Positions 1-64,000 of a DNA stretch of 64,000 nt are shown piece after piece. Within the stretch, counting starts at the first letter, position 1, and each line of letters begins with the position of its first letter. The DNA lies in assembly GCF_010723305.1 (NCBI RefSeq), contig NZ_BLKW01000002.1, positions 1,302,001 to 1,366,000 on the forward strand. The letters run 5' to 3'. Under the pieces are notes generated by a model, which saw nothing but the letters and a program-made list of their open reading frames with translations, searched no databases and was not told the origin of the DNA. The position numbers and the translations under genes were made by a program. The DNA is from Mycobacterium botniense. GTDB taxonomy: Bacteria; Actinomycetota; Actinomycetes; Mycobacteriales; Mycobacteriaceae.

Positions 1-393
1 GGCTTGCAGCGGGGCGTAGGTCTCGGAAGCCTGCCACAATCCGTCGCTGGTACGGGCACCGGGATTGTGTTCGCATCGCGCCTGGTAACCGGTGTGGGTG
101 TCCACTAGCAGGTGTGGTGAAAGTCGTTGCGACGCAGCCTTGATGATCATGAGGTGACCACCGTTGTTCATCTCGTACCACTCACCGTTGGCATTGAGCA
201 TCGGCGTGGGATGGCCGGGCCCGAAGTTGTAGACCAAATAGGAGCCCCGAGTGGTGGCAATGGCATTGGCCAGCAAGTCACGTGCCCCGGCGTGTGCGAC
301 AGGCTGCCCGGTGGTCACCGCCAGCACCGCAACCAGCATCAGCCCGGCGCCACAGGACACCGCGCGGCGGAGACTGGAAGCAAGACTGATCAC
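1..393 (-). CDS. Secreted protein, C-terminal part beyond the window (LprO position)
   Basis: This reading frame stays open to the window edge, so only the first 131 codons are visible. It starts at a GTG at 393, with GAAAGG six bases upstream as ribosome binding site. Residues 1-35 form a signal peptide: an arginine pair at 9-10, a hydrophobic core, and AHA before G36. There is no lipobox cysteine at the cleavage site, so a soluble exported protein is more likely than a lipoprotein. The mature part is rich in aromatic residues and Gly/Asn (for example YLVYNFGPGHP and EWYEMNNGGH). In H37Rv the gene beside the next protein is Rv0179c (lprO), and position is the only reason to suggest that identity. 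Function is unknown. Confidence 0.7.
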   Translation of the reverse strand, partial: MISLASSLRRAVSCGAGLMLVAVLAVTTGQPVAHAGARDLLANAIATTRGSYLVYNFGPGHPTPMLNANGEWYEMNNGGHLMIIKAASQRLSPHLLVDTHTGYQARCEHNPGARTSDGLWQASETYAPLQA

Positions 394-500
394 AGCGCAC
401 CTTTCGGTCCGACACCAATACACAACAAACACAACACCAGAAACACAGGTAACACACTCAACCTGCGTAACGATCGTGTGACGCTTCAGCTGCGGTGCAA

Positions 501-1907
501 TTACGTTTGGCCGGTTAGTGTTTCCCGCGTCGCCGAATCGCCGGTGCGTGGGTGCGCGGTGGTATCCGGAATCCGGTGGTAGCCGCGACGGTCGTAGATC
601 CAGGTGACAACGCTCCCCAGAAGCAGCCCGATGACAAGGCCGATGGCCGTCATCGTCAGTGCCTGGGAGAGGCCGGCGTCCGCGCGACCGCCGAGATACA
701 GCAGAGCCCGGGCCCCCAAGAACACCTGATGCATGGGCTCAAAGGTGGCTAGCCAGCCGAACAACGACGGTGTGGCCTCGAGCGGGATCGTCGCGCCGGC
801 CGACGGCAAGCCGAGGATCACGAACACCAGTAGGCTGGCCAACAGGCCGATCGAGCCCAGCACGGCGATCAGCGAGGTGGACGTGATGCCGACCGCACTA
901 ATCGCAAACACACCGTAAAGCCAGAGTGCCCACCCGTTGTAAATCGGCATCCCGAGCCCTTTGGCGATGGCGATATACACTGCCGACGTGAGCGCGGCCT
1001 GCACTACCGTTAACGCCCACTTGATGAGCAAGGTGCGAAACCGCGAGATGTTGACCTGCGCGGCGAACCGGTACACCGGGCCGAATTCGGCAGGTATATA
1101 GCCGAGCATCGAGTCGACCAGGGTGCTGACAACAATGCTGCCGGTAAACCCCGCGAGCAGCAGCAACAGCGAGTAGTAAAAAGCCGACAATCCATTCCCG
1201 GTGCCGTCCGGCAGGGGATTGTGCACCTCGGTGTTGATTTGGATGGGACTGCCCATCACCAGCGACAGGGCACCCGATTGCGGTGCGCCACCGGTATGCT
1301 GCGTGATCTGTTGGGAAAGACGTTGACCTGCCAGGGTATTAAGTGCGTGCAGCGCTGCGCCGAGGGTCTGGCCGGCGATGCTGGAGCCCAGAGTGCCGGC
1401 TCGCGGGTTCGTCACGATCGTGATGACGGGTCGCTCCGCGTGTCCAGGGCGCATGAGGTTTTGCGGCAAGTCGCGCACCCGTGACGAGAAGTTCGGCGGG
1501 ATCACCACGGCGCCGTAGATCCGGGCGGTGTCCAGCTGGTGCCAAGCCTCGCCGCGGGAGAGCAGCCGAACGTCGAACTTGTTCTTGTCCAATCCCGATA
1601 CCAACCTGCTCGTGATCTGCCCACCGGCCGGCCCGGCATCCTCGTTCACGATGGCGATGGGGAAATGCCGCAGGCTGGATGTCGGGTTCAAGATTCCGCC
1701 CAGGTACAAGGCGGCCAACGCCGAGAGCACTGCCAACGTGATGACGATCGGCGCAATCCAGAACCGTATGGTTCGGGTGGCTCTGCGACCGGCTGAACCG
1801 GATCGGCCGGCGCGCGGTCGGGGCTCTCGGGCGGCTTTTTCCGGGGACGCTGCCCGGTCGGCATCGTCGCCGGACCTGGCTGCGTGCCGGGGCGCTCTGT
1901 CAGTCAT
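501..1907 (-). CDS. DUF3533/YhgE-Pip-like multi-pass membrane protein (Rv0180c-like)
   Basis: The 468-residue protein has a basic cytoplasmic N-terminus, one membrane helix at about 48-73, then an exported domain of about 170 residues that opens with the IAIVNEDAGP signature of YhgE/Pip and DUF3533 proteins. It ends with about six membrane helices from residue 235 and a short cytoplasmic tail. This layout resembles the permease half of ABC-2 type exporters without an ATPase. The start is the ATG at 1907, preceded by AGGAG. Size and position next to the pirin gene match Rv0180c (about 452 residues). No substrate is known for the mycobacterial member. A role in export or cell-surface maintenance is inferred from topology only. 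Confidence 0.8.
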   Translation of the reverse strand: MTDRAPRHAARSGDDADRAASPEKAAREPRPRAGRSGSAGRRATRTIRFWIAPIVITLAVLSALAALYLGGILNPTSSLRHFPIAIVNEDAGPAGGQITSRLVSGLDKNKFDVRLLSRGEAWHQLDTARIYGAVVIPPNFSSRVRDLPQNLMRPGHAERPVITIVTNPRAGTLGSSIAGQTLGAALHALNTLAGQRLSQQITQHTGGAPQSGALSLVMGSPIQINTEVHNPLPDGTGNGLSAFYYSLLLLLAGFTGSIVVSTLVDSMLGYIPAEFGPVYRFAAQVNISRFRTLLIKWALTVVQAALTSAVYIAIAKGLGMPIYNGWALWLYGVFAISAVGITSTSLIAVLGSIGLLASLLVFVILGLPSAGATIPLEATPSLFGWLATFEPMHQVFLGARALLYLGGRADAGLSQALTMTAIGLVIGLLLGSVVTWIYDRRGYHRIPDTTAHPRTGDSATRETLTGQT

Positions 1908-2104
1908 GCAAGGCTCCTTTTGCCGGGGTCACCCTCAGTCCTGGTGGGGGACGCCGATTGCACCGATTACGTGGTCGTGGCGAGCATCACGGACACGGAC
2001 TGCCGCGTCATCGCCGCTCACTTGCTGCAGACGGGTAGCGGATGCGAGGGCGGGCACGTTGGGACCGAGCTTTTCCCCGACGACCCAGTCGTTTCACCCA
2101 CCAC

Positions 2105-2842
2105 CTAGCTGCCCAGTGCCGCATGCATCTCCCAGACCAGGATCTCCGATGGCTCGACGGCACCGACACGCACACCGCAACACGAGGTGAACCGGACTGC
2201 ATCACCCTCACCCACGGTGTCAGGTCGATCGCTGTCACTCTCCAGGGTGAGTCGCCCGCGTGTGACAAAAAGGTGCAGATAGGGCGCCGAGGGCAGTTCG
2301 ACCCGCTCACCCGGTTGCAGCCGTGCGCCGTGCAGCGCCGCATGGCGATTGTGGATCATGAGGGCCGCGTCGCGTCCGGGGATGCCGGAGGCGATCGGCG
2401 CCAGGGCGCCCCGCAGCAGTTGCTCGTCGATCTCCCGCTGTTGATAGCTCGGAGCAATACCGCTGTGATCGGGGATGACCCACATCTGGACGAAATGTAC
2501 TGGCAACGTGTGCGAATCGTTCTTCTCCGAATGCAGGATGCCGGTGCCTGCTGACATGCGCTGAGCCAGGCCGGGGTAGATCATCCCGCGATTTCCGGCG
2601 GAATCTTGATGCACCAGTGCGCCCTGCAGCACCCATGTCACGATTTCCATGTCCCGGTGCGGGTGGGGGTCAAAGCCGCTGTTCGGCTCGACGGTGTCGT
2701 CGTTGTTGACGAGCAGCACGCCATGATGAGTGTTGGCCGGATCGTAGTGATCGCCGAACGAGAACGAATGCCTGGAAGTCAGCCAGGAGGTCTTTGTGAC
2801 GGCCCGTTCTGCGGCACGGCGGATGTCGACGGCGGCAGGCAT
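2105..2842 (-). CDS. Pirin family protein (Rv0181c-like)
   Basis: The 245-residue protein is a bicupin pirin. The metal-binding N-terminal cupin is clear: HPHRDMEIVTW near residue 60 and HSEKND near 105 supply the histidine and glutamate ligands usual for the family. Bacterial pirins bind iron or other divalent metals, and some act as quercetin dioxygenases; the substrate here is not known. The ATG at 2842 lies six bases after a TACCCT hexamer on the minus strand, so the mRNA is probably leaderless. Length and neighbours agree with Rv0181c. In H37Rv the next gene is sigG; here an IclR regulator and a dehydrogenase take its place. Confidence 0.88.
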   Translation of the reverse strand: MPAAVDIRRAAERAVTKTSWLTSRHSFSFGDHYDPANTHHGVLLVNNDDTVEPNSGFDPHPHRDMEIVTWVLQGALVHQDSAGNRGMIYPGLAQRMSAGTGILHSEKNDSHTLPVHFVQMWVIPDHSGIAPSYQQREIDEQLLRGALAPIASGIPGRDAALMIHNRHAALHGARLQPGERVELPSAPYLHLFVTRGRLTLESDSDRPDTVGEGDAVRFTSCCGVRVGAVEPSEILVWEMHAALGS

Positions 2843-2848
2843 GGCTTC

Positions 2849-2854
2849 AGGGTA
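2849..2854 (-). promoter_or_regulatory. -10 box (TACCCT) of a leaderless pirin transcript
   Basis: TACCCT on the minus strand fits TANNNT and ends six bases before the pirin ATG. In mycobacteria that spacing puts the transcription start at the first base of the start codon. Confidence 0.55.
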
Positions 2855-2938
2855 GCGGCTGCACCACCCCTAGCCGCCGCCAGCCGCGAGCGGGTGCCGC
2901 ACACACTGCAATACATCCCGTGGCCGGCCTGGGAGGTG

Positions 2939-3829
2939 TCAAACGACCGCGGCTGCCAGCAGCTGCCGAGCGTGGCTGAGTGCTGCGTCGAGGTCAGACA
3001 GCGTCAGGGTCTCGGGACGGGCTAAGTGGATTTCGATTTGGTAAGCCGGCTGGCCATCGCGACCGAAAATAGGCAGGACCACGAATTCGGTTGAGGCCAG
3101 CTTACTCTCAAGAACTCCGGTCACCGATTCGAGTGTGACCATGGTCATCAGCGTGCTGAGCTGCCGGGCCACCTGCTCGCTGGTGTCCACCGAGGCCAAC
3201 ACCGCAGCGAGCCGGTCGTGTAGTGCCGCGTGCGCGTCGCCGAAGCGCCACGCCCCGTAGCCACGGTTGCGGATGTCAGCGAGCACCCGGCGGTGCTGAG
3301 CGGCGTCGGTCTCGGTCAGCCGCGGTCTGACCCGGCGCAACCATGCGTCGACCGCGTCGTCATCGCGCCACGCCATCGCAACCAAACCGAACGGTGGATC
3401 GATCGGAAAGCGCTGACCGACAGCGTGTTCGCCATCGGTGCCGTGCCCTACCGCATCAACCGTGGTCAGGTGCCGATCGCCGATCCTCGACATCGAACAG
3501 CCTGCACCCAGTGTCCTGTGCAGGAATGTGAGCGCCTCGCGGCCGCGATCCAACAGTGGAAACTGCGCCCGCAGACCGTTGACCAGCTTGAACAAGCCGG
3601 CGCCGAGGACATAACGCCGATCCGGGTGGCGGGCCACCCAGCTACCCTGCTCCAGCTCGGTGAGTAGCAGCGCGCAGGTGGAGGTACTGATGCCGCACAG
3701 CTTGGCCAGTTCAGCCGAAGTTCGACCAGCCGGTGAATCCGCCAGCGCAGCAAGGACATCCATGACACGGCGAGTGGGTGGCGATTTGGGCCGGCTGGAT
3801 CGCTGCGGTCGGCTTGTTGACGAACCCAT
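2939..3829 (-). CDS. IclR family transcriptional regulator
   Basis: The 296-residue protein has a winged helix-turn-helix at about residues 22-75 (RRVMDVLAALADSP, then TSAELAKLCGISTSTCALLL), followed by an IclR effector-binding domain of about 190 residues. The start is the ATG at 3829, with AGGAG seven bases upstream. It is transcribed away from a dehydrogenase gene across a 62-bp spacer that holds a 7-bp inverted repeat. Local control of the dehydrogenase and of itself is therefore the simplest reading. The effector would be a small acid or a related substrate of the divergent enzyme, which is inference. This gene and its partner replace sigG of H37Rv at this place. Confidence 0.85.
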   Translation of the reverse strand: MGSSTSRPQRSSRPKSPPTRRVMDVLAALADSPAGRTSAELAKLCGISTSTCALLLTELEQGSWVARHPDRRYVLGAGLFKLVNGLRAQFPLLDRGREALTFLHRTLGAGCSMSRIGDRHLTTVDAVGHGTDGEHAVGQRFPIDPPFGLVAMAWRDDDAVDAWLRRVRPRLTETDAAQHRRVLADIRNRGYGAWRFGDAHAALHDRLAAVLASVDTSEQVARQLSTLMTMVTLESVTGVLESKLASTEFVVLPIFGRDGQPAYQIEIHLARPETLTLSDLDAALSHARQLLAAAVV

Positions 3830-3854
3830 ACGCAGCTCCTACCATCCGTCCCAA

Positions 3855-3878
3855 ATATTAGCAACGACTTCCTAATAT
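3855..3878. promoter_or_regulatory. Inverted repeat, probable IclR operator
   Basis: ATATTAG at 3855-3861 and CTAATAT at 3872-3878 are exact reverse complements separated by 10 bases, one helical turn between half-site edges. The right arm contains TAATAT, a good -10 box for the gene starting at 3892. Repressor binding would therefore cover that promoter. The AT-rich arms stand out in this GC-rich sequence. Confidence 0.6.
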
Positions 3879-3891
3879 ATGGAGACTGGTG

Positions 3892-5127
3892 ATGCTGAGG
3901 GTGGGCGTGTGGGGTCCGGGGTCGATGGGTGTGATCGCGCTGCGGGCAGTGATCGACCATCCGCAGCTGGACCTGGTCGATCTCGTCGTGCACAGCGACG
4001 CGAAGGCGGGGTGTGACGCCGGTGAGCTGTGTGGGATCGGCCCGGTGGGTGTGGTGGCGACGCAGGATCCCGCCGCGATGCTCGCCGGCAACGCCGACGC
4101 GGTAGTCTACGCCGCCGCCGCCAACCTGCGGCCGGCCGAGGCAGTGCAGGAGATGGCCTCTCTCCTGCGGGCGGGCAAAAATGTAGTGTCCTGCTCCGTG
4201 GTGCCGCTGGTCTATCCGGACGCCGTTGACCCGGCTTTCACCGAACCACTCCGCGAAGCGGCGCTAGCCGGCGGTGTCTCGTTTATGACCACCGGAATCG
4301 ATACGGGGTTCGCCAACGATATCCTGCCTCTGGTGCTCTCGGGGGTTGCACGGGTGATCCACAGTGTGCGGGTGACGGAAATCTTCAACTACGCGACCTA
4401 CCCGGACACCCAGGCGGTATACGAGATTCTCGGTTTCGGCAAACCACCCGAGGCCAGCGCGTTGGCGGCTGCGCCCGGCGCGTTCACCTTCGGTTGGGGG
4501 CCAGTCCTGCACCAGCTTGCGCGGGGGCTGGGCGTGCGGATCGACCACATCGACGAGAAAGTGGAACGGCTCGCCGCGGACACGTCATTTGATACTCCCA
4601 CCGGGCATATCGCGGCCGGGACGATTGCGGCGATGCGGTCGACGCTGACCGGATACAGTGGGGACACACCGACTTTCGTCGTCGATCATGTGACTCGTAT
4701 CCACGACGACATCGCCCCACACTGGCCGCAACCGCATATTTCGATCCCGCCGCGTGACCTCGGTTATCCGGGAGCGTCTGGCCGTGGCGTGTACCGGGTG
4801 GAGATCGAGGGTTCCCCGAGTATGCGCTGTGAACTGGAGCTGGCCGACGATCACGACCATGATCTGGGTGCACGAATTGCTGGCGCCGCGCGGATGGTCA
4901 ACGTGATCCCTGCGGTGTGCGCCGCCCCGCCGGGCTTGCTGTCGGCGCTGGATCTGCCGCTGATCACCGGTGCCGGCCTGGTGCGGCCGGTGCCCGGACC
5001 GTCACCGGACAGCCGGCTCTGGTCGGCGCCGGCGGGCAGTCGGCGCACCCTCGTTGACCAATCGCCGCCCGTCACCGGCAACCACGGCACAATCCGTGCT
5101 CCCAGCGGAAAGCTCCCCGATGGGTAG
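3892..5127 (+). CDS. NAD(P)-dependent dehydrogenase, dihydrodipicolinate reductase-like fold
   Basis: The N-terminus carries a Rossmann nucleotide-binding motif (VGVWGPGSMG, residues 4-13). The rest of the first 350 residues resembles the DapB-like group that includes 2,4-diaminopentanoate dehydrogenase: an NAD(P) domain, a central catalytic domain, and a return to the nucleotide fold. The substrate cannot be read from the sequence. The ATG at 3892 is preferred over the GTG at 3889 because GGAG lies seven bases before it. After about residue 365 there is a Pro/Ser/Gly-rich tail of some 45 residues that looks non-structural. The divergent IclR gene suggests substrate-induced expression. Confidence 0.7.
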   Translation: MLRVGVWGPGSMGVIALRAVIDHPQLDLVDLVVHSDAKAGCDAGELCGIGPVGVVATQDPAAMLAGNADAVVYAAAANLRPAEAVQEMASLLRAGKNVVSCSVVPLVYPDAVDPAFTEPLREAALAGGVSFMTTGIDTGFANDILPLVLSGVARVIHSVRVTEIFNYATYPDTQAVYEILGFGKPPEASALAAAPGAFTFGWGPVLHQLARGLGVRIDHIDEKVERLAADTSFDTPTGHIAAGTIAAMRSTLTGYSGDTPTFVVDHVTRIHDDIAPHWPQPHISIPPRDLGYPGASGRGVYRVEIEGSPSMRCELELADDHDHDLGARIAGAARMVNVIPAVCAAPPGLLSALDLPLITGAGLVRPVPGPSPDSRLWSAPAGSRRTLVDQSPPVTGNHGTIRAPSGKLPDG

Positions 5128-5206
5128 GCTCCCGAATTCGAGCGCACGCAGTGCGTCTCAGCCGGCTTACCCGGCTTACGCCGGCACGAGCCCGGACGAT
5201 TCGGTT

Positions 5207-6058
<852 letters not shown>

Positions 6059-6102
6059 GCGACTGCCGACTCGGCGCACCCGGATCTGTCCGACGGGTCG
6101 CT

Positions 6103-6108
6103 TAGGTT
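6103..6108 (+). promoter_or_regulatory. -10 box (TAGGTT), leaderless start of the DUF2786 gene
   Basis: TAGGTT ends six bases before the ATG at 6115. It gives the DUF2786-metallohydrolase-bglS set its own promoter. Confidence 0.6.
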
Positions 6109-6114
6109 AGTGCC

Positions 6115-6864
6115 ATGACCGACGACAAGATCCTCGCCCGAATCGCCGCTTTACTGCGCCAGGCCGAAGGCACTGACAATCCCCATGAGGCTGAAGCATT
6201 CATGGCAGCGGCCCAGCGCCTGGCCACGGCGGCATCGATCGACTTGGCGGTGGCCCGGTCGCATGGGGCCGCCCGCTCGGCCGCGCGGACTCCGATCCAG
6301 CGCACCATCACCATCGGCCCCGCGGGCACGAAAGGACTGCGAACCTATGTGCAGCTTTTCGTGTTGATCGCCGCGGCCAACGACGTGCGCTGTGATGTGG
6401 CGGCGAACTCGACGTTCGTCTACGCCTACGGGTTCGTCGAGGACATCGACGTCACCCATGCCCTCTATGCCAGCCTCGTGGTGCAGATGGTACGTGCGTG
6501 TGACGCCTACCTCGCCTCGGGTGCGCACCGCCCAACGCCGACGATCACCGCCCGGTTGAACTTCCAGCTGGCGTTCGGAGCGCGGGTCGGTCAGCGGCTG
6601 GCCGAGGCCCGTGAGCAGGCCCGGCGGGAAGTGACCCGTGATCACAACCGGGCACCGGGTACTGCGGTTGCTTTGCGGGACAAGGAAATCGAGCTGTACG
6701 ACTTCTACCGCAGGATGACGAAGGCGCGCGGCACCTGGCAGGCCAGCCGGGCTGCCGCCGGGTATTCGGCGGCCGCACGCCGCGCGGGTGACCGCGCCGG
6801 CAGACGGGCGCGGCTGGGGACCAGCCCGGAACTGCCGTCGGCGCGGGCAGCGTTGGGCCGATGA
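6115..6864 (+). CDS. DUF2786 domain protein (Rv0184-like)
   Basis: The 249-residue protein begins with the DUF2786 signature: a short helical domain with KILARIAALLRQAEGT, then HEAEAFMAAAQRLAT, at residues 4-45. A conserved alpha/beta middle follows, and a basic, alanine-rich C-terminus of about 60 residues that may bind nucleic acid. No enzymatic function is known for the family. The stop overlaps the next start as ATGA, so it is translationally coupled to the metallohydrolase, a pairing also seen as Rv0184-Rv0185 in H37Rv. Confidence 0.85.
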   Translation: MTDDKILARIAALLRQAEGTDNPHEAEAFMAAAQRLATAASIDLAVARSHGAARSAARTPIQRTITIGPAGTKGLRTYVQLFVLIAAANDVRCDVAANSTFVYAYGFVEDIDVTHALYASLVVQMVRACDAYLASGAHRPTPTITARLNFQLAFGARVGQRLAEAREQARREVTRDHNRAPGTAVALRDKEIELYDFYRRMTKARGTWQASRAAAGYSAAARRAGDRAGRRARLGTSPELPSARAALGR

Positions 6865-7388
6865 GCGCGCAGGGTTCGGCGGTGCGTGACGCGCAACGCT
6901 CGAAGGTCTACGCGGCTGAAGAGTTCGTGCGGACCTTATTCGACCGCGCCGCTGAGCATGGATTACCGGTTGTCGAGTTCTTCGGCTCACAGCTGACGCT
7001 GCCTCCAGAGGCGCGGTTCGGTTCGATTGCCGCGGTGCAGCGCTATGTCGATGCCGTGCTGGCGCTGCCGGCGGTGCGACGGCACTGGCCCGCGGTGTCT
7101 TCACTGACGGTGCGAGCACGACAGGCTGCTACCGCCGCTCATTACGAAAACCGGGACGGCGCAGCCGTTATCGCAGTGCCGGATCGTCACGCAGCCGACT
7201 GGGCGATGCGTGAGTTGGTGGTGCTGCATGAAATGGCGCATCACCTGTGCAGCGCCCAGCCACCACACGGTCCGGAGTTCGTCGCGACGATGTGCACACT
7301 GACCGAGCTGGTGATGGGCCCCGAATCGGGGCACGTACTGCGGGTTGTGTACGCCGAAGAGGGCGTGCGATTAGCGTTGAGCAGGTGA
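6861..7388 (+). CDS. Putative zinc metallohydrolase, TIGR04338 family (Rv0185-like)
   Basis: The 175-residue protein carries HEMAHH in its C-terminal half (about residues 122-127), the HExxH zinc-binding motif of gluzincin-type metallopeptidases. No signal peptide or membrane segment is visible, so it is probably cytoplasmic. The ATG overlaps the upstream stop (ATGA) and its own TGA overlaps the GTG start of bglS (GTGA), which gives tight translational coupling on both sides. Substrate is unknown. Constant pairing with the DUF2786 protein suggests a joint role. Confidence 0.82.
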   Translation: MSAQGSAVRDAQRSKVYAAEEFVRTLFDRAAEHGLPVVEFFGSQLTLPPEARFGSIAAVQRYVDAVLALPAVRRHWPAVSSLTVRARQAATAAHYENRDGAAVIAVPDRHAADWAMRELVVLHEMAHHLCSAQPPHGPEFVATMCTLTELVMGPESGHVLRVVYAEEGVRLALSR

Positions 7389-9529
7389 GCAATCGCGCCG
7401 CACTGCGGTACGACACAGACGCCGATGCCCGCGCGCGCGAGATCGAAACGCAGATGACCGACGACGAGCGATTCTCGTTGCTGGTCAGCGTGATGGGCGC
7501 TAGCGAGATGCTGCCGGTGCGAGACGAGCGCATCCCTGCGGACGTTCCGATGAGCGCCGGGTACGTACCAGGCGTTGCGCGCCTAGGAGTGCCCGCGCTG
7601 CTGATGAGCGACGCCGGCCTGGGTGTGACCAACCCGGGTTATCGGCCGGGTGACACCGCCACCGCGCTCCCGGCCGGGCTGGCGCTGGCCGCCACCTTCG
7701 ACCCTGCGCTGGCGCGCGCGGCCGGTGAGGTGGTCGGAACCGAGGCACGCAGCCGCGGGTTTAATGTGCTACTGGCGGGCGGGATCAACTTGGCACGCGA
7801 TCCACGCAACGGCCGCAACTTCGAATACCTCTCCGAGGATCCGCTGTTGAGTGCCACGATGGCGGCAGCGTCGATCAACGGAATACAGCAGCAACAGGTC
7901 ATCTCGACAATCAAGCACTACAGCCTGAACTGTAACGAAACTAATCGCCACTGGCTCGATGCCGTCATCGACCCGGATGCACACCGCGAATCTGACCTGC
8001 TGGCATTTCAGATCGCCATCGAACGCTCCCAGCCCGGTGCCGTCATGACGGCCTACAACAAGGTCAATGGAGAGTACGCGGGCGGAAACGACGCCCTGAT
8101 CAACACTGTGCTCAAAGGCGCTTGGGGATATCGAGGTTGGGTGATGTCCGACTGGGGCGCCACGCGCAGCTGGGAATACGCCCTGAAGGGTCTCGACCAG
8201 GAATCGGGCGCGCAGATCGACGCCCTGCTATGGCAGGGCGAGGCGTTCAGCGGGCCCCTGCGGGCCGCCTACGCCGACGGCAGGCTTTCTCGCGAGCGGC
8301 TGTCGGACATGGTGCGGCGGATACTGCGCTCGATGTTCGCTGTCGGAATCGACCGGTGGGGGGCGGCGCCAGCGCTGGATATGTCTGCGCATCACCGGAT
8401 TGCGTTACAGATAGCCCGGCAGGGGATAGTGCTGCTGAAGAATGACGGCGTGCTGCCGCTGGGCACTGAATCGGAAGCGCACGTGGCTGTTATCGGCGGC
8501 TACGCCCAACTTGGCGTGGTCGCGGGTTGCGGCTCCAGCACGGTCGTTCCGCCGGGCGGCTACGCCGACGTCCTCCCGATCGGCGAGCCCGGCCCGCTCA
8601 GCGGTTTCCGCAGTCTGTACCTGTTGCCCTCGCCGCCGCTCACCGAACTGAGACAGCACCTTCCCCATGCCCGTATCGAGTTCGACCCGGGTCTCAGCCC
8701 GGCGGAGGCGGTGCTCGCGGCGCGCCGCGCCGACATCGCCATCGTGTTCGTGATCCGCGTCGAAGGGGAGGGTTTCGACAACGCTGACCTCTCGCTGCCC
8801 TGGGGTCAGGACTCGGTGATCGCCGCTGTTGCCGCGGCCAACCCGAACACCGTGGTGGTGCTCGAGACCGGCAATCCGGTCGCCATGCCCTGGCGTGATT
8901 CGGCCAACGCGATCGTCCAGGCATGGTATCCGGGGCAGGCCGGTGGCCAGGCGATCGCCGAGGTTCTCACCGGCACCGTCAATCCCTCGGGTCGGCTGCC
9001 GATCACCTTTCCGGTCGACCTCCGTCAAACACCGCGCCCGGGGCTTCCGGGCCTGGGCGCGCCGTGGGGGACACCGACCACGATCTGCTACCGCGAAGGG
9101 GCCGACGTCGGCTACCGGTGGTTCGCCAGGCAGGGGCACGTCCCGATGTTCGCGTTCGGGCACGGGTTGTGCTACACCAGCTTCGAGCACCGCGATCTGG
9201 TGGTCAGCGCCGGTGACACCGTCACCGCCAGCTGCACCGTAATGAACACCGGCGACCGGGCGGGTGCTGACGTGCCGCAGCTGTACCTCACCGCTGCTCC
9301 CAGTGAAAAGCGGCTGCGGTTACTCGGATTCGAGCGAGTCGAACTCGAGCCGGGGGAATCTCGGCGGGTGACCATCGAGGCGGAGCCGCGCCTGCTAGCC
9401 CGATATGACGGTGGCGCCGGGGGCTGGCGGCTTGAGCCCGGCACCTACTCGATAGCGCTGGCCACGTCGGCGACGGCTCCGCAACTGGTGGCCGAGGTGC
9501 AACTGGGTGGCCGGTTTCTCGGGCGGTGA
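7385..9529 (+). CDS. bglS: Glycoside hydrolase family 3 beta-glucosidase
   Basis: The 714-residue enzyme has the three GH3 parts: an N-terminal TIM-barrel, an alpha/beta sandwich that begins near residue 330 (QGIVLLKNDGVLPLG), and a C-terminal fibronectin-III-like domain from about residue 610. The catalytic nucleophile is Asp256 in VMSDWGAT. KHYSLN earlier in the barrel is the usual substrate-binding Lys-His pair. It should hydrolyse beta-glucosides or related oligosaccharides. The GTG at 7385 is chosen because it overlaps the upstream stop (GTGA). In-frame codons further upstream lie inside the metallohydrolase gene. No signal peptide is visible, so action is probably intracellular. It corresponds to Rv0186. 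Confidence 0.92.
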   Translation: MSNRAALRYDTDADARAREIETQMTDDERFSLLVSVMGASEMLPVRDERIPADVPMSAGYVPGVARLGVPALLMSDAGLGVTNPGYRPGDTATALPAGLALAATFDPALARAAGEVVGTEARSRGFNVLLAGGINLARDPRNGRNFEYLSEDPLLSATMAAASINGIQQQQVISTIKHYSLNCNETNRHWLDAVIDPDAHRESDLLAFQIAIERSQPGAVMTAYNKVNGEYAGGNDALINTVLKGAWGYRGWVMSDWGATRSWEYALKGLDQESGAQIDALLWQGEAFSGPLRAAYADGRLSRERLSDMVRRILRSMFAVGIDRWGAAPALDMSAHHRIALQIARQGIVLLKNDGVLPLGTESEAHVAVIGGYAQLGVVAGCGSSTVVPPGGYADVLPIGEPGPLSGFRSLYLLPSPPLTELRQHLPHARIEFDPGLSPAEAVLAARRADIAIVFVIRVEGEGFDNADLSLPWGQDSVIAAVAAANPNTVVVLETGNPVAMPWRDSANAIVQAWYPGQAGGQAIAEVLTGTVNPSGRLPITFPVDLRQTPRPGLPGLGAPWGTPTTICYREGADVGYRWFARQGHVPMFAFGHGLCYTSFEHRDLVVSAGDTVTASCTVMNTGDRAGADVPQLYLTAAPSEKRLRLLGFERVELEPGESRRVTIEAEPRLLARYDGGAGGWRLEPGTYSIALATSATAPQLVAEVQLGGRFLGR

Positions 9530-9559
9530 ACAGTCTGCCCGCTGCCCGATGTCGACTCG

Positions 9560-9706
9560 TTACGCGACGGGCACCATTTCGTCGCCACAGGTGCACCGAT
9601 ACGGGGCGCCGGCCTCAGGGCAGTGACATTCGGCCTCGATGCGCACCCGGCATCCGCAGCCCTCGTGCGCACAGGTCAGCAAGGTCCCGGTCTCATAGGT
9701 TGTCAT
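9560..9706 (-). CDS. mymT: Copper-binding metallothionein MymT
   Basis: This 48-residue protein has seven cysteines (12, 17, 19, 27, 29, 38, 40) in the motifs CxxxxCxC, CHC and CTC. They match M. tuberculosis MymT nearly position for position. MymT binds several Cu(I) ions in a solvent-shielded core and protects against copper. The frame continues upstream to 9793, but the conserved protein begins with [12 protein letters not shown], so the ATG at 9706 is used. A RicR operator lies 86 bp upstream at 9793-9811. The gene is small enough to be missed by routine calling. Confidence 0.92.
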
Positions 9707-9792
9707 TGACTGCACCCTCGTTCGTGTCGGGGACCCCGAGGGGTCCGATGTTCTTGCGGGTTGCCCATGACCCGGACAACCGTGGCGAAGCA

Positions 9793-9811
9793 TATACCCC
9801 GTACGGGTATA
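9793..9811. promoter_or_regulatory. RicR box of mymT
   Basis: TATACCC-CGTAC-GGGTATA is a perfect 7-bp inverted repeat with a 5-bp centre. It agrees with the operator bound by the copper-sensing repressor RicR, which controls mymT in M. tuberculosis. ricR itself lies 3.4 kb away at 13204. Confidence 0.85.
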
Positions 9812-9877
9812 TAGTAAACCCTCGAGCAGCGCGGGCCACCGGCCTACCCGGGGAGCAGCCTGATAGAGCAGGCCGAC

Positions 9878-9883
9878 TAGCGT
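9878..9883 (+). promoter_or_regulatory. -10 box (TAGCGT), leaderless start of the O-methyltransferase
   Basis: TAGCGT ends seven bases before the ATG at 9891, and no ribosome binding site is seen. Confidence 0.55.
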
Positions 9884-9890
9884 TGGCCCT

Positions 9891-10550
9891 ATGGGTGAGC
9901 AGCCGACTGCGCAAGAGGTCGATGCCTATCTGGACAGCCTCGTGGTGGGAGACGATCCGGCGTTATCCGCGACGTTAAAAGCCAGTGACGCGGCGGGATT
10001 ACCACGTATCGCGGTGTCGACACAGCAAGGCAAATTCCTGTGTGTGCTCGCGAACGCCATCCGGGCACGCCGTGTACTGGAGATTGGCACACTCGGCGGC
10101 TTCAGCACGTTGTGGCTGGCGCGCGGGACCGGGCCCGAGGGGCGGGTGGTGACACTGGAATACCAGCCGAGGTACGCGGAGGTCGCGCGGGAGAACCTCA
10201 ACCGCGCCGGCGTCGGAGAGCGAGTCCAGGTGGTGGTCGGTGCCGCGTTGGACACGCTGCCCACCCTGACCGGCGGCCCTTTCGACCTGGTGTTCATCGA
10301 TGCCGACAAGGAAAACTACGGCGCCTATCTGGAATGGGCTGTGCGGTTGGCGCATACGGGCTCAGTTATTGTGGTTGACAACGTCATTCGTGAAGGGGAG
10401 ATTTTGGCGCCTGCTCCGGACAACCGTGAGGCGCAGGCGACGCGCCAGACGCTGCAGCTGATGGGCGAACATCCGCGGCTGGACACCGCCGTGATCCAAA
10501 CCGTCGGCGCCAAGAGGTGGGACGGATTCGCGATTGCCGTGGTGAAGTAG
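9891..10550 (+). CDS. Class I SAM-dependent O-methyltransferase (Rv0187-like)
   Basis: The 219-residue protein is a type-3 O-methyltransferase of the catechol/caffeoyl-CoA group. SAM-binding motif I is [16 protein letters not shown] near residues 62-77, the acidic residue after strand beta-2 is in VVTLEYQP, and the metal-binding motif [14 protein letters not shown] lies near 133-146. The second aspartate of the divalent-metal site follows in [10 protein letters not shown]. The likely reaction is Mg-dependent methylation of a vicinal diol or phenol; the substrate is unknown. It is divergent from mymT, and the RicR box lies between the two, about 80 bp from this start, so some copper effect on this gene is possible but not shown. 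Confidence 0.88.
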
Positions 10551-10758
10551 TCACTGCCGACCACGGTGTAGCAGTTACCGCATTCCCTGCGCAGAGCCTG
10601 ACAGGCATTTGCGCCCGGATGCCGAGACCGCCGGCTTCGCGAACCATGGGCGTCGTCCGATTACGTTGCTGACAGTTGCTGGCCGAGCGTAATGTTGGAG
10701 GCGATGGATGGGTGGCGGTGAGCCCAAACCGCTTGCTGCATAACAGAAAGGTTGCAAA

Positions 10759-11202
10759 ATGAGTACAGTTCATCCATCAATCGAACAACACCCTGATTTG
10801 TTGGCTCTGCGTGCCCGCTACGAGCGTGCTGCGGAGTCGATGACCGCGCAGACCACCTTCGGCCTCACGTTGCTGGCGGCGGTCTACGCGGCCCTGTCGC
10901 CGTGGATCGTCGGGTTCAGTACGACGAGAGCGCTGACCGTCAACGACCTCGTCGTGGGCCTCGTGTGTGCGGTGCTGGCCTATGGGTTCGCGGCGGCACT
11001 GGACCGTACGCACGGCATGACCTGGACGCTTCCGGTCTTCGGTGTATGGTTCGCCGTTTCGCCGTGGATCCTGCACCACGTGTCGCCGCACGGCGGCATG
11101 ATCTGGTCGAATGTGATCGCCGGTGCGGTGTTGACGTTCCTGGGTTTGAACGCGGTGTACTTCGGTATGCGCGCGCGTAGCCCGGAAGCGCAGCACGCCT
11201 GA
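10759..11202 (+). CDS. SPW repeat membrane protein (Rv0188-like)
   Basis: The 147-residue protein has four membrane helices and two copies of the SPW motif: LSPWIVGF after helix 1 and VSPWILHH after helix 3. This is the two-repeat layout of the SPW family. The N-terminal 30 residues are cytoplasmic and charged. AGAAAGG lies seven bases before the ATG at 10759. No biochemical role is known. It stands alone with a 208-bp leader region and is followed by a strong hairpin shared with convergent ilvD. Confidence 0.88.
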   Translation: MSTVHPSIEQHPDLLALRARYERAAESMTAQTTFGLTLLAAVYAALSPWIVGFSTTRALTVNDLVVGLVCAVLAYGFAAALDRTHGMTWTLPVFGVWFAVSPWILHHVSPHGGMIWSNVIAGAVLTFLGLNAVYFGMRARSPEAQHA

Positions 11203-11220
11203 CACGGCGGCTCCGACCTA

Positions 11221-11255
11221 CCCCTCCCTGCTGGGTGACTCCCAGCCGGGAGGGG
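11221..11255. terminator. Strong hairpin between convergent SPW gene and ilvD
   Basis: The arms 11221-11235 and 11241-11255 are 15 bases each with a single mismatch and a five-base loop (TGACT). No T-tract follows on either strand, as is common for mycobacterial terminators. It lies 18 bp past the SPW stop and 38 bp past the ilvD stop and can serve both. Confidence 0.7.
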
Positions 11256-11292
11256 TGCGCTGATGTCGTGATTGCCCCGGCGGTGCTACGTG

Positions 11293-13008
11293 CTACATAC
11301 ATACCGCACCCGTGGCCGCCGAGCCCACGAGCTTGGTGTACTTGGCCAAGACACCCGTGGTATAGCGTGGCGGCAGTGGTGCGAATCCTGCTCGGCGGGA
11401 GCTGAACTCGTCGGGATCCACTAACACGTCGAGGGTGCTGTTGGCTACGTCCAGCCGGACCCGGTCACCGTCACGGAGCAGTGCGATCGGTCCCCCGTCA
11501 ACCGCCTCCGGAGCGATGTGGCCGACGCAGAAGCCGGTGGTTCCGCCGGAGAATCTGCCGTCTGTCAGCAGCAGCACATCCTTGCCCAAGCCCGCCCCTT
11601 TGATCGCGCCGGTGATGGCGAGCATTTCCCGCATTCCCGGGCCGCCCTTGGGGCCTTCGTAGCGGATCACCACCACGTCTCCGGCGGTGATGGTGCCGTC
11701 TTCCAGAGCATCGAGCGCGGCCCGCTCGCGGTCGAACACCCTTGCTGTGCCTTCGAATACCCGTGATTCGATACCGGCTGTTTTGACCACTGCGCCCTCC
11801 GGCGCCAGCGAGCCGTGCAGGATCGTGATCCCCCCGGTCGGGGCGAGCGGGTTGTCCAGGGCGCGCAGCACTTTGCCGTCCGGATCCGGCGGGGCGATGG
11901 CGGCGAGGTTTTCGGCCATGGTTTTCCCGGTCACCGTCAGGCAGTCGCCGTGCAACAGGCCGGCGTCCAGTAATGCCTTCATCACGACCGGTACCCCGCC
12001 GATGCGGTCGACGTCGAACATCACGTGGCGACCGAAAGGCTTGACATCAGCCAAGTGCGGCACCCGCGCTCCGATCCGGCTGAAATCCTCCAGCGAGAGC
12101 TTGACATTGGCCTCGTAGGCGATTGCCAGCAGGTGCAACACCGCATTGGTCGAACCGCCGAATGCCATGACCACCGCGATAGCGTTCTCGAACGCCTCCT
12201 TGGTGAGGATGTCACGGGCGGTGATGCCGCGGCGCAGCAACTCGACCACCGCTTGGCCGCTGCGCCGCGCGAACCCGTCGCGGCGCCGATCGGTAGCCGG
12301 CGGCGCCGCACTGCCGGGCAGCGACATGCCGAGCGCCTCGGCCGCGCTGGCCATGGTATTGGCTGTGTACATTCCGCCGCACGCGCCCTCGCCGGGACAG
12401 ATGGCCCGTTCGATCGCGTCGACGTCCTCGCGAGGCATCAACCCGCGGGCGCACGCACCCACCGCCTCGAACGCATCGATGATTGTGACGTCGCGTTCGG
12501 TGCCGTCATGCAACTTGGCGCGGCCGGGCAGGATGGTGCCCGCGTAGAGGAATACCGCCGCCAGATCCAGCCTGGCTGCCGCCATCAGCATCCCCGGCAG
12601 CGACTTATCACAGCCGGCCAAAAGCAGCATGCCGTCGAACCGCTCAGCCTGCATCACCGTTTCGACGCTGTCAGCGATGAGCTCCCGTGATGGCAGTGAA
12701 AAGTGCATGCCCTCATGGCCCATCGATATGCCGTCGGATACCGAAATCGTCGCGAACTCAAGCGGATAGCCACCCGCCGCGAACACACCGTCCTTGGCGG
12801 CTTTGGCCAGCCGATCCAACGACAGGTTGCACGGGGTGATCTCATTCCACGATGACGCCACCCCGATCTGGGGTTTGTCGAAGTCGTCGTCGCCCATACC
12901 CACCGCTCGCAGCATGCCGCGGGCGGCGGCTTTTTCCAGACCGTCAGTGACGTCACGGCTGCGGGGTTTGAGGTCGGCGACCTCGGGGGCGTCATTGATC
13001 TCGGGCAT
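11293..13008 (-). CDS. ilvD: Dihydroxy-acid dehydratase IlvD
   Basis: The 571-residue enzyme converts 2,3-dihydroxy-isovalerate and its homologue to the 2-keto acids, the third common step of valine, leucine and isoleucine synthesis. The iron-sulfur cysteines are in [10 protein letters not shown] and CPGEGACGG. The C-terminal [15 protein letters not shown] motif is typical. The frame is open far upstream to 13836 on this strand, but similarity begins at [20 protein letters not shown], so the ATG at 13008 is used. That ATG follows CATACT by six bases, a variant of the leaderless promoter pattern. It is divergent from ricR. Confidence 0.95.
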
Positions 13009-13014
13009 CGTCTC

Positions 13015-13020
13015 AGTATG
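13015..13020 (-). promoter_or_regulatory. Variant -10 box (CATACT) for ilvD
   Basis: CATACT on the minus strand ends six bases before the ilvD ATG. It differs from TANNNT only at the first base. The same hexamer and spacing are found before lipW, and CATAGT before the hydrolase gene at 46653. Confidence 0.4.
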
Positions 13021-13054
13021 CGCGCCAGGCGATGTTCCCCAAAATCGCCGGGAA

Positions 13055-13071
13055 ATACCCCGCCCCGGTAT
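13055..13071. promoter_or_regulatory. Degenerate RicR box in the ilvD-ricR spacer
   Basis: ATACCC-CGCCC-CGGTAT keeps the spacing of the mymT RicR box but has one changed inner base and lacks the outer T/A pair. It lies 132 bp before ricR and 47 bp before ilvD. RicR is known to repress its own gene, so this is the likely autoregulatory site, though a weaker one. Confidence 0.5.
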
Positions 13072-13203
13072 GCGGTACGGTGAGCGGTAGCACGCGTATC
13101 GCCGACGACCGGGATCGTAAGGACGCCGCTGCGCACCGTCGTGCGCACAGCGGGCGATCGACGACACGATGGACACAACGTCGGAGGGAGATGGTGGAGG
13201 GAA

Positions 13204-13494
13204 ATGACATCCGCACACGGCTACTCCCAGCAAAAGGAGAACTATGCCAAGCGGCTGCGTCGCATCGAGGGCCAGGTGCGCGGCATCGCCAAAATGATCG
13301 AGCAGGACAAGTACTGCATCGATATCCTCACCCAGATCAGCGCCGTCAACAGTGCATTGCGGTCGGTGGCGCTCAACCTGCTCGACGAACACCTGGGCCA
13401 TTGCGTCACCCGTGCGGTGGCCGCAGGCGGAGATGACGCGGAGGGCAAGCTCGCCGAGGCGTCGGCGGCTATCGCGCGACTCGTTCGATCGTGA
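13204..13494 (+). CDS. ricR: Copper-sensing repressor RicR
   Basis: The 96-residue all-helical protein belongs to the CsoR/RcnR family. The Cu(I) ligands are all present: Cys38 in DKYCIDIL, His63 and Cys67 in LDEHLGHC. The protein matches Rv0190 closely from MTSAHGY onward, and GGAGG lies just before the ATG at 13204. Upstream in-frame codons would add 21 unlike residues and are rejected. RicR releases DNA on binding Cu(I), which induces mymT, lpqS, mmcO and its own gene. mymT in this window has a matching operator. Confidence 0.93.
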
Positions 13495-13602
13495 TCCGCG
13501 CGCACCGGCGACATCCATGGTTGAGTAGTGGCCGTGGGGCCAGCCCGTGTGGTAGGAGCGGCGCGATCGCGCCGCAAGCCTTTCGACGCCGCATCGGACG
13601 AG

Positions 13603-14826
13603 ATGACAGCCGAAACGTCGACCGGCCGGACCTGGACGCCGCGGATCGCCGTGCAGTTGGCGGTGTTGGCGGCTGCGGCTTTTATCTACGTCACCGCTGA
13701 AATCTTGCCGGTGGGCGCGCTGCCCGCCATTGCGCGCGATTTGCACGTCAGCGTGCCGGTGGTCGGAACCCTGCTTGCGTGGTATGCCCTGGTTGCCGCG
13801 TTGACGACGATCCCGTTGGTGCGCTGGACGGCGCACTGGCCGCGGCGCACAGCGCTGCTGATGACATTGGTGTGCCTCACCGGATCACAGCTGATTTCCG
13901 CGGTCGCACCCAACTTCGCGGTGCTGGCGTGCGCGCGGATGCTGTGCGCGATCACCCACGGTCTGATGTTGTCGGTGGTAGCTCCGATCGCGACCCGGCT
14001 GGTGCCGGCCAGCCACCACGGACGTGCGACGACGGCGACCTATGTCGGGATCAGCCTGGCCGTTGTGGTCGGCAGCCCGCTCACGGCGGCGCTCAGCTTT
14101 GTGTGGGGCTGGCGGGTGGCTGTGGCAGCCATCACCGTCGTCGCGGCACTGATCACGGTAGCGGCCTGGGTGGTGTTGCCTCCGCTTGTGCTCAGCGCCG
14201 AGCAGCTTCTCACCGTCGGGCCCCGCGCGCATCATCACCGCAACAGGCGGCTGCTCACGGTCAGCGTGCTTACCCTCATCGCCGTCACCGGCCACTACAT
14301 CTCCTACACCTTCATCGTGGTGATCATCCGCGATGTTGTCGGGGTCCGGGGACCGAATACGGCATGGCTGCTGGCTGCCTACGGCATCGCCGGGCTGGCA
14401 GCGATGCCGCTGGTGGCGCGTCCGGTGGACCGCCACCCCAAGGCCACCGTTATCACGTGCACGGCCGTGCTGTCGGGGGTCTTCGTCGTGCTGACGGTGT
14501 TGGCATTCGGCGCATGGTCGACCACCGCGACGGTGTTGATCGGAGCGGGCGCATTCGTGCTGTGGGGCGGCACAGCCAACGGGGCGTCACCGATGTTGCA
14601 AGCTGCGGCGATGCGGGCAGGCGCCGATGACCCCGATGGGGCGTCCGGGCTTTACATGGCGGCATTTCAGATTGGCATCACGGCCGGCTCGCTCGCCGGG
14701 GGCCTGCTTTACGGATACAGTGTGCCGACGATGCTCGGCGCGTCGGCGGTGCTGATGGGGGCGGCGCTGGCGGCGATGACAGCAACGCGGCATGTCTTTG
14801 AGGTTCCCCCGCTCGGCCACGCGTAA
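13603..14826 (+). CDS. MFS transporter (Rv0191-like)
   Basis: The 407-residue protein has 12 predicted membrane helices and the motif [13 protein letters not shown] between helices 2 and 3, which suits a drug:proton antiporter of the MFS. The ATG at 13603 gives an N-terminus ([15 protein letters not shown]) that lines up with Rv0191. A GTG at 13528 would add 25 residues with no similarity. Rv0191 has been linked to chloramphenicol and pyrazinoic-acid efflux in other mycobacteria. It follows ricR by 108 bp, in the same direction, and could be read from the same transcript. Confidence 0.85.
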
Positions 14827-14960
14827 CGTTCACGCCTCGCCGGCGATTAACCACAGGGCCGGGCAAGCCGGGCCGTCAGGCCGGGGGCGGCCGCGGAAAC
14901 GGTAGCTGGCCTGTTCGCTATGCAACACTGGGCTGAGCAAGTGACTGGAGGTTATTGCAG

Positions 14961-15959
14961 ATGTCGCGATCGACGAGAAGTGCGCTTCTCGCCGTTTTCA
15001 GCACCGCTGGCGTAGCCGCTGTCCTGACGCTGGCCAGTGCGCCGGCGCTGGCTGATCCTGATCAGCCGCCCCCGGCTGATCCCTCGCCGGCCGGTGCTGC
15101 TCCCGCCGATCCACCGGGGCCGCCCGCACCCGAGGCGCCGGCACCCCCACCCGCCCCCGAGCAACTAGGGCCACCGCCGGCGCCGGTCGAGGCTGCCGCA
15201 GCACCGGCGGGGCCGGTCGCCGGGCAGGACCCGACGCCGTTCGTCGGTGAGCCACCGTTTTTGCCGCCCTCGTTCAATCCGGTCGACGGGGCGACGGTCG
15301 GAGTGGCCAAACCGATCATCATCAACTTCCAGCGGCCGATTGCTGACACCGCGATGGCCGAAAGAGCGATTCACATCTCGTCGGAGCCGCCGGTGCCGGG
15401 AAAGTTCTACTGGATGAGCCCGACTCAAGTGCGATGGCGGCCACTTAATTTCTGGCCCGCCCACACGACCGTCAACATCGACGCGGGCGGCACCAAGTCG
15501 AGCTTCAAGACAGGCGACGCGCTGGTGGCGACGGCCGACGACGCTACCCACCAGATGACGGTTACTCGTAATGGCAAGGTGGAAAAGGTCATCCCCATGT
15601 CGATGGGTATGGCCGCCGGCGGCCACCAGACGCCCAACGGCACATACTACGTGCTGGAGAAGCTGCCGACGGTGGTGATGGATTCCTCGACATACGGGGT
15701 GCCGGTCAATTCGCCATACGGCTACAAGGTGACGGTGACCGATGCCGTGCGGTTCGACAACAGCGGCAACTTTGTGCACAGCGCGCCATGGTCGGTGGCA
15801 GATCAGGGTGTGCGCAACGTCAGCCACGGCTGTATCAACATCAGTCCAGCCAATGCACGGTGGTTCTACGACAACTTCGGCAGCGGCGACCCCATCGTGG
15901 TGAAAAACTCCGTGGGCACCTACAACAAAAACGACGGCTCAAACGACTGGCAGATGTAG
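14961..15959 (+). CDS. L,D-transpeptidase (LdtMt4/Rv0192-like)
   Basis: The 332-residue exported enzyme makes 3-3 cross-links between meso-diaminopimelate residues of peptidoglycan. It has a signal peptide ending at ALA near residue 32, a Pro/Ala-rich linker to about residue 95, an Ig-like domain, and a YkuD catalytic domain from about residue 180. The catalytic Cys is in [10 protein letters not shown], with the upstream His in NFVHSAPWS. The ATG at 14961 is preferred over a TTG at 14955, because GGAGG is ten bases before the ATG and only four before the TTG. Carbapenems inhibit this family by acylating the cysteine. Confidence 0.92.
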
Positions 15960-15977
15960 CGGCTGGCTGCTCGCGGT

Positions 15978-17972
15978 TCAGTTCCAGATGCTAACCCGAC
16001 GCTGCGGGTCGAGGTAAAGCCGATCGGTTTCGACGACACCGAAAGCATCGTAGAAGGCGTCGATGTTACGCACGACGCCGTTGCACCGAAACTCAGGCGG
16101 TGAGTGCGGATCCACCGCTAACCGCCGGATCGCTTCGGCCTCACGCGATTTAGCGCGCCACACCTGGGCCCAACCGAAGAACACGCGCTGCAGACCGGTC
16201 AGACCGTCGATGACGGGAGCGGGTTCGCCGTTGAGTGAGAGTTGGTAGGCCAACAGCGCGATGGACAGCCCGCCCAGATCACCGATGTTCTCACCCACGG
16301 TGAACGCACCTTGGACATGCGGAGTGTCATCGCGGTTCGTCAGATCCCTCGGTGTGTAGCCGTCGTATTGCTCGATCAGGGCCGTGGTGCGCGCGGCAAA
16401 CTCCGCGCGGTCTTCGTCGGTCCACCAGTCGACAAGATTCCCGTCTCCGTCGTATTTGGCACCCTGGTCGTCGAAACCGTGCCCGATCTCGTGTCCGATA
16501 ACCGCCCCTATACCGCCGTAATTGGCGGCGTCGTCTGCGTCGGCGTCGAAGAACGGCGGCTGCAGAATCGCTGCCGGAAAAACGATTTCGTTGAGACCTG
16601 GGTTGTAGTAAGCGTTGACGGTCTGCGGCGTCATGAACCATTCATCACGGTCGACCGGCCGGCCGAGCTTACTCAGCTCGCGGTCGTAGTTGATGGCATA
16701 GCCCCGTTGGTAATTGCCATACAGGTCACTGCGGTCAATCACAAGTTTGGAGTAGTCTCGCCATTTCTTGGGGTAGCCGACTTTTGCGGTGAATTTCGCC
16801 AGTTTAGCCAGTGCGCGTTCCCGGGTCTGTGGTGTCATCCAGTCCAGACCGCTGATGCTGATTCGGTAGGCTTCCAGCAGATTCGCGACCAGAGCGTCGA
16901 TGCGCTCCTTGGCTTTAGGCGGGAAATGCCGCTCTACGTAGAGTTTTCCGACAGCATCGCCCATCAGCTGCTCGACCAGTGAAACGCCCCGCTTCCACCG
17001 TTCCCGGATCTGTTCGGCCCCGGTGAGCGTACGGCCATAAAACGCGAAGTCCTCTGCGACCACATCACCGGTCAACAGCGGTGCACGGGCGTGTATCACC
17101 CGCCAACGCGCCCAGTGCTTCCAGTCGTCGAAATCCCGATTCTCCCACAATGACGCGAATGCGGCTAGATAGTCCGGCTGGCGCACAACAAGTTCCGCGA
17201 GGGAGTCAGGAGAACTGCCGAGGGCAGTCACCCAGGCAGCCCAGTCGAATCCCGGCGCTTCATCGTGCAGCGCCGCGAATGTGCGCACGTTATAAGTGAG
17301 CTCGGCGTCACGGCGTTTGACCACATCCCAGTGCGCATCGGCGATCGAGGCCTCCAGCGCCACGATACGGGCGGCCGTATCGGCGTAACCGTCGGGGCTG
17401 CCCCCGTACACGAGCGCGAACATGCGGGCAATGTGATCCGGGTAGACCGCCCGCACCTCAGCGTGTCGGTCGTCGCGGTAATAGGACTCGTCGGGTAATC
17501 CGATGCCGGACTGGGTGAGGTGCGCCAGATACCGGGTGGAATCTTTCGCATCGGTGTCGACGTACACCCCGACACCGCCGCCGACGCCGCTGCGTTGCAG
17601 GACGCCCAGGACCGTCGCCAGTGCCCCGCGGTCGCCGGCGCCATCGATCATGGCCAATTCGTCGTGCAGCGGTTGCAGGCCCCGGCGTTCGACGGTGTCT
17701 TCGTCGAGGAAACTGGCGTAAAGATCGCCGATGCGTTGCTCATCCGTCCCTACCGTTGCCCGGGCTTGGCTGGCGTCGGTGAGCAGGTCACGGACCTGGG
17801 CTTCAGCCCGGTCGAATAAGGCGCGGAAGGCGCCGTCGGTGGCGCGGTCGGCTGGGATCTGATACTCGGCCAGCCAGCGGCCGTTGACATGACCGAACAG
17901 GTCGTCTTGCGGACGGATATCGGTGTCGACGAAGCTCAGGTCGATGCCTGAACGGATGGTTTCTCGCGTCAC
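15978..17972 (-). CDS. zmp1: Zinc metalloprotease Zmp1 (M13 family)
   Basis: The 664-residue protein is a neprilysin-like peptidase. Zinc ligands are in GHEIGHGFDD (HExxH) and ENIGDLGG (ExxxD). NAYYNPGLNEIVFPAA, the substrate-backbone motif, precedes them, and the C-terminal RCNGVVRN arginine motif is present. Length is one residue from M. tuberculosis Zmp1, which blocks inflammasome activation and phagosome maturation. No signal peptide is visible, as in that protein. The start is a GTG at 17972 that lines up with the known N-terminus. It is convergent with the L,D-transpeptidase, with 18 bp between stops. Confidence 0.95.
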   Translation of the reverse strand: MTRETIRSGIDLSFVDTDIRPQDDLFGHVNGRWLAEYQIPADRATDGAFRALFDRAEAQVRDLLTDASQARATVGTDEQRIGDLYASFLDEDTVERRGLQPLHDELAMIDGAGDRGALATVLGVLQRSGVGGGVGVYVDTDAKDSTRYLAHLTQSGIGLPDESYYRDDRHAEVRAVYPDHIARMFALVYGGSPDGYADTAARIVALEASIADAHWDVVKRRDAELTYNVRTFAALHDEAPGFDWAAWVTALGSSPDSLAELVVRQPDYLAAFASLWENRDFDDWKHWARWRVIHARAPLLTGDVVAEDFAFYGRTLTGAEQIRERWKRGVSLVEQLMGDAVGKLYVERHFPPKAKERIDALVANLLEAYRISISGLDWMTPQTRERALAKLAKFTAKVGYPKKWRDYSKLVIDRSDLYGNYQRGYAINYDRELSKLGRPVDRDEWFMTPQTVNAYYNPGLNEIVFPAAILQPPFFDADADDAANYGGIGAVIGHEIGHGFDDQGAKYDGDGNLVDWWTDEDRAEFAARTTALIEQYDGYTPRDLTNRDDTPHVQGAFTVGENIGDLGGLSIALLAYQLSLNGEPAPVIDGLTGLQRVFFGWAQVWRAKSREAEAIRRLAVDPHSPPEFRCNGVVRNIDAFYDAFGVVETDRLYLDPQRRVSIWN

Positions 17973-18043
17973 GCCGCCATACTCGCATGCCGCGGCCAGC
18001 GCAGCGGTTCTGCCTGCGTCGTTGCGACGAATCCAGTGGGGGG

Positions 18044-18049
18044 TAGCCT
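18044..18049 (+). promoter_or_regulatory. -10 box (TAGCCT), leaderless start of omamA copy 1
   Basis: TAGCCT ends seven bases before the ATG at 18057. This decides the start: an in-frame GTG at 18036 lies upstream of the box and would not be on the transcript. Confidence 0.6.
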
Positions 18050-18056
18050 CACGGCC

Positions 18057-18680
18057 ATGTCAGACGCGCAGCTGACCGAGGCGGCGGGCGGAGATGACGC
18101 CGCCGCGCCTGAACCGTCGCATGAGCGGGTCTTCTCGGCATACGGCGTCGCGTCTGCCGTCCTGGGCGTGTTGTCGGTCGCCGCGATCGTGCTTGCGGCG
18201 ATTATCTGGTCGGTGCATCGCCGTGATCTCGACGAGCGTGCTTACCAGAGCCGAGTCTTGCAGACCGCCGCCGAATGGACCGGCGTGCTGATCAATATGA
18301 ATAGCGACAACATCGACACCAGTCTGCAGAAGTTGCACGAGGACACCATCGGTGAACTCAATGTCGATTTCGACGCTGCCATGCAGCCCTACCGGCAGGT
18401 TGTGCAGCGGTTGCGGTCCCGCAGCAGCGGCCGGATCGAAGCGGTGGCGATCGAATCAGTGCACCGCGATCTCGGCTCGTCAGCAGCAGCCAGTCCGGCC
18501 CCCCCGCCTGACCCGTTGCCACGGTCGATCGCCAGACGCACCGATACCGTCATGGTGGTTGCGACATCGGTCGCTGAAAATGCTGGCGCCCAACCCCAGA
18601 CGGTGCACTGGAACCTGCGGCTGGATGTTTCCGAGGTAGACGGTAGGCTGATGATCTCGCGGCTGGGGTCGATCCGATGA
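18057..18680 (+). CDS. omamA: Orphan Mce-associated membrane protein OmamA (Rv0199-like), copy 1
   Basis: The 207-residue protein has a cytoplasmic N-terminus of about 28 residues, one membrane helix (GVASAVLGVLSVAAIVLAAI), and an exported alpha/beta domain of the VirB8-like Mce-associated type. The motif RVLQTAAEWTGVLINMNSDN just after the helix, and the final LRLDVSEVDGRLMISRL, are typical. OmamA stabilises Mce lipid transporters in M. tuberculosis. It is coupled to the next gene by an ATGA overlap. A second copy of the pair lies at 20995-22640. This shorter copy has the size of Rv0199 and is taken as the orthologue. Confidence 0.85.
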   Translation: MSDAQLTEAAGGDDAAAPEPSHERVFSAYGVASAVLGVLSVAAIVLAAIIWSVHRRDLDERAYQSRVLQTAAEWTGVLINMNSDNIDTSLQKLHEDTIGELNVDFDAAMQPYRQVVQRLRSRSSGRIEAVAIESVHRDLGSSAAASPAPPPDPLPRSIARRTDTVMVVATSVAENAGAQPQTVHWNLRLDVSEVDGRLMISRLGSIR

Positions 18681-19366
18681 GAAACCTGTGGCGAGTGCTG
18701 GCCTTCGACATCGCCGCACCATTGGGCGCCATCGCCGCCTTGCTCATGATCGGAATCGTCCTGAGCTGGCCGCGGTGGTGGGTGTCGTTGTGTACCGTGC
18801 TTGTCCTACTCATTGTTGAAGGCGTGGTCGTCAATTTCGTTCTGCTGCGACGTGATTCGGTTACTGTCGGTACCGACGACGACGCGCCCCTGCTGCGGCT
18901 GGCCGTTGTTGCGGTATGCACGGCGGCGCTGGTTGCCGCGGTAGTGACAGGGTTTGCCTGCTGGTCGATACCAGACCGTGACTTCAAGCGCGACTCGCGC
19001 GAAGTGGTCGGGATCGCCACCGACATGGCAGAGGCGACGGCGACGTTTTCTCCGCAAGCTCCCAGCGCGTCGGTCGACCGGGCCGCGGCGATGATGGCTC
19101 CGGAGCAGGCGACCGCGTTTAAAGAGCATTTTGCCAAGTCCATCGCTGACCTGGCCCAGCGCAACGTCACTGCGCAGGCGTCAACCTTGTCGGCGGGTGT
19201 CGAGGCGCTCGGGCCGTCGGCGGCCAGTGTGGCGGTGATCTTGCGCGGCACACAGAACGTCCCGGGCCAACCCCCCAGCCATGCGGTGCTGGCACTGCGG
19301 GTGACATTGACCAAGCGCAGCGGTCAGTGGCTGGTGTCCGACGTGTTCCCGCTCAACGCCCGCTAG
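18677..19366 (+). CDS. omamB: Mce-associated-like membrane protein OmamB (Rv0200-like), copy 1
   Basis: The 229-residue protein has three membrane helices within the first 100 residues (about 10-32, 37-58, 72-96), then an exported domain of the same VirB8-like type as its partner, ending TLTKRSGQWLVSDVFPLNAR. The ATG overlaps the omamA stop. Length equals that of Rv0200. The pair probably forms a heteromeric accessory unit for Mce lipid importers, judged from the family. The copy at 21915-22640 has the same layout. Confidence 0.83.
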   Translation: MRNLWRVLAFDIAAPLGAIAALLMIGIVLSWPRWWVSLCTVLVLLIVEGVVVNFVLLRRDSVTVGTDDDAPLLRLAVVAVCTAALVAAVVTGFACWSIPDRDFKRDSREVVGIATDMAEATATFSPQAPSASVDRAAAMMAPEQATAFKEHFAKSIADLAQRNVTAQASTLSAGVEALGPSAASVAVILRGTQNVPGQPPSHAVLALRVTLTKRSGQWLVSDVFPLNAR

Positions 19367-19527
19367 CCCAGTCGCATCGGGTGCAGTGCTGTGCGGGGCC
19401 TGGTCATGGCGGTGACAGTTCGGCGTCCTTGGCGTCACCGCTGATATCGGCCCAGCTGGCTTCTGCTGTAGTGGCTGGATTTGGCTCCGAAAGCGCGGGA
19501 AAGGAAGATCGGCAGAGGAAGCGGATT

Positions 19528-19573
19528 GCCCCGGCAGAGCCTGGCCTGACGGGAGATCAGACGTTGCCGGGGC
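19528..19573. terminator. Inverted repeat downstream of the coiled-coil gene
   Basis: GCCCCGGCA at 19528-19536 and TGCCGGGGC at 19565-19573 pair exactly over nine bases with a 28-base loop. It lies about 30 bp after the stop of the minus-strand coiled-coil gene, within the 237-bp gap to omamB copy 1. It may end transcription from either side. Nothing else was seen in that gap. Confidence 0.4.
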
Positions 19574-19603
19574 TATCCGACAGCAGCTCAAGCCCTGCGC
19601 GCA

Positions 19604-20737
19604 CTAACAACCGCTGCTAAACGGAATGTTATTGCACAGGTTCACGACGGATGTTGTCAGAGTTGGCAGGAGGCCGTTCAGTACGTCGACGTTGCCGTTC
19701 AGGGTTCCGACGCCGTCCTCGAGGCCGGTGACGGTGTTGTCGAGGCCGGTGACGGTGTTGTCGAGGCTGGTGACGTTGCTGTTGAGCCCGGTGACGGTGT
19801 TGTCGAGGCCGGTGACGTTGCTGTTGAGCCCGGTGACGGTGTTGTCGAGGCTGGTGACGTTGCTGTTGAGCCCGGTGACGGTGTTGTCGAGGCCGGTGAC
19901 GGTGTTGTCGAGGCTGGTGACGTTGCTGTTGAGCCCGGTGACGGTGTTGTCGAGGCCGGTGACGGTGTTTTCGAGGCTGGTGACGTTGCTGTTGAGGCCG
20001 GTGACGGTGTTGTCGAGGCCGGTGACGTTGCTGTTGAGCCCGGTGACGGTGTTGTCGAGGCTGGTGACGTTGCTGTTGAGGCCGGTGACGGTGTTGTCGA
20101 GGCTGGTGACGTTGCTGTTGAGGCCGGTGACGGTGTTGTCGAGCCCGGTGACGTTGCCGTTGAGGGTTTCGACAGTGCTCTGGAGACCGGTGACTTCTCC
20201 GCCGAGCGTGACGACGTGCCCGTCCAACGTTGTGATGTTCGCGTCAAGGGCAGGCAAATCAGCGTTCAGCGTGGCGACGTTCTTATCCAAGGCGATGACG
20301 GTATTCCCGATATTGAGCAGACCGTAGACGTCGGAAACCAGCCCCCCGAGGTTACGTGCCAGCGGTGCGGTCAGCGTGTCGACAGGGCCGGGTAACGCGT
20401 TATCAAGCTCGAGGGCCAAGCTGCCGAGGGGGGTGGCCGCGGCACCGTCGGCGGTGAACGCGGCAGGGTCGACCGATCCCAGATAATCTGCAAACGGTCC
20501 GCCGAGGTTGGCGCCGTTCACCAGGTCAGCGCCCAGGAGGTTGCCGCCGATCACATCAGCCCACAACGCAGGGTCTAGGAGGAGATCGAGGATGTCGGCG
20601 TGGGCAGCGGGGGCGGTAGGCGCGGGAATCACGGCGGCGGCCAGCGCGGCACCGACCACCGGGCCCACAGCCGCGGCGCGAACTCCTTGGCGGCGGCGGG
20701 GCTTACAAGTACCACGGTTGCGTCGCTGAATGGCCAT
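19604..20737 (-). CDS. Secreted heptad-repeat coiled-coil protein
   Basis: I do not recognise this 377-residue protein. It has a very basic N-terminus, a hydrophobic core and AHA at 45-47, a good signal peptidase site. Residues 48-149 form a Leu/Gly/Ala-rich region without clear family. Residues 150-366 are 31 consecutive heptads with Leu at d and Val at a (types LDNTVTG and LNSNVTS), never broken. The last 11 residues hold two cysteines (LCNNIPFSSGC). The polar Thr/Asn surface and unbroken heptads recall stalks of trimeric adhesins, but no beta-roll head or anchor is seen. AGGAG precedes the start; a GTG at 20740 is an alternative. It lies between two Omam pairs on the opposite strand. Confidence 0.75.
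   Translation of the reverse strand: MAIQRRNRGTCKPRRRQGVRAAAVGPVVGAALAAAVIPAPTAPAAHADILDLLLDPALWADVIGGNLLGADLVNGANLGGPFADYLGSVDPAAFTADGAAATPLGSLALELDNALPGPVDTLTAPLARNLGGLVSDVYGLLNIGNTVIALDKNVATLNADLPALDANITTLDGHVVTLGGEVTGLQSTVETLNGNVTGLDNTVTGLNSNVTSLDNTVTGLNSNVTSLDNTVTGLNSNVTGLDNTVTGLNSNVTSLENTVTGLDNTVTGLNSNVTSLDNTVTGLDNTVTGLNSNVTSLDNTVTGLNSNVTGLDNTVTGLNSNVTSLDNTVTGLDNTVTGLEDGVGTLNGNVDVLNGLLPTLTTSVVNLCNNIPFSSGC
19724..20143. repeat. 21-bp tandem repeat array inside the coiled-coil gene, 20 units
   Basis: Twenty near-identical 21-bp units encode residues 199-338. Reading with the gene, 12 units encode L(D/E)NTVTG (type A) and 8 encode LNSNVT(S/G) (type B). The order is ABABABAB AABAAB ABAB AA. 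The AA doublets break strict alternation and point to unequal exchange or slippage. Because each unit is a whole heptad, gain or loss of units keeps frame and coiled-coil register. Confidence 0.9.
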
Positions 20738-20740
20738 CAC

Positions 20741-20994
20741 GGCATATCTCCTAATCGTGCGAGGTGGTGCAGGGACGGCCCTAGCGTAATTGCACTCACG
20801 TCAACCGATACGAATATGTAATAAAATCGATGCCGGATCGCTACCACAAAGTAATGATGGTGGTCGATAATGTCTAAACTTTTTACAAAGGGATTGACGC
20901 TGTTGATCGTCTCCGGAGATTCCCGCTCGCCCGCTCAATTTTGTGTCTGCCGAAAGCTGGCAGGTATCAGTGCAACATCCGATGATGTGGGGAA
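20741..20994. other. AT-rich divergent spacer between the coiled-coil gene and omamA copy 2
   Basis: The 254-bp spacer contains a stretch from about 20800 to 20890 that is far richer in A and T than the rest of the window, with runs such as AATAAAA and CTTTTTACAAA. It holds the AGGAG site of the coiled-coil gene and must contain promoters for both directions. A loose repeat ACCAC-N12-GTGGT lies near 20842-20864. No gene is evident in it. Confidence 0.5.
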
Positions 20995-21918
20995 GTGCTG
21001 TGCCGGATTGGCTGGTGGCTGTCCAGGGGAATTAAACGGGAGTTCTGGGACCTGACCGGTCGCAGCAATATGGCTGCAGCTGGGCGAACTCTACGGGCAA
21101 TCCAGCCCCGGAGGCGGGTTCCCACGTCGGCGGCCGGCCTGCTGATCGGGCCCGCGACCGCGGTGGCATGGTTAGTTGATACCCTCGTCGCCGTGACCGA
21201 AGGCAAACACGCCAAAAAAGAGCCGGGCGAGGTTCCTTCGGAGCCCGACGAGATCACCGCCGAACCGGCGAACGGTGCTGAGGCCGCGGCTACCGCGCTG
21301 CTGCGAGAAGAGGCCGCCGGCCCCGGTGCCGACGACCACGCGCCGCAGCCGACTGACGGTGGCGTCGTTTCGGCGCCCAAGCCGGGCAAAGTGTTCTCCG
21401 GCTACGGCATCGCGTCGGCCATTCTGGGGCTGGTCTCGGTGGCCGCGCTGGTGTTCAGCGCGATTACCTGGTCAATGCATCGCAGGGCCGACGAAGAGGG
21501 GCACTACCGCACCGAGGTCAAAAAGACCGCGGCCGAATGGGCCAGCCTGTTGCTCAACATCAACAAAGACAATGCCGAGCGCGTGCTGCATCGCTTGCGT
21601 GAGCAAACCACCGGCCCGCTCAACGCCGAGTTCGACCCCACGCTCATGCCGTTTCGAGACACATTGCTGAAGTTGCAGTCTCGCGGTGGGCGTGTCGAGG
21701 CGGTGGCCATCGTTTCGTTGCCTCAAAAACTCGACCTCGGGACGGCGCCAGCCGCTGCCGTATCCCGGGGAACCCGCACCGAGACCGTCCTGGTGCTCGC
21801 CACCTCGGGCGCTGTGAACAAGGAAGGCAAGCCGCAGCGCGTGTATTGGAATCTGCTGCTGAACGTGTCTGACGCGGCGGGCAAGTTCATGATCTCGGGG
21901 CTACAACCGATCCGATGA
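20995..21918 (+). CDS. OmamA-like membrane protein, copy 2, with N-terminal extension
   Basis: The 307-residue protein repeats the OmamA layout from about residue 130: FSGYGIASAILGLVSVAALV helix, then KKTAAEWASLLLNINKDN, ending LLLNVSDAAGKFMISGLQPI. It differs from copy 1 by an N-terminal extension of some 110 residues, with a second hydrophobic stretch (AAGLLIGPATAVAWLVDTLV) and an acidic Pro/Glu/Ala linker. The start is uncertain: a GTG at 20995 has GGGGAA just before it, and an ATG at 21070 would shorten the protein by 25 residues. It overlaps the next gene as ATGA, like copy 1. A paralogue of the Mce-associated accessory protein is the best call. Confidence 0.8.
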   Translation: MLCRIGWWLSRGIKREFWDLTGRSNMAAAGRTLRAIQPRRRVPTSAAGLLIGPATAVAWLVDTLVAVTEGKHAKKEPGEVPSEPDEITAEPANGAEAAATALLREEAAGPGADDHAPQPTDGGVVSAPKPGKVFSGYGIASAILGLVSVAALVFSAITWSMHRRADEEGHYRTEVKKTAAEWASLLLNINKDNAERVLHRLREQTTGPLNAEFDPTLMPFRDTLLKLQSRGGRVEAVAIVSLPQKLDLGTAPAAAVSRGTRTETVLVLATSGAVNKEGKPQRVYWNLLLNVSDAAGKFMISGLQPIR

Positions 21919-22640
21919 AAGGTATCCGCACTCTCGCGCCTTCGGCGGCAACTCTGCGCCGCTGGTGGCGGGTGCTGGCCTACGATATCGCCGCGCCGCT
22001 AGCCACCATCGCCGGGCTGGTGATGATCGGAATCGTGCTGCGCTGGCCACCGTGGTGGGTGTCGGCCTGCTCAACCCTGGTGGTGCTGATCATCGTGGGC
22101 GCAGTGGCCAACTTCGTGCAGGGTCGCGGGCCGGGGACGATCGGGACAAACGACCAGAGACCGTGGCTGCGGCTGGTCGTGGTCATCATCTGCACGACCG
22201 CGCTCCTGGCAGCGGTAATCCTCGGGTATTTCGGCTGGACGGTGCGCGACCGTGAGCTCGACCGCGACACCACCGAAGTGGTTCGGGTGGCCACTGCCGT
22301 GGCAGAGGCGATGGCGTCGTTTTCCCCGGTCGACCCGGCAGCGTCCCTCAAACGCGCTGAGGCCATGATGTTGCCAGAAAGTGCATCGGTGCTGAAAGAC
22401 CGCTACGAGAAATCCAAAGCCGCGCTGGCCCAAAACATGGTCACAGCCGAATCCCAGCTCGTCGCGGCTGGTGTTCTGGCGCTCAGGCCGCCAGCGGCCA
22501 CCGTGGTGGTGGTGATGCGGGGCACCCAGAGCAGGCCCGATGTGACGCCCATCCACACGGTGATCGCGCTGCGAATGAAGCTGGCGAAAAAGGGAGACCG
22601 CTGGCTCGTCGCCGACATATTGCCGGCGCATGTCCACTGA
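21915..22640 (+). CDS. OmamB-like membrane protein, copy 2
   Basis: The 241-residue protein has the layout of OmamB copy 1: a short cytoplasmic start, three membrane helices (about 22-45, 50-70, 84-108), then an exported domain whose landmarks recur in the same order. Examples are RDTTEVVRVATAVAEAMASF and the closing KLAKKGDRWLVADILPAH. Both members of the pair are therefore duplicated, including the ATGA overlap. It ends 47 bp from the convergent Rv0201c-like gene. Confidence 0.82.
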   Translation: MKGIRTLAPSAATLRRWWRVLAYDIAAPLATIAGLVMIGIVLRWPPWWVSACSTLVVLIIVGAVANFVQGRGPGTIGTNDQRPWLRLVVVIICTTALLAAVILGYFGWTVRDRELDRDTTEVVRVATAVAEAMASFSPVDPAASLKRAEAMMLPESASVLKDRYEKSKAALAQNMVTAESQLVAAGVLALRPPAATVVVVMRGTQSRPDVTPIHTVIALRMKLAKKGDRWLVADILPAHVH

Positions 22641-22669
22641 TCCGGCAGTCAGCGCCGCAGTTATTGTCG

Positions 22670-22684
22670 GCGCCCCCGGCGCCC
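22670..22684. terminator. Short GC hairpin between convergent omamB copy 2 and Rv0201c-like gene
   Basis: GGCGCC-CCC-GGCGCC forms a six-base stem in the 47-bp gap between two convergent stops. It is short but very GC-rich. No T-tract follows. Confidence 0.35.
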
Positions 22685-22687
22685 GGC

Positions 22688-23272
22688 TCAGCCTGGGTTT
22701 GGCGAGTGTCGGGACCGCAGCTTGGCGAAGCGATCGGATAGCCGGCGCATCCGAATCATCAGCGACGCCGACGGGCTGACCCTGGCGTCGAGATAGCTAC
22801 TCAGTTCGTCGACGCTGACGCCGATACGGGACGCGAATTCCTGCTCACCCAGGCCTGATCGTTCGATTAGTAGGCGCACGTGACGGGCCACTTCCGCGCG
22901 TTCATCGGCCTCCAGATGTATGCGGGCGCGGTCGAGCACCTCCCAGAGCGCTTTGGAGATCCCGTAGGGCCGGGTGCCCTCGAGAACCTCTTCGACCTGG
23001 CGGGCAGTCCGCCCGTACGGGTCGCGCTTTAGCGCGGCAGCAATCTGCTTCCAAATATTGATATCGCCATTCTCCAGCGCTGAGCGGATCGCCGCTGTCG
23101 ACCAAAATTCGACGGGCCGGTTCCCGTGATTGTCTGGCTGGGCACCCGGCTGTGGGCGCGGCATCCCCGTACGCCGGTCTGCTGACGGCGATGGCGGAAC
23201 CTCTCCAGGGTGCCGGTCCGGCGCAGGCCGTTGAGGTGTCGGCCCGGGGCGTGGATCCGCTGCCAACGTCAC
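22688..23272 (-). CDS. Conserved protein with C-terminal XRE-like helix-turn-helix (Rv0201c-like)
   Basis: The 194-residue protein starts with a Pro/Arg-rich low-complexity region of about 55 residues, then a conserved region (EFWSTAAIRSALENGDINIW). It ends with a helical domain that resembles an XRE-type DNA-binding domain: LIERSGLGEQEFASRIGVSV, then DELSSYLDARVSPS. The GTG at 23272 overlaps the mmpL11 stop (GTGA), so it is co-translated with mmpL11. This fixed coupling with a lipid/heme transporter gene is also seen in H37Rv. Its target, if it binds DNA, is unknown. Confidence 0.75.
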   Translation of the reverse strand: MTLAADPRPGPTPQRPAPDRHPGEVPPSPSADRRTGMPRPQPGAQPDNHGNRPVEFWSTAAIRSALENGDINIWKQIAAALKRDPYGRTARQVEEVLEGTRPYGISKALWEVLDRARIHLEADERAEVARHVRLLIERSGLGEQEFASRIGVSVDELSSYLDARVSPSASLMIRMRRLSDRFAKLRSRHSPNPG

Positions 23273-26247
23273 CTCGTCTCCTCCAGCATCGCGACCGCCA
23301 CCGCCAAGCAGCGCTTCGTGACCTGCTCCCAGTGTGCCCTCGCATCGGTATCAGACCAATCCTCATCGGCGAGGTCAGCTGGATGCGGGTCGGCAAGCCG
23401 GCGAACTAGCTGGGTGGCGATCGGGTGCCCCCGGTGTGCTTCACAACAGTAGTACCTATCCATCCCGGCCAGCACCACAGCGGCGGTCTCGGGCTCCATC
23501 GCCGCGACCAACTCCGCAAATTCCGCGTAGTCGCGGTGGCTGTTTCGGCACATGATCAGGTAACCCTGGAGACGCAGCGTTTCCGCGCCGGTGGGAATCT
23601 GAAGCCGGTCGCCAGTGGGCAGCTGGACGAAGGTGGTCTCCACCGGACTGCGCCGCTGGACCATCGGGGAAGCAGCCGCACGCTCGGCGGCCTCGGTTTC
23701 GAGGGCATCAAGGGCGATGGTGAGCCGTTCCCGCCACAAGGTAACCGGATGCATCGCCCGCGCCGTCTGTGCGTTCCCGCGGCCGTTGCGAGAAGACAAA
23801 CCGCTGACGAGCTTTCGCGCCATCGACTGGCCGCCGGCGAGAGTGGTCGCGCCCACCAGCGCTTCGCGGTGAGCGGCGGCGTCGCCACCCTTGGCCTGGG
23901 CGTGCAGGTCGGCGCCGCGCAAGCAGCCGGTGAAGGCCAGCGGGTCGGAAACGCAAATCGTCTGCGGAGCCAGATGCTTAAACCTGGCCGCTGATTTCAG
24001 CACCATTCGCAGATCGGCGCTGGGCACCACCGGGGCGGGGATGTCATCGGGGATGAGCACGACACCACCGAGGTCCACCTTGGGCAGTGGCCGCTCGAAG
24101 TCAACCGACGGCAGTATGCGAGCCAGCCAGCCGGGCAGCCACCAATTCCATTGGTCGAACATCGCCATCAGGGCCGGAACCAGCACCAAGCGCACGACGG
24201 TGGCATCCACCGCGATCGCCACGGCGCACGCCACACCGATTTCCGCGACCAGCGGCATACCGGCGAATGCGAAGCCGATGAACACCGCGATCATGATCAG
24301 CGCGGCGCTGGTGATGGTCCGTGCACTGGTGCTCACCCCGTAGGCGACCGCATCGCGGGTTTCACCGAACTGCAGGAAACGTTCCCGGATGCGGGTCAAA
24401 AGAAAGATCTCGTAGTCCATCGACAACCCGAACGTCATTGCCAGCACCAGGGGAGGCACGGTGCTATCGATCGACCGGATCGGTGCGAAACCGAGTTTGT
24501 CCAGCCAGCCCCACTGGAACACCATCACCAGGCTGCCGTAGGCCGCGGCCACCGACAGCACGGTCATCAGCACGCCCTTGAACGCCAGAAACACCGAATG
24601 GATCGAGACAAGCAACATCACGAACGCGATCAGGGCGACAAACACCAACACCAGCGGTTCAGTCGCCGACACCCGATCGTCGAAGTCTTTGATCAACGCA
24701 GTCGGACCGCCCACATCCACTTGGGCCGATCCGAGGCCCGGCACCTCGGGGAGGTGCGTGCGCATCCAGTCAACGGTTTCCCGCGCGCGCATGTCCTCGG
24801 GATCAACGGAGAGCACCGCGTTCAGTAGCGCGCTGCTGTTGTTGTCGGCGAATATCGGCGGCGACACCGAGATGATTTCGGGAGCGCGCTTCATCTCGTC
24901 ACGGACTGCGTCCAGCGCCTGGCTGTGCGCGGGCGAGGACGCTTCAGCATCCGGGAAAGTCACCAGCACCTGGATCGGACCCAACGCGCCGGGCCCAAGC
25001 GCCTGGGCAGCTGCCGCCACGCCGGCGCGAATCTCATGCGACGAATCGAATTGCCGCAACAGGCTATTGCCCAGGGTCAGCGACAACGCGGGCGCTGCCA
25101 TGGCGATCAGGAGCGTCGACGCTGCCAGCGCCGATGCCCACGGACGGTGCATCACCCAGCCGATCCAGCGGCTCCAGAAGCGCGATTGAGTGCTCTCCGG
25201 CCGCCGCGACCAGTGCAGTAGCGCCGACCGCTTAGCCGCCGCCCGCCCGAATGTGGCGAGCACGGCCGGCGTCAACGTGGCTGACGTCAACATCGCGACC
25301 GCCACCGCGAGAATCGCTCCGGTGGCCATCGACGCCAGCGCCGGGGTGTTGATGACATAGATCCCGGTCAGTGAGGCGATGACTGTCATCCCGGACAGCA
25401 CCACCGCGAGACCCGACGTTGCCATGGCCGCGTCGATGGCCTCCTGGGGCTGGCGCCCGGCGCGCAGCTCCTCGCGGAAGCGCATCAAAATGAACAGCGA
25501 GTAGTCCACCGCGAGCGCGATGCCGAACATGGACACGGTCGAGGTCACAAATACCGACATCGTGGTATGGGCCGAGAGGAGGTAGACCACTCCCATGGTG
25601 ATCACCACGGTGCAGATGCCCAGCGCCAGCGGGATGGCCGCCGCGGCCAGCGAACCGAACACCGCGAGCAACACGATCAGGATGATGGGCAGGTTCCAGC
25701 GTTCCGCGTCGGCGATATCGTGTTTGGTGTTTGCTGCAGCGGCCGCGCTCAGCGCGCCCTGCCCGATGACATACAGCCGCACCCTGCCGTTATCGATCTG
25801 CCCGGGCTGATCGCCGCGGACGCCGAGTCTGTCGCGCAGCTTTTTCGCCACGTCACTCGCCCCGGTGTTATCGAAGTCCAGGCGCAGCGAGACCACATAC
25901 GGGCGGTCAGGCCGTGGAGCGGGCTGGCGCTGGTCAGGCAGCACCGACACGCTGGGAACTTCGCCAGCGACCCGCTTCAAAAACGCGACGGCGGTGTTCA
26001 TGTCTTGGTAGCTGGCATCCGCGCGCGGGGCCGCCACCAAAGCCAGCGGTGATGCTCCCTGGTCGCGGTAATGGTTTTCGAGTTGGTCGTGCACAGTCAG
26101 TGACTGCGATCCGGCAACCTCGAAACCTCCGCCGGTGAGATGACCCGACTGAGTCAGCGCCAGGTAGATCGCCGGCGCCAAAGCCAGCAACCACCCTGTG
26201 AAGACCAGCCAGCGGAATCTGCGCAGTGTGCCGCTGAGGCGCATCAT
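23269..26247 (-). CDS. mmpL11: RND transporter MmpL11
   Basis: The 992-residue protein has the RND plan: one helix, a periplasmic porter domain, a six-helix bundle with proton-relay sequences (IALAVDYSLFILMRFREE; FGLSMDYEIFLLTRIRE), repeated once, then a cytoplasmic tail of about 280 residues. MmpL11 exports monomeromycolyl diacylglycerol and mycolate wax esters and works in heme uptake. I use the ATG at 26247 (MMRLSGTLRRFRW), which lines up with the M. tuberculosis start. A GTG at 26295 would add 16 residues, but it lies only three bases past the -10-like TAGGCT at 26299-26304, so it is probably untranscribed. Rv0203-like hemophore is divergent. Confidence 0.93.
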   Translation of the reverse strand: MMRLSGTLRRFRWLVFTGWLLALAPAIYLALTQSGHLTGGGFEVAGSQSLTVHDQLENHYRDQGASPLALVAAPRADASYQDMNTAVAFLKRVAGEVPSVSVLPDQRQPAPRPDRPYVVSLRLDFDNTGASDVAKKLRDRLGVRGDQPGQIDNGRVRLYVIGQGALSAAAAANTKHDIADAERWNLPIILIVLLAVFGSLAAAAIPLALGICTVVITMGVVYLLSAHTTMSVFVTSTVSMFGIALAVDYSLFILMRFREELRAGRQPQEAIDAAMATSGLAVVLSGMTVIASLTGIYVINTPALASMATGAILAVAVAMLTSATLTPAVLATFGRAAAKRSALLHWSRRPESTQSRFWSRWIGWVMHRPWASALAASTLLIAMAAPALSLTLGNSLLRQFDSSHEIRAGVAAAAQALGPGALGPIQVLVTFPDAEASSPAHSQALDAVRDEMKRAPEIISVSPPIFADNNSSALLNAVLSVDPEDMRARETVDWMRTHLPEVPGLGSAQVDVGGPTALIKDFDDRVSATEPLVLVFVALIAFVMLLVSIHSVFLAFKGVLMTVLSVAAAYGSLVMVFQWGWLDKLGFAPIRSIDSTVPPLVLAMTFGLSMDYEIFLLTRIRERFLQFGETRDAVAYGVSTSARTITSAALIMIAVFIGFAFAGMPLVAEIGVACAVAIAVDATVVRLVLVPALMAMFDQWNWWLPGWLARILPSVDFERPLPKVDLGGVVLIPDDIPAPVVPSADLRMVLKSAARFKHLAPQTICVSDPLAFTGCLRGADLHAQAKGGDAAAHREALVGATTLAGGQSMARKLVSGLSSRNGRGNAQTARAMHPVTLWRERLTIALDALETEAAERAAASPMVQRRSPVETTFVQLPTGDRLQIPTGAETLRLQGYLIMCRNSHRDYAEFAELVAAMEPETAAVVLAGMDRYYCCEAHRGHPIATQLVRRLADPHPADLADEDWSDTDARAHWEQVTKRCLAVAVAMLEETR

Positions 26248-26302
26248 GAACTGCTGGATTTTCGGTCTCCCCGCATCTTCCGGCGTTGCGTGCACGTGAG
26301 CC

Positions 26303-26319
26303 TACCGCAGCATGCGGTA
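26303..26319. promoter_or_regulatory. Perfect palindrome upstream of mmpL11
   Basis: TACCGCA-GCA-TGCGGTA is a 17-bp perfect inverted repeat. It shares two bases with TAGGCT (26299-26304, minus strand), the probable mmpL11 -10 box. A dimeric regulator bound here would block that promoter. The spacer up to the Rv0203-like gene has no other clear signal. Confidence 0.5.
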
Positions 26320-26560
26320 AATTAGTTGGGCTTATCAGCCGTTGAGCTGCAACAACTTGGTATCGGTGGCCGGTTGGTAACGTGCGCGCAGCTGGTGAGC
26401 CCATACCAACAGTGCGGTCTCATCGTGCTGCTGTTCCGCCTGAGGATTTGGCGGCGGCGCCGCCGGGGATGGCAGGATGTCGGGTGGCCGTTCGCGGGCG
26501 CGGTGATTTGACCGCAGCCGCTTGCCAGGGTCGATATCCGCGAACCGTAAGGAGTTATCG

Positions 26561-27112
26561 ATGATGACGACCACCGCGCGCCGCCGACTCGCGGGCGTTT
26601 TGACCGTCACGGCACTGGGTGGGGTTGCCGCTGCGGCTCGGATAGGCGCGTTGGCGATCGCCGCACCGGATCCCTGCGCCGCCAGCGAGGTTGCGAAAAC
26701 AGCCGGTTCGGTTGCTAAATCGACGGGCGACTACCTGGACTCGCATCCGGAGACGAACCGGGCGATGACCACGATCTTGCAGCAGCCCGCGGGGCCGCAG
26801 TCGATTACGTTGCTGAAGAACTATTTCGACGCCAATCCCAAAGTCGCCAGCGATCTGCAGACCATCTCCCAGCCGCTGACCGGCCTGTCCACCCAATGCC
26901 AGCTGCCGATCACGATTCCTCAGGTGCTCGGATTGATGCAGGCCACGCAAGGCCAGGGCGGGCTCCCGGCAGGGCTGTCCGGGCTGGCCGGGCCGCAGCC
27001 AGCGGTCGGGACAGCGGGGAGCGTCCCTGCGGGCCCCGCCCCGGCTGCGCCGCCGGCACCGATTGGGCCGCGCCCAGGTCCGGCGCCGGTATCGCCTGCT
27101 CCCGGCAGGTAG
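26561..27112 (+). CDS. Secreted heme-binding protein (Rv0203-like hemophore)
   Basis: The 183-residue protein has a signal peptide (about 1-35) and a helical mature domain that begins DPCAASEVAKTAGSVAKSTG. The heme motif YLDSH keeps Tyr and His at the spacing of Tyr59/His63 in Rv0203. The third ligand, His89 as I recall it, is replaced by Tyr in LLKNYFDANPKV. Two cysteines (DPC, TQC) may pair. The C-terminal 50 residues are a Pro/Gly/Ala tail that I do not recall in Rv0203. AAGGAG is six bases before the ATG at 26561. The protein would pass heme to MmpL11 and MmpL3, which flank it. Confidence 0.85.
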   Translation: MMTTTARRRLAGVLTVTALGGVAAAARIGALAIAAPDPCAASEVAKTAGSVAKSTGDYLDSHPETNRAMTTILQQPAGPQSITLLKNYFDANPKVASDLQTISQPLTGLSTQCQLPITIPQVLGLMQATQGQGGLPAGLSGLAGPQPAVGTAGSVPAGPAPAAPPAPIGPRPGPAPVSPAPGR

Positions 27113-27145
27113 AGCTGACAACCGTTGCCCAACCCCGACCGGTGC

Positions 27146-28342
27146 TCAGCGCCGAGGATTCCGCGGGTCTGGGCTTTGGGTATGCGGTTCGGGTGGAGGC
27201 AGCGGCCCCTGCAGCGGCGTGTCGGTCGGTTCGGCCAACGAGGATTCGGGGGTGTGCGACGCCGACATCGTCTTCTCGTCGAGGCTGTCCTTCTCGGCGT
27301 CTGGGTCGACCTCATTTGAGGTGCGGAACATGAAGAAGAACACCACCCAGCCGATAGCGGCGATGAGCAGCCAGCTGATCGCCCGGTAGATCAGCATGGC
27401 CGAGATGGCCGACGGCAGCGACATACCACTGGATACCAGACCGGGCACCAGCACTGCCTCGACAACCAAGAGACCGCCCGGCATCAGCGGGAGCGACCCG
27501 ACCGCGCGGGCCGCCGCATAAGCGACCGTCAAACCGGCGAGGGACGCGTTGTCACCGGTGGCATAGGCCGCGAAGCCCAGACAGGCGACATCGGCGACCC
27601 AGTTGAAGAGTGACCAGCTGAACGCGATTGTCAAGTCGCGGCGGCTCAGGCTGACCGATTCGAGCTGCATGAGGATCTCACGCCACTTGTCCACCCCGGT
27701 GTCGGCCGGTTTGCCGCGGATTGAGTTCACCCACGACAGGACGCGCAACCCGATCCCGTCCATCAGCTCGGGTCGTGAGGCCACCGCCTGACCCAGCAGC
27801 AACAATGCGACGAAACCACCCAGCGTAAAGAGCAATGAGAACGGGTTGTTTTTCGCGCCCAGCAGAAAGGCGCCACCCAGCCCGAGTAGTGCTAACCCCA
27901 CCGCCTGCAACACGCCCGACATCACCAGCTGCCACGATGCCACCAGCGTCGACGCACCCCAGAGTCGTTGCTGTCGAAGCAGAAACGTGGCTGAGAGTAC
28001 CGGCCCCCCGGGCAGCGTGGTGCTCAGCGAGTTGGCGGCGTAGTAGGCCGCCTCGGAGCGCCACTGCTTCACGTGCACCCCAGCGGACTTCAGCAAAGTG
28101 CGTTGGATCTGAGCAAAGCTGTGGATCGATGCGGCGGCGGCCAGCGCCGCGGCGAGCAGCCACCACCACTTGGCCGAGTACAGGCTTGTCCAGGCCTTGG
28201 CCAACTGGTCCCACACCAGGGCGATCTCGACCGCGAGAATGGCGGCCACAACGGCGAGAACCGCCCATCGGACCCACCAATACCTGCCGCGTGCAGCCGC
28301 ATCCTGCTGACGGCGGTTGCGGGCCGGCGCGTCTTGCGACAC
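27146..28342 (-). CDS. Flippase-like integral membrane protein, UPF0104/LPG-synthase TM family (Rv0204c-like)
   Basis: The 398-residue protein has about eight membrane helices and the family motifs [17 protein letters not shown] and [20 protein letters not shown], where glycines and prolines form the conserved core. Its cytoplasmic tail of about 60 residues is Pro/Ser/Asp-rich. These proteins resemble the membrane half of lysylphosphatidylglycerol synthase and are thought to flip lipids. The GTG at 28342 follows TACCCT by seven bases, so it is probably leaderless. Codons upstream of that GTG would lie before the promoter. Confidence 0.82.
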
Positions 28343-28349
28343 GTGGTTC

Positions 28350-28355
28350 AGGGTA
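28350..28355 (-). promoter_or_regulatory. -10 box (TACCCT), leaderless start of the Rv0204c-like gene
   Basis: TACCCT on the minus strand ends seven bases before the GTG at 28342. The divergent gene has its own box at 28447, so the 117-bp spacer holds two leaderless promoters. Confidence 0.55.
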
Positions 28356-28446
28356 GCCGCGCGGGTCGTCCCGCAATCACGTTTGCCGCATGCGTCGTGT
28401 CGCATACCGTCGTCAGCGTGACCAGTGGTGGTGCGGGTGCGACAGC

Positions 28447-28452
28447 TACGCT
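28447..28452 (+). promoter_or_regulatory. -10 box (TACGCT), leaderless start of the AI-2E type gene
   Basis: TACGCT ends seven bases before the ATG at 28460 and excludes in-frame codons further upstream. Confidence 0.55.
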
Positions 28453-28459
28453 TACGCCC

Positions 28460-29599
28460 ATGCCGTCGACCCCTGACGACGATTCGGTCGAGCCGATTGT
28501 CCGTAAAACCGCGGCGTGGGCTTGGCGCTTGTTGGTCATCCTGGCCGCGGCGGTCGCGTTTTTCTGGCTAGCCAGGCGGCTCGCGATCGTCGTCGTTCCG
28601 GTACTGGTGGCGTTGATGTTGACGGCGTTGCTGGTGCCGGCGGTGGACTGGCTGAATCGCCGCGGCGCCCCTCGCGGTGGGGCGGTGGCGCTGGTCCTGC
28701 TTACCGGCATGGCGATCGTAGGTGGCATCCTCGCGTTCGTCATCAGCCAGTTCGTCATCGGGTTGCCCGGGCTGGTCGAACAAGTAACGCGCAGCATCGA
28801 TTCCGTCCGCAAATGGCTGATCGAAGGACCGCTGCATCTGAGTCGCGCGCAGATCGACAACGCCGGGAATGCGGCCATCCAAGCACTGCGCAACAACCAA
28901 GAGAAGTTGACCAGCGGCGCGGTGTCCACGGCGGCCACCGTGACCGAGGTTGTCACGGGCGCGTTGATGATGCTGTTCACGCTGATCTTCTTTCTCTACG
29001 GGGGGCGCAACATCTGGCACTACGTGACCAAAATCTTCCCGGTGCGCGTGCGGGATCGGGTACGCGCTGCCGGCAGCGCTGGATTCAGGTCGCTGATCGG
29101 CTATGTGCGGGCAACATTTTTGGTGGCGCTGGTGGACGCTGCGGGGGTGGGCACTGGGCTGGCGATCATGGGGGTGCCGTTGGCGCTGCCGCTGGCCTCG
29201 CTGGTGTTTCTGGGAGCTTTTATTCCGCTAGTCGGTGCTGTGATCAGCGGCTTTCTGGCTGTAGTGGTCGCGCTGTTGGCTAAAGGGTTTATCTATGCGC
29301 TGATCACTTTGGGCGTGCTCATCGGAGTGAACCAACTTGAGGCACATATTTTGCAGCCGCTCGTGATGGGCCGTGCGGTGTCGATCCATCCGCTGGCTGT
29401 GGTACTCGCCATCTCGACGGGCGGGGTGCTGGCCGGGGTTGTCGGAGCGTTGCTGGCTGTTCCGACGGTAGCGTTTCTCAACAACGCATTTCGGGTTTTG
29501 ACGGCGTCGCAGCCGTCCACTGAACCGCTCACTCACGACGGTGAGGGTTCAGCCATCATGCAGGCGGAGCCGGACAGCCTGGAGGACCGCTCCGAGTAG
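28460..29599 (+). CDS. AI-2E family membrane protein (Rv0205-like)
   Basis: The 379-residue protein belongs to the AI-2E transporter (PerM/TqsA) family: paired helices near the N-terminus, a long amphipathic cytoplasmic or periplasmic region (about 105-165), then five to six helices. [20 protein letters not shown] and the C-terminal [20 protein letters not shown] are the family signatures. Members export small molecules or act in Na+/H+ exchange; a mycobacterial PerM homologue supports cell division. The last residues (LEDRSE) and the stop are encoded by the first unit of a 53-bp tandem repeat, so the C-terminal end was shaped by that repeat. Confidence 0.85.
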
Positions 29600-29792
29600 C
29601 GGGCTGCGAGGAGCTGGTCCGACTATTGGGGTCAGAGGACCGCTCCGAGTAGCGGGCTGCGAGGAGCTGGTCCGACTATTGGGGTCAGAGGACCGCTCCG
29701 AGTAGCGGGCTGCGAGGAGCTGGTCCGACTATTGGGGTCAGGGGACCGCTCCGAGTAGCGGGCTGCGAAAAACTGGGTCTACTGGGATTTCA
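29582..29792. repeat. 53-bp tandem repeat: three identical hairpin units and one decayed unit
   Basis: Units start at 29582, 29635 and 29688 and are identical over 53 bp. A fourth at 29741 is 52 bp and diverged in its second half. The first unit contains the stop codon of the AI-2E gene. Within each unit GGACCGCTCC can pair with GGAGC-T-GGTCC (29584-29593 with 29610-29620 in unit 1), giving a 10-bp stem with one bulge and a 16-base loop. Unit length and overlap with a stop codon recall MIRU elements of mycobacteria. The units probably also act as serial terminators between convergent genes. Confidence 0.88.
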
Positions 29793-29853
29793 GGGGACCG
29801 GTCAAGGCCCAAGGGATGGCACCGAGGAGCGCGGCGGCCCCAGGCGCGGCGTG

Positions 29854-29923
29854 CCGTTGGAAGCCGCAGCCTCATTCCAGTTGAGAAGCCGTTGGAAGCC
29901 GCAGCCTCATTCCAGTTGAGAAG
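29854..29923. repeat. 35-bp direct repeat, two copies, at the 3' side of mmpL3
   Basis: Two abutting 35-bp copies start at 29854 and 29889 (each CCGTTGGAAGCC... to ...GTTGAGAAG). Fragments of the unit end (GTTGA.AA, CAGTTGAGAAGG) continue to the mmpL3 stop at 29945. With the 53-bp array, they fill nearly all of the 345-bp gap between the two convergent genes; no gene is present there. Confidence 0.85.
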
Positions 29924-29944
29924 GTTGAAAACAGTTGAGAAGGT

Positions 29945-32887
29945 TTAGAAGCGGCCTTCGCGGCGCAGCAAATCTTGAGCACTGAGCCCGCCACCGCGGC
30001 GCGGACGGGTGTTGTCGGCGTTATCGCCGTGCTGTTCTCTGGTGTCGATTTTTTCGGTCGCCGCCTCGGCGTCATTGTCCTGGGGTGACGACACGGGAAG
30101 CGCCGTAGTGGAATCCTCGGCGTCGTTCTGCTCATGGCCTGAAAAGTGCTGCGGAACGGGTATTGCTCGGGTCTGACCGGCAGACGGCGGCGGTGGCGGT
30201 GCGCTCTCTTCCGGGTCGCGTGGGTCACCAGCGTGATCGCCGTGCTTGCGGTTGCCCCGCAGCTCGCTGAGCCAAGACTCGATTTCACGACCCTGCGGCG
30301 GTGCTGTGCGGGCTTTTCGGGGACGCTGAGTGGCCGGGGATGCTTTCATCGCGGCGCCCCCGGTGGAGAGGCGAGTCGTTGGCGGCTCCTCAGCCTCTCC
30401 CGCGCCGGCGGGCATCCGGGTCGTGCTCGCCGCTGACGGGGTGATTTGAGCTCTCTGCTCCGGTCGCTGCGCCGCGCGTGAACGCGGCGGCCCGCCGACG
30501 GCCGGGTGGGTGGGGTCGTGCGGCGGTCGCGGCGCGGTGGCGATCGGGCCGCGCATCGCGACTGGAGGCCGATCACCGCCATATCTGGCCACAGCGGGCC
30601 GCACTTTACGCTCGTCGGGCAGATGGATTTCGCCGAGCCCGATACGGTTCTGCAGCCGCTTCATCCAGCGCGGCGCCCACCAGCAGTCGTCACCGAGCAG
30701 CTTCATCACCGATGGCACCAGGAACATCCGCACCACGGTGGCGTCCAGCAGTAACGCCGCGATCAATCCGAACGCCAGGTATTTCATCATCACCAGATCG
30801 GAGAACACGAATGCGCCCGCGACTACGGCGAGGATCAGTGCAGCGGCGGTAATGATCCGCCCGGTGGTTGCCGTTCCGATGCGGATAGCCTCAGCGGTCG
30901 ACATGCCGCGTTCTCGCGCCTCGACCATGCGGGAGACCAAGAACACCTCGTAATCGGTGGCTAACCCGTACCCCACGGCGATGACCAGCCCGATCACCGG
31001 CGCCGTTAATGGGGTCGGAGTGAAATTCAGCCACCTGGAGAAGTGTCCCTCGACAAATATCCAGGTCAAGATGCCCAGTGTCGACCCCAGCGTCAGCGCG
31101 CTCATCACCGCGGCCTTGATCGGCAGCACCACCGATCCAAACGCCAGGAACATCAGCACGGTGGTGGTGCTGATCAGGATCACCAGCATCAAGGGCAGCT
31201 TTGCGAACAGCACGTGAATGCTGTCCTGCTCCAGCGCCGGGGTACCACCGACCCACACGGTAACTCCCTTGGGGGCGGTGATAGCGCGCAACTCGCTGAC
31301 CTTCCGAGCCGCGTCATTACGGTTGACCAGGCCGTTCTGGATGACCCGGACCGCCGGATTCTTCGACGCGCCCTGCGCATAGGGGCGCTCCTGCCACATC
31401 TGCGCCGGATCGTGGTTCGGGTCGGTGAATCCGCTGATCGCCATCGCCTGGTTGCGAATGTCGGCGATCTGCTGATCGGTGACAGGTCGATGGTTGTCGG
31501 TCTGGATCACCAGGGTCAGCGGCTCGGTGCGGTAGCCGGGAAAAAGCTTGTCAAATTCTTCTTGTGCCTGGCGCACCGGGTTGCTTGGTGGCAGATATTT
31601 TTCGCTGATACCTCCCAGCCGCAAATTGCCCAACGGGATAATCAGCAAAACCATAGCGATGATAATCGGGGCTGCGAACAGCACCGGTCGTTTCATCACC
31701 CGGTTGACCAGCTTGCCCCAAAATCCGGCCTCGACCTCTTCGCGCGTTTTAGTCCGTTGCAGCAGGTCGGCGAGCCAGCTCAAATAGGCGCGGGAAAATC
31801 TCCAGTTCGCCAGCAACGGTATTCGGAATAGTGTCCGTACCCCGAGCGCGTCGACATGGCGCCCAAGCAGCCCGAGACAGGCCGGCAACACGGTGATCGA
31901 CAGCACCGCCGACAACATGACCGACGCGATCATGGCGTAGGTCAGCGATCTCAGAAAGCCCTGCGGGAACAGCAGCAATCCGCTCGCGGAGGCGACGATG
32001 ATCACCGCCGAGAACGTCACGGTGCGTCCGGCCGTCATCACCGCACGACGCACCGCCGCCTCGGTGTCATAGCCCTCGGCGATCTCCTCACGGAAGCGGC
32101 TCACCACAAAAAGCCCGTAATCGATTGCCAGACCGAGGCCGATCAGCGTGACCACCGGCTGGGCGAAATAATGCACCGGGCCGAACACCGCGACGAGTCG
32201 CATAATCCCCAGCGCACCGGCGATGGACAGCCCGCCGACCATCACCGGCAGGCCGGCGGCGACCACCCCTCCGAACACGAAGAACAACACCACTGCCACC
32301 AGCGGCAACGCCAGGACTTCGGCTCGCCTCTGATCTTTGGCGATGGTGCCGGTCAACGCGTTGGCCACCGGCTCCAACCCGGCGAGTTTGACCGTGCCGC
32401 CGTCAAGCTTTTGCAGGTCGGGTGCGATGGCCTTGTAGTTGTTGAGAATGGTGTCGTCGTCGTCACCCCGAAGGGGAATGCTGACAAAGGTGTACTTCTT
32501 GTCCGGGGTCACCATGCCCTGAACAACGTGGCTCTTCGAGTCGGGCGCTCTGAGGTAACCGGCCCATCCGAGGACCTGTTTGGGGTGGTCGCGTTGAAAT
32601 TGGTTGAGTTCGGCCACGATCTTCTTCGACCACGCCGGGTCGGTGACCGTTTTACCGGCCGGAGCGTGGAAGATCGCCACGATGTGACCGGTGCGGTCCC
32701 GGCCGTAGACCTCGTCGGCGAGTTTTGACGCCTTCACTGACTGGCTGCTGTCGTCGTAAAAACCGCTCTGGGTCACATGCGAGCCCAGCGTCAACCCGAA
32801 GATGCCGCCGCCGAGGCATAGCGCCACCAGCACGCCGATTACGATGAATCGGTAGCGGTAGACAGTTCGACCCCACCAGGCGAACAC
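29945..32887 (-). CDS. mmpL3: Trehalose monomycolate flippase MmpL3
   Basis: The 980-residue essential transporter moves trehalose monomycolate across the inner membrane for outer-membrane synthesis and is the target of SQ109 and indolecarboxamides. Two RND halves are visible. The proton-relay pairs are Asp256-Tyr257 (GLAIDYGLF) and Asp645-Tyr646 (LATDYEVF), with numbering as in M. smegmatis. Each half has a periplasmic porter domain. The last 240 residues are a disordered cytoplasmic tail rich in Pro, Arg and Glu. The GTG at 32887 follows AAGGAG. The 3' end abuts repeat DNA that may have altered the tail. Confidence 0.96.
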   Translation of the reverse strand: MFAWWGRTVYRYRFIVIGVLVALCLGGGIFGLTLGSHVTQSGFYDDSSQSVKASKLADEVYGRDRTGHIVAIFHAPAGKTVTDPAWSKKIVAELNQFQRDHPKQVLGWAGYLRAPDSKSHVVQGMVTPDKKYTFVSIPLRGDDDDTILNNYKAIAPDLQKLDGGTVKLAGLEPVANALTGTIAKDQRRAEVLALPLVAVVLFFVFGGVVAAGLPVMVGGLSIAGALGIMRLVAVFGPVHYFAQPVVTLIGLGLAIDYGLFVVSRFREEIAEGYDTEAAVRRAVMTAGRTVTFSAVIIVASASGLLLFPQGFLRSLTYAMIASVMLSAVLSITVLPACLGLLGRHVDALGVRTLFRIPLLANWRFSRAYLSWLADLLQRTKTREEVEAGFWGKLVNRVMKRPVLFAAPIIIAMVLLIIPLGNLRLGGISEKYLPPSNPVRQAQEEFDKLFPGYRTEPLTLVIQTDNHRPVTDQQIADIRNQAMAISGFTDPNHDPAQMWQERPYAQGASKNPAVRVIQNGLVNRNDAARKVSELRAITAPKGVTVWVGGTPALEQDSIHVLFAKLPLMLVILISTTTVLMFLAFGSVVLPIKAAVMSALTLGSTLGILTWIFVEGHFSRWLNFTPTPLTAPVIGLVIAVGYGLATDYEVFLVSRMVEARERGMSTAEAIRIGTATTGRIITAAALILAVVAGAFVFSDLVMMKYLAFGLIAALLLDATVVRMFLVPSVMKLLGDDCWWAPRWMKRLQNRIGLGEIHLPDERKVRPAVARYGGDRPPVAMRGPIATAPRPPHDPTHPAVGGPPRSRAAQRPEQRAQITPSAASTTRMPAGAGEAEEPPTTRLSTGGAAMKASPATQRPRKARTAPPQGREIESWLSELRGNRKHGDHAGDPRDPEESAPPPPPSAGQTRAIPVPQHFSGHEQNDAEDSTTALPVSSPQDNDAEAATEKIDTREQHGDNADNTRPRRGGGLSAQDLLRREGRF

Positions 32888-32936
32888 ACAAGCTCCTTAC
32901 TGGATCCGTGGCGACGCGCGCATTGGTTTTCCAGTC

Positions 32937-33656
32937 TCACACACGCGAGGTCAGTAGCGAGGACAGCGGCCGGAACGGCTGCAGCCACGCTCCCTGCTCC
33001 GGCAGCGAATCTAGGCCGATTCGCGGCAACGGTTCCCGGAACACACCGTCGATGTCCTCCAGGTCGACGAACTCCAAGCTATCCGACGCTAGCGCCCAAC
33101 TGGCGTGTTCGCGAAATCCGAGCACCTGGACGGGGACCCCGGCGCGTGCGATTTCCTCCAGCGGTTGGCGGAAGGCCTGACCGTCGGCGGAGGCCACTAC
33201 CAGCGCGGCAAGTCCTTCGGTGCACCGGAGATCGATATGCCGGAGCATGTCGCCGTCGACATCGCTGTCGTCGTCGATCTTTGGTTTGGCGAAAACCGCA
33301 AAGCCCACGTTACGCAACGCGTCGACCCACGGGCGCACCACTTCGGCTGTGCCAGGTGCGACGTTGGTGAAAACCGTGGCTTCCGGTTCGACCACGACGT
33401 CCCGATGATCAGCGGCGATCTCTGCGGTGCGCGCCAACAGCCAGCGGCCCAGCGCGTCGAAACGCGGGCGTTCCAAAGCGGTCGGCCGACGGCCGAGGAT
33501 CGAGCCTAAGCCCATGTCGAGATTGGGCGCATCCCACACCAACAACACCCGCCGGACCGGCAGCCCGAAGCCGGCCACTCCGTTCACCGATGGATCCACA
33601 GCAACCGGGGCGACCGGCTCGGGGACCGCCGGGGTGGTCTCTTCGGTCATGCTCAT
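32937..33656 (-). CDS. NYN-domain protein (Rv0207c-like)
   Basis: The 239-residue protein carries a PIN-like NYN nuclease domain at about residues 35-185. The acidic residues expected of the active site are visible in LLVWDAPNLDMGLG, DDDSDVDGDML and VVASADGQAF. Such proteins are thought to cleave RNA, often tRNA or rRNA. The gene begins three bases after the trmB stop, so the two form one transcript. A link between a putative RNase and a tRNA methyltransferase suggests RNA metabolism, but the position just upstream of mmpL3 may only be transcriptional. Confidence 0.82.
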   Translation of the reverse strand: MSMTEETTPAVPEPVAPVAVDPSVNGVAGFGLPVRRVLLVWDAPNLDMGLGSILGRRPTALERPRFDALGRWLLARTAEIAADHRDVVVEPEATVFTNVAPGTAEVVRPWVDALRNVGFAVFAKPKIDDDSDVDGDMLRHIDLRCTEGLAALVVASADGQAFRQPLEEIARAGVPVQVLGFREHASWALASDSLEFVDLEDIDGVFREPLPRIGLDSLPEQGAWLQPFRPLSSLLTSRV

Positions 33657-33659
33657 CAG

Positions 33660-34427
33660 TCAGCGTCTTTCCCAGACCAGGTCGGTGACGGCGTTGCCCG
33701 CCTGCCGGGCTTTCGATTCGTATTTGGTGCTGGGCCGCACGACGGAGATCGCCAGTTGGCGGGAACCGGGATCGGTGCGCCGGAGCCGGGGCTCGGCGTC
33801 GCCGACCTCGGCGATGTGTTCGGCATAACCACGGTGGTCGGTGGCCACGTGCAAAACGCCGCCGGGCCGCAGCCGGTCCGCGATCAGGCTTATGGTGGCC
33901 GGCTGCAGCAGTCGGCGTTTGTGGTGGCGCTTTTTGGGCCACGGATCCGGAAAAAAGACCCGGACTCCGGTCAGCGAGCCCGGCGCGATCATGTGTTCCA
34001 GCACATCGACCGCGTGACCGCAGATCAGCCGCACATTGCCGACATTCTGCTGTTCCAGTGCGCACAGCAGCTGCGCCAGCCCCCGCTGGTACAACTCCAC
34101 CGCGATGACATCGACATCGGGTTCGGATTGCGCCATCGCCAACGTCGACGTACCGCTACCACAGCCGATTTCCAGCACCAGCGGAGCGTCACGACCGAAC
34201 CAGGCCCGGGTGTCTAGCTCGGTGACGGTGGCGTGCCGGCCCAGGTGAGGCCAGAGCCGCTGCCAGGTCTTTTGCTGCGCACTCGAGAGAGACCCACGCG
34301 AGCGGAAGCTGGTGGTCTGGGGATAGCGCTTCCCGGCGCGTGGCGCAGGCTGACCGCTATCGGGCGGATGCGACGGGATCACCAGGGCCGCCTCATGCTG
34401 CGCACGCATTCGTCCATGGTGGCCCAT
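33660..34427 (-). CDS. trmB: tRNA (guanine-N7-)-methyltransferase TrmB
   Basis: The 255-residue enzyme methylates G46 in the variable loop of tRNA. The SAM motif is LVLEIGCGSGTSTLAMA (about residues 98-114). The family signature FFPDPWPKKRHHKRRLLQP follows, and the C-terminal TKYESKA motif binds tRNA. The frame is open to 34946, but similarity to the M. tuberculosis protein starts near MGHHGRMRAQ, so I use the ATG at 34427. An ATG at 34409 is possible. No ribosome binding site is obvious. Confidence 0.9.
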   Translation of the reverse strand: MGHHGRMRAQHEAALVIPSHPPDSGQPAPRAGKRYPQTTSFRSRGSLSSAQQKTWQRLWPHLGRHATVTELDTRAWFGRDAPLVLEIGCGSGTSTLAMAQSEPDVDVIAVELYQRGLAQLLCALEQQNVGNVRLICGHAVDVLEHMIAPGSLTGVRVFFPDPWPKKRHHKRRLLQPATISLIADRLRPGGVLHVATDHRGYAEHIAEVGDAEPRLRRTDPGSRQLAISVVRPSTKYESKARQAGNAVTDLVWERR

Positions 34428-34699
34428 GAACCCATGATGTAGCCGCCGGGTGGGGCAGATTGATACCCAACAGTTGTCTTCACCTGGTAACGGCCCGGTG
34501 GCTCGCGTCCCGGCGATGCAGATGTCACGATTCGGTAGGGCTTGCCGGCCAGGCCCAGTGAGTGACGCCATGGTGATGCAGTCTGGCCGGCGGGCCTGAG
34601 GAGGACCCGGATGGACAATCACATCGCTCGGCGACAATACCAACCAGGCTGCGGCCCTGCCCGGCGGCGATGTGCACCGGGCAATGTCACGAGCGGGAA

Positions 34700-35791
34700 A
34701 TGGTGATCCGGAGCGGGCCGGGAGCCGAACAGCGGAGAGCGAACAGACGGGACATGCGCGGGCAGGGGCATCAGATCTTCGCCGAAAAGCTGAGGCGATT
34801 TGCCGCTGACGCCGCCAATCCGCGGGTGGCGGCGATCGCCCAGCGAGTCGGAGCACCGCTGCGGATTGCGGTGTCTGGACGTCGTGGGGTGGGTCGGGCC
34901 ACGGTCGCGCGAGCCCTGGCAGCGGCGGGTTTTGCTGTGACAGCACAGGACAGCTCCGAGGTGGTTGTCTACGTGATCGCGGAGGTGCTCAAACCGGAAG
35001 ACCAGGTCGCCCTGGCGGCTGCGCGGCGTCCGGTGTTGGCGCTGCTGAACAAGGCGGATGTGGCCGGCTTGCGTTCCGGCGCGGGGCCGCTCGTGTTCGC
35101 GCGGAACCGCTGCGCGCAGTTTTCAGCGCTGACCGGGGTACCGATGGAGCCGCTGGTCGGTCTGCTGGCCGACGCCGTGCTGAACAACCTGCTCGACGGT
35201 GTCCTGTGTGAGGCGTTGTCGACGCTGGCCGCCCATCGCTTCGATGACGGCTCGCCGGGTGTTGTGGCGGCAGCGCGCGGTGTGCTGCCCGCGGCGACCT
35301 GGCGACATTTGCTGGACACTCTCGACGTATTCGGTGTTGCCGTGGCGATCGCCGCGATCCAGCAGGGCAGGCCCGCTGCGGAGATCCCTGCGCTCCTGCT
35401 GGGCGTGAGCAATGCCGACGCCGTTGTCGACCGGCTCACTGCGCTCGGGAGCGAGGCCTGTTACTTGCGGGTATGCGATGCTGTCACCGAATTGGAGGCG
35501 CTGGCCGTCACCGACCCGAATGTCGGCGAGTTCCTGTGTTGCGATGACACGGTGATCGCCCGGATGGACGCGGCCGCCGATGTGCTCGACGCGGCCGGCA
35601 TGGGTGTCGAGCGGTGCGACGGCCGGGCCGCGTACCTGGCTCGCGCGGTGCGCTGGACGCAGTACAGTCGCCGACGAGTGAGCCCCGTGCAGCGCGCCTG
35701 CAGCGCCGATCTAGCCAGGGGATCGCTTCGGCTGTGGGCACGCACCGGCGGGTCTGTGTCGATAGCGGCGCGTTCCGGAGCATCACCGTGA
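34700..35791 (+). CDS. Dynamin-like GTPase-related protein, first of a pair (Rv0209-like)
   Basis: The 363-residue protein has a P-loop-like AVSGRRGVGRATVARAL (about residues 58-74), in which Arg replaces the usual Lys before the hydroxyl residue. LALLNKADV near residue 115 is a clear G4 guanine-specificity motif. The rest is helical. It is translationally coupled to a larger partner with a coiled coil and membrane hairpin, the arrangement of paired bacterial dynamin-like proteins. The start is uncertain: the ATG at 34700 gives the length of Rv0209 and has GCGGGAA just before it, while an ATG at 34754 is the alternative. Function is not known. Confidence 0.72.
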   Translation: MVIRSGPGAEQRRANRRDMRGQGHQIFAEKLRRFAADAANPRVAAIAQRVGAPLRIAVSGRRGVGRATVARALAAAGFAVTAQDSSEVVVYVIAEVLKPEDQVALAAARRPVLALLNKADVAGLRSGAGPLVFARNRCAQFSALTGVPMEPLVGLLADAVLNNLLDGVLCEALSTLAAHRFDDGSPGVVAAARGVLPAATWRHLLDTLDVFGVAVAIAAIQQGRPAAEIPALLLGVSNADAVVDRLTALGSEACYLRVCDAVTELEALAVTDPNVGEFLCCDDTVIARMDAAADVLDAAGMGVERCDGRAAYLARAVRWTQYSRRRVSPVQRACSADLARGSLRLWARTGGSVSIAARSGASP

Positions 35792-37353
35792 CCGGTCAGA
35801 CCTGCGACGACCCGGTCGCGCAGGTGGACGCGCTGGTCGCCGCCATCGGCCCTCGTCTGAGTTTTCCCGCCATCCGCCGCCGCGACGTCGTGCTCGTGAC
35901 CGGCCCGTGGCTGGCCGGGGTCAGCAGCGTGGTGGCCGCCTTACGGGACCGGCTGCCCCAGTATGCGTTCGTGGAGTCGAACGACCTCGCCGCCGGGGAC
36001 GCGCCAACGGCAGTGGTGTTCGTGGTCTCCGCTGCCGCCCCGCTCACCGCATCCGATTGCGCGCTGCTCGATGTTGCCGCCGCCGACACCGACGTCGTGA
36101 TCGGTGTGGTGTCAAAGATCGATGTGCACCGCAAATGGCGCGACGTGTTGGCGGGCGACCGCGAGCTCTTGGCCGCGCATGCGCCGCGCTACCACCGGGT
36201 GCGTTGGGTTGGAGTGGCCGCCGCACCCGAGCTGGGTGAACCACACCTGGATGATCTGGTTGCTGCGCTCGAAGAACAACTCGGCGATCCGGATGTCGCG
36301 CGGCGAAATAGATTGCGGGCATGGGAATCTCGGCTGAATACCGTCGCACGGCGTTACCACCGCGACGCCGAGGGTGCGGGTCGGCGGGCGCGAGTGCAGG
36401 CACTGCGGGAACAACGCAGCACCATCGTGCGGCAGCGGCGAATGGCGAAAACTGAGCGCACCATCGCGCTGCGCAGCCAGATCCAGCAGGCGCGAGTGCA
36501 GCTTTCCTATTTCGCGCGCAGTCGCTGCTCCTCGGTGCGCGGTGAACTGCAAGAGGACATCACCGGCCTGACACGGCGGAAACTACCGGAGTTTGAGGCC
36601 TATGCGCGTGAGCGGATCGAGCAGGTGCTGACAGAAGTCGACGAGGGTGCCACAGCGCACTTGACAGATGTCGCGCAGGCGCTCGCGGTGACGGCGGATC
36701 CGCCGAGCGCCGAGCGTCCGCGGCTGGAGATACCGCGTCCGCCGTTGAGATCCCGCCGGCTGGAAACCCGATTGATGATGCTGCTGGGCGCCGGTTTCGG
36801 GCTGGGTGTCGCGCTGACACTCAGCCGGTTGGTGACCCACCTGGCGCCGGGGCTGACGCTCGCCGGTACCGCGGCATGTGTCGTGATCGGACTGGCGGTG
36901 ACGGTGTGGGTTGTTGGCACCCGCGGCCTGCTGCATGACCGTGCAGTGCTGGACCGCTGGGTGGGCGACGCGATCGCATCGCTGCGGTCGGCGGTGGAGC
37001 AACTCGTCGCCACCCGGGTACTGGCGGCCGAGTCGGTGCTCAGTACAGCACTGGGGGAACAAGACGAACTCGATAACGCCAAAGTCACCCGGCAGGTCAG
37101 CATGATCGACACCGAGCTGCGGGAACATGCCATCGCAGGCGCACGGGCGGCGGCGTTGCGGGACCGTGAAATGCCAACACTTCAGGCCGCGCTCGAGGCG
37201 GTTCGGGCGGAGCTGGGCGACGTGGGCGCACCTAAAACTGACGAAGCCGTCAGTAAATCAGGAGACGCTGTGCCGCGGTGTGAAACGGACTTGCTACTGG
37301 GTACCCAACACAACGAAAACGATCGCGTTCCCATCGACGAGGGCAGATGGTAA
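35788..37353 (+). CDS. Dynamin-like membrane protein, second of a pair (Rv0210-like)
   Basis: The 521-residue protein starts at a GTG overlapping the upstream stop (GTGA). The N-terminal 160 residues look like a GTPase fold: VLVTGPWLAGVSSVVAALRD stands at the P-loop but lacks the lysine, and VIGVVSKIDVHRKW stands at G4. A basic helical region (about 170-300) with coiled-coil character follows, then a double membrane helix at about 330-378 and a second helical segment. This is the plan of bacterial dynamin-like membrane remodelling proteins. The missing lysine suggests a partner role, not catalysis. Two cysteines and a polar tail end the protein. Confidence 0.72.
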   Translation: MTGQTCDDPVAQVDALVAAIGPRLSFPAIRRRDVVLVTGPWLAGVSSVVAALRDRLPQYAFVESNDLAAGDAPTAVVFVVSAAAPLTASDCALLDVAAADTDVVIGVVSKIDVHRKWRDVLAGDRELLAAHAPRYHRVRWVGVAAAPELGEPHLDDLVAALEEQLGDPDVARRNRLRAWESRLNTVARRYHRDAEGAGRRARVQALREQRSTIVRQRRMAKTERTIALRSQIQQARVQLSYFARSRCSSVRGELQEDITGLTRRKLPEFEAYARERIEQVLTEVDEGATAHLTDVAQALAVTADPPSAERPRLEIPRPPLRSRRLETRLMMLLGAGFGLGVALTLSRLVTHLAPGLTLAGTAACVVIGLAVTVWVVGTRGLLHDRAVLDRWVGDAIASLRSAVEQLVATRVLAAESVLSTALGEQDELDNAKVTRQVSMIDTELREHAIAGARAAALRDREMPTLQAALEAVRAELGDVGAPKTDEAVSKSGDAVPRCETDLLLGTQHNENDRVPIDEGRW

Positions 37354-37463
37354 CGGTTCTGAATTGTTCCTGTAAGGGAGCTGATACCCGCCCGGGCCGG
37401 TTGGGAGAAATGGCCCGCGATAGCCTGTGTTAAGGCCATCGTAAGAATCGCGTGGGCGATTGC

Positions 37464-37479
37464 ATGCACAACGGTGCAT
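37464..37479. promoter_or_regulatory. Inverted repeat upstream of pckG
   Basis: ATGCAC-AACG-GTGCAT is a perfect six-base inverted repeat 36 bp before the pckG ATG. It could be a regulator site or a small hairpin in the leader. No known regulator is assigned. Confidence 0.35.
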
Positions 37480-37515
37480 AGCGGGCGCCGCGTTGAGAGC
37501 GAGCAGGAGAGTTCG

Positions 37516-39339
37516 ATGACGTCAGCGACCATTCCCGGTCTGGATACCGCGCCGACTAATCACCAGGGGCTGCTGTCCTGGGTTGAGGAGGTGGCCGAGC
37601 TCACCCAGCCAGACCGGGTGGCTTTTGCTGACGGCTCCGATGAGGAATGGCGACGGCTCACGGACCACCTCGTCGAGGTCGGGACGTTCAAACGGCTCAA
37701 TCCCAAAAAACACCCCAACTCTTTCCTCGCGTTATCCGATCCGTCCGATGTGGCGCGGGTGGAGTCGCGGACTTTCATTTGTTCTGAGCGGGAGGCCGAC
37801 GCGGGGCCGACCAACAACTGGGTGGAACCCGCGGAAATGCGCTCCACTATGACCGATCTGTACCGCGGTTGCATGCGCGGTCGAACCATGTGGGTGGTGC
37901 CGTTTTGCATGGGACCGCTCGGTGCCGACGATCCCAAGCTGGGTGTGGAGATCACCGATTCCGAATACGTCGTCGTCTCAATGAAAGTCATGACGCGGAT
38001 GGGCACCTCTGCCCTTGAGAAGCTTGGTGACAACGGTTTTTTCGTCAAGTGTTTACATTCGGTGGGAGCCCCGCTGGAGCCGGGTCAAAAAGACGTGCCG
38101 TGGCCGTGCAATGACACCAAGTACATCACCCATTTCCCGGAGACCCGCGAGATATGGAGCTACGGTTCGGGCTACGGGGGCAACGCGCTGCTCGGCAAAA
38201 AGTGCTATTCGTTGCGCATTGCATCGGTGATGGCCCGCGATGAGGGCTGGCTAGCCGAGCACATGCTGATCCTCAAGCTGATTTCGCCGGAGAATAAGGC
38301 CTACTACATCGCAGCGGCGTTCCCGTCGGCCTGTGGAAAGACCAACCTGGCGATGATCCAACCGACGATTCCGGGCTGGCGTGCCGAGACGTTGGGTGAC
38401 GACATCGCCTGGATGCGGTTTGGTAAGGACGGCCGGCTGTACGCGGTCAACCCAGAAGCCGGGTTTTTCGGGGTGGCACCCGGCACCAACTGGAAATCAA
38501 ATCCCAACGCGATGCGCACCATCGCAGCCGGTAACACCGTGTTCACCAACGTCGCAATGACTGATGACGGCGAAGTGTGGTGGGAAGGCCTGGAAGGCGA
38601 TCCGCAGCACCTCATCGACTGGAGAGGCAACGACTGGTATTTCCGCGAGACGGAAACCACTGCTGCACATCCGAATTCGCGATATTGCACACCGATGTCG
38701 CAGTGCCCGATATTGGCTCCGGAGTGGGATGATCCGCAGGGCGTGCCGATTTCGGCGATTTTGTTCGGCGGCCGGCGCAAGACCACGGTGCCGCTGGTGA
38801 CCCAGGCGCGCGACTGGCAGCACGGCGTGTTCATCGGCGCCACCTTGGGCAGTGAGCAGATCGCGGCGGCCGAGGGCAAGGTCGGTACCGTGCGGCGCGA
38901 CCCGATGGCCATGCTGCCGTTCATGGGCTACCACGTCGGTGACTACCTCCAGCACTGGATCGACATAGGCAAGAACTCCGACGAGTCCAAGCTGCCGAAA
39001 GTGTTCTTCGTCAACTGGTTCCGCCGTGGAGAAGACGGCCGGTTTTTGTGGCCGGGTTTCGGCGAGAACAGTCGGGTGCTGAAGTGGATCGTTGACCGTA
39101 TCGAGCAGAAAGCAGGTGGCCGGTCCACCCCGATCGGCATCGTGCCCGGGGTGGAGGATCTGGACCTCGACGGCTTGGACGTGGAGCCCGCCGATGTCGC
39201 CGAGGCTCTTGCGGTCGACCCCGCAGAGTGGCGTACTGAGCTGCCGCTGATCGAGGAGTGGTTTGAGTTCATCGGTGAGAAGTTGCCCAGCGGCATCAGG
39301 GACGAATTCGACGCGCTGAAACAGCGGCTGGCCGAGTAG
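37516..39339 (+). CDS. pckG: Phosphoenolpyruvate carboxykinase (GTP)
   Basis: The 607-residue enzyme converts oxaloacetate and GTP to phosphoenolpyruvate, CO2 and GDP, the first step of gluconeogenesis from fatty acids and cholesterol. The kinase P-loop with its reactive cysteine is [14 protein letters not shown]. The GTP-binding and lid motifs [20 protein letters not shown] and the substrate-binding [15 protein letters not shown] are intact. AGGAG is six bases before the ATG at 37516. Known as pckA (Rv0211) in M. tuberculosis, where it is needed for growth on host lipids, which suits the lipid catabolic genes downstream. Confidence 0.96.
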
Positions 39340-39380
39340 CGCACGATCCTCAGCCGCCTCTGGGTGATGGCGCAAAAGGC

Positions 39381-39414
39381 GGGGGCGTTGGCGAAAACCG
39401 GTGTTGTCGCCCCC
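39381..39414. terminator. Hairpin after pckG
   Basis: GGGGGCG at 39381-39387 pairs exactly with CGCCCCC at 39408-39414 across a 20-base loop. It lies 42 bp after the pckG stop and before the CsoR operator. It would separate pckG from the copper operon. Confidence 0.5.
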
Positions 39415-39480
39415 GGTCGGTGAAGGCTGGCGCAGCCGGGTCATCAGGGTCGGATGTCACGCACTTCGCCGGCTGGTGCT

Positions 39481-39505
39481 CCCACCCCAGGTGGGGTGGA
39501 GTATC
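39481..39505. promoter_or_regulatory. CsoR operator of the copper operon
   Basis: CCCACCCC-AG-GTGGGGTGGA followed by GTATC closely matches the CsoR site I recall at the M. tuberculosis cso promoter (CCCACCCCC-AG-TGGGGTGGG, then ATAC). It is a GC-rich pseudo-palindrome centred 45 bp before csoR. Cu(I) binding to CsoR would free the site and induce the four-gene operon. Confidence 0.75.
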
Positions 39506-39535
39506 CTGGTGGTGATGCGAGGCGGTGAGTAAGTG

Positions 39536-39862
39536 ATGAGCACGGAATTGACGGCGAAGAAGCGTGCTGCGCTGAATCGGCTGAAGACGGTTCGGGGCCA
39601 TCTCGACGGGATCATTCGGATGGTGGAGTCCGATGCGTACTGCGTGGAGGTGATGAAGCAGATCTCGGCGGTTCAGTCCTCGCTGGAGCGGGCGAACCGG
39701 GTGATGTTGCACAATCATTTGGAAACATGCTTTTCCTCTGCGGTGCTGAATGGTGATGGGCAAGCAGCCATTGAGGAGCTGATCGATGCCGTCAAGTTCA
39801 CACCGGCACTGACCGGTCCGCAGGCGCAGTTAAACGGCACCGCAGTCGGCGAATCTCACTGA
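39536..39862 (+). CDS. csoR: Copper-sensing repressor CsoR
   Basis: The 108-residue helical protein matches M. tuberculosis CsoR (Rv0967) nearly throughout. The Cu(I) ligands Cys36 (DAYCVEV), His61 and Cys65 (HNHLETC) are present at identical numbers, with the second-shell Tyr35. It represses its own operon until Cu(I) binds. The ATG at 39536 is used; a GTG at 39533 would add one residue. It has a shorter C-terminus than Rv0967. It leads the operon csoR, DUF1490 gene, ctpV and Rv0970-like gene. Confidence 0.95.
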   Translation: MSTELTAKKRAALNRLKTVRGHLDGIIRMVESDAYCVEVMKQISAVQSSLERANRVMLHNHLETCFSSAVLNGDGQAAIEELIDAVKFTPALTGPQAQLNGTAVGESH

Positions 39863-39971
39863 GAACCACCCGGCGGGGGCGGGGAATCTCCGGCGAAGGC
39901 AAGCAGATTCTTGGTGTCGGCCCTGTGGCGGCGCGCTGACGGAACAACGAGAGACGAAGGATGTATCCGGA

Positions 39972-40254
39972 ATGTCTTGGCAGGGATTCGTGACGAGGGC
40001 GACACCCACGGTGGTGACCGGCGTGGCGGGGGCTGCCGCGTTTGAGGCGCTTCGTCGGGCGATGGCGAAGGCGCCGCTGCGGAAGGCGGCCGTGATCGCG
40101 ACCGCCTGGGGCATGCGCGTTGTGCGAGAAGCCGAGCGCAAGGTGGGGCAAAGCGCTGAACAGGTGCGACTGACGGTGGCCGATGTGATGGCCGAGGCCA
40201 GGGAGCGGGCCGGACAGGACGTTGCACCGCCGACCGTGGCGAACTCTGGCGATC

Positions 40255-40265
<11 letters not shown>
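39972..40265 (+). CDS. DUF1490 protein (Rv0968-like), copper operon
   Basis: The 97-residue protein matches Rv0968, the second gene of the cso operon. A hydrophobic stretch ([20 protein letters not shown]) near the N-terminus may associate with the membrane, and a helical second half ([20 protein letters not shown]) resembles metal-transport-associated DUF1490 proteins. There is no cysteine, so it is not an obvious copper carrier. Its stop overlaps ctpV by 11 bases. It probably assists the ATPase, which is inferred from constant linkage. Confidence 0.88.
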
Positions 40266-42646
<2,381 letters not shown>

Positions 42647-42657
<11 letters not shown>

Positions 42658-43279
42658 CCCGGTGCTGCGTTGGGTGGTGACCGGACTGTTTGTGCTGTCC
42701 GCCGCCGAATGTGGGTACGCGATTCTTGCCAAACGCCGTCCGTGGACCATGGTTGTCAGCCATGGATTGCATTTCGCCATGTCCGTGGCGATGGTGGTGA
42801 TGGTCTGGCCGCGGGGCGCGCAGCTGCCGGCGTCGGGGCCGATGCTGTTATTCCTCTGGGCGACAGCGGTCTTCGCGACAATGGCCCTCGTTGTGGCCCG
42901 AACACCGACGTTGCGGCTGCAGTACGGATACAACAGTCTGATGATGCTGGCGACGGCCTGGATGTATGCCCTCATGGATGATGATCTGCTGACCATCAGA
43001 TCGGGCACCCAGAGCGTCGCGCACTCGGGCGCTGCGCTTCCGGGCACGGGCATGGCGACCATGACCATGTCGGCAAGCGGCGGGTCACCAGCGTGGTTGG
43101 GCGCGATCAACTGGTGCGGCACGGTAACGTTCGCGGCCGCGGCGGTGTTCTGGACCCACAAGCACATCGTCGAGCGGCTCCAGGGAATCGGCCGATCCAG
43201 GTCGCTGGGAAGTTTGGGTCAGGCGGCGATGGCCGCCGGCATGACAATCCTCTTTGTGGCGACGCTGTTTCGGATCTGA
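42647..43279 (+). CDS. DUF5134-type integral membrane protein (Rv0970-like), copper operon
   Basis: The 210-residue protein has about six membrane helices and is rich in Met and His in exposed parts ([28 protein letters not shown]), which could contact Cu(I). It has the same length as Rv0970, the last gene of the cso operon in H37Rv. The ATG overlaps the ctpV end by 11 bases. The role is unknown but is presumably copper-related. Confidence 0.87.
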
Positions 43280-43295
43280 GCACATTGCTCACGCC

Positions 43296-43326
43296 CCGGA
43301 CCCCGCACCGACACGTCCCGGTCCGG
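43296..43326. terminator. Hairpin after the copper operon
   Basis: CCGGACC at 43296-43302 and GGTCCGG at 43320-43326 pair exactly with a 17-base loop, 17 bp after the last stop of the operon. It separates the operon from fadD4. Confidence 0.45.
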
Positions 43327-43355
43327 CAAGACCAGGGGCAAGGCAACGGCCGCAC

Positions 43356-43369
43356 TTGACAGCCGTCAA
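43356..43369. promoter_or_regulatory. Palindrome TTGAC-AGCC-GTCAA upstream of fadD4
   Basis: Five-base arms pair exactly around four bases. The left arm doubles as a consensus-like -35 (TTGACA), but the 20-base spacing to the -10 at 43382 is long. An operator for a TetR- or GntR-type regulator of the fatty-acid genes is possible. Confidence 0.4.
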
Positions 43370-43381
43370 ATTTCGCGGCGG

Positions 43382-43387
43382 TACAGT
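43382..43387 (+). promoter_or_regulatory. -10 box (TACAGT), leaderless start of fadD4
   Basis: TACAGT ends six bases before the ATG at 43394; no ribosome binding site is present. Confidence 0.55.
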
Positions 43388-43393
43388 CGGCGT

Positions 43394-44911
43394 ATGCAAA
43401 TTCGCGAACACCTCGGTGCCGGCAAACCCGCTGTTATCCTGCACCCTTCCGGCACCGTGATCACCTTCGACGAGCTCGAGGCCCGCGCCAACCGGTTGGC
43501 GCACCACTTCCGCGACGCAGGGTTACGCGAAGGCGACGCTGTCGCGATCCTCATGGAGAACAATCAGCATATTCACGCGGTCATGTGGGCAGCGCGGCGC
43601 AGTGGCTTGTACTACGTGCCGATCAACACCCACTTGACCGCGCCCGAAGCGGCCTACATCATCGACAACAGCAGCGCCAAGGCGATCATCGGTTCAGCGG
43701 GGCTGCGCAAGACCTGCGAAAACCTGGCCGAGCGTCTGCCCGGCGGGCTTCCGGGTCTGCTGATGATCGCCGACGATGAGCTTCCCGGCTGGCAGCGCTA
43801 CCCGGAGTGCGTCGCACACCACCCCGACACCCCTATCGACGACGAACGCGAAGGCGATCTGCTGCAATACTCGTCGGGCACCACAGGCCGGCCCAAGGGG
43901 ATCAAACGCGAACTGCCACATGTCTCGCCCGCCGCAGCGCCGGGAATGATGTCGGCACTGGTGGGAACGTGGATGGACACCGAGTCCGTTTATCTGAGCC
44001 CGGCGCCGATCTATCACACGGCACCGTCGGTGTGGTCGATGAGTGTCCAGGCGGCAGGTATAACGACGGTCGTTCTGGAGAAATTCGACCCCGTCGGTGC
44101 GCTGGAGGCTATTCAGCGTTACCGGGTCACACATGCCCAATTCGTGCCGGCGATGTTTGTGCGGATGCTGAAACTTCCTGACTCCGTGCGTGGCTCGTAT
44201 GACGTGTCCAGCCTCAAGCGGGTGGTTCACGCGGCGGCGCCGTGCCCGGTGGAGATCAAAAAGAAAATGATCGACTGGTGGGGGCCAATCATCGACGAAT
44301 ATTACGCGTCGTCGGAGGCTACCGGGTCGACGTGGATCAGCGCGGAGGAATGGCTGGCTCATCCCGGTTCGGTCGGCAAGCCGATGCTGGGCAGCGTGCA
44401 CATCCTGGACGAAGACGGCAACGAATTACCCCCCGGGCAGGCGGGTGAGATCTACTTCGAAGGCGGATATCCGTTCGAATACCTCAACGACCCGGCGAAA
44501 ACCGCTGCGTCACGCGATAAACATGGCTGGGTGACGGTCGGCGACGTCGGCTATCTCGATGAGGACGGCTACCTCTACCTGACCGATCGGCGTCACCACA
44601 TGATCATCTCCGGCGGGGTCAACATCTATCCGCAGGAGACCGAGAACATGCTGGTTACCCATCCTAAAGTGCTGGACGCGGCGGTGTTCGGCATCCCCGA
44701 CGACGAAATGGGCCAACGCGTCAAGGCGGTGGTGCAGACCGTCGACCCCGCTGACGCCACCGAGCAGTTCGCCGACGAGCTGCTGGCGTGGCTGCGAGAT
44801 CGCCTGGCGCACTACAAATGTCCCCGGTCGATCTCGTTCGAGGTTGAGTTGCCGCGCACCGACACCGGCAAGCTGTACAAGGGCGAGCTGATCAACAAGT
44901 ATTCGGTGTGA
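43394..44911 (+). CDS. fadD4: Acyl-CoA synthetase FadD4-like
   Basis: The 505-residue enzyme belongs to the AMP-forming ligases. The phosphate loop is LLQYSSGTTGRPKGIKRE (about residues 155-172), the A5 motif is YYASSEATGSTW, the A7/A8 region GWVTVGDVGYLDEDGYLYLT runs into DRRHHMIISGGVNIYPQE, and the A10 lysine is in TDTGKLYKGE. It activates a carboxylic acid to its CoA thioester through the acyl-AMP. Sequence and place next to fadE3 agree with Rv0214, although Rv0212c and Rv0213c are absent here. It is coupled to the following crotonase by a GTGA overlap. Confidence 0.88.
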   Translation: MQIREHLGAGKPAVILHPSGTVITFDELEARANRLAHHFRDAGLREGDAVAILMENNQHIHAVMWAARRSGLYYVPINTHLTAPEAAYIIDNSSAKAIIGSAGLRKTCENLAERLPGGLPGLLMIADDELPGWQRYPECVAHHPDTPIDDEREGDLLQYSSGTTGRPKGIKRELPHVSPAAAPGMMSALVGTWMDTESVYLSPAPIYHTAPSVWSMSVQAAGITTVVLEKFDPVGALEAIQRYRVTHAQFVPAMFVRMLKLPDSVRGSYDVSSLKRVVHAAAPCPVEIKKKMIDWWGPIIDEYYASSEATGSTWISAEEWLAHPGSVGKPMLGSVHILDEDGNELPPGQAGEIYFEGGYPFEYLNDPAKTAASRDKHGWVTVGDVGYLDEDGYLYLTDRRHHMIISGGVNIYPQETENMLVTHPKVLDAAVFGIPDDEMGQRVKAVVQTVDPADATEQFADELLAWLRDRLAHYKCPRSISFEVELPRTDTGKLYKGELINKYSV

Positions 44912-45852
44912 CATTACGCATCGTCGAGGTGTCGGAGCCTGAGCCCCAGACCCGTCCGGCGTGCCCGTCGGTTCCGGTCTGTGCCGTCGGGTCACTTGAT
45001 GATGCGCGCGAATTTTGGTTGCAGTATGCGACTTTCACCCTCACCGAAGACGACGCTGACGACCGTCGTGTGGTCACCGTCGACTCGCTCAGCTCCGCGG
45101 TCGCTGAATTGCGGGCGCGGGTGCAGCGCTGGCCACTGGCCGCCTCGGTATGTGACGATGTGCTGCGGTCGGTGGATCCCACCGGTCCCACGCTGGCCGG
45201 TGTAATGACCGAGTCGCTGGCGTATTCCACTTTGCAAGGCGGGCCGGAGTTCGCCCGCTGGCTTGCCGAACGCGGGCCGGCGACGATGCCCCACATTCCT
45301 GATCCGGTGCTGGTCGAGCGCGACGGCAATACCCTGCGCCTGACCTTCGACCGCCCGCAACGCCACAACGCGTTCTCCACCGACGCGCGGGCGGCATTAC
45401 TGGAAGGGTTGGCCGTCGCGCAGCTGGATCCCTCCATCGACGAGCTCGTGCTGGCCGGCAACGGTCCGTCATTCTGCAGCGGCGGTGACCTCGCCGAATT
45501 CGGGTCATTCGCCGACCCGGCCAGCGCTCATCTCGCTCGCACCCGGCATAGCCCGGCGCTGGTCTTAGACGAGCTGGCCATGCGCCTTGGCCCGCGGTGC
45601 CGCGCCGAAGTGCACGGTCAAGTGCTGGGCAGTGGACTGGAGATGGCGGCGTTCTGCGGGCGGGTCGTCTGCCGGCGCGACGCCGTGCTGGGGCTGCCCG
45701 AACTCAGCCTGGGGCTGATACCCGGTGCCGGGGGGACCGTCAGCGTGACACGGCGGATCGGTCGTTGGCGCACGGCCTATCTGGTGCTTTCGGGGCGGAC
45801 CATCGATGCCGCGACCGCTCTGGCCTGGGGACTGGTGGACGAGATCTCCTGA
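44908..45852 (+). CDS. Enoyl-CoA hydratase/isomerase family protein with N-terminal extension
   Basis: The 314-residue protein has a crotonase core from about residue 132 (LVERDGNTLRLTFDRPQRHN). The oxyanion-hole loop is SFCSGGDLAEFG. Both catalytic glutamates seem present, in GSGLEMAAF and LPELSLGLIPGAGG, so it may hydrate enoyl-CoA. The first 130 residues are not a usual crotonase part. They contain VCAVGSLDDAREFW and a helical region ending STLQGGPEFARWLAERG, and could be a second degenerate crotonase half. The C-terminal end is short and stops at GLVDEIS. It overlaps fadD4 by GTGA and abuts the next convergent stop with no gap. Confidence 0.8.
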   Translation: MTLRIVEVSEPEPQTRPACPSVPVCAVGSLDDAREFWLQYATFTLTEDDADDRRVVTVDSLSSAVAELRARVQRWPLAASVCDDVLRSVDPTGPTLAGVMTESLAYSTLQGGPEFARWLAERGPATMPHIPDPVLVERDGNTLRLTFDRPQRHNAFSTDARAALLEGLAVAQLDPSIDELVLAGNGPSFCSGGDLAEFGSFADPASAHLARTRHSPALVLDELAMRLGPRCRAEVHGQVLGSGLEMAAFCGRVVCRRDAVLGLPELSLGLIPGAGGTVSVTRRIGRWRTAYLVLSGRTIDAATALAWGLVDEIS

Positions 45853-46653
45853 CTAAGACCCGGAGCGCAGCACTGCTTGCTCGCGCAAAAACCGCAGCAC
45901 GGCGTCGAGCATCTCGGTGCCGTCGAGTAGTTGTGGGCTATTGTGGTCAGCACCCGCTACCATGACGAACCGCTTTGGTTCACAAGCTTTCTCGTAGAGT
46001 CGACGGCTGAGCTCGGCGGGCACCAGATTATCGCGCTCACCGGCGATCACCAACACAGGGGCAGCCACCCGCTGGATCCGGTCGATCGACGGATACCGGT
46101 CGGCCAGCAGCGCTGAGACCGGCAACCACGGGTAATGCAGCCGGCCGACGTCGGCCAGCGACGTGAACGGCGAGCGCAGCACCAGCGCCGCCGGCGGCGA
46201 TTCGAGCGCCAACCGGACCGCGACGGCGGCGCCGAGTGACTCACCGAAGTAGACGATGCGGAGCGGGTCGACATGCGGGTGAGCGTCCAAGAATGCCCGC
46301 GCTGCCCGCGCGTCAGCGGCCAGCCCTTTCTCACAGGGACGGCCGGGGTTACCGGCGTAGCCGCGGTAGTCGAACAGCAGCACCGAAAGACCCGCGCGGG
46401 CCAGCGCAGCGGCCAGAGGGGCGCGCATCATGCGATCACCGGCATTGCCGTTGCAGACCAAGACCGCCGGCCCACAGTCTGCGGCAGGAATGAACCAGCC
46501 GCCCAGCCGCATCCCGTCCTCGGTATCCAATGTCACGTCCTCGCCGCGGCCCAGCACCGCGCCGACAGCGGGCACCGGACTACGCGACGGAAAGTAGATC
46601 AGCCGTCGTTGCACAGACCTCAGCACCGGGACGGCGTCGGCAACATGGCGCAT
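45853..46653 (-). CDS. BEM46-type alpha/beta hydrolase
   Basis: The 266-residue protein is a serine hydrolase of the BEM46/ABHD13 type. The GNAGDR oxyanion motif lies near residue 70, the nucleophile elbow is FGESLGAA near 137, the acid residue is in VIAGERDNLVPAE, and the His is in VAGADHNSPQLL. Its N-terminus (RSVQRRLIYFPSR) is typical, but a membrane anchor is not obvious. The ATG at 46653 lies six bases after CATAGT, a variant leaderless promoter. A GTG at 46659 lies within that spacing and is less likely. Substrate is unknown. The stop directly touches the crotonase stop (TGACTA). Confidence 0.8.
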   Translation of the reverse strand: MRHVADAVPVLRSVQRRLIYFPSRSPVPAVGAVLGRGEDVTLDTEDGMRLGGWFIPAADCGPAVLVCNGNAGDRMMRAPLAAALARAGLSVLLFDYRGYAGNPGRPCEKGLAADARAARAFLDAHPHVDPLRIVYFGESLGAAVAVRLALESPPAALVLRSPFTSLADVGRLHYPWLPVSALLADRYPSIDRIQRVAAPVLVIAGERDNLVPAELSRRLYEKACEPKRFVMVAGADHNSPQLLDGTEMLDAVLRFLREQAVLRSGS

Positions 46654-46659
46654 TCGCAC

Positions 46660-46665
46660 ACTATG
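46660..46665 (-). promoter_or_regulatory. Variant -10 box (CATAGT) for the BEM46-type gene
   Basis: CATAGT on the minus strand ends six bases before the ATG at 46653, the same spacing as CATACT before ilvD and lipW. Confidence 0.35.
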
Positions 46666-46710
46666 GCAGAGCCGCCGGTGCGCCCAATACGGCGCTGGCC
46701 TTCTCTGCTG

Positions 46711-47259
46711 TCACGATTTGCGCACCAGTGTGGACGCGAACAGCGCGGAAGGCCGGGCCCGACGGTGCGCGGCTCCGCGCCGAGCACCGGCATGCGGTAA
46801 CCATCGACGCTTCCACGCCGCTGCCAGGTGGTGACGCCTCTTCCGGGGTGCGCCGGTGGCAACGGCAATCTTGCGCGCCTTGCCTGTGTTCACCGGGATA
46901 CTCAGTCGCAGAACACCGTTGGTGTAGTCAGCGCTGATTTTGTCGGGGTCGGGCCGATCGGTGAGCCAAAGGTGCCGGGTGAACACCCCGTGCGGACGCT
47001 CAGCAACCAGCCAGCTGCGATCCTGGCTGGCGGGGTAAGCGCGCTCGGCCCGCACGGTTACCACGTCGCGTTCGACACTGACATCGAGCGAGTCGGGAGT
47101 GATGCCCGGGAGGTCGAACTCCGCAACGAATCTGTCCCCATCGCGCCAGGCATCCATCCGCATCAGCGCCGGCCGGGCTGCGGCGCCGGCGGTTGGGCTC
47201 AGTAGCTGTTGAGTGAGCTGGTTGACGTGACCGACTAACGGATCGGACAAGCCCACCAT
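46711..47259 (-). CDS. Hsp20 small heat-shock protein with basic C-terminal tail (second of a tandem pair)
   Basis: The 182-residue protein contains an alpha-crystallin domain (about residues 33-135: MDAWRDGDRFVAEFDLPGIT to NGVLRLSIPV) like the mycobacterial 18-kDa antigen. After the usual end near residue 140, it continues for some 40 residues of Arg/Ala/His-rich sequence not found in its neighbour. This looks like read-on after loss of the original stop. The ATG at 47259 follows AAAGGAGGTGATC, an almost complete match to the 16S rRNA tail. The second half lacks the IxI-type end of some family members. It should act as a holding chaperone. Confidence 0.85.
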   Translation of the reverse strand: MVGLSDPLVGHVNQLTQQLLSPTAGAAARPALMRMDAWRDGDRFVAEFDLPGITPDSLDVSVERDVVTVRAERAYPASQDRSWLVAERPHGVFTRHLWLTDRPDPDKISADYTNGVLRLSIPVNTGKARKIAVATGAPRKRRHHLAAAWKRRWLPHAGARRGAAHRRARPSALFASTLVRKS

Positions 47260-47478
47260 CTCGATCACCTCCTTTGGTGTGGGCACGTATCAGACCGGCG
47301 GGCAGACGAGTGACACAAGCCGGCGGGCCCGCGTCAGACAGACCGGAACCCGCCGTCAACCGATCGCCTCCCCAACCTCCCGAACGGACAACAGAAGCCG
47401 CCCGAGCGCAAACTCGTCGGAGACGGCTTCATCCACCACGCGGTCGATGGTGTGCCTGCCGTGGGCAGGCGCGTCGAC

Positions 47479-47907
47479 TCAGGCGTTGATCGCTTTCTGC
47501 GCGCCGGTCGCAATGGCGATCTTGCGCGGCTTAGCCGCTTCGGCCACCGGAATGGTCAGCCGTAACACACCGTCGGTGTAGTCGGCGGTGATCTTGTCGG
47601 TGTCCAGGCCATTGCCGAGGAACACCTGTCGGCTGAACACGCCGTGCGGACGCTCGGCTACCAGCCAGTCGCGATCCTCTTTCGCGGCGGGGCGTTCGGC
47701 GCGCACGGTCAGCACATCGTTGTCCACGCTGACGTCCAGCGACTCGGCGTTGATACCAGGCAGGTCGAGTTCCACCACGTAGTTATCGCCGTCCCGCCAG
47801 GCGTCGACCGGCATCACCGCCGGACGGGTCAGGGTACCCAGCGTGGCACCGAACAACTGCTGAGTTAGTCGATCGAAATCACGGAAGAATGGATCAAACC
47901 CCAACAT
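47479..47907 (-). CDS. hsp18: 18-kDa antigen type small heat-shock protein (first of a tandem pair)
   Basis: The 142-residue protein is a typical Hsp20 chaperone: an N-terminal [20 protein letters not shown], an alpha-crystallin domain from about residue 35 ([20 protein letters not shown]), and a C-terminal [14 protein letters not shown]. It resembles the 18-kDa antigen of M. leprae and M. avium, which the tuberculosis complex lacks. AAAGGAGGTGAG precedes the ATG at 47907, a very strong ribosome binding site shared with the second copy. TAGAAT at about 47931-47936 on the minus strand may be the -10 box. No HAIR-type HspR repeat was seen. Confidence 0.88.
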
Positions 47908-48040
47908 GGCTCTCACCTCCTTTCGCCACCTATTCTATGCTTTCTGCCACAGATAACCTATAGAGATTGGATGATATTCCCTGTAGTGCGAGGTACAGTG
48001 CCGACGAAGCAGTCGGCGTGGCGGGGATACCGTGCGCGGG

Positions 48041-49213
48041 TTAAATCCCGCCGCGACGCACCAGCTGCTCAGCGATGACGTTGCGCTGGATCTCGTTGGT
48101 GCCCTCGCCGACGATCATCAGCGGCGCGTCACGGAAGTAACGCTCGACGTCGTATTCGGTGGAGTAGCCGTACCCGCCGTGGATGCGCACGGCGTTCAGC
48201 GCGATCTCCATCGCCACCTCGGACGCGAACAGCTTGGCCATTCCGGCCTCCATGTCGCAGCGCTGGCCGCTGTCGTAGCGCTCGGCGGCATAACGGGTGA
48301 GCTCGCGGGCAGCGGTGAGCTTCGTCGCCATATCGGCCAGATAGTTGCCGACGGCCTGGTGCTTCCAGATCGGTTTGCCGAAGGTCTCCCGCTGCTGGGC
48401 ATAGGCCAACGCGTCCTCCAAAGCTGCCGTCGCCACACCGAGGGCGCGCGCCGCCACTTGGATACGCCCGGTCTCAAGACCTTTCATCATCTGGGCGAAA
48501 CCCCGGCCGGGCACCCCGCCCAGAATCGCCGCGGCGGGCACCCGGAAACCGTCGAACGACAGCTCGCAGCTCTCCACACCCTTGTAGCCCAGTTTGGGCA
48601 AATCCCGCGACACCGTCAGCCCGGGTCCGGGTTCGACCAAAACCACCGAAATCCCGCGGTGCCGGGGCGTGGCGTGCGGGTCGGTTTTGCACAACAGCGC
48701 GATCAGCCCGGAATGCCGGGCGTTGGAAATCCAGGTTTTAGATCCATTGATCACCAACTGATCTCCGTCGGGCAATGCGGTGGTCGACATGTTCTGCAGA
48801 TCCGAGCCGCCGCCGGGCTCGGTCAGCGCCATGGTGGCCCGCAGCTCGCCGGTGGCCATCGGCGGCAGATATGCGCGTTTTTGCTCCTCGGTGCCGAACA
48901 GGGAAAGCAGCTTGGCGACGACGGTGTGCCCGCCCATCGCCCCGGCCAGGCTCATCCAGCCCCGCGCCAGCTCCTGGGTGACCAGCACATAGCACGGCAT
49001 CGACACCGGTGAGCCGCCGTATTCCTCGGGCACGGCCAGCCCGAAGATCCCGATGCGTTTCATCTGCTCGATCCACTGCTCGGGATAACTGTTGGCGTGC
49101 TCGACCTCACGCACGGTCGGCTTCACGTCACGATCGATAAACGCCCGCACTGTCGCGACCAGCATGGCTTCGTCGTCACTTGATGTGCTGCTCACCTGCG
49201 CCACCTCATCCAT
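48041..49213 (-). CDS. fadE3: Acyl-CoA dehydrogenase FadE3-like
   Basis: The 390-residue flavoprotein catalyses alpha,beta-dehydrogenation of acyl-CoA. The family signatures are ATMALTEPGGGSDLQNMST (near 145) and QRETFGKPIWKHQAVGNYLAD in the C-terminal helical domain. The catalytic base region is GGYGYSTEYDVERYFRDAPL near the end. It matches Rv0215c. The start is uncertain; the ATG at 49213 gives MDEVAQVSSTSSDDEAML, and the conserved part starts at SDDEAML. It is divergent from the hotdog hydratase with only about 46 bp between starts, so the pair is probably co-regulated and supplies consecutive beta-oxidation steps. Confidence 0.9.
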   Translation of the reverse strand: MDEVAQVSSTSSDDEAMLVATVRAFIDRDVKPTVREVEHANSYPEQWIEQMKRIGIFGLAVPEEYGGSPVSMPCYVLVTQELARGWMSLAGAMGGHTVVAKLLSLFGTEEQKRAYLPPMATGELRATMALTEPGGGSDLQNMSTTALPDGDQLVINGSKTWISNARHSGLIALLCKTDPHATPRHRGISVVLVEPGPGLTVSRDLPKLGYKGVESCELSFDGFRVPAAAILGGVPGRGFAQMMKGLETGRIQVAARALGVATAALEDALAYAQQRETFGKPIWKHQAVGNYLADMATKLTAARELTRYAAERYDSGQRCDMEAGMAKLFASEVAMEIALNAVRIHGGYGYSTEYDVERYFRDAPLMIVGEGTNEIQRNVIAEQLVRRGGI

Positions 49214-49259
49214 GAGATCGTTGGACACCCACGGGGAAAGACTGCCAGCATGTGAGGCT

Positions 49260-50276
49260 GTGACGGTGTCCAGCCAGATCAGTGGCCGCGAAGGCGGCCC
49301 CTTTTTCGACGACCTGTCGGTGGGACAGGTGTTCGACACGGCGCCGACGGTGACGTTAACGGCCGGCATGGCCGCGGTGCATCAGTCCATCGTGGGAGAT
49401 CGGCTGCGGCTCGCGCTGGACGCCGATCTGTGCGCCGCGGTGACCGGCGCACCCGCGCCGCTGGCGCATCCGGCGCTGGTCTGCGATGTGGCGATCGGCC
49501 AGAGCACACTGGCCACCCAGCGCGTCAAAGCCAACCTGTTCTACCGCGGGCTGGCGTTTCACCGGTTCCCGATCCTCGGCGACACCCTCTACACCCGCAC
49601 CGAGGTCATCGGGTTGCGGGCGAACACGGTTAAGCCCGGCCGGGCGCCGACCGGGTTGGCGGCGCTGCGGATCACCACCATCGACCAGGCCGACCGGCTG
49701 GTGCTCGACTTCTACCGCTGCGCCATGCTGCCGGCCAGCCCGGGGTGGCGCCCGGATGAGGAGCCGGGCCGCGATGATGACCTGTCCGCCGTCGGCGCCG
49801 ACGTGGTGCCGCCGGCGTCCGATCCGACCGCCAACTGGGACGGGCGGGCTTTCCGCACGCGCGTACCCGGACCCCACTTCGACGCCGGGCTGGCCGGCAC
49901 AGTGCTGCACAGCACCGCCGACGTGGTCAGCAGCGCTCCCGAGCTGGCCCGTCTGACTTTGAATATCGCTGCGACACACCACGATTCACGGGTCAGCGGG
50001 CGCCGGTTGGTATACGGTGGGCATACCATCGGGCTGGCCCTGGCGCAGGCCACTCGGCTATTGCCCAATCTGGTGACGGTGTTGGGCTGGCACTCGTGTG
50101 ATCACACCGGTCCGGTGCACGAGGGCGACACACTGTATAGCCAGTTACATGTCGAGTCGGCCGAGCCGATGGCGCAGGGCGGGGTGCTGGGGCTGCGATC
50201 GCTGGTCTATGCGGTCAGCGAGGCCGGCGCCGACCGCCCGGTGCTGGATTGGCGTTTCACCGCGCTGCAGTTCTAA
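49260..50276 (+). CDS. Double-hotdog (R)-hydratase-like protein (Rv0216-like)
   Basis: The 338-residue protein consists of two hotdog domains, as in Rv0216, whose crystal structure shows a MaoC-type fold. The first domain begins EGGPFFDDLSVGQVF; the second carries NIAATHHDSRVSGRRLVYGG, similar to the hydratase-2 motif but degenerate. The expected reaction is hydration of trans-2-enoyl-CoA, though the Rv0216 site is atypical and its substrate is unproven. The GTG at 49260 is chosen because the conserved part begins soon after; a GTG at 49266 is an alternative. Upstream codons lie in fadE3. Confidence 0.87.
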   Translation: MTVSSQISGREGGPFFDDLSVGQVFDTAPTVTLTAGMAAVHQSIVGDRLRLALDADLCAAVTGAPAPLAHPALVCDVAIGQSTLATQRVKANLFYRGLAFHRFPILGDTLYTRTEVIGLRANTVKPGRAPTGLAALRITTIDQADRLVLDFYRCAMLPASPGWRPDEEPGRDDDLSAVGADVVPPASDPTANWDGRAFRTRVPGPHFDAGLAGTVLHSTADVVSSAPELARLTLNIAATHHDSRVSGRRLVYGGHTIGLALAQATRLLPNLVTVLGWHSCDHTGPVHEGDTLYSQLHVESAEPMAQGGVLGLRSLVYAVSEAGADRPVLDWRFTALQF

Positions 50277-50340
50277 CGCGGCTCTCGTCGTGCGCGAGCG
50301 TACCGCTGCGAACACCAGTCGGGCGTGACAGCGCCGCAAC

Positions 50341-51498
50341 GTGACAGCGGCGACCACCGCCCCGCGCGAGGACAATGAGCGGGTGGGTTCATTGGGCATA
50401 CCAGGTGCCGTGCGGCGGCAGGCGGGGCGCGTCGCCGATGACATCGCCGCCGCGATCACGGCGCTGGGCGGGCGACCGGTGCGGGTGGATGCCGACGAGA
50501 TCCTCACCGGGCGGGCCGCGTTACTGGGCCTGGCGCCCGCGGACGGTGTTTCAGCCGGTGGTGCGACCCGGCTCCTGGCCGCTGCCGACGGCTGGTGGGC
50601 GCTGACGCTTTCCCGCCCCGACGACATCGACGCGGTGCCGGCATTGCTGGAATCGGCCACGGTGGGTCGCGACCCGTGGGGGCCGATCAGCCGTGCCTCC
50701 TCGGCGCGGGCCGCGGCTGAGCTGGTGGACCGCGCCCGGCTGCTCGGCATGCCGGCCGCGCTGCTCGGCGAATCCGCACCCACCCCTCCGCAGGTCACGG
50801 TGCATACCGATACCGCCAACGTTCCTCTGACCGACCTGCTGGTGGCCGACCTGTCGTCGCTGTGGGCGGGCCCGCTCTGCGGGCGGTTACTGGCCGCCGC
50901 GGGAGCCACCGTCGTCAAGGTGGAAACCCCCCAACGTCCGGACGGCACCCGCGCCGGCCATCGCGGGTTCTTCGACTGGGTGAACAGCGAAAAGCTCTCG
51001 TATGCCGTGGATCTCAATTCAGCTGAGTTGTCGGAGTTGTTGACGGCCGCCGACGTGGTCATCGAGGGATCACGGCCGGGTGCACTGCTGCGCCGCGGGC
51101 TGGGGGCACATCAGCTGCCGGCGCGGCCGGGACGGGTGTGGTTGCGCATCACCGGGTACGGTCCCGCCCATCCCGAGCGGGTGGCCTTCGGCGATGACGC
51201 TGCGGTGTCCGGCGGGCTCGTCGCACCGGGGCCGCGGTTCTGCGGGGACGCCATCGCCGATCCGCTCACCGGCCTGGAGGCCACCCGTGCCGTCCTGGAA
51301 TCCCTGGGCCGCGGCGGCGGTGAGATCATCGATATCTCCCTGGCCGGCGTCGCCGCCACCTATGCGTCCCTGCCTGCGGCCGGCCCGGAGCGCGATTGCC
51401 TTCGACCACCGACCCCGCCGCCGCGGAAAGCCAGTGAACTGGGCGCCGACACTGCGGCTGTTCGCCGGCTGGTCGCGGCGCGGCGCGTCCCATGTTGA
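50341..51498 (+). CDS. CaiB/BaiF-type CoA transferase family protein, unusual domain order
   Basis: The 385-residue protein contains class III CoA-transferase motifs, but they are displaced. LLVADLSSLWAGPLCGRLLA with VVKVETPQRPDGTR, normally at the very N-terminus, lies at about 162-200. GDAIADPLTGLEATRAVLES, normally mid-protein, lies near 300. The first 160 residues hold RPVRVDADEILTGRAALLGL and a DGWWALTL segment like parts usually found later in the family. It ends soon after, without the usual closing domain. This suggests a permuted or half-duplicated form. It overlaps the amidohydrolase by seven bases. CoA acceptor and donor are unknown. Confidence 0.72.
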   Translation: MTAATTAPREDNERVGSLGIPGAVRRQAGRVADDIAAAITALGGRPVRVDADEILTGRAALLGLAPADGVSAGGATRLLAAADGWWALTLSRPDDIDAVPALLESATVGRDPWGPISRASSARAAAELVDRARLLGMPAALLGESAPTPPQVTVHTDTANVPLTDLLVADLSSLWAGPLCGRLLAAAGATVVKVETPQRPDGTRAGHRGFFDWVNSEKLSYAVDLNSAELSELLTAADVVIEGSRPGALLRRGLGAHQLPARPGRVWLRITGYGPAHPERVAFGDDAAVSGGLVAPGPRFCGDAIADPLTGLEATRAVLESLGRGGGEIIDISLAGVAATYASLPAAGPERDCLRPPTPPPRKASELGADTAAVRRLVAARRVPC

Positions 51499-52796
51499 TC
51501 CGCCGCGGCACGCTGCTCGACGGGCGCATTGTCGATGTCCGGGTCAGCGATCGGGTCGTCGATGTCGCCGAGACGCTGGCTCGGCGGCACGGCGAAGACG
51601 TGCTGGACGCGGGTTCGGGGACGCTGCTGCCCGGGCTGCACGACCATCATCTGCATCTGCGGGCCGCGGCGGCCGCCCTGGACTCGCTGTCGGCAGGCCC
51701 GCCCACCGTCTACACCAAAGATCAATTGGCACAGGCATTGTCAGATGCTGTGCCGGGACCCGATGGGTGGATCCGCGCGGTCGGCTATCACGAGTCGGTC
51801 GCCGGCGAGCTGAATCGGGCGGCGCTCGACACGCTGGTGCCCGATATCCCGGTGCGCCTCCAGCATCGCAGCGGCGCACTGTGGGTGCTCAACTCGGCTG
51901 CCCTGGCCCGGATCGGTCTGGCCGACCACCCTGACGGGCGTCTGCGCAGCGCGGATCACAGCTGGTCGCACGCGTTGCCGCGCCGCGACGCCGACCTGGC
52001 CGAGCTCAGCCGCCGGCTGACCGCGTTGGGTGTCACCGGGGTCACCGACGCCACCCCCGACCTGTCCGCCGACGACATGGTGGCGCTGATGATGGCGCAC
52101 CGGCATCGCGAATTCCGGCCGCGGCCGTGTTTTTTGGCTCCGGCCAAGATGATCCTGCACGACGACCGACTCGATCTGGACGCGCTGACGGGCTGGATCG
52201 CGCAGCATCACCGGGCGGGCCGGCCGGTGGCCGTACACTGCGTGACCGTGGCCCAGCTGGTGGTGACCATCGCGGCGCTGCGGGCGGCCGGGACCAATCC
52301 GCGCGACCGCGTCGAGCACGCCGCGGTAGTGCCCGACGACAATCTTGCCGACCTGAAAGAACTCGGCGTCACCGTCGTGACGCAGCCCAACTTTGTCGCC
52401 GAACGCGGGGCGCAGTACCTGCGCGAGGTGCCCGGTGACGAGCAGCCGCAACTGTGGCGGCTCAAGTCGCTCATCGCTGCCGGCGTGCCGGTGGCCGGCA
52501 GCACTGACGCCCCGTTCGGGGCGCTTGACCCGTGGGCTGCGATGCGCGCTGCGGTCAGCCGTGAAACCGCAACCGGAACAGTGCTCGGGCCCGACGAGCG
52601 TATCGCCCCCGATCAGGCACTGACCTTATTTCTCGGCCACCCCGAGCGGCCGGCGCAGCCGCGCCGCATCGAGGTTGGCCAACCCGGCGACGTGTGCGTG
52701 CTCGCCGTTCCACCCGCCCGGGCGCTGACCGAATTATCGGCCGACACGGTGGCCGCCACCGTCATCGGCGGTGAGCTCGTCTACCGGGCCGGGTGA
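51492..52796 (+). CDS. Amidohydrolase family 3 protein
   Basis: The 434-residue protein is a metal-dependent hydrolase of the YtcJ-like branch. LLPGLHDHHLHLRA supplies the first two metal histidines, further candidates lie in VAVHCVTVAQL and RVEHAAVVPDD, and the catalytic Asp is in AGSTDAPFGALDPW. N- and C-terminal beta segments (LLDGRIVDVRV; VGQPGDVCVLAVP) form the small sandwich domain. The substrate is an unknown amide or ester. The ATG overlaps the CoA-transferase end, and its own 3' end overlaps the convergent lipW by 16 bases. Confidence 0.83.
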   Translation: MLIRRGTLLDGRIVDVRVSDRVVDVAETLARRHGEDVLDAGSGTLLPGLHDHHLHLRAAAAALDSLSAGPPTVYTKDQLAQALSDAVPGPDGWIRAVGYHESVAGELNRAALDTLVPDIPVRLQHRSGALWVLNSAALARIGLADHPDGRLRSADHSWSHALPRRDADLAELSRRLTALGVTGVTDATPDLSADDMVALMMAHRHREFRPRPCFLAPAKMILHDDRLDLDALTGWIAQHHRAGRPVAVHCVTVAQLVVTIAALRAAGTNPRDRVEHAAVVPDDNLADLKELGVTVVTQPNFVAERGAQYLREVPGDEQPQLWRLKSLIAAGVPVAGSTDAPFGALDPWAAMRAAVSRETATGTVLGPDERIAPDQALTLFLGHPERPAQPRRIEVGQPGDVCVLAVPPARALTELSADTVAATVIGGELVYRAG

Positions 52797-53686
52797 TCCT
52801 CGGGGCGGAGCGCTGCTCGCAAGCTGGCACACTGGCTGGCGAAGAATGCTTGCGACACCGGTTTTTTCGGAACCAGCAAGTCGAAGCCGTGAAACGCGCC
52901 CTGCACCACCTCGACCTGGCACGGCACGCCGGCCCGGGTGAGACGCTCGGCGTAGGCGACATCCTCGTCGTAGAACAGATCGTTGGTGCCCACCCCGATC
53001 CACGCCGGCGGCAGGCCGCTGAGGTCGTCGCGGCGCGCGGGAACCGCGATGTCGCGGTCGGCGCCGGCGAGATACGCCGTCCAGCCGAACTGGTTGCTTC
53101 GGGGCGTCCACAGCCGGTAGTTGGGGTTGTCGGGTGCGTCGGCGCTGCGGTCATCCAGCATCGGGTACGCCAGTAACTGCAGCGCCGGTTTGACCTCCCC
53201 ACGATCGCGGGCCAGCAACGCCAGCGCAGCGGCCAGGCCGCCGCCCGCGCTGGCGCCGCCGATGGCCACCCGCGCCGGGTCCACGCCCGGCAGTCGGGTC
53301 AGCCAGGTCAACGCCGAGTAACAGTCCTCCAGTGCCGCCGGGTAGGGATGTTCAGGTGCCAGCCGGTAGTCCACCGAGGCGACCACAATGCCCAGGGTGC
53401 GGCTGAATCGGCGGCACAACCCGTCGTCTTGTTGGGCGGTTCCCAGCACGTACCCGCCGCCGTGCATCCACAACAGGGCGGGCGTGGGCCCGCCTACCCC
53501 GGACGGCCGGTGCAACCGGACTCCGGCGCCGGAGCTCAACGTGAGCACTTCCACATCAGCAGGGGTGCGGCCGGCCATCAGCGGGCTCAGCACCCGGATC
53601 ACCCGCAGGGTGCGCGGACCCACCAGTGTTCGTGGGGCGATGCGGGCAACGCGGCGAAGGTCGGGGTGAAAATCGGTGCTCGGCAT
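52781..53686 (-). CDS. lipW: Hormone-sensitive-lipase family esterase LipW
   Basis: The 301-residue esterase has the HGGG oxyanion motif (LLWMHGGGYVLG, near residue 75). The nucleophile elbow is IGGASAGGGLAA (near 145), with Ala where most family members have Asp (GDSAG). The acid residue is in VGTNDLFYDEDV and the His in GAFHGFDLL. It probably hydrolyses short acyl esters. The position between Rv0216 and echA1 homologues matches Rv0217c. The ATG at 53686 follows CATACT by six bases. Confidence 0.88.
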   Translation of the reverse strand: MPSTDFHPDLRRVARIAPRTLVGPRTLRVIRVLSPLMAGRTPADVEVLTLSSGAGVRLHRPSGVGGPTPALLWMHGGGYVLGTAQQDDGLCRRFSRTLGIVVASVDYRLAPEHPYPAALEDCYSALTWLTRLPGVDPARVAIGGASAGGGLAAALALLARDRGEVKPALQLLAYPMLDDRSADAPDNPNYRLWTPRSNQFGWTAYLAGADRDIAVPARRDDLSGLPPAWIGVGTNDLFYDEDVAYAERLTRAGVPCQVEVVQGAFHGFDLLVPKKPVSQAFFASQCASLRAALRPEDHPAR

Positions 53687-53692
53687 TGGCTC

Positions 53693-53698
53693 AGTATG
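53693..53698 (-). promoter_or_regulatory. Variant -10 box (CATACT) for lipW
   Basis: CATACTGAG then ATG after six bases reproduces the arrangement before ilvD, including the following GAG. Confidence 0.4.
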
Positions 53699-53933
53699 GC
53701 CGCTGCACGCACGCCGGTGTCAGGCATATCGTGACACCGCTGTGCCGGCATGCCGCAGACGCGCGGCGGTGCTGCCCTGCCGGTCCCGTCGAGATCGCCG
53801 GTTTGCCCACATGCCCGGCGCCGCGACCCACACCTCCACCCGCCGATCCGCAACCCGCGCAAGCGGCGCGCGAACCGGTCGATACCATCGCCTGAACACC
53901 TGTCTTTGAGCGTGAATGGAGCGTCACAGCGTC

Positions 53934-54710
53934 GTGAGCGAAGGCGACACCGAACCTGTGGTCCTGACCGAACAGCGGGACCGGATTCTGATCATCACCA
54001 TCAACCGCCCCGAGGCCAAGAACGCGGTCAACGCCGCAGTCAGCCGGGGTTTGGCCGACGCGATGGACCGGCTCGACGGCGATCCGGGCCTGTCGGTGGC
54101 AATAGTGACCGGTGCGGGCGGCTCATTCTGCGCCGGCATGGATCTCAAGGCATTCGCCCGCGGTGAGAACGTCGTCGTCGAAGGACGCGGCATGGGCTTC
54201 ACCGAACGCCCTCCGGCCAAACCGGTGATCGCGGCCGTCGAGGGATATGCCCTGGCCGGCGGCACCGAGCTGGCGCTGGCTACCGACCTGATCGTGGCGG
54301 CCAGGGACTCGGCCTTCGGGATTCCCGAGGTCAAGCGCGGCTTGGTCGCCGGCGGCGGCGGCCTGCTGCGGCTGCCGCAACGCATCCCCTACGGGATCGC
54401 CATGGAGTTGGCGCTCACCGGGGACAACGTGCCCGCCGAACGGGCACACGCGCTGGGCCTGGTCAACGTGCTGGCCGAACCGGGTAAGGCGCTGGACGAG
54501 GCGATCAGGCTGGCCGAGAAGATCACCGCCAACGGCCCATTGGCGGTAGCGGCCACCAAGAGGATCATCGTCGAGTCCCGCGGGTGGAGCCCGGAGACCA
54601 TGTTCGCCGAGCAGATGAAGATCTTGATGCCGGTGTTCGCCTCCAACGACGCCAGGGAAGGCGCGATCGCCTTCGCCGAGAAACGACCCCCGCGCTGGAC
54701 GGGAACCTGA
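53934..54710 (+). CDS. echA1: Enoyl-CoA hydratase EchA1
   Basis: The 258-residue crotonase is close to Rv0222. The oxyanion loop is GGSFCAGMDLKAFARG, and the two catalytic glutamates sit in LAGGTELALA and FGIPEVKRGLVAGGGG. The C-terminal FAEKRPPRW is typical. It hydrates trans-2-enoyl-CoA in beta-oxidation. The GTG at 53934 gives MSEGDTEPVVL, in line with the M. tuberculosis start, with GGAG about ten bases upstream. An ATG at 53916 would add six residues. H37Rv genes Rv0218-Rv0221 are missing between lipW and this gene. Confidence 0.9.
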   Translation: MSEGDTEPVVLTEQRDRILIITINRPEAKNAVNAAVSRGLADAMDRLDGDPGLSVAIVTGAGGSFCAGMDLKAFARGENVVVEGRGMGFTERPPAKPVIAAVEGYALAGGTELALATDLIVAARDSAFGIPEVKRGLVAGGGGLLRLPQRIPYGIAMELALTGDNVPAERAHALGLVNVLAEPGKALDEAIRLAEKITANGPLAVAATKRIIVESRGWSPETMFAEQMKILMPVFASNDAREGAIAFAEKRPPRWTGT

Positions 54711-54899
54711 GACCACCGCGGTGATCGGGATCGCTCATCCGGCGCTGCCGGCGCGGCACCCTCTGCGGCTCAAGCCCGGTGCCGGGCCGCCGAGCAGCGC
54801 ACCGGCAGATCGATTAGGTGATCTACACTACAGTCTAGAGTCCGCCTGGAAGCGGTCTCGGCTGGTGACGAAATGGGTTGAGGCCCAGAAGGATCGGGG

Positions 54900-56399
54900 A
54901 TGAGCATTGCATTAATTCTGGAGATGGCTGTGTCGGCCAACCCCGATCGAACGGCCCTGGTGTCCGGTGACCTGCGGTTAACCACTCAGCAGCTCAGTGA
55001 TCTCGCCGACGGCGGTGCGGGCGTGATCGCGGGATCGCAGGCAAAGCATGTGGCCTACGTCGGCACCGGCGGTGTGATGCTGCCGTTGCTGATCTTCGCC
55101 TCGGCGCGTGCCGGGCTGGCGTTCACATCCCTGAACTATCGGCTCTCCGCCGAAAGTATCCAGGCCCTGATCCGGCGGTTGTCTGAGCCGCTGGTGGTCG
55201 TGGACCGCCGCTACCGGCAGATGGTCGGCGATTGCGGCAAGCAGATCATGGTTTCTGACGATTTTGTGGAGGCTGCCCGCAGCAGCGACCCTGTCACGGA
55301 GATTGCCGACCCCGACTCGGTGGCGATCGTGCTGTTCACCTCCGGCACCACGTCAGAGCCCAAGGCCGTCGAACTTTCGCACAACAACCTGACCAGCTAC
55401 ATCACCGGCACGGTCGAATTCGACTCGGCCGCACCCGCCGACGCCGCGTTGATCTGCGTGCCGCCCTACCACATCGCCGGAGTGGGCGCGGCTCTGTCGA
55501 ACCTCTACGCCGGCCGCACGATGGTGTATTTACCCGACTTTGACGCCGAGGAATGGGTGCGGTTGGTCAACCGGGAGCGCATCACCACCGCGACCGTGGT
55601 GCCGACCATGCTGGACCGGATCGTCTCGGTGCTGGAGAAAGGCCACCATGAACTGCCCTCGCTGCGCAACCTGGCCTATGGCGGCTCCAAAGTGGGTTTA
55701 CCGCTGATCCGCAGGGCGCTCGAGTTGTTGCCGAACGTGGGTTTCGTCAACGCCTACGGGCTGACCGAGACCAGTTCGACGATCGCGGTACTCACCCCGG
55801 AAGATCACCGTCGCGCACACCGGGCGAGCGATCCCGCGATCGCCAAGCGGTTGGGATCGGTGGGCCAAGCGGTCCCGGGCATCGAGCTGCAGATCCGCGA
55901 CGAGCGCGGCCGGGTGCTTCCGCCGGGTGAGCCGGGCGAATTGTTCGTCCGCGGCGCGCAGGTTTCGGGCCGCTATACCGGGATCGGCTCGGTGCTCGAC
56001 GAGGACGGCTGGTTCCCGACGAAAGATATCGCCATCCTCGATGAGGACGGTTACCTCTACATCAGTGGGCGCAGCGATGACACCATCATCCGGGGTGGGG
56101 AGAACATCGCGCCCGCCGAGGTGGAAGACGTCCTGATCGAGCATCCCGATGTGCGCGATGTCGCCGTGGTCGGCGTCGACGACCCGCACTGGGGTCAGGC
56201 GATCGTTGCGGTGGTGGTGCCGGCGGACGGCGCCGATCCCGACCCTGAGGAGCTGCGCGCCCATGTACGTGAGAACTTGCGCGGATCGCGTACCCCCGAC
56301 CGGGTAGTGTTTCGTGCTGAGCTGCCAACCAATGCGACCGGCAAGGTATTGCGCCGCGAACTCGCCCAAGCACTTCGCGCCACCCCGGCCGGACAGTAA
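54900..56399 (+). CDS. AMP-forming acyl-CoA synthetase
   Basis: The 499-residue ligase has all class I adenylate-forming motifs: VLFTSGTTSEPKAVELSHNN (about 144-163), the A5 motif NAYGLTETSSTI, the A7 Asp in GWFPTKDIAI, SGRSDDTIIRGGENIAPAEV, and the closing Lys in LPTNATGKVLRRE. It activates an unknown carboxylic acid. AAGGA precedes the ATG at 54900. TCTAGA with flanking TACAGT lies about 65 bp upstream and may belong to its promoter. The next small gene follows by 18 bp and probably shares the transcript. Confidence 0.87.
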   Translation: MSIALILEMAVSANPDRTALVSGDLRLTTQQLSDLADGGAGVIAGSQAKHVAYVGTGGVMLPLLIFASARAGLAFTSLNYRLSAESIQALIRRLSEPLVVVDRRYRQMVGDCGKQIMVSDDFVEAARSSDPVTEIADPDSVAIVLFTSGTTSEPKAVELSHNNLTSYITGTVEFDSAAPADAALICVPPYHIAGVGAALSNLYAGRTMVYLPDFDAEEWVRLVNRERITTATVVPTMLDRIVSVLEKGHHELPSLRNLAYGGSKVGLPLIRRALELLPNVGFVNAYGLTETSSTIAVLTPEDHRRAHRASDPAIAKRLGSVGQAVPGIELQIRDERGRVLPPGEPGELFVRGAQVSGRYTGIGSVLDEDGWFPTKDIAILDEDGYLYISGRSDDTIIRGGENIAPAEVEDVLIEHPDVRDVAVVGVDDPHWGQAIVAVVVPADGADPDPEELRAHVRENLRGSRTPDRVVFRAELPTNATGKVLRRELAQALRATPAGQ

Positions 56400-56417
56400 G
56401 CAACCAAGGACGAAACC

Positions 56418-56714
56418 ATGATCAAGAACGGAACCCGCCTAGCCAGCCAGGTGTGCGACACCCAGGTGATCGTCGTTCGAAGCGCCGAGAGTCTCGATGA
56501 TTTGCGTTGCGGCGGCCGACCGATGGTGCCGATCGGCGCCGAGCGTTCGGGCGAACTGGACCCCGCTTTTGCCGACGGCAATCTGATGGGTAAGCGTTAT
56601 GTGAACGACGACGGTGGCGAGGTACTGGTGACCAAGGCCGGCGCCGGTACCCTGACCGTCGGTGATATTCCGCTGCGGATCAAAGAAGCTAAGCCGCTGC
56701 CGGCCAGCGACTAG
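56418..56714 (+). CDS. Small conserved protein downstream of acyl-CoA synthetase
   Basis: The 98-residue protein has no known function. Landmarks are QVCDTQVIVVRSAESLDDLR, CGGRPMVPI and GEVLVTKAGAGTLTVGDIPL. Two cysteines (residues 13 and 31) are separated by 17 residues. I believe similar small proteins adjoin acyl-CoA synthetase genes in other mycobacteria and rhodococci, which suggests a helper of that enzyme, but I cannot confirm it. AAGGA lies before the ATG. Confidence 0.72.
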   Translation: MIKNGTRLASQVCDTQVIVVRSAESLDDLRCGGRPMVPIGAERSGELDPAFADGNLMGKRYVNDDGGEVLVTKAGAGTLTVGDIPLRIKEAKPLPASD

Positions 56715-56765
56715 CCGCGCGGCTCATATGCGCCCGGCGCCGGCAGCGGCTTCCGGCGTTCCGGG

Positions 56766-57794
56766 TCACCGCCGCGCCGCCAGCGTGGCCAACCGATCCT
56801 CGTCGGCAGCCGTGGTGTCGGCAGCCTCCTCGACGATGACCGGGCCGGCTACCGCCGAGGCAGCCGCGGTGGTGGGCTCGGGCGCCAAACCCGGTTCCGG
56901 CGTGCGCAGCAGCCTTGCGCGCGCGTCCAGCACATGGCCGATGAAGAAGTCGTAGAGCAGGATGCCGACGACACCGCCGATCAATGGCCCGGCAATCGGA
57001 ACCCACCAGTACTGGCTCGTCGGGCCGTAGTCACCGGAGAAGGCCAAACGTCCCCAGCCGAGCAGATAGGCGAAAAACCGGGGTCCGAGATCGCGGGCAG
57101 GGTTAAGCGCATAGCCGGCGTTCGTCCCGTAAGAGAACCCGATCACCGCGACGATGAAGCCGATCAGCATCGGCGCCATGTTGCCGGCGGGTGCTTGGTT
57201 ACGGTGGTCGACCAGCGCCGCGATCAGCCCGACCAGGATCGCGGTGCCGACAATCTGATCGACGAATGGTCCGATGTAACTGCCGTGAAAGTAGGGTGCG
57301 GGGAAAGTGGCGAAGATCGAGTAGGTATCCAGCGAGTCTGGCCGGGCGAGCCGGTACATCGCGTTGAAGTTATCGATCGCGGAGTCGTAAACGGCGTAGA
57401 CCACGGCCGCACCGCAAAACGCCCCGACGAGTTGAACCAGCCAGTAGGGAATGACGTTTTTCCAGTCGAAATCGCGGCGCACCGCGTAGGCAAGGGTGAC
57501 CGCAGGATTCAGGTGGGCTCCACTGATCCCACCGGCCACGTAGGCGCCGAACATGACGGCAAAGCACCAGCCGAACACGATGATGAGCCAGTTGGCCGGA
57601 CCGAATGGCATGAGGTTCAGGTTTTGCCGACCCGAACCGGGCAACCCGACGACTGCCACAGCGACGGTGCCGTCGCCAAGCAGGATCAACAGGAACGTGC
57701 CGAAGAACTCGGCCAGCATCGCACCGGGCAGTCCGGCCCGCAGCCTGGTAAGCGGCGTGGTTTTCGCCAGGTTTCGTTCCTTGACGGTCGCCAA
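56766..57794 (-). CDS. Aquaglyceroporin (MIP family)
   Basis: The 342-residue channel has six membrane helices and both NPA boxes: SGAHLNPAVTLAYAV near residue 88 and YALNPARDLGPRF near 215. Asp after NPAR marks glycerol-conducting members (GlpF type). A cytoplasmic tail of about 60 residues (TPEPGLAPEPTTAAASAV) is longer than usual. The start codon is a TTG at 57794, supported by GGGGGAG five to six bases upstream and by alignment of the first helix. Glycerol uptake would fit the neighbouring lipases. I do not recall a GlpF orthologue in M. tuberculosis. Confidence 0.9.
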   Translation of the reverse strand: MATVKERNLAKTTPLTRLRAGLPGAMLAEFFGTFLLILLGDGTVAVAVVGLPGSGRQNLNLMPFGPANWLIIVFGWCFAVMFGAYVAGGISGAHLNPAVTLAYAVRRDFDWKNVIPYWLVQLVGAFCGAAVVYAVYDSAIDNFNAMYRLARPDSLDTYSIFATFPAPYFHGSYIGPFVDQIVGTAILVGLIAALVDHRNQAPAGNMAPMLIGFIVAVIGFSYGTNAGYALNPARDLGPRFFAYLLGWGRLAFSGDYGPTSQYWWVPIAGPLIGGVVGILLYDFFIGHVLDARARLLRTPEPGLAPEPTTAAASAVAGPVIVEEAADTTAADEDRLATLAARR

Positions 57795-58114
57795 CGTGTC
57801 TCCCCCTCACTGATGTTGCTGTTTGGGCGGCTCAGAGAGCCACTTCGGTCCACAGCCTCGACACGGCCCATGACACGTGCGTGTGCCCCGCGGCCTTCAC
57901 AGGGATAACCCGACCGATCAAGCGATAAACCCCGGCCTGCAATTGGTTGGCCGTTGGCTGGTCATAGCCAGCCGGGAATCGGTAGCGCCCCCGCGCACGT
58001 CATCGGCTTACCAGTGGCCAGGCACCGGTTGCGGGCCGGGCCGGGTCGGAGCACGCTGCCGGACACCCGAGCACCCGTCGGTGCGGAAGCAGCTCCCGGC
58101 GGGCGCACGCTGGA
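57795..58114. other. 320-bp spacer between aldehyde dehydrogenase and aquaglyceroporin genes
   Basis: Both flanking genes are on the minus strand. The region holds the ribosome binding site of the aquaglyceroporin. A five-base hairpin GCACC-CGTC-GGTGC at 58071-58084, 31 bp after the dehydrogenase stop, may be a weak terminator. No convincing coding frame or promoter hexamer was found. Confidence 0.5.
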
Positions 58115-59584
58115 TCAGCTGTCGATCGTGTACCCCATCGGCAACAGAACGCTCTTGAGCTGGCAGAAGTGCTCGACGCCCTCCGGTCCGTTCTCCCGGC
58201 CGATTCCGGAGTTCTTGTAGCCGCCGAAAGGAGAGCCGGGATCAAAAGCGTACCAGTTGATTCCGTATGTTCCCGTGCGAATCTTCTGCGAAATCTCAAT
58301 ACCGTGAGGAACATTGGTGGTCCACACGCTTCCCGCCAGGCCGTACACCGAATCGTTGGCGATCGCGATCGCGTCTTCCTCGGTGTCATAGGGGATGATG
58401 CACAGCACCGGACCGAAGATCTCCTCCTGCGCGATCGTCATCTTGTTGTCGACATCGGCGAACACCGTGGGCTGCACGAAATAACCGCTGTCCAGGCCTT
58501 CCGGGCGACCGCCGCCGCACACCAGCCGGGCCCCTTCCTCGATGCCCTTGGCGATGTAGCTTTCGACGCGGGCGCGCTGCTTCTCAGAGATAAGCGGGCC
58601 GATTTGCGCGGCTGGGTCCGACGGTAGCCCCACCGGCAGCGACTGAACGAAACCGGCGACCGCATCCACGATTTCGTCGTAACGCGAGCGCGGTGCCAAA
58701 ATCCGGGTCTGGTTCACGCAGCCCTGCCCAGCGTTCATCACCCCGGAGAACACCAGCATCGGAAGCGCGGCGGGCAGGTCGACGTCCTCGAGGATGATGG
58801 CCGCCGACTTGCCGCCCAGTTCCAGCGTGCACGGCTTGAGCATGTCTGCGGCGCGTTTGCCGACTTCCCTGCCGACAGTGGAACTCCCGGTAAAGGTGAA
58901 CATGTCGACGGCGGGATTGGCCGTCAGCGCCTGTCCGGTCTCCACACCGCCGGGCACCACCGACAGCACACCTTCGGGCAAGCCGGCTTCGGCGAAGACC
59001 TCCGCTAAGGCGTTGGCGGTCAGTGGCGTTTCGGCAGCGGGCTTGAGTACTACCGTGCAGCCCGCCAGCAGCGCAGGCCCCAACTTGTTGACCGCCAAGA
59101 ACAGCGGGACATTCCACGCCACGATCGCGCCGACCACCCCGACCGGCTCGCGGCTCACGATGGTCTGCCCGTAGGAGCCGTTACGGGTCTCGGTCCATTT
59201 GACGGCGTCGGCGGCGCCGGCGAAATAGGTCAGCGAGCCCAGCGCGCCCATCCACTGCATGGTCTCGATGATGGTGGGTGGCTGGCCGGTTTCGCCGGCG
59301 AGCAGTGAAGTGAACAGCTCCTTGCGGTCTTCCATCAGTTTCACCGCCGCGGCAATGACGGCCGCGCGCTGCGACGGCGGGGTAGTGGGCCATGGTCCTG
59401 CGTCGAATGCCTTGCGAGCGGCGCCGACCGCGGCGTCGACGTCGGCCGCCGCGGCGAGCGGCACCCGGCCGACATACTCGCCGGTGGCCGGGCAGCGCAC
59501 CTCAATCACCTCCGAGGTCGACGGTTGCCTCCAGGTGCCGCCGATGAACAGCTTGTCGTATTCGGTCTTGTGGCTGTCGGTCAT
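58115..59584 (-). CDS. NAD(P)-dependent aldehyde dehydrogenase (Rv0223c-like)
   Basis: The 489-residue enzyme has the catalytic Cys in NAGQGCVNQTR, the general-base Glu in LELGGKSAAI, the cofactor glycines in FTFTGSSTVGREVGK, and Asn in VVGAIVAWNVPLF. QEEIFGPVLCII and FGGYKNSGIGRENG are family signatures. It oxidises an unknown aldehyde to the acid. The ATG at 59584 follows TAGGGT by seven bases, so the mRNA is probably leaderless; upstream in-frame codons are excluded. It matches Rv0223c in length and order. Confidence 0.92.
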   Translation of the reverse strand: MTDSHKTEYDKLFIGGTWRQPSTSEVIEVRCPATGEYVGRVPLAAAADVDAAVGAARKAFDAGPWPTTPPSQRAAVIAAAVKLMEDRKELFTSLLAGETGQPPTIIETMQWMGALGSLTYFAGAADAVKWTETRNGSYGQTIVSREPVGVVGAIVAWNVPLFLAVNKLGPALLAGCTVVLKPAAETPLTANALAEVFAEAGLPEGVLSVVPGGVETGQALTANPAVDMFTFTGSSTVGREVGKRAADMLKPCTLELGGKSAAIILEDVDLPAALPMLVFSGVMNAGQGCVNQTRILAPRSRYDEIVDAVAGFVQSLPVGLPSDPAAQIGPLISEKQRARVESYIAKGIEEGARLVCGGGRPEGLDSGYFVQPTVFADVDNKMTIAQEEIFGPVLCIIPYDTEEDAIAIANDSVYGLAGSVWTTNVPHGIEISQKIRTGTYGINWYAFDPGSPFGGYKNSGIGRENGPEGVEHFCQLKSVLLPMGYTIDS

Positions 59585-59591
59585 GGCGCCA

Positions 59592-59597
59592 ACCCTA
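59592..59597 (-). promoter_or_regulatory. -10 box (TAGGGT), leaderless start of the aldehyde dehydrogenase
   Basis: TAGGGT on the minus strand ends seven bases before the ATG at 59584, in the 46-bp gap after the methyltransferase gene. Confidence 0.6.
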
Positions 59598-59630
59598 CCC
59601 AGCCCGGAGGGAAACGAGAACACGTTTCAG

Positions 59631-60416
59631 TTAAGTGGTGTCGGCGGGTGATCCAGGTTGCAGCACCAGCACCAAATTACTCACCAGAAACTCCCGCAGC
59701 AGCGGCACGGATGTCAGCCACCACGCCCATCGAGGGTGGTAGCGGGGAAATGCGGTCACCATGGCGCCGGTGCTGGCCGCCCAGTCCAGGCCCTCGGCCG
59801 CCGAGACCGCAAAGAGCGACGATCCGTAGTTGTTCTTCGCCGGGCGGCCGTGCCGGCGGGTATAGCGCGCCGCTGCGCGAGCTCCGCCGAGGTAGTGGCT
59901 CAGACCCATCTCATGGCCGCCGAACGGCCCCAGCCACACCGTGTAGGACAGCACCACCAGGCCGCCCGGCCTGGTCACCCGCAGCATTTCGGCCCCGAGT
60001 TGCCAGGGTCGCGGGACATGCTCGGCGACATTGGAGGACAAGCAGATATCCACGCTGTGGTCAGCGAAGGGCAATGCCATCCCCGATGCCCGCACGAAAG
60101 CACACGCTGCATCGGCGAAAGCCGTTGCAGCCCCATGTACCTCGCTAGGATCGGGTTCGACACCGATATATCGGAGCCCCGCATCGGTAAACGCTTTGGC
60201 GAAGTACCCGGGCCCGCCGCCGACATCGAGTAGCGTGCGGCCCGTCGCGGGTTCGCCGCGGATGGCCTGCCACAGGTCGCCGACCATCGCCACCGTGTCG
60301 GCAGCCAGCGCACCGTAGAAACGTGCCGGCTGCGACCGCTCATAGCGGAATTCGGTGAGCAGCCGCAGCGAGCGGGCCAGGGTCGCACGGCGGGCGAACA
60401 GGTCGGTGGCAGCCAT
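59631..60416 (-). CDS. SAM-dependent methyltransferase (Rv0224c-like)
   Basis: The 261-residue class I methyltransferase has motif I in TLLDVGGGPGYFAKAFTDAG (about 60-79), an acidic residue ending strand beta-2 in YIGVEPDPSE, and CLSSNVAEHVPRPWQLGAEM as the methyltransf_11-type post-motif. The C-terminal 25 residues are hydrophobic and may associate with the membrane. It is thought to act on an envelope lipid or glycan because of its neighbours; the substrate is unknown. The ATG at 60416 follows TAACCT by seven bases, so codons upstream to 60530 are excluded. It is divergent from the glycosyltransferase gene. Confidence 0.85.
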   Translation of the reverse strand: MAATDLFARRATLARSLRLLTEFRYERSQPARFYGALAADTVAMVGDLWQAIRGEPATGRTLLDVGGGPGYFAKAFTDAGLRYIGVEPDPSEVHGAATAFADAACAFVRASGMALPFADHSVDICLSSNVAEHVPRPWQLGAEMLRVTRPGGLVVLSYTVWLGPFGGHEMGLSHYLGGARAAARYTRRHGRPAKNNYGSSLFAVSAAEGLDWAASTGAMVTAFPRYHPRWAWWLTSVPLLREFLVSNLVLVLQPGSPADTT

Positions 60417-60423
60417 CGGCCCC

Positions 60424-60433
60424 AGGTTAGGCT
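60424..60433. promoter_or_regulatory. Overlapping divergent -10 boxes (Rv0224c-like / Rv0225-like)
   Basis: AGGTTAGGCT carries TAACCT on the minus strand (60424-60429) and TAGGCT on the plus strand (60428-60433); the two share the TA at 60428-60429. TAACCT is seven bases from the minus ATG at 60416; TAGGCT is eight bases from the plus ATG at 60442. Both genes would be leaderless or nearly so from one 25-bp spacer, and polymerase could occupy only one direction at a time. Confidence 0.65.
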
Positions 60434-60441
60434 GTGAATCC

Positions 60442-61641
60442 ATGTCTGCCGCGCACCGTGAGCCTGCGGGCCACCACCCCCGGGGCTCACCGGATGTGGG
60501 CGCGGTTTTGCTGTTGTGCTGGCGCGACACCGGCCACCCGCAGGGTGGCGGCAGCGAGGCCTATGTGCAGCGGATTGGCGCCCACCTGGTTGCATCCGGT
60601 GTTGCGGTGACGCTGCGCACCGCGCGTTACCCCGGGGCGCCCCGGCGTGAGCTGGTCGACGGCGTGCGGATCAGCCGGGCTGGGGGGCGCTATTCGGTGT
60701 ACATCTGGGCGCTGTTGGCGATGGCAGCGGCCCGCCTGAGGCTGGGACCACTGCGCGATGTGCGGCCCGACGTGGTCATCGATACGCAGAACGGGTGGCC
60801 TTTTTTGGCCAGGCTGCTGTACGGCCGGCGGGTGGCGGTGCTCGTGCACCATTGCCACCGCGAGCAGTGGCCGGTGGCCGGGCGGCTGCTGGGTCGGCTC
60901 GGCTGGTTTGTGGAGTCGCGGTTGTCGCCGCGCCTGCACCGCCGCAACCAGTACGTGACGGTGTCGCTGCCGTCGGCTCGGGACCTGGTCGACCTGGGTG
61001 TGGATATTCAGCGAATCGCGGTGGTACGCAACGGTCTTGACGAGGCTCCTGCGCAGTCTTTGAACGGGCCACGCGCGGCTATGCCGCGCGTGGTGGTGCT
61101 GTCGCGGCTGGTGCCGCACAAACAGATCGAGCATGCTCTGGAAGCGGTGGCGCTGCTACGCTCCCGGATACCGTTTTTACATCTCGACATTGTCGGCGGC
61201 GGTTGGTGGCAGCAGCGGCTGGTGGACCACGCGGCGCAGCTTGGCATCACCGACGCGGTGACCTTTCACGGCCACATCGACGATGTCACCAAACACCATG
61301 TGGTGCAGCAGTCGTGGGTGCATCTGTTGCCGTCCCGCAAGGAGGGCTGGGGTTTGGCGGTGGTCGAAGCGGCCCAGCATGGGGTGCCCACGATCGGTTA
61401 CCGATCATCAGGTGGGCTGTGTGACTCCATCGTGGACGGTGTCACGGGGATCTTGGTCGACAACCACGATGAGCTGGTGAGCCGGCTTGAGCAGTTGCTG
61501 TCGGATCCGGTGTTGCGCGATGAATTGGGCCGCAAGGCGCAAGCGCGCAGCGCCGAATTCTCGTGGCGGCAAAGTGCCGAGGCGATGCGCAGTGTGCTCG
61601 AGGCGGTGCATGCCGGCACGTGGGTCAGCGGAGTGATGTGA
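60442..61641 (+). CDS. GT4-type glycosyltransferase (Rv0225-like)
   Basis: The 399-residue GT-B enzyme has an N-terminal acceptor domain (LLLCWRDTGHPQGGGSEAYV, HREQWP) and a C-terminal nucleotide-sugar domain. PRVVVLSRLVPHKQIEHALE opens the donor domain and RKEGWGLAVVEAAQHGVPTI is the EX7E motif (near 315). The donor is probably a nucleotide or GDP-sugar, and it is cytoplasmic. With the neighbouring membrane proteins it probably builds a cell-envelope glycan or glycolipid. The 3' end overlaps the convergent membrane protein gene by 17 bases. Confidence 0.88.
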   Translation: MSAAHREPAGHHPRGSPDVGAVLLLCWRDTGHPQGGGSEAYVQRIGAHLVASGVAVTLRTARYPGAPRRELVDGVRISRAGGRYSVYIWALLAMAAARLRLGPLRDVRPDVVIDTQNGWPFLARLLYGRRVAVLVHHCHREQWPVAGRLLGRLGWFVESRLSPRLHRRNQYVTVSLPSARDLVDLGVDIQRIAVVRNGLDEAPAQSLNGPRAAMPRVVVLSRLVPHKQIEHALEAVALLRSRIPFLHLDIVGGGWWQQRLVDHAAQLGITDAVTFHGHIDDVTKHHVVQQSWVHLLPSRKEGWGLAVVEAAQHGVPTIGYRSSGGLCDSIVDGVTGILVDNHDELVSRLEQLLSDPVLRDELGRKAQARSAEFSWRQSAEAMRSVLEAVHAGTWVSGVM

Positions 61642-63385
61642 GCACCTGCTGCGGATGAGGTGCGCGCCGTGCACGCATCCGCCACGTCGACACTGCCAGC
61701 CCGGCCGCGCCGCCGGCGAGCAGCGCCAGCCAGGCCAGGTGCGCGGTCACCGTCGCTCGGCGCCGGCCGGCGGATATCCCGGCGGTCTCGCCTCCCACCC
61801 GGAGGAGAGCCAGGTCGGCGTCCCGGTAAACCACCGGCAGCGCGTCGAGGGTGCGCGGGGCCCTACCCATATCGCCGGGGGTGCCCGATTCGACCACCAG
61901 CCACGCCACACCGGCGCGGGCCACCGCGGCCGGACTGCTGCCGGCCAGTAGCAGCGTCTGCACCGCCCGGGCCCGGCCGCCCTCGCCGCGAATTGTCAGT
62001 CCCGAGATCGTCAGGTCACCGGTGCTCAGTACGTCGGCGTGCACCCAGCGGGGCAGCGGATCGAGCACCGGCGCCGGACCGGACCAGGAGAAACGCCGCA
62101 TGGTGCCGGCGGGCAATACGGCCACCAGCCCGGGCTGACGGTCGATTGCCGCGGCCACCGCGGCCCATCCCGGTGGGTAGCGCACCGGCTTAACCTGCCC
62201 CCACACGCCGTAGGCCAGGTCCGGCAGAGTGAGGATGAGCGCAGCCGAGAGCGCTGCAGCGCTGACCGCCGGCCTCAACCCGCGCCGCAGTGTGACCACG
62301 GCGCCCGCCCCGGCCAGCGCGTAGCCGGGCATTGCCAGCGCCACCCATTTCTGGCCGTCGCGGAGCACGCCCAGTCCGGGCGCGGCCTGCACCACCGCGC
62401 TCAGCACGTCCATGCCGGGCCGGGTGGCCAGCGCCGCGGGTACCAACAGCGACACGGCCGCCAGCACCAACAGCCGCAGCGCTGCCGGGCGGCGCAGCAC
62501 AGCCGGCAGGCCGATCCCGACCACGCCCACTAACGCCACCGCCCCGCCCACCGCGAAAAATGTTGTCCGCGAGGTCGGTACGGCCTCGGCGTTCCAGATC
62601 CCACCCAGGTTGGCCAGGCTGCCCAGCGTGCCCAAGCCCGGCTCGGCGCGAGCGGCGAAAGCGGCAACCGCGGCTGCAGCCGACCAGTCTTGTGCGGGAG
62701 CCGACGGTCCCAGCGCCGACGCGGTCAACCACGGCAGCGCCGCCACTACCGCGACAGCCAGCGCCGCGGCGGCGCACAACCAGCGCGGCTGACCACCGCC
62801 GGGGACCGTCGCGCACAACAACGCCACGGCGGCAGCCAACATCAGCCCGGTCGGTGTCAACCCGGCCAAACCGATCCACAACGCCAGGCCGAAGAAAGGA
62901 GCCCGGCCGGATCCGTCGGCTGACCGCAGTGCCAGCATTGTCGCCGCCGTCCAGGGCAGGCAGCCGTAGCCCAGCAGCAGGCTCCAATGTCCCTGCAGCA
63001 GCCGTTCTGCAACATAGGGATTCCAGATCGCAAGCGTGGCTGCGACGAACTGGCCGCCCATCCCAGCGTCAGGCACGACCCCGGCGGCCAGCCGCGTCGC
63101 GCCCCAGCCGGCCAGCCACAGCCCCAGCACGAGAAGTGCCTTGACCACGACACCGCCGTCGATCAGATGCGATGTCAGCGCCACCGCGAAGTCCTGAGGC
63201 GTCGCCCGCGGCGGCGCCATCAGCCCGAGGGCGCTATCGGAGAGATAGGAACGCGGCGTGGACACCGCATCACGCAACAGGAGATAACCTGGCCCGAGCG
63301 CAGGCGCCAGAACCAGCAGCGCAAGGCCCAGTGCGTATCCGGGCAACGCCGTGGCATGTGCCCATCGAGAGCAGAGCAGGCGCAT
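61625..63385 (-). CDS. Polytopic membrane protein (Rv0226c-like)
   Basis: The 586-residue protein has about 13 membrane helices and a mostly extracytoplasmic C-terminal domain (about 430-550) before a last helix. The layout resembles GT-C membrane glycosyltransferases, but no clear DxD/ExD motif in the first loop was seen, so catalysis is uncertain. GYGCLPWTAATMLALRS and RDGQKWVALAMPGYALAG are recognisable conserved stretches. It begins eight bases after the stop of the next gene upstream and so is co-transcribed with it. Order and length agree with Rv0226c. Confidence 0.82.
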   Translation of the reverse strand: MRLLCSRWAHATALPGYALGLALLVLAPALGPGYLLLRDAVSTPRSYLSDSALGLMAPPRATPQDFAVALTSHLIDGGVVVKALLVLGLWLAGWGATRLAAGVVPDAGMGGQFVAATLAIWNPYVAERLLQGHWSLLLGYGCLPWTAATMLALRSADGSGRAPFFGLALWIGLAGLTPTGLMLAAAVALLCATVPGGGQPRWLCAAAALAVAVVAALPWLTASALGPSAPAQDWSAAAAVAAFAARAEPGLGTLGSLANLGGIWNAEAVPTSRTTFFAVGGAVALVGVVGIGLPAVLRRPAALRLLVLAAVSLLVPAALATRPGMDVLSAVVQAAPGLGVLRDGQKWVALAMPGYALAGAGAVVTLRRGLRPAVSAAALSAALILTLPDLAYGVWGQVKPVRYPPGWAAVAAAIDRQPGLVAVLPAGTMRRFSWSGPAPVLDPLPRWVHADVLSTGDLTISGLTIRGEGGRARAVQTLLLAGSSPAAVARAGVAWLVVESGTPGDMGRAPRTLDALPVVYRDADLALLRVGGETAGISAGRRRATVTAHLAWLALLAGGAAGLAVSTWRMRARRAPHPQQVLTSLR

Positions 63386-63393
63386 GACGCCGG

Positions 63394-64000
63394 CTATGAC
63401 GGAGTGGGCGGACCAGGCTGAGGCGGGCCCGAACTGGGTGCACCCGGATGGGGCCGACTGGGACTTGGCGGACTGCGTTTGCGCGGGCCCTGATCCGGCG
63501 GCACGTCATGATGCAGTTCGGGCAGCTTCTCGGTCTGGGCCTCCGCGCCGGGGACGGGTTCCTCGGACGGCCCCCGGTACAAGCCGTAGTCGGTGCCATC
63601 CAGACCGGGGCTGAGCAGCGCGGCTTCGGTGCGCAGGCTAAACGATCCGAGCAGCACACCGCCGATCAGCGCGACCAGTCCGGCCGCGGTGAAGGTGATC
63701 GGCAAAACCCGCGACCACAGGGCCAACCGGTCACGCTCGTCGCGTGCGGCATTGACCTGGGATTCGACAGTGTCTTCGTTGGTGGTGACCTTGTAGTCGG
63801 CCACCGCCACCTCCGGCTTCAGCGGATCGCGGGCGAAGTAGTGGTTGGCGTGCACCTCTTCTTTGACGATGGTGCCGGACACCGGGTCTACCCAGAAGGT
63901 CCGCTGCGCGGCGTAGTAGCGGGTCATGGTGATCTTCTCGTCCGGGTCGTCGCCGCCGATCCCCCACATCGCTGCGGATGCGGTGACTTTGCCGTCCTCG
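63394..64000 (-). CDS. DUF3068 membrane protein, N-terminal part beyond the window (Rv0227c-like)
   Basis: The frame is open to the window edge (...EDGKVTASAAMWGIGGDDP...), so about 201 C-terminal residues are visible. They include the DUF3068 part ITMTRYYAAQRTFWVDPVSG, an exported domain, a final membrane helix (LPITFTAAGLVALIGGVLLG) and a Pro-rich cytoplasmic tail. In H37Rv the gene is Rv0227c. A DUF3068 orthologue in corynebacteria and M. smegmatis has been reported as needed for maturation of lipomannan and lipoarabinomannan, which would suit the glycosyltransferase neighbours. The annotated start is not in the window. Confidence 0.83.
   Translation of the reverse strand, partial: EDGKVTASAAMWGIGGDDPDEKITMTRYYAAQRTFWVDPVSGTIVKEEVHANHYFARDPLKPEVAVADYKVTTNEDTVESQVNAARDERDRLALWSRVLPITFTAAGLVALIGGVLLGSFSLRTEAALLSPGLDGTDYGLYRGPSEEPVPGAEAQTEKLPELHHDVPPDQGPRKRSPPSPSRPHPGAPSSGPPQPGPPTPS

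Follow-up and report, generated by a model that had tools for sequence, protein, structure and literature searches.

We analysed the gene for an exported-looking heptad-repeat protein (the heptad protein) in a 64,000-nucleotide stretch of the Mycobacterium botniense genome (the window). Its coordinates, strand and frame had been given in an initial annotation, and all three proved correct when the sequence and the open frames were rechecked (Table 1).

Table 1. The heptad protein gene, its parts and the adjoining features (positions in the window).
Feature	Position	Strand	Basis or remark
CDS, exported-looking heptad-repeat protein, 377 aa	19604..20737	minus	open reading frame; own-genome match 3.9e-228
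Shine-Dalgarno-like AGGAGA	20747..20752	minus	9 nt ahead of ATG at 20737; direct sequence reading
Signal-peptide-like segment, residues 1-47	20597..20737	minus	sequence features; likeness to leaders of PGRS-array proteins
Linker or leader domain, residues 48-149	20291..20596	minus	without a Pfam family; short helices of low confidence; start of the long predicted helix at residue 123
Seven divergent heptads, residues 150-198	20144..20290	minus	sequence
20 near-identical core heptads, residues 199-338, 21-bp-unit tandem array	19724..20143	minus	sequence
Five divergent heptads, residues 339-373	19619..19723	minus	sequence
C-terminal residues 367-377 with Cys368 and Cys377, overlapping the last heptad	19607..19639	minus	sequence
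Inverted repeat, 22-nt, 82% complementary, between convergent genes; possible terminator	19522..19579		
Intergenic stretch common to the heptad protein gene and the divergent second OmamA-like gene	20741..20994		
Second, diverged Mce-associated (OmamA/OmamB-like) gene pair; extra segment together with the heptad protein gene	20995..22640	plus	

We compared this neighbourhood with the 12-kb loci of six relatives by tblastn. All six carry, in the same order, an M13 peptidase gene, one OmamA/OmamB-like pair, an Rv0201c-like gene and mmpL11; the names (zmp1-like for the M13 peptidase, Rv0201c-like and mmpL11) are those of M. tuberculosis, which we take to apply here by synteny. None of the six 12-kb loci contains a tblastn match to the heptad protein at E ≤ 1e-5 or a second pair. 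In the window, the heptad protein gene and a second OmamA/OmamB-like pair lie back to back within a gap of the relatives' gene order. The second pair is 46% and 54% identical to the first. When its OmamA-like protein was searched against 59 other genomes of the genus, exactly one match was found in 56, none in 3 and two in no genome, the genus relatives being 40-49% identical. A DNA search with the second pair reached E ≤ 1e-50 in 17 of 396 genomes (own included); outside its own genome, the best match (G101, 67% identity) is at the site of that genome's single pair. Elsewhere in the window, at 29582-29768 and 29853-29923, we noted two tandem arrays, the first of 3.5 copies of a 53-bp unit (99% match) and the second of two copies of a 35-bp unit, adjoining the 3' end of a minus-strand frame (29945-32887) that is presumably mmpL3-like, by synteny. 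A 119-base piece of the 53-bp array had no other match in the genome at E ≤ 0.001.

The protein begins with a signal-peptide-like segment, as judged by inspection of the sequence: residues 1-47 have an Arg-rich start, a hydrophobic stretch and an AHA/D site. The N-terminal part matches several larger open frames in the same genome (E 1.0e-6). With residues 1-149 as a tblastn query against 17 loci, with composition correction off, the 12 matches listed showed 29-42% identity over 65-171 alignment columns and ended between residues 65 and 147; the match to one locus, L017, reached E 4.5e-13. Most of the leader relatives that we translated, from the same genome and some relatives, have a comparable signal segment and, after it, Gly-Asn-rich PGRS arrays; one of them (L003) combines the leader and a PGRS-like array with a protease of the PecA type, which scored 239.5 bits where 150 are needed. 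Pfam gave no family for residues 1-166 at E ≤ 0.001, and a search with residues 1-165 against 5.8 billion proteins, with about 8000 candidates scored, returned nothing at E ≤ 0.01. As to PE domains, 12 were found in the genome in open frames of 99-320 aa, in a search that was also positive for an E. coli control; the long PGRS arrays that we translated from this genome sit on secretory-leader proteins.

From residue 150 the protein consists of 32 heptads (residues 150-373) in the register L(d)xxxV(a)xx, with no skip. The initial annotation had described 31 unbroken heptads (residues 150-366) and a separate 11-residue tail with two cysteines. The unbroken register stands and the cysteines are there, Cys368 and Cys377 being the only ones beyond Cys11 of the leader. 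The count, however, is 32 and the tail is not separate, since its first seven residues, LCNNIPF, fit the pattern as a last heptad; only four residues of the C-terminus (LCNNIPFSSGC) lie beyond it. Leu at d, also claimed, holds for all 32 heptads, whereas Val occupies a in 28 of the 32, with Leu and Ile in two each. As expected of a canonical coiled coil, 64 of 64 a and d positions are aliphatic.

The 20 central heptads, which the annotation had called almost identical, are indeed near-copies of one 21-bp unit. They read LDNTVTG (11 times), LNSNVTS (6), LNSNVTG (2) and LENTVTG (1), and their DNA varies at 6 of the 21 positions; Tandem Repeats Finder described the repeat DNA as 42- and 63-bp arrays. 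Because a 21-bp unit is exactly one heptad, copying keeps both frame and heptad phase automatically, so that the unbroken run of 20 counts only once and the central stretch is less remarkable than it first appears. The antisense strand of the repeat (window 19626-20327, plus) is an open frame of 233 aa as well, because the unit is a multiple of three.

We therefore excluded the core copies and counted only the 12 divergent heptads as independent. All 24 of their a and d positions are aliphatic; in 20,000 shuffles, each scored in the best of seven registers, the mean was 10.8 and the maximum 17, and none (0/20,000) equalled the observed value. The Leu at d is encoded in these 12 heptads by CTG (5), CTC (4), TTG (2) and CTT (1), as opposed to CTC in 20 of 20 core heptads. 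Varied codons for a constant residue fit selection acting on the protein better than slippage of the DNA by itself. The heptad pattern is thus real and is maintained at the protein level.

The composition of the heptads gives reason for caution. Over 217 residues there are 21 Asp/Glu and only 1 Lys/Arg, which leaves almost no possibility for e-g salt bridges, Thr and Ser make up 60 of the 217, and Gly accounts for 11%. Pro occurs at b in 3 of the 32 heptads and in none of the 20 core heptads, which also have no polar residue at a or d. The hydrophobic moment at 102.9 degrees per residue (a 3.5-residue period) was 0.313 for the core, 0.190 for the first flank and 0.256 for the second, which scored higher (0.286) at 100 degrees; the sharpness of the core value reflects the fact that its heptads are copies. 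Mean helix propensity was 0.605 for the core, against 0.635 for the aligned part of the beta-roll of the Lolium ice-binding protein (LpIBP), 0.471 for SlaB and 0.433 for gp26. Judged by sequence, the helix propensity of the core is poor, near that of the beta-roll and far from those of SlaB and gp26.

Structure prediction was a check on a beta fold or disorder, and its answer was divided. The best of five AlphaFold2 models (single sequence, monomer) is a continuous helix over residues 123-369, with 140 of 377 residues at pLDDT of at least 90, in favour of a helix. The other four are weak: the mean pLDDT values were 70.8 versus 42.4, 37.6, 36.6 and 35.7, so that only one model is confident. As a control we folded, also from its single sequence, P0007, a protein with PF21300 beta-roll repeats rich in Thr, Asn, Val and Gly. 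The prediction for it has beta-strands spaced seven residues apart, 113 of its 281 residues reach a pLDDT of at least 90, and two of five models are outstanding (65.5 and 63.2). Helix is, thus, not what AlphaFold2 gives by default for such a composition.

In a search of the PDB, the whole protein matched 27 sequences at E up to 1, including SlaB, gp26, the Lolium beta-roll 3ult and a trimeric adhesin fragment. With residues 1-198, in which all heptads are divergent, six weak matches were obtained at E up to 10: five are tail-needle entries, with E between 2.4e-4 and 0.51, and the sixth is SlaB (0.0075). One of the tail-needle entries, titled head completion protein, we take to be gp26; gp26 is a trimer. 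The tail-needle matches suggested a phage origin, which we set aside in view of the signal-peptide features, the conserved chromosomal neighbourhood and the ordinary GC content of the region. The matches in Pfam (best 25 of 71 families), PHROGs (25 of 62) and NCBIfam (25 of 30) we treated as generic heptad matches, and the divergent stretch alone gave weak Pfam matches, the best (E 0.0081) to a coiled-coil region. On these predictions a coiled coil appears well ahead of disorder and of a beta-roll; against it stand the poor helix propensity, the weakness of the PDB matches and the low confidence of four of the five models.

The reading that we consider probable is that of an exported structural protein, whose long helix self-assembles into a coiled-coil rod that acts as a spacer or stalk. 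A Sec-type leader would take the protein across the inner membrane, and residues ~123-369 are predicted to form one long helix. Judging from the a/d pattern, the helices of two or three chains would then assemble into a coiled coil of ~32-37 nm, with parallel chains as the likeliest arrangement. A core of Val at a and Leu at d does not decide between dimer and trimer. The annotation had proposed an exported helical rod of about 30 nm, and the prediction supports it, with 32 nm for 217 residues at 0.1485 nm each and 37 nm for the helix 123-369. The identical central heptads may set the length, as 21-bp units could be gained or lost without a break in frame or heptad phase. Identical, almost uncharged heptads could slip along each other; for this reason the chains would need to be held in register by the non-identical end heptads and perhaps by the two C-terminal cysteines. 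Its role would most likely be that of a spacer or stalk, within the mycobacterial envelope or at its surface, which is the weakest step of this scheme. If such a 32-nm rod with length-adjustable repeats exists, it would offer a simple test case for which structures can reach or span the mycobacterial envelope, and one for the folding, outside the cytoplasm, of near-uncharged heptads of poor helix propensity.

We looked for relatives of the protein at several levels. The whole protein, searched against 5.8 billion proteins with about 8000 candidates scored, gave nine matches that we judged to be repeat-driven; one is labelled Bryobacteraceae and others look similar by eye, and they include a YadA-anchored autotransporter (P0006) and the beta-roll-like P0007. 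Among 396 genomes of the genus (own included), the full protein was matched at E ≤ 1e-8 in two, its own and one other (G292) at 20% identity, although absence in this search is a weak statement because only four candidates were scored per genome. As far as can be seen from these searches, there is no convincing homologue in the 396 genomes, and the gene appears restricted to the source lineage. The heptad region alone found matches at E ≤ 0.001 in 96 of 198 genomes (own included), with up to 14 candidates scored per genome. We fetched 19 of these loci from other genomes and translated 17, which by appearance were 12 short coiled-coil proteins, three Mce-like proteins, one MmpL-like protein and one further repeat protein, L083 of genome G090. 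L083 matches the heptad region at 43% identity (E 3.5e-7) and is an exported-looking protein of 520 aa, built of 21- and 24-residue Leu/Thr/Val units, with only generic matches in Pfam. Searched in turn against the 198 genomes, it was matched at E ≤ 1e-6 in three: G090 itself, the genome of the window (by the heptad protein) and G153 (L104, 36% identity, E 1.2e-7).

The G090 protein (L083/L102) and L104 of G153 have common ends (MGKHS... and ...PIARFF...GWW), and their central repeats are unrelated, being Thr/Leu-rich in the G090 protein and Asp/Val-rich in L104. L083 and L104 would thus belong to a fast-evolving repetitive family, and fast-changing repetitive centres seem to recur in exported-looking mycobacterial proteins, with Erp as the known example (PMC2639381). 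The annotation had regarded proteins of this kind as foreign to mycobacteria. This holds in part: the different Thr-rich Leu/Val repeat protein of G090 (one of the 17 weakly matching loci) and Erp (PMC2639381) mean that such proteins are not wholly foreign.

O-mannosylation is a habit of mycobacteria. It is possible, if rather unlikely, that the repeat forms no defined coiled coil and stays largely without order, as an exported spacer, rich in Thr and Ser and perhaps O-mannosylated, that evolves by slippage and resembles the repetitive centre of Erp. The poor helix propensity, the Gly and Thr/Ser contents and the four weak AlphaFold models would all be expected of such a spacer, and the exported-looking proteins of G090 and G153 are precedents for common ends with different repeats between them, as is Erp, whose repeat number differs among species (PMC2639381). 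A disordered spacer, however, does not account for the strict aliphatic a and d positions that extend to the 12 divergent heptads with their varied Leu codons, nor for the confident helix of the best model.

The location of the gene suggests a more specific role for the rod, as a strut in the periplasm that belongs to an additional Mce accessory module, works with the second OmamA/OmamB-like pair and bridges the inner membrane and the outer layers. We consider this very unlikely. Besides the back-to-back arrangement, with both elements missing from the loci of all six relatives, and the single OmamA-like match (or none, in three genomes) of the 59 relatives, it can draw on the phenotype of the Rv0200/omamB mutant of M. 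tuberculosis, in which fatty acid import is reduced, and on the stabilization of Mce1 by OmamA (PMC6368401). The heptad region also matches the MCE family TIGR00996 (E 9.8e-8), and three of the 17 translated loci look Mce-like. The TIGR00996 match, however, is one of many generic coiled-coil ones and scores 31.5 bits where the curated NCBIfam score is 140.5; apart from it the neighbourhood is the sole link, and by eye the protein has no membrane anchor. A connection with lipid import is conceivable, on the basis of the neighbourhood alone. Just as improbable, in our estimate, is an extended version in which the rod is a tunable, envelope-spanning strut or ruler, gained with the second pair as one module, its length given by the count of identical 21-bp heptads and its ends locked by the unique heptads and the cysteines; it would give the bacterium one more bridge, adjustable in length, for lipid transport of the Mce type, or would keep the outer membrane at a fixed distance.

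We find it slightly harder still to believe that the repeat folds as a beta-roll or beta-solenoid, each turn taking up 14 residues, as in the Lolium ice-binding protein. LbR_Ice_bind (PF21300) ties, at E 1.6e-12, with the leading Pfam family, DUF1664 (whole protein, best 25 of 71 families at E up to 10), and 3ult matches residues 215-323 (E 1.1e-7); composition and helix propensity are similar to those of LpIBP, too. LbR_Ice_bind also passes its Pfam cut-off (47.7 versus 30 bits, whole protein), a score that does not discriminate because DUF1664, BLOC1_2, SlyX and others pass theirs. The beta-roll match was lost when divergent heptads were searched alone, both in Pfam and, with residues 1-198 at E up to 10, in the PDB, in part because such short queries lose power. 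Moreover, the aligned stretch of LpIBP lacks a Leu column that would correspond to the Leu in each heptad, and the best AlphaFold2 model of the heptad protein is helical in this region, a prediction without the two beta-strands per 14 residues of the Lolium type, whereas the P0007 control was predicted as beta.

That there is no real gene here, only a repeat array with frames left open by a 21-bp unit, is hardly credible: the opposite strand is open too, and the searches of 5.8 billion proteins, with about 8000 candidates scored in each, gave nothing beyond repeat-driven matches, but the frame has a Shine-Dalgarno sequence, signal-peptide features, a leader common to other secreted proteins, varied Leu codons in its divergent heptads and, for residues 1-149, a third-position GC (0.738) inside the range of nine neighbour genes (0.708-0.808).

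To our knowledge, few exported coiled-coil proteins of mycobacteria have been described. By title, our search of the literature on secreted or exported trimeric coiled coils of mycobacteria found no paper on such a protein. In a term search of a review of mycobacterial adhesion (PMC8875947), coiled coil came up once, for HBHA, and the words trimeric and autotransporter did not. Long exported coiled-coil stalks are, nevertheless, already known from other organisms, and it is for mycobacteria that the heptad protein looks unusual.

One likeness by sequence is to SlaB, the stalk of an archaeal S-layer. The best PDB match of the heptad protein is SlaB (8qox, E 4.8e-11), with Leu every seven residues in the aligned part, and the SlaB family NF040788 is the best among the NCBIfam families listed (E 1.1e-25), although at 90.4 bits it remains far below the curated score of 700, and its best stretch, residues 281-360, is inside the coil. 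SlaB is a trimeric stalk by tomography, with a coiled coil modelled by AlphaFold (PMC10903991). In contrast to SlaB, the heptad protein has no recognised beta-sandwich domains, and SlaB has the better helix propensity and only 3% Gly. Trimeric autotransporter adhesins of Gram-negative bacteria share the long, exported-looking heptad stalk: the solved adhesin fragment 7o23 matches residues 183-338 (E 1.2e-7), and P0006, a protein with the YadA-anchor family PF03895, is 31% identical (E 1.3e-5). The heptad protein differs from them in its lack of a recognised head domain and in the cell envelope it would serve. Nor does it end in the four-stranded beta-barrel (YadA) anchor: Pfam has nothing to match residues 339-377 at E up to 10, and the four residues beyond the last heptad leave no room for a C-terminal membrane anchor.

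Among mycobacterial proteins, HBHA is a dimeric adhesin with a coiled coil at residues 24-109 (PMC3293801). Its coil is short, 86 residues, and is followed by a Lys-rich heparin-binding tail; the heptad protein, with 1 Lys/Arg per 217 residues, has no such Lys-rich repeats at its C-terminus, LCNNIPFSSGC. Erp is a protein of the cell wall and supernatant with a signal sequence and a repetitive centre whose copy number differs among species (PMC2639381). The heptad protein resembles it in having a signal-like segment and a repetitive centre. The repeats of Erp, however, are Pro-containing pentapeptides (PGLTS), and no repeats of this type were found in the heptad protein, where the unit has seven residues and the 20 core heptads lack Pro; Erp is also conserved at its ends and has orthologues in other mycobacteria; for the heptad protein we found neither.

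The last comparison is with the secreted PGRS-array proteins. These resemble the heptad protein in their Arg-rich signal segment and in the beginning of the mature part, and those translated differ in mostly carrying a Gly-Asn-rich PGRS array where the heptad protein carries its heptads. The heptad protein seems, by its sequence, to couple the export segment of these secreted proteins to another cargo. A PGRS-type leader on another kind of repeat could mean that the leader serves as an export module of general use.
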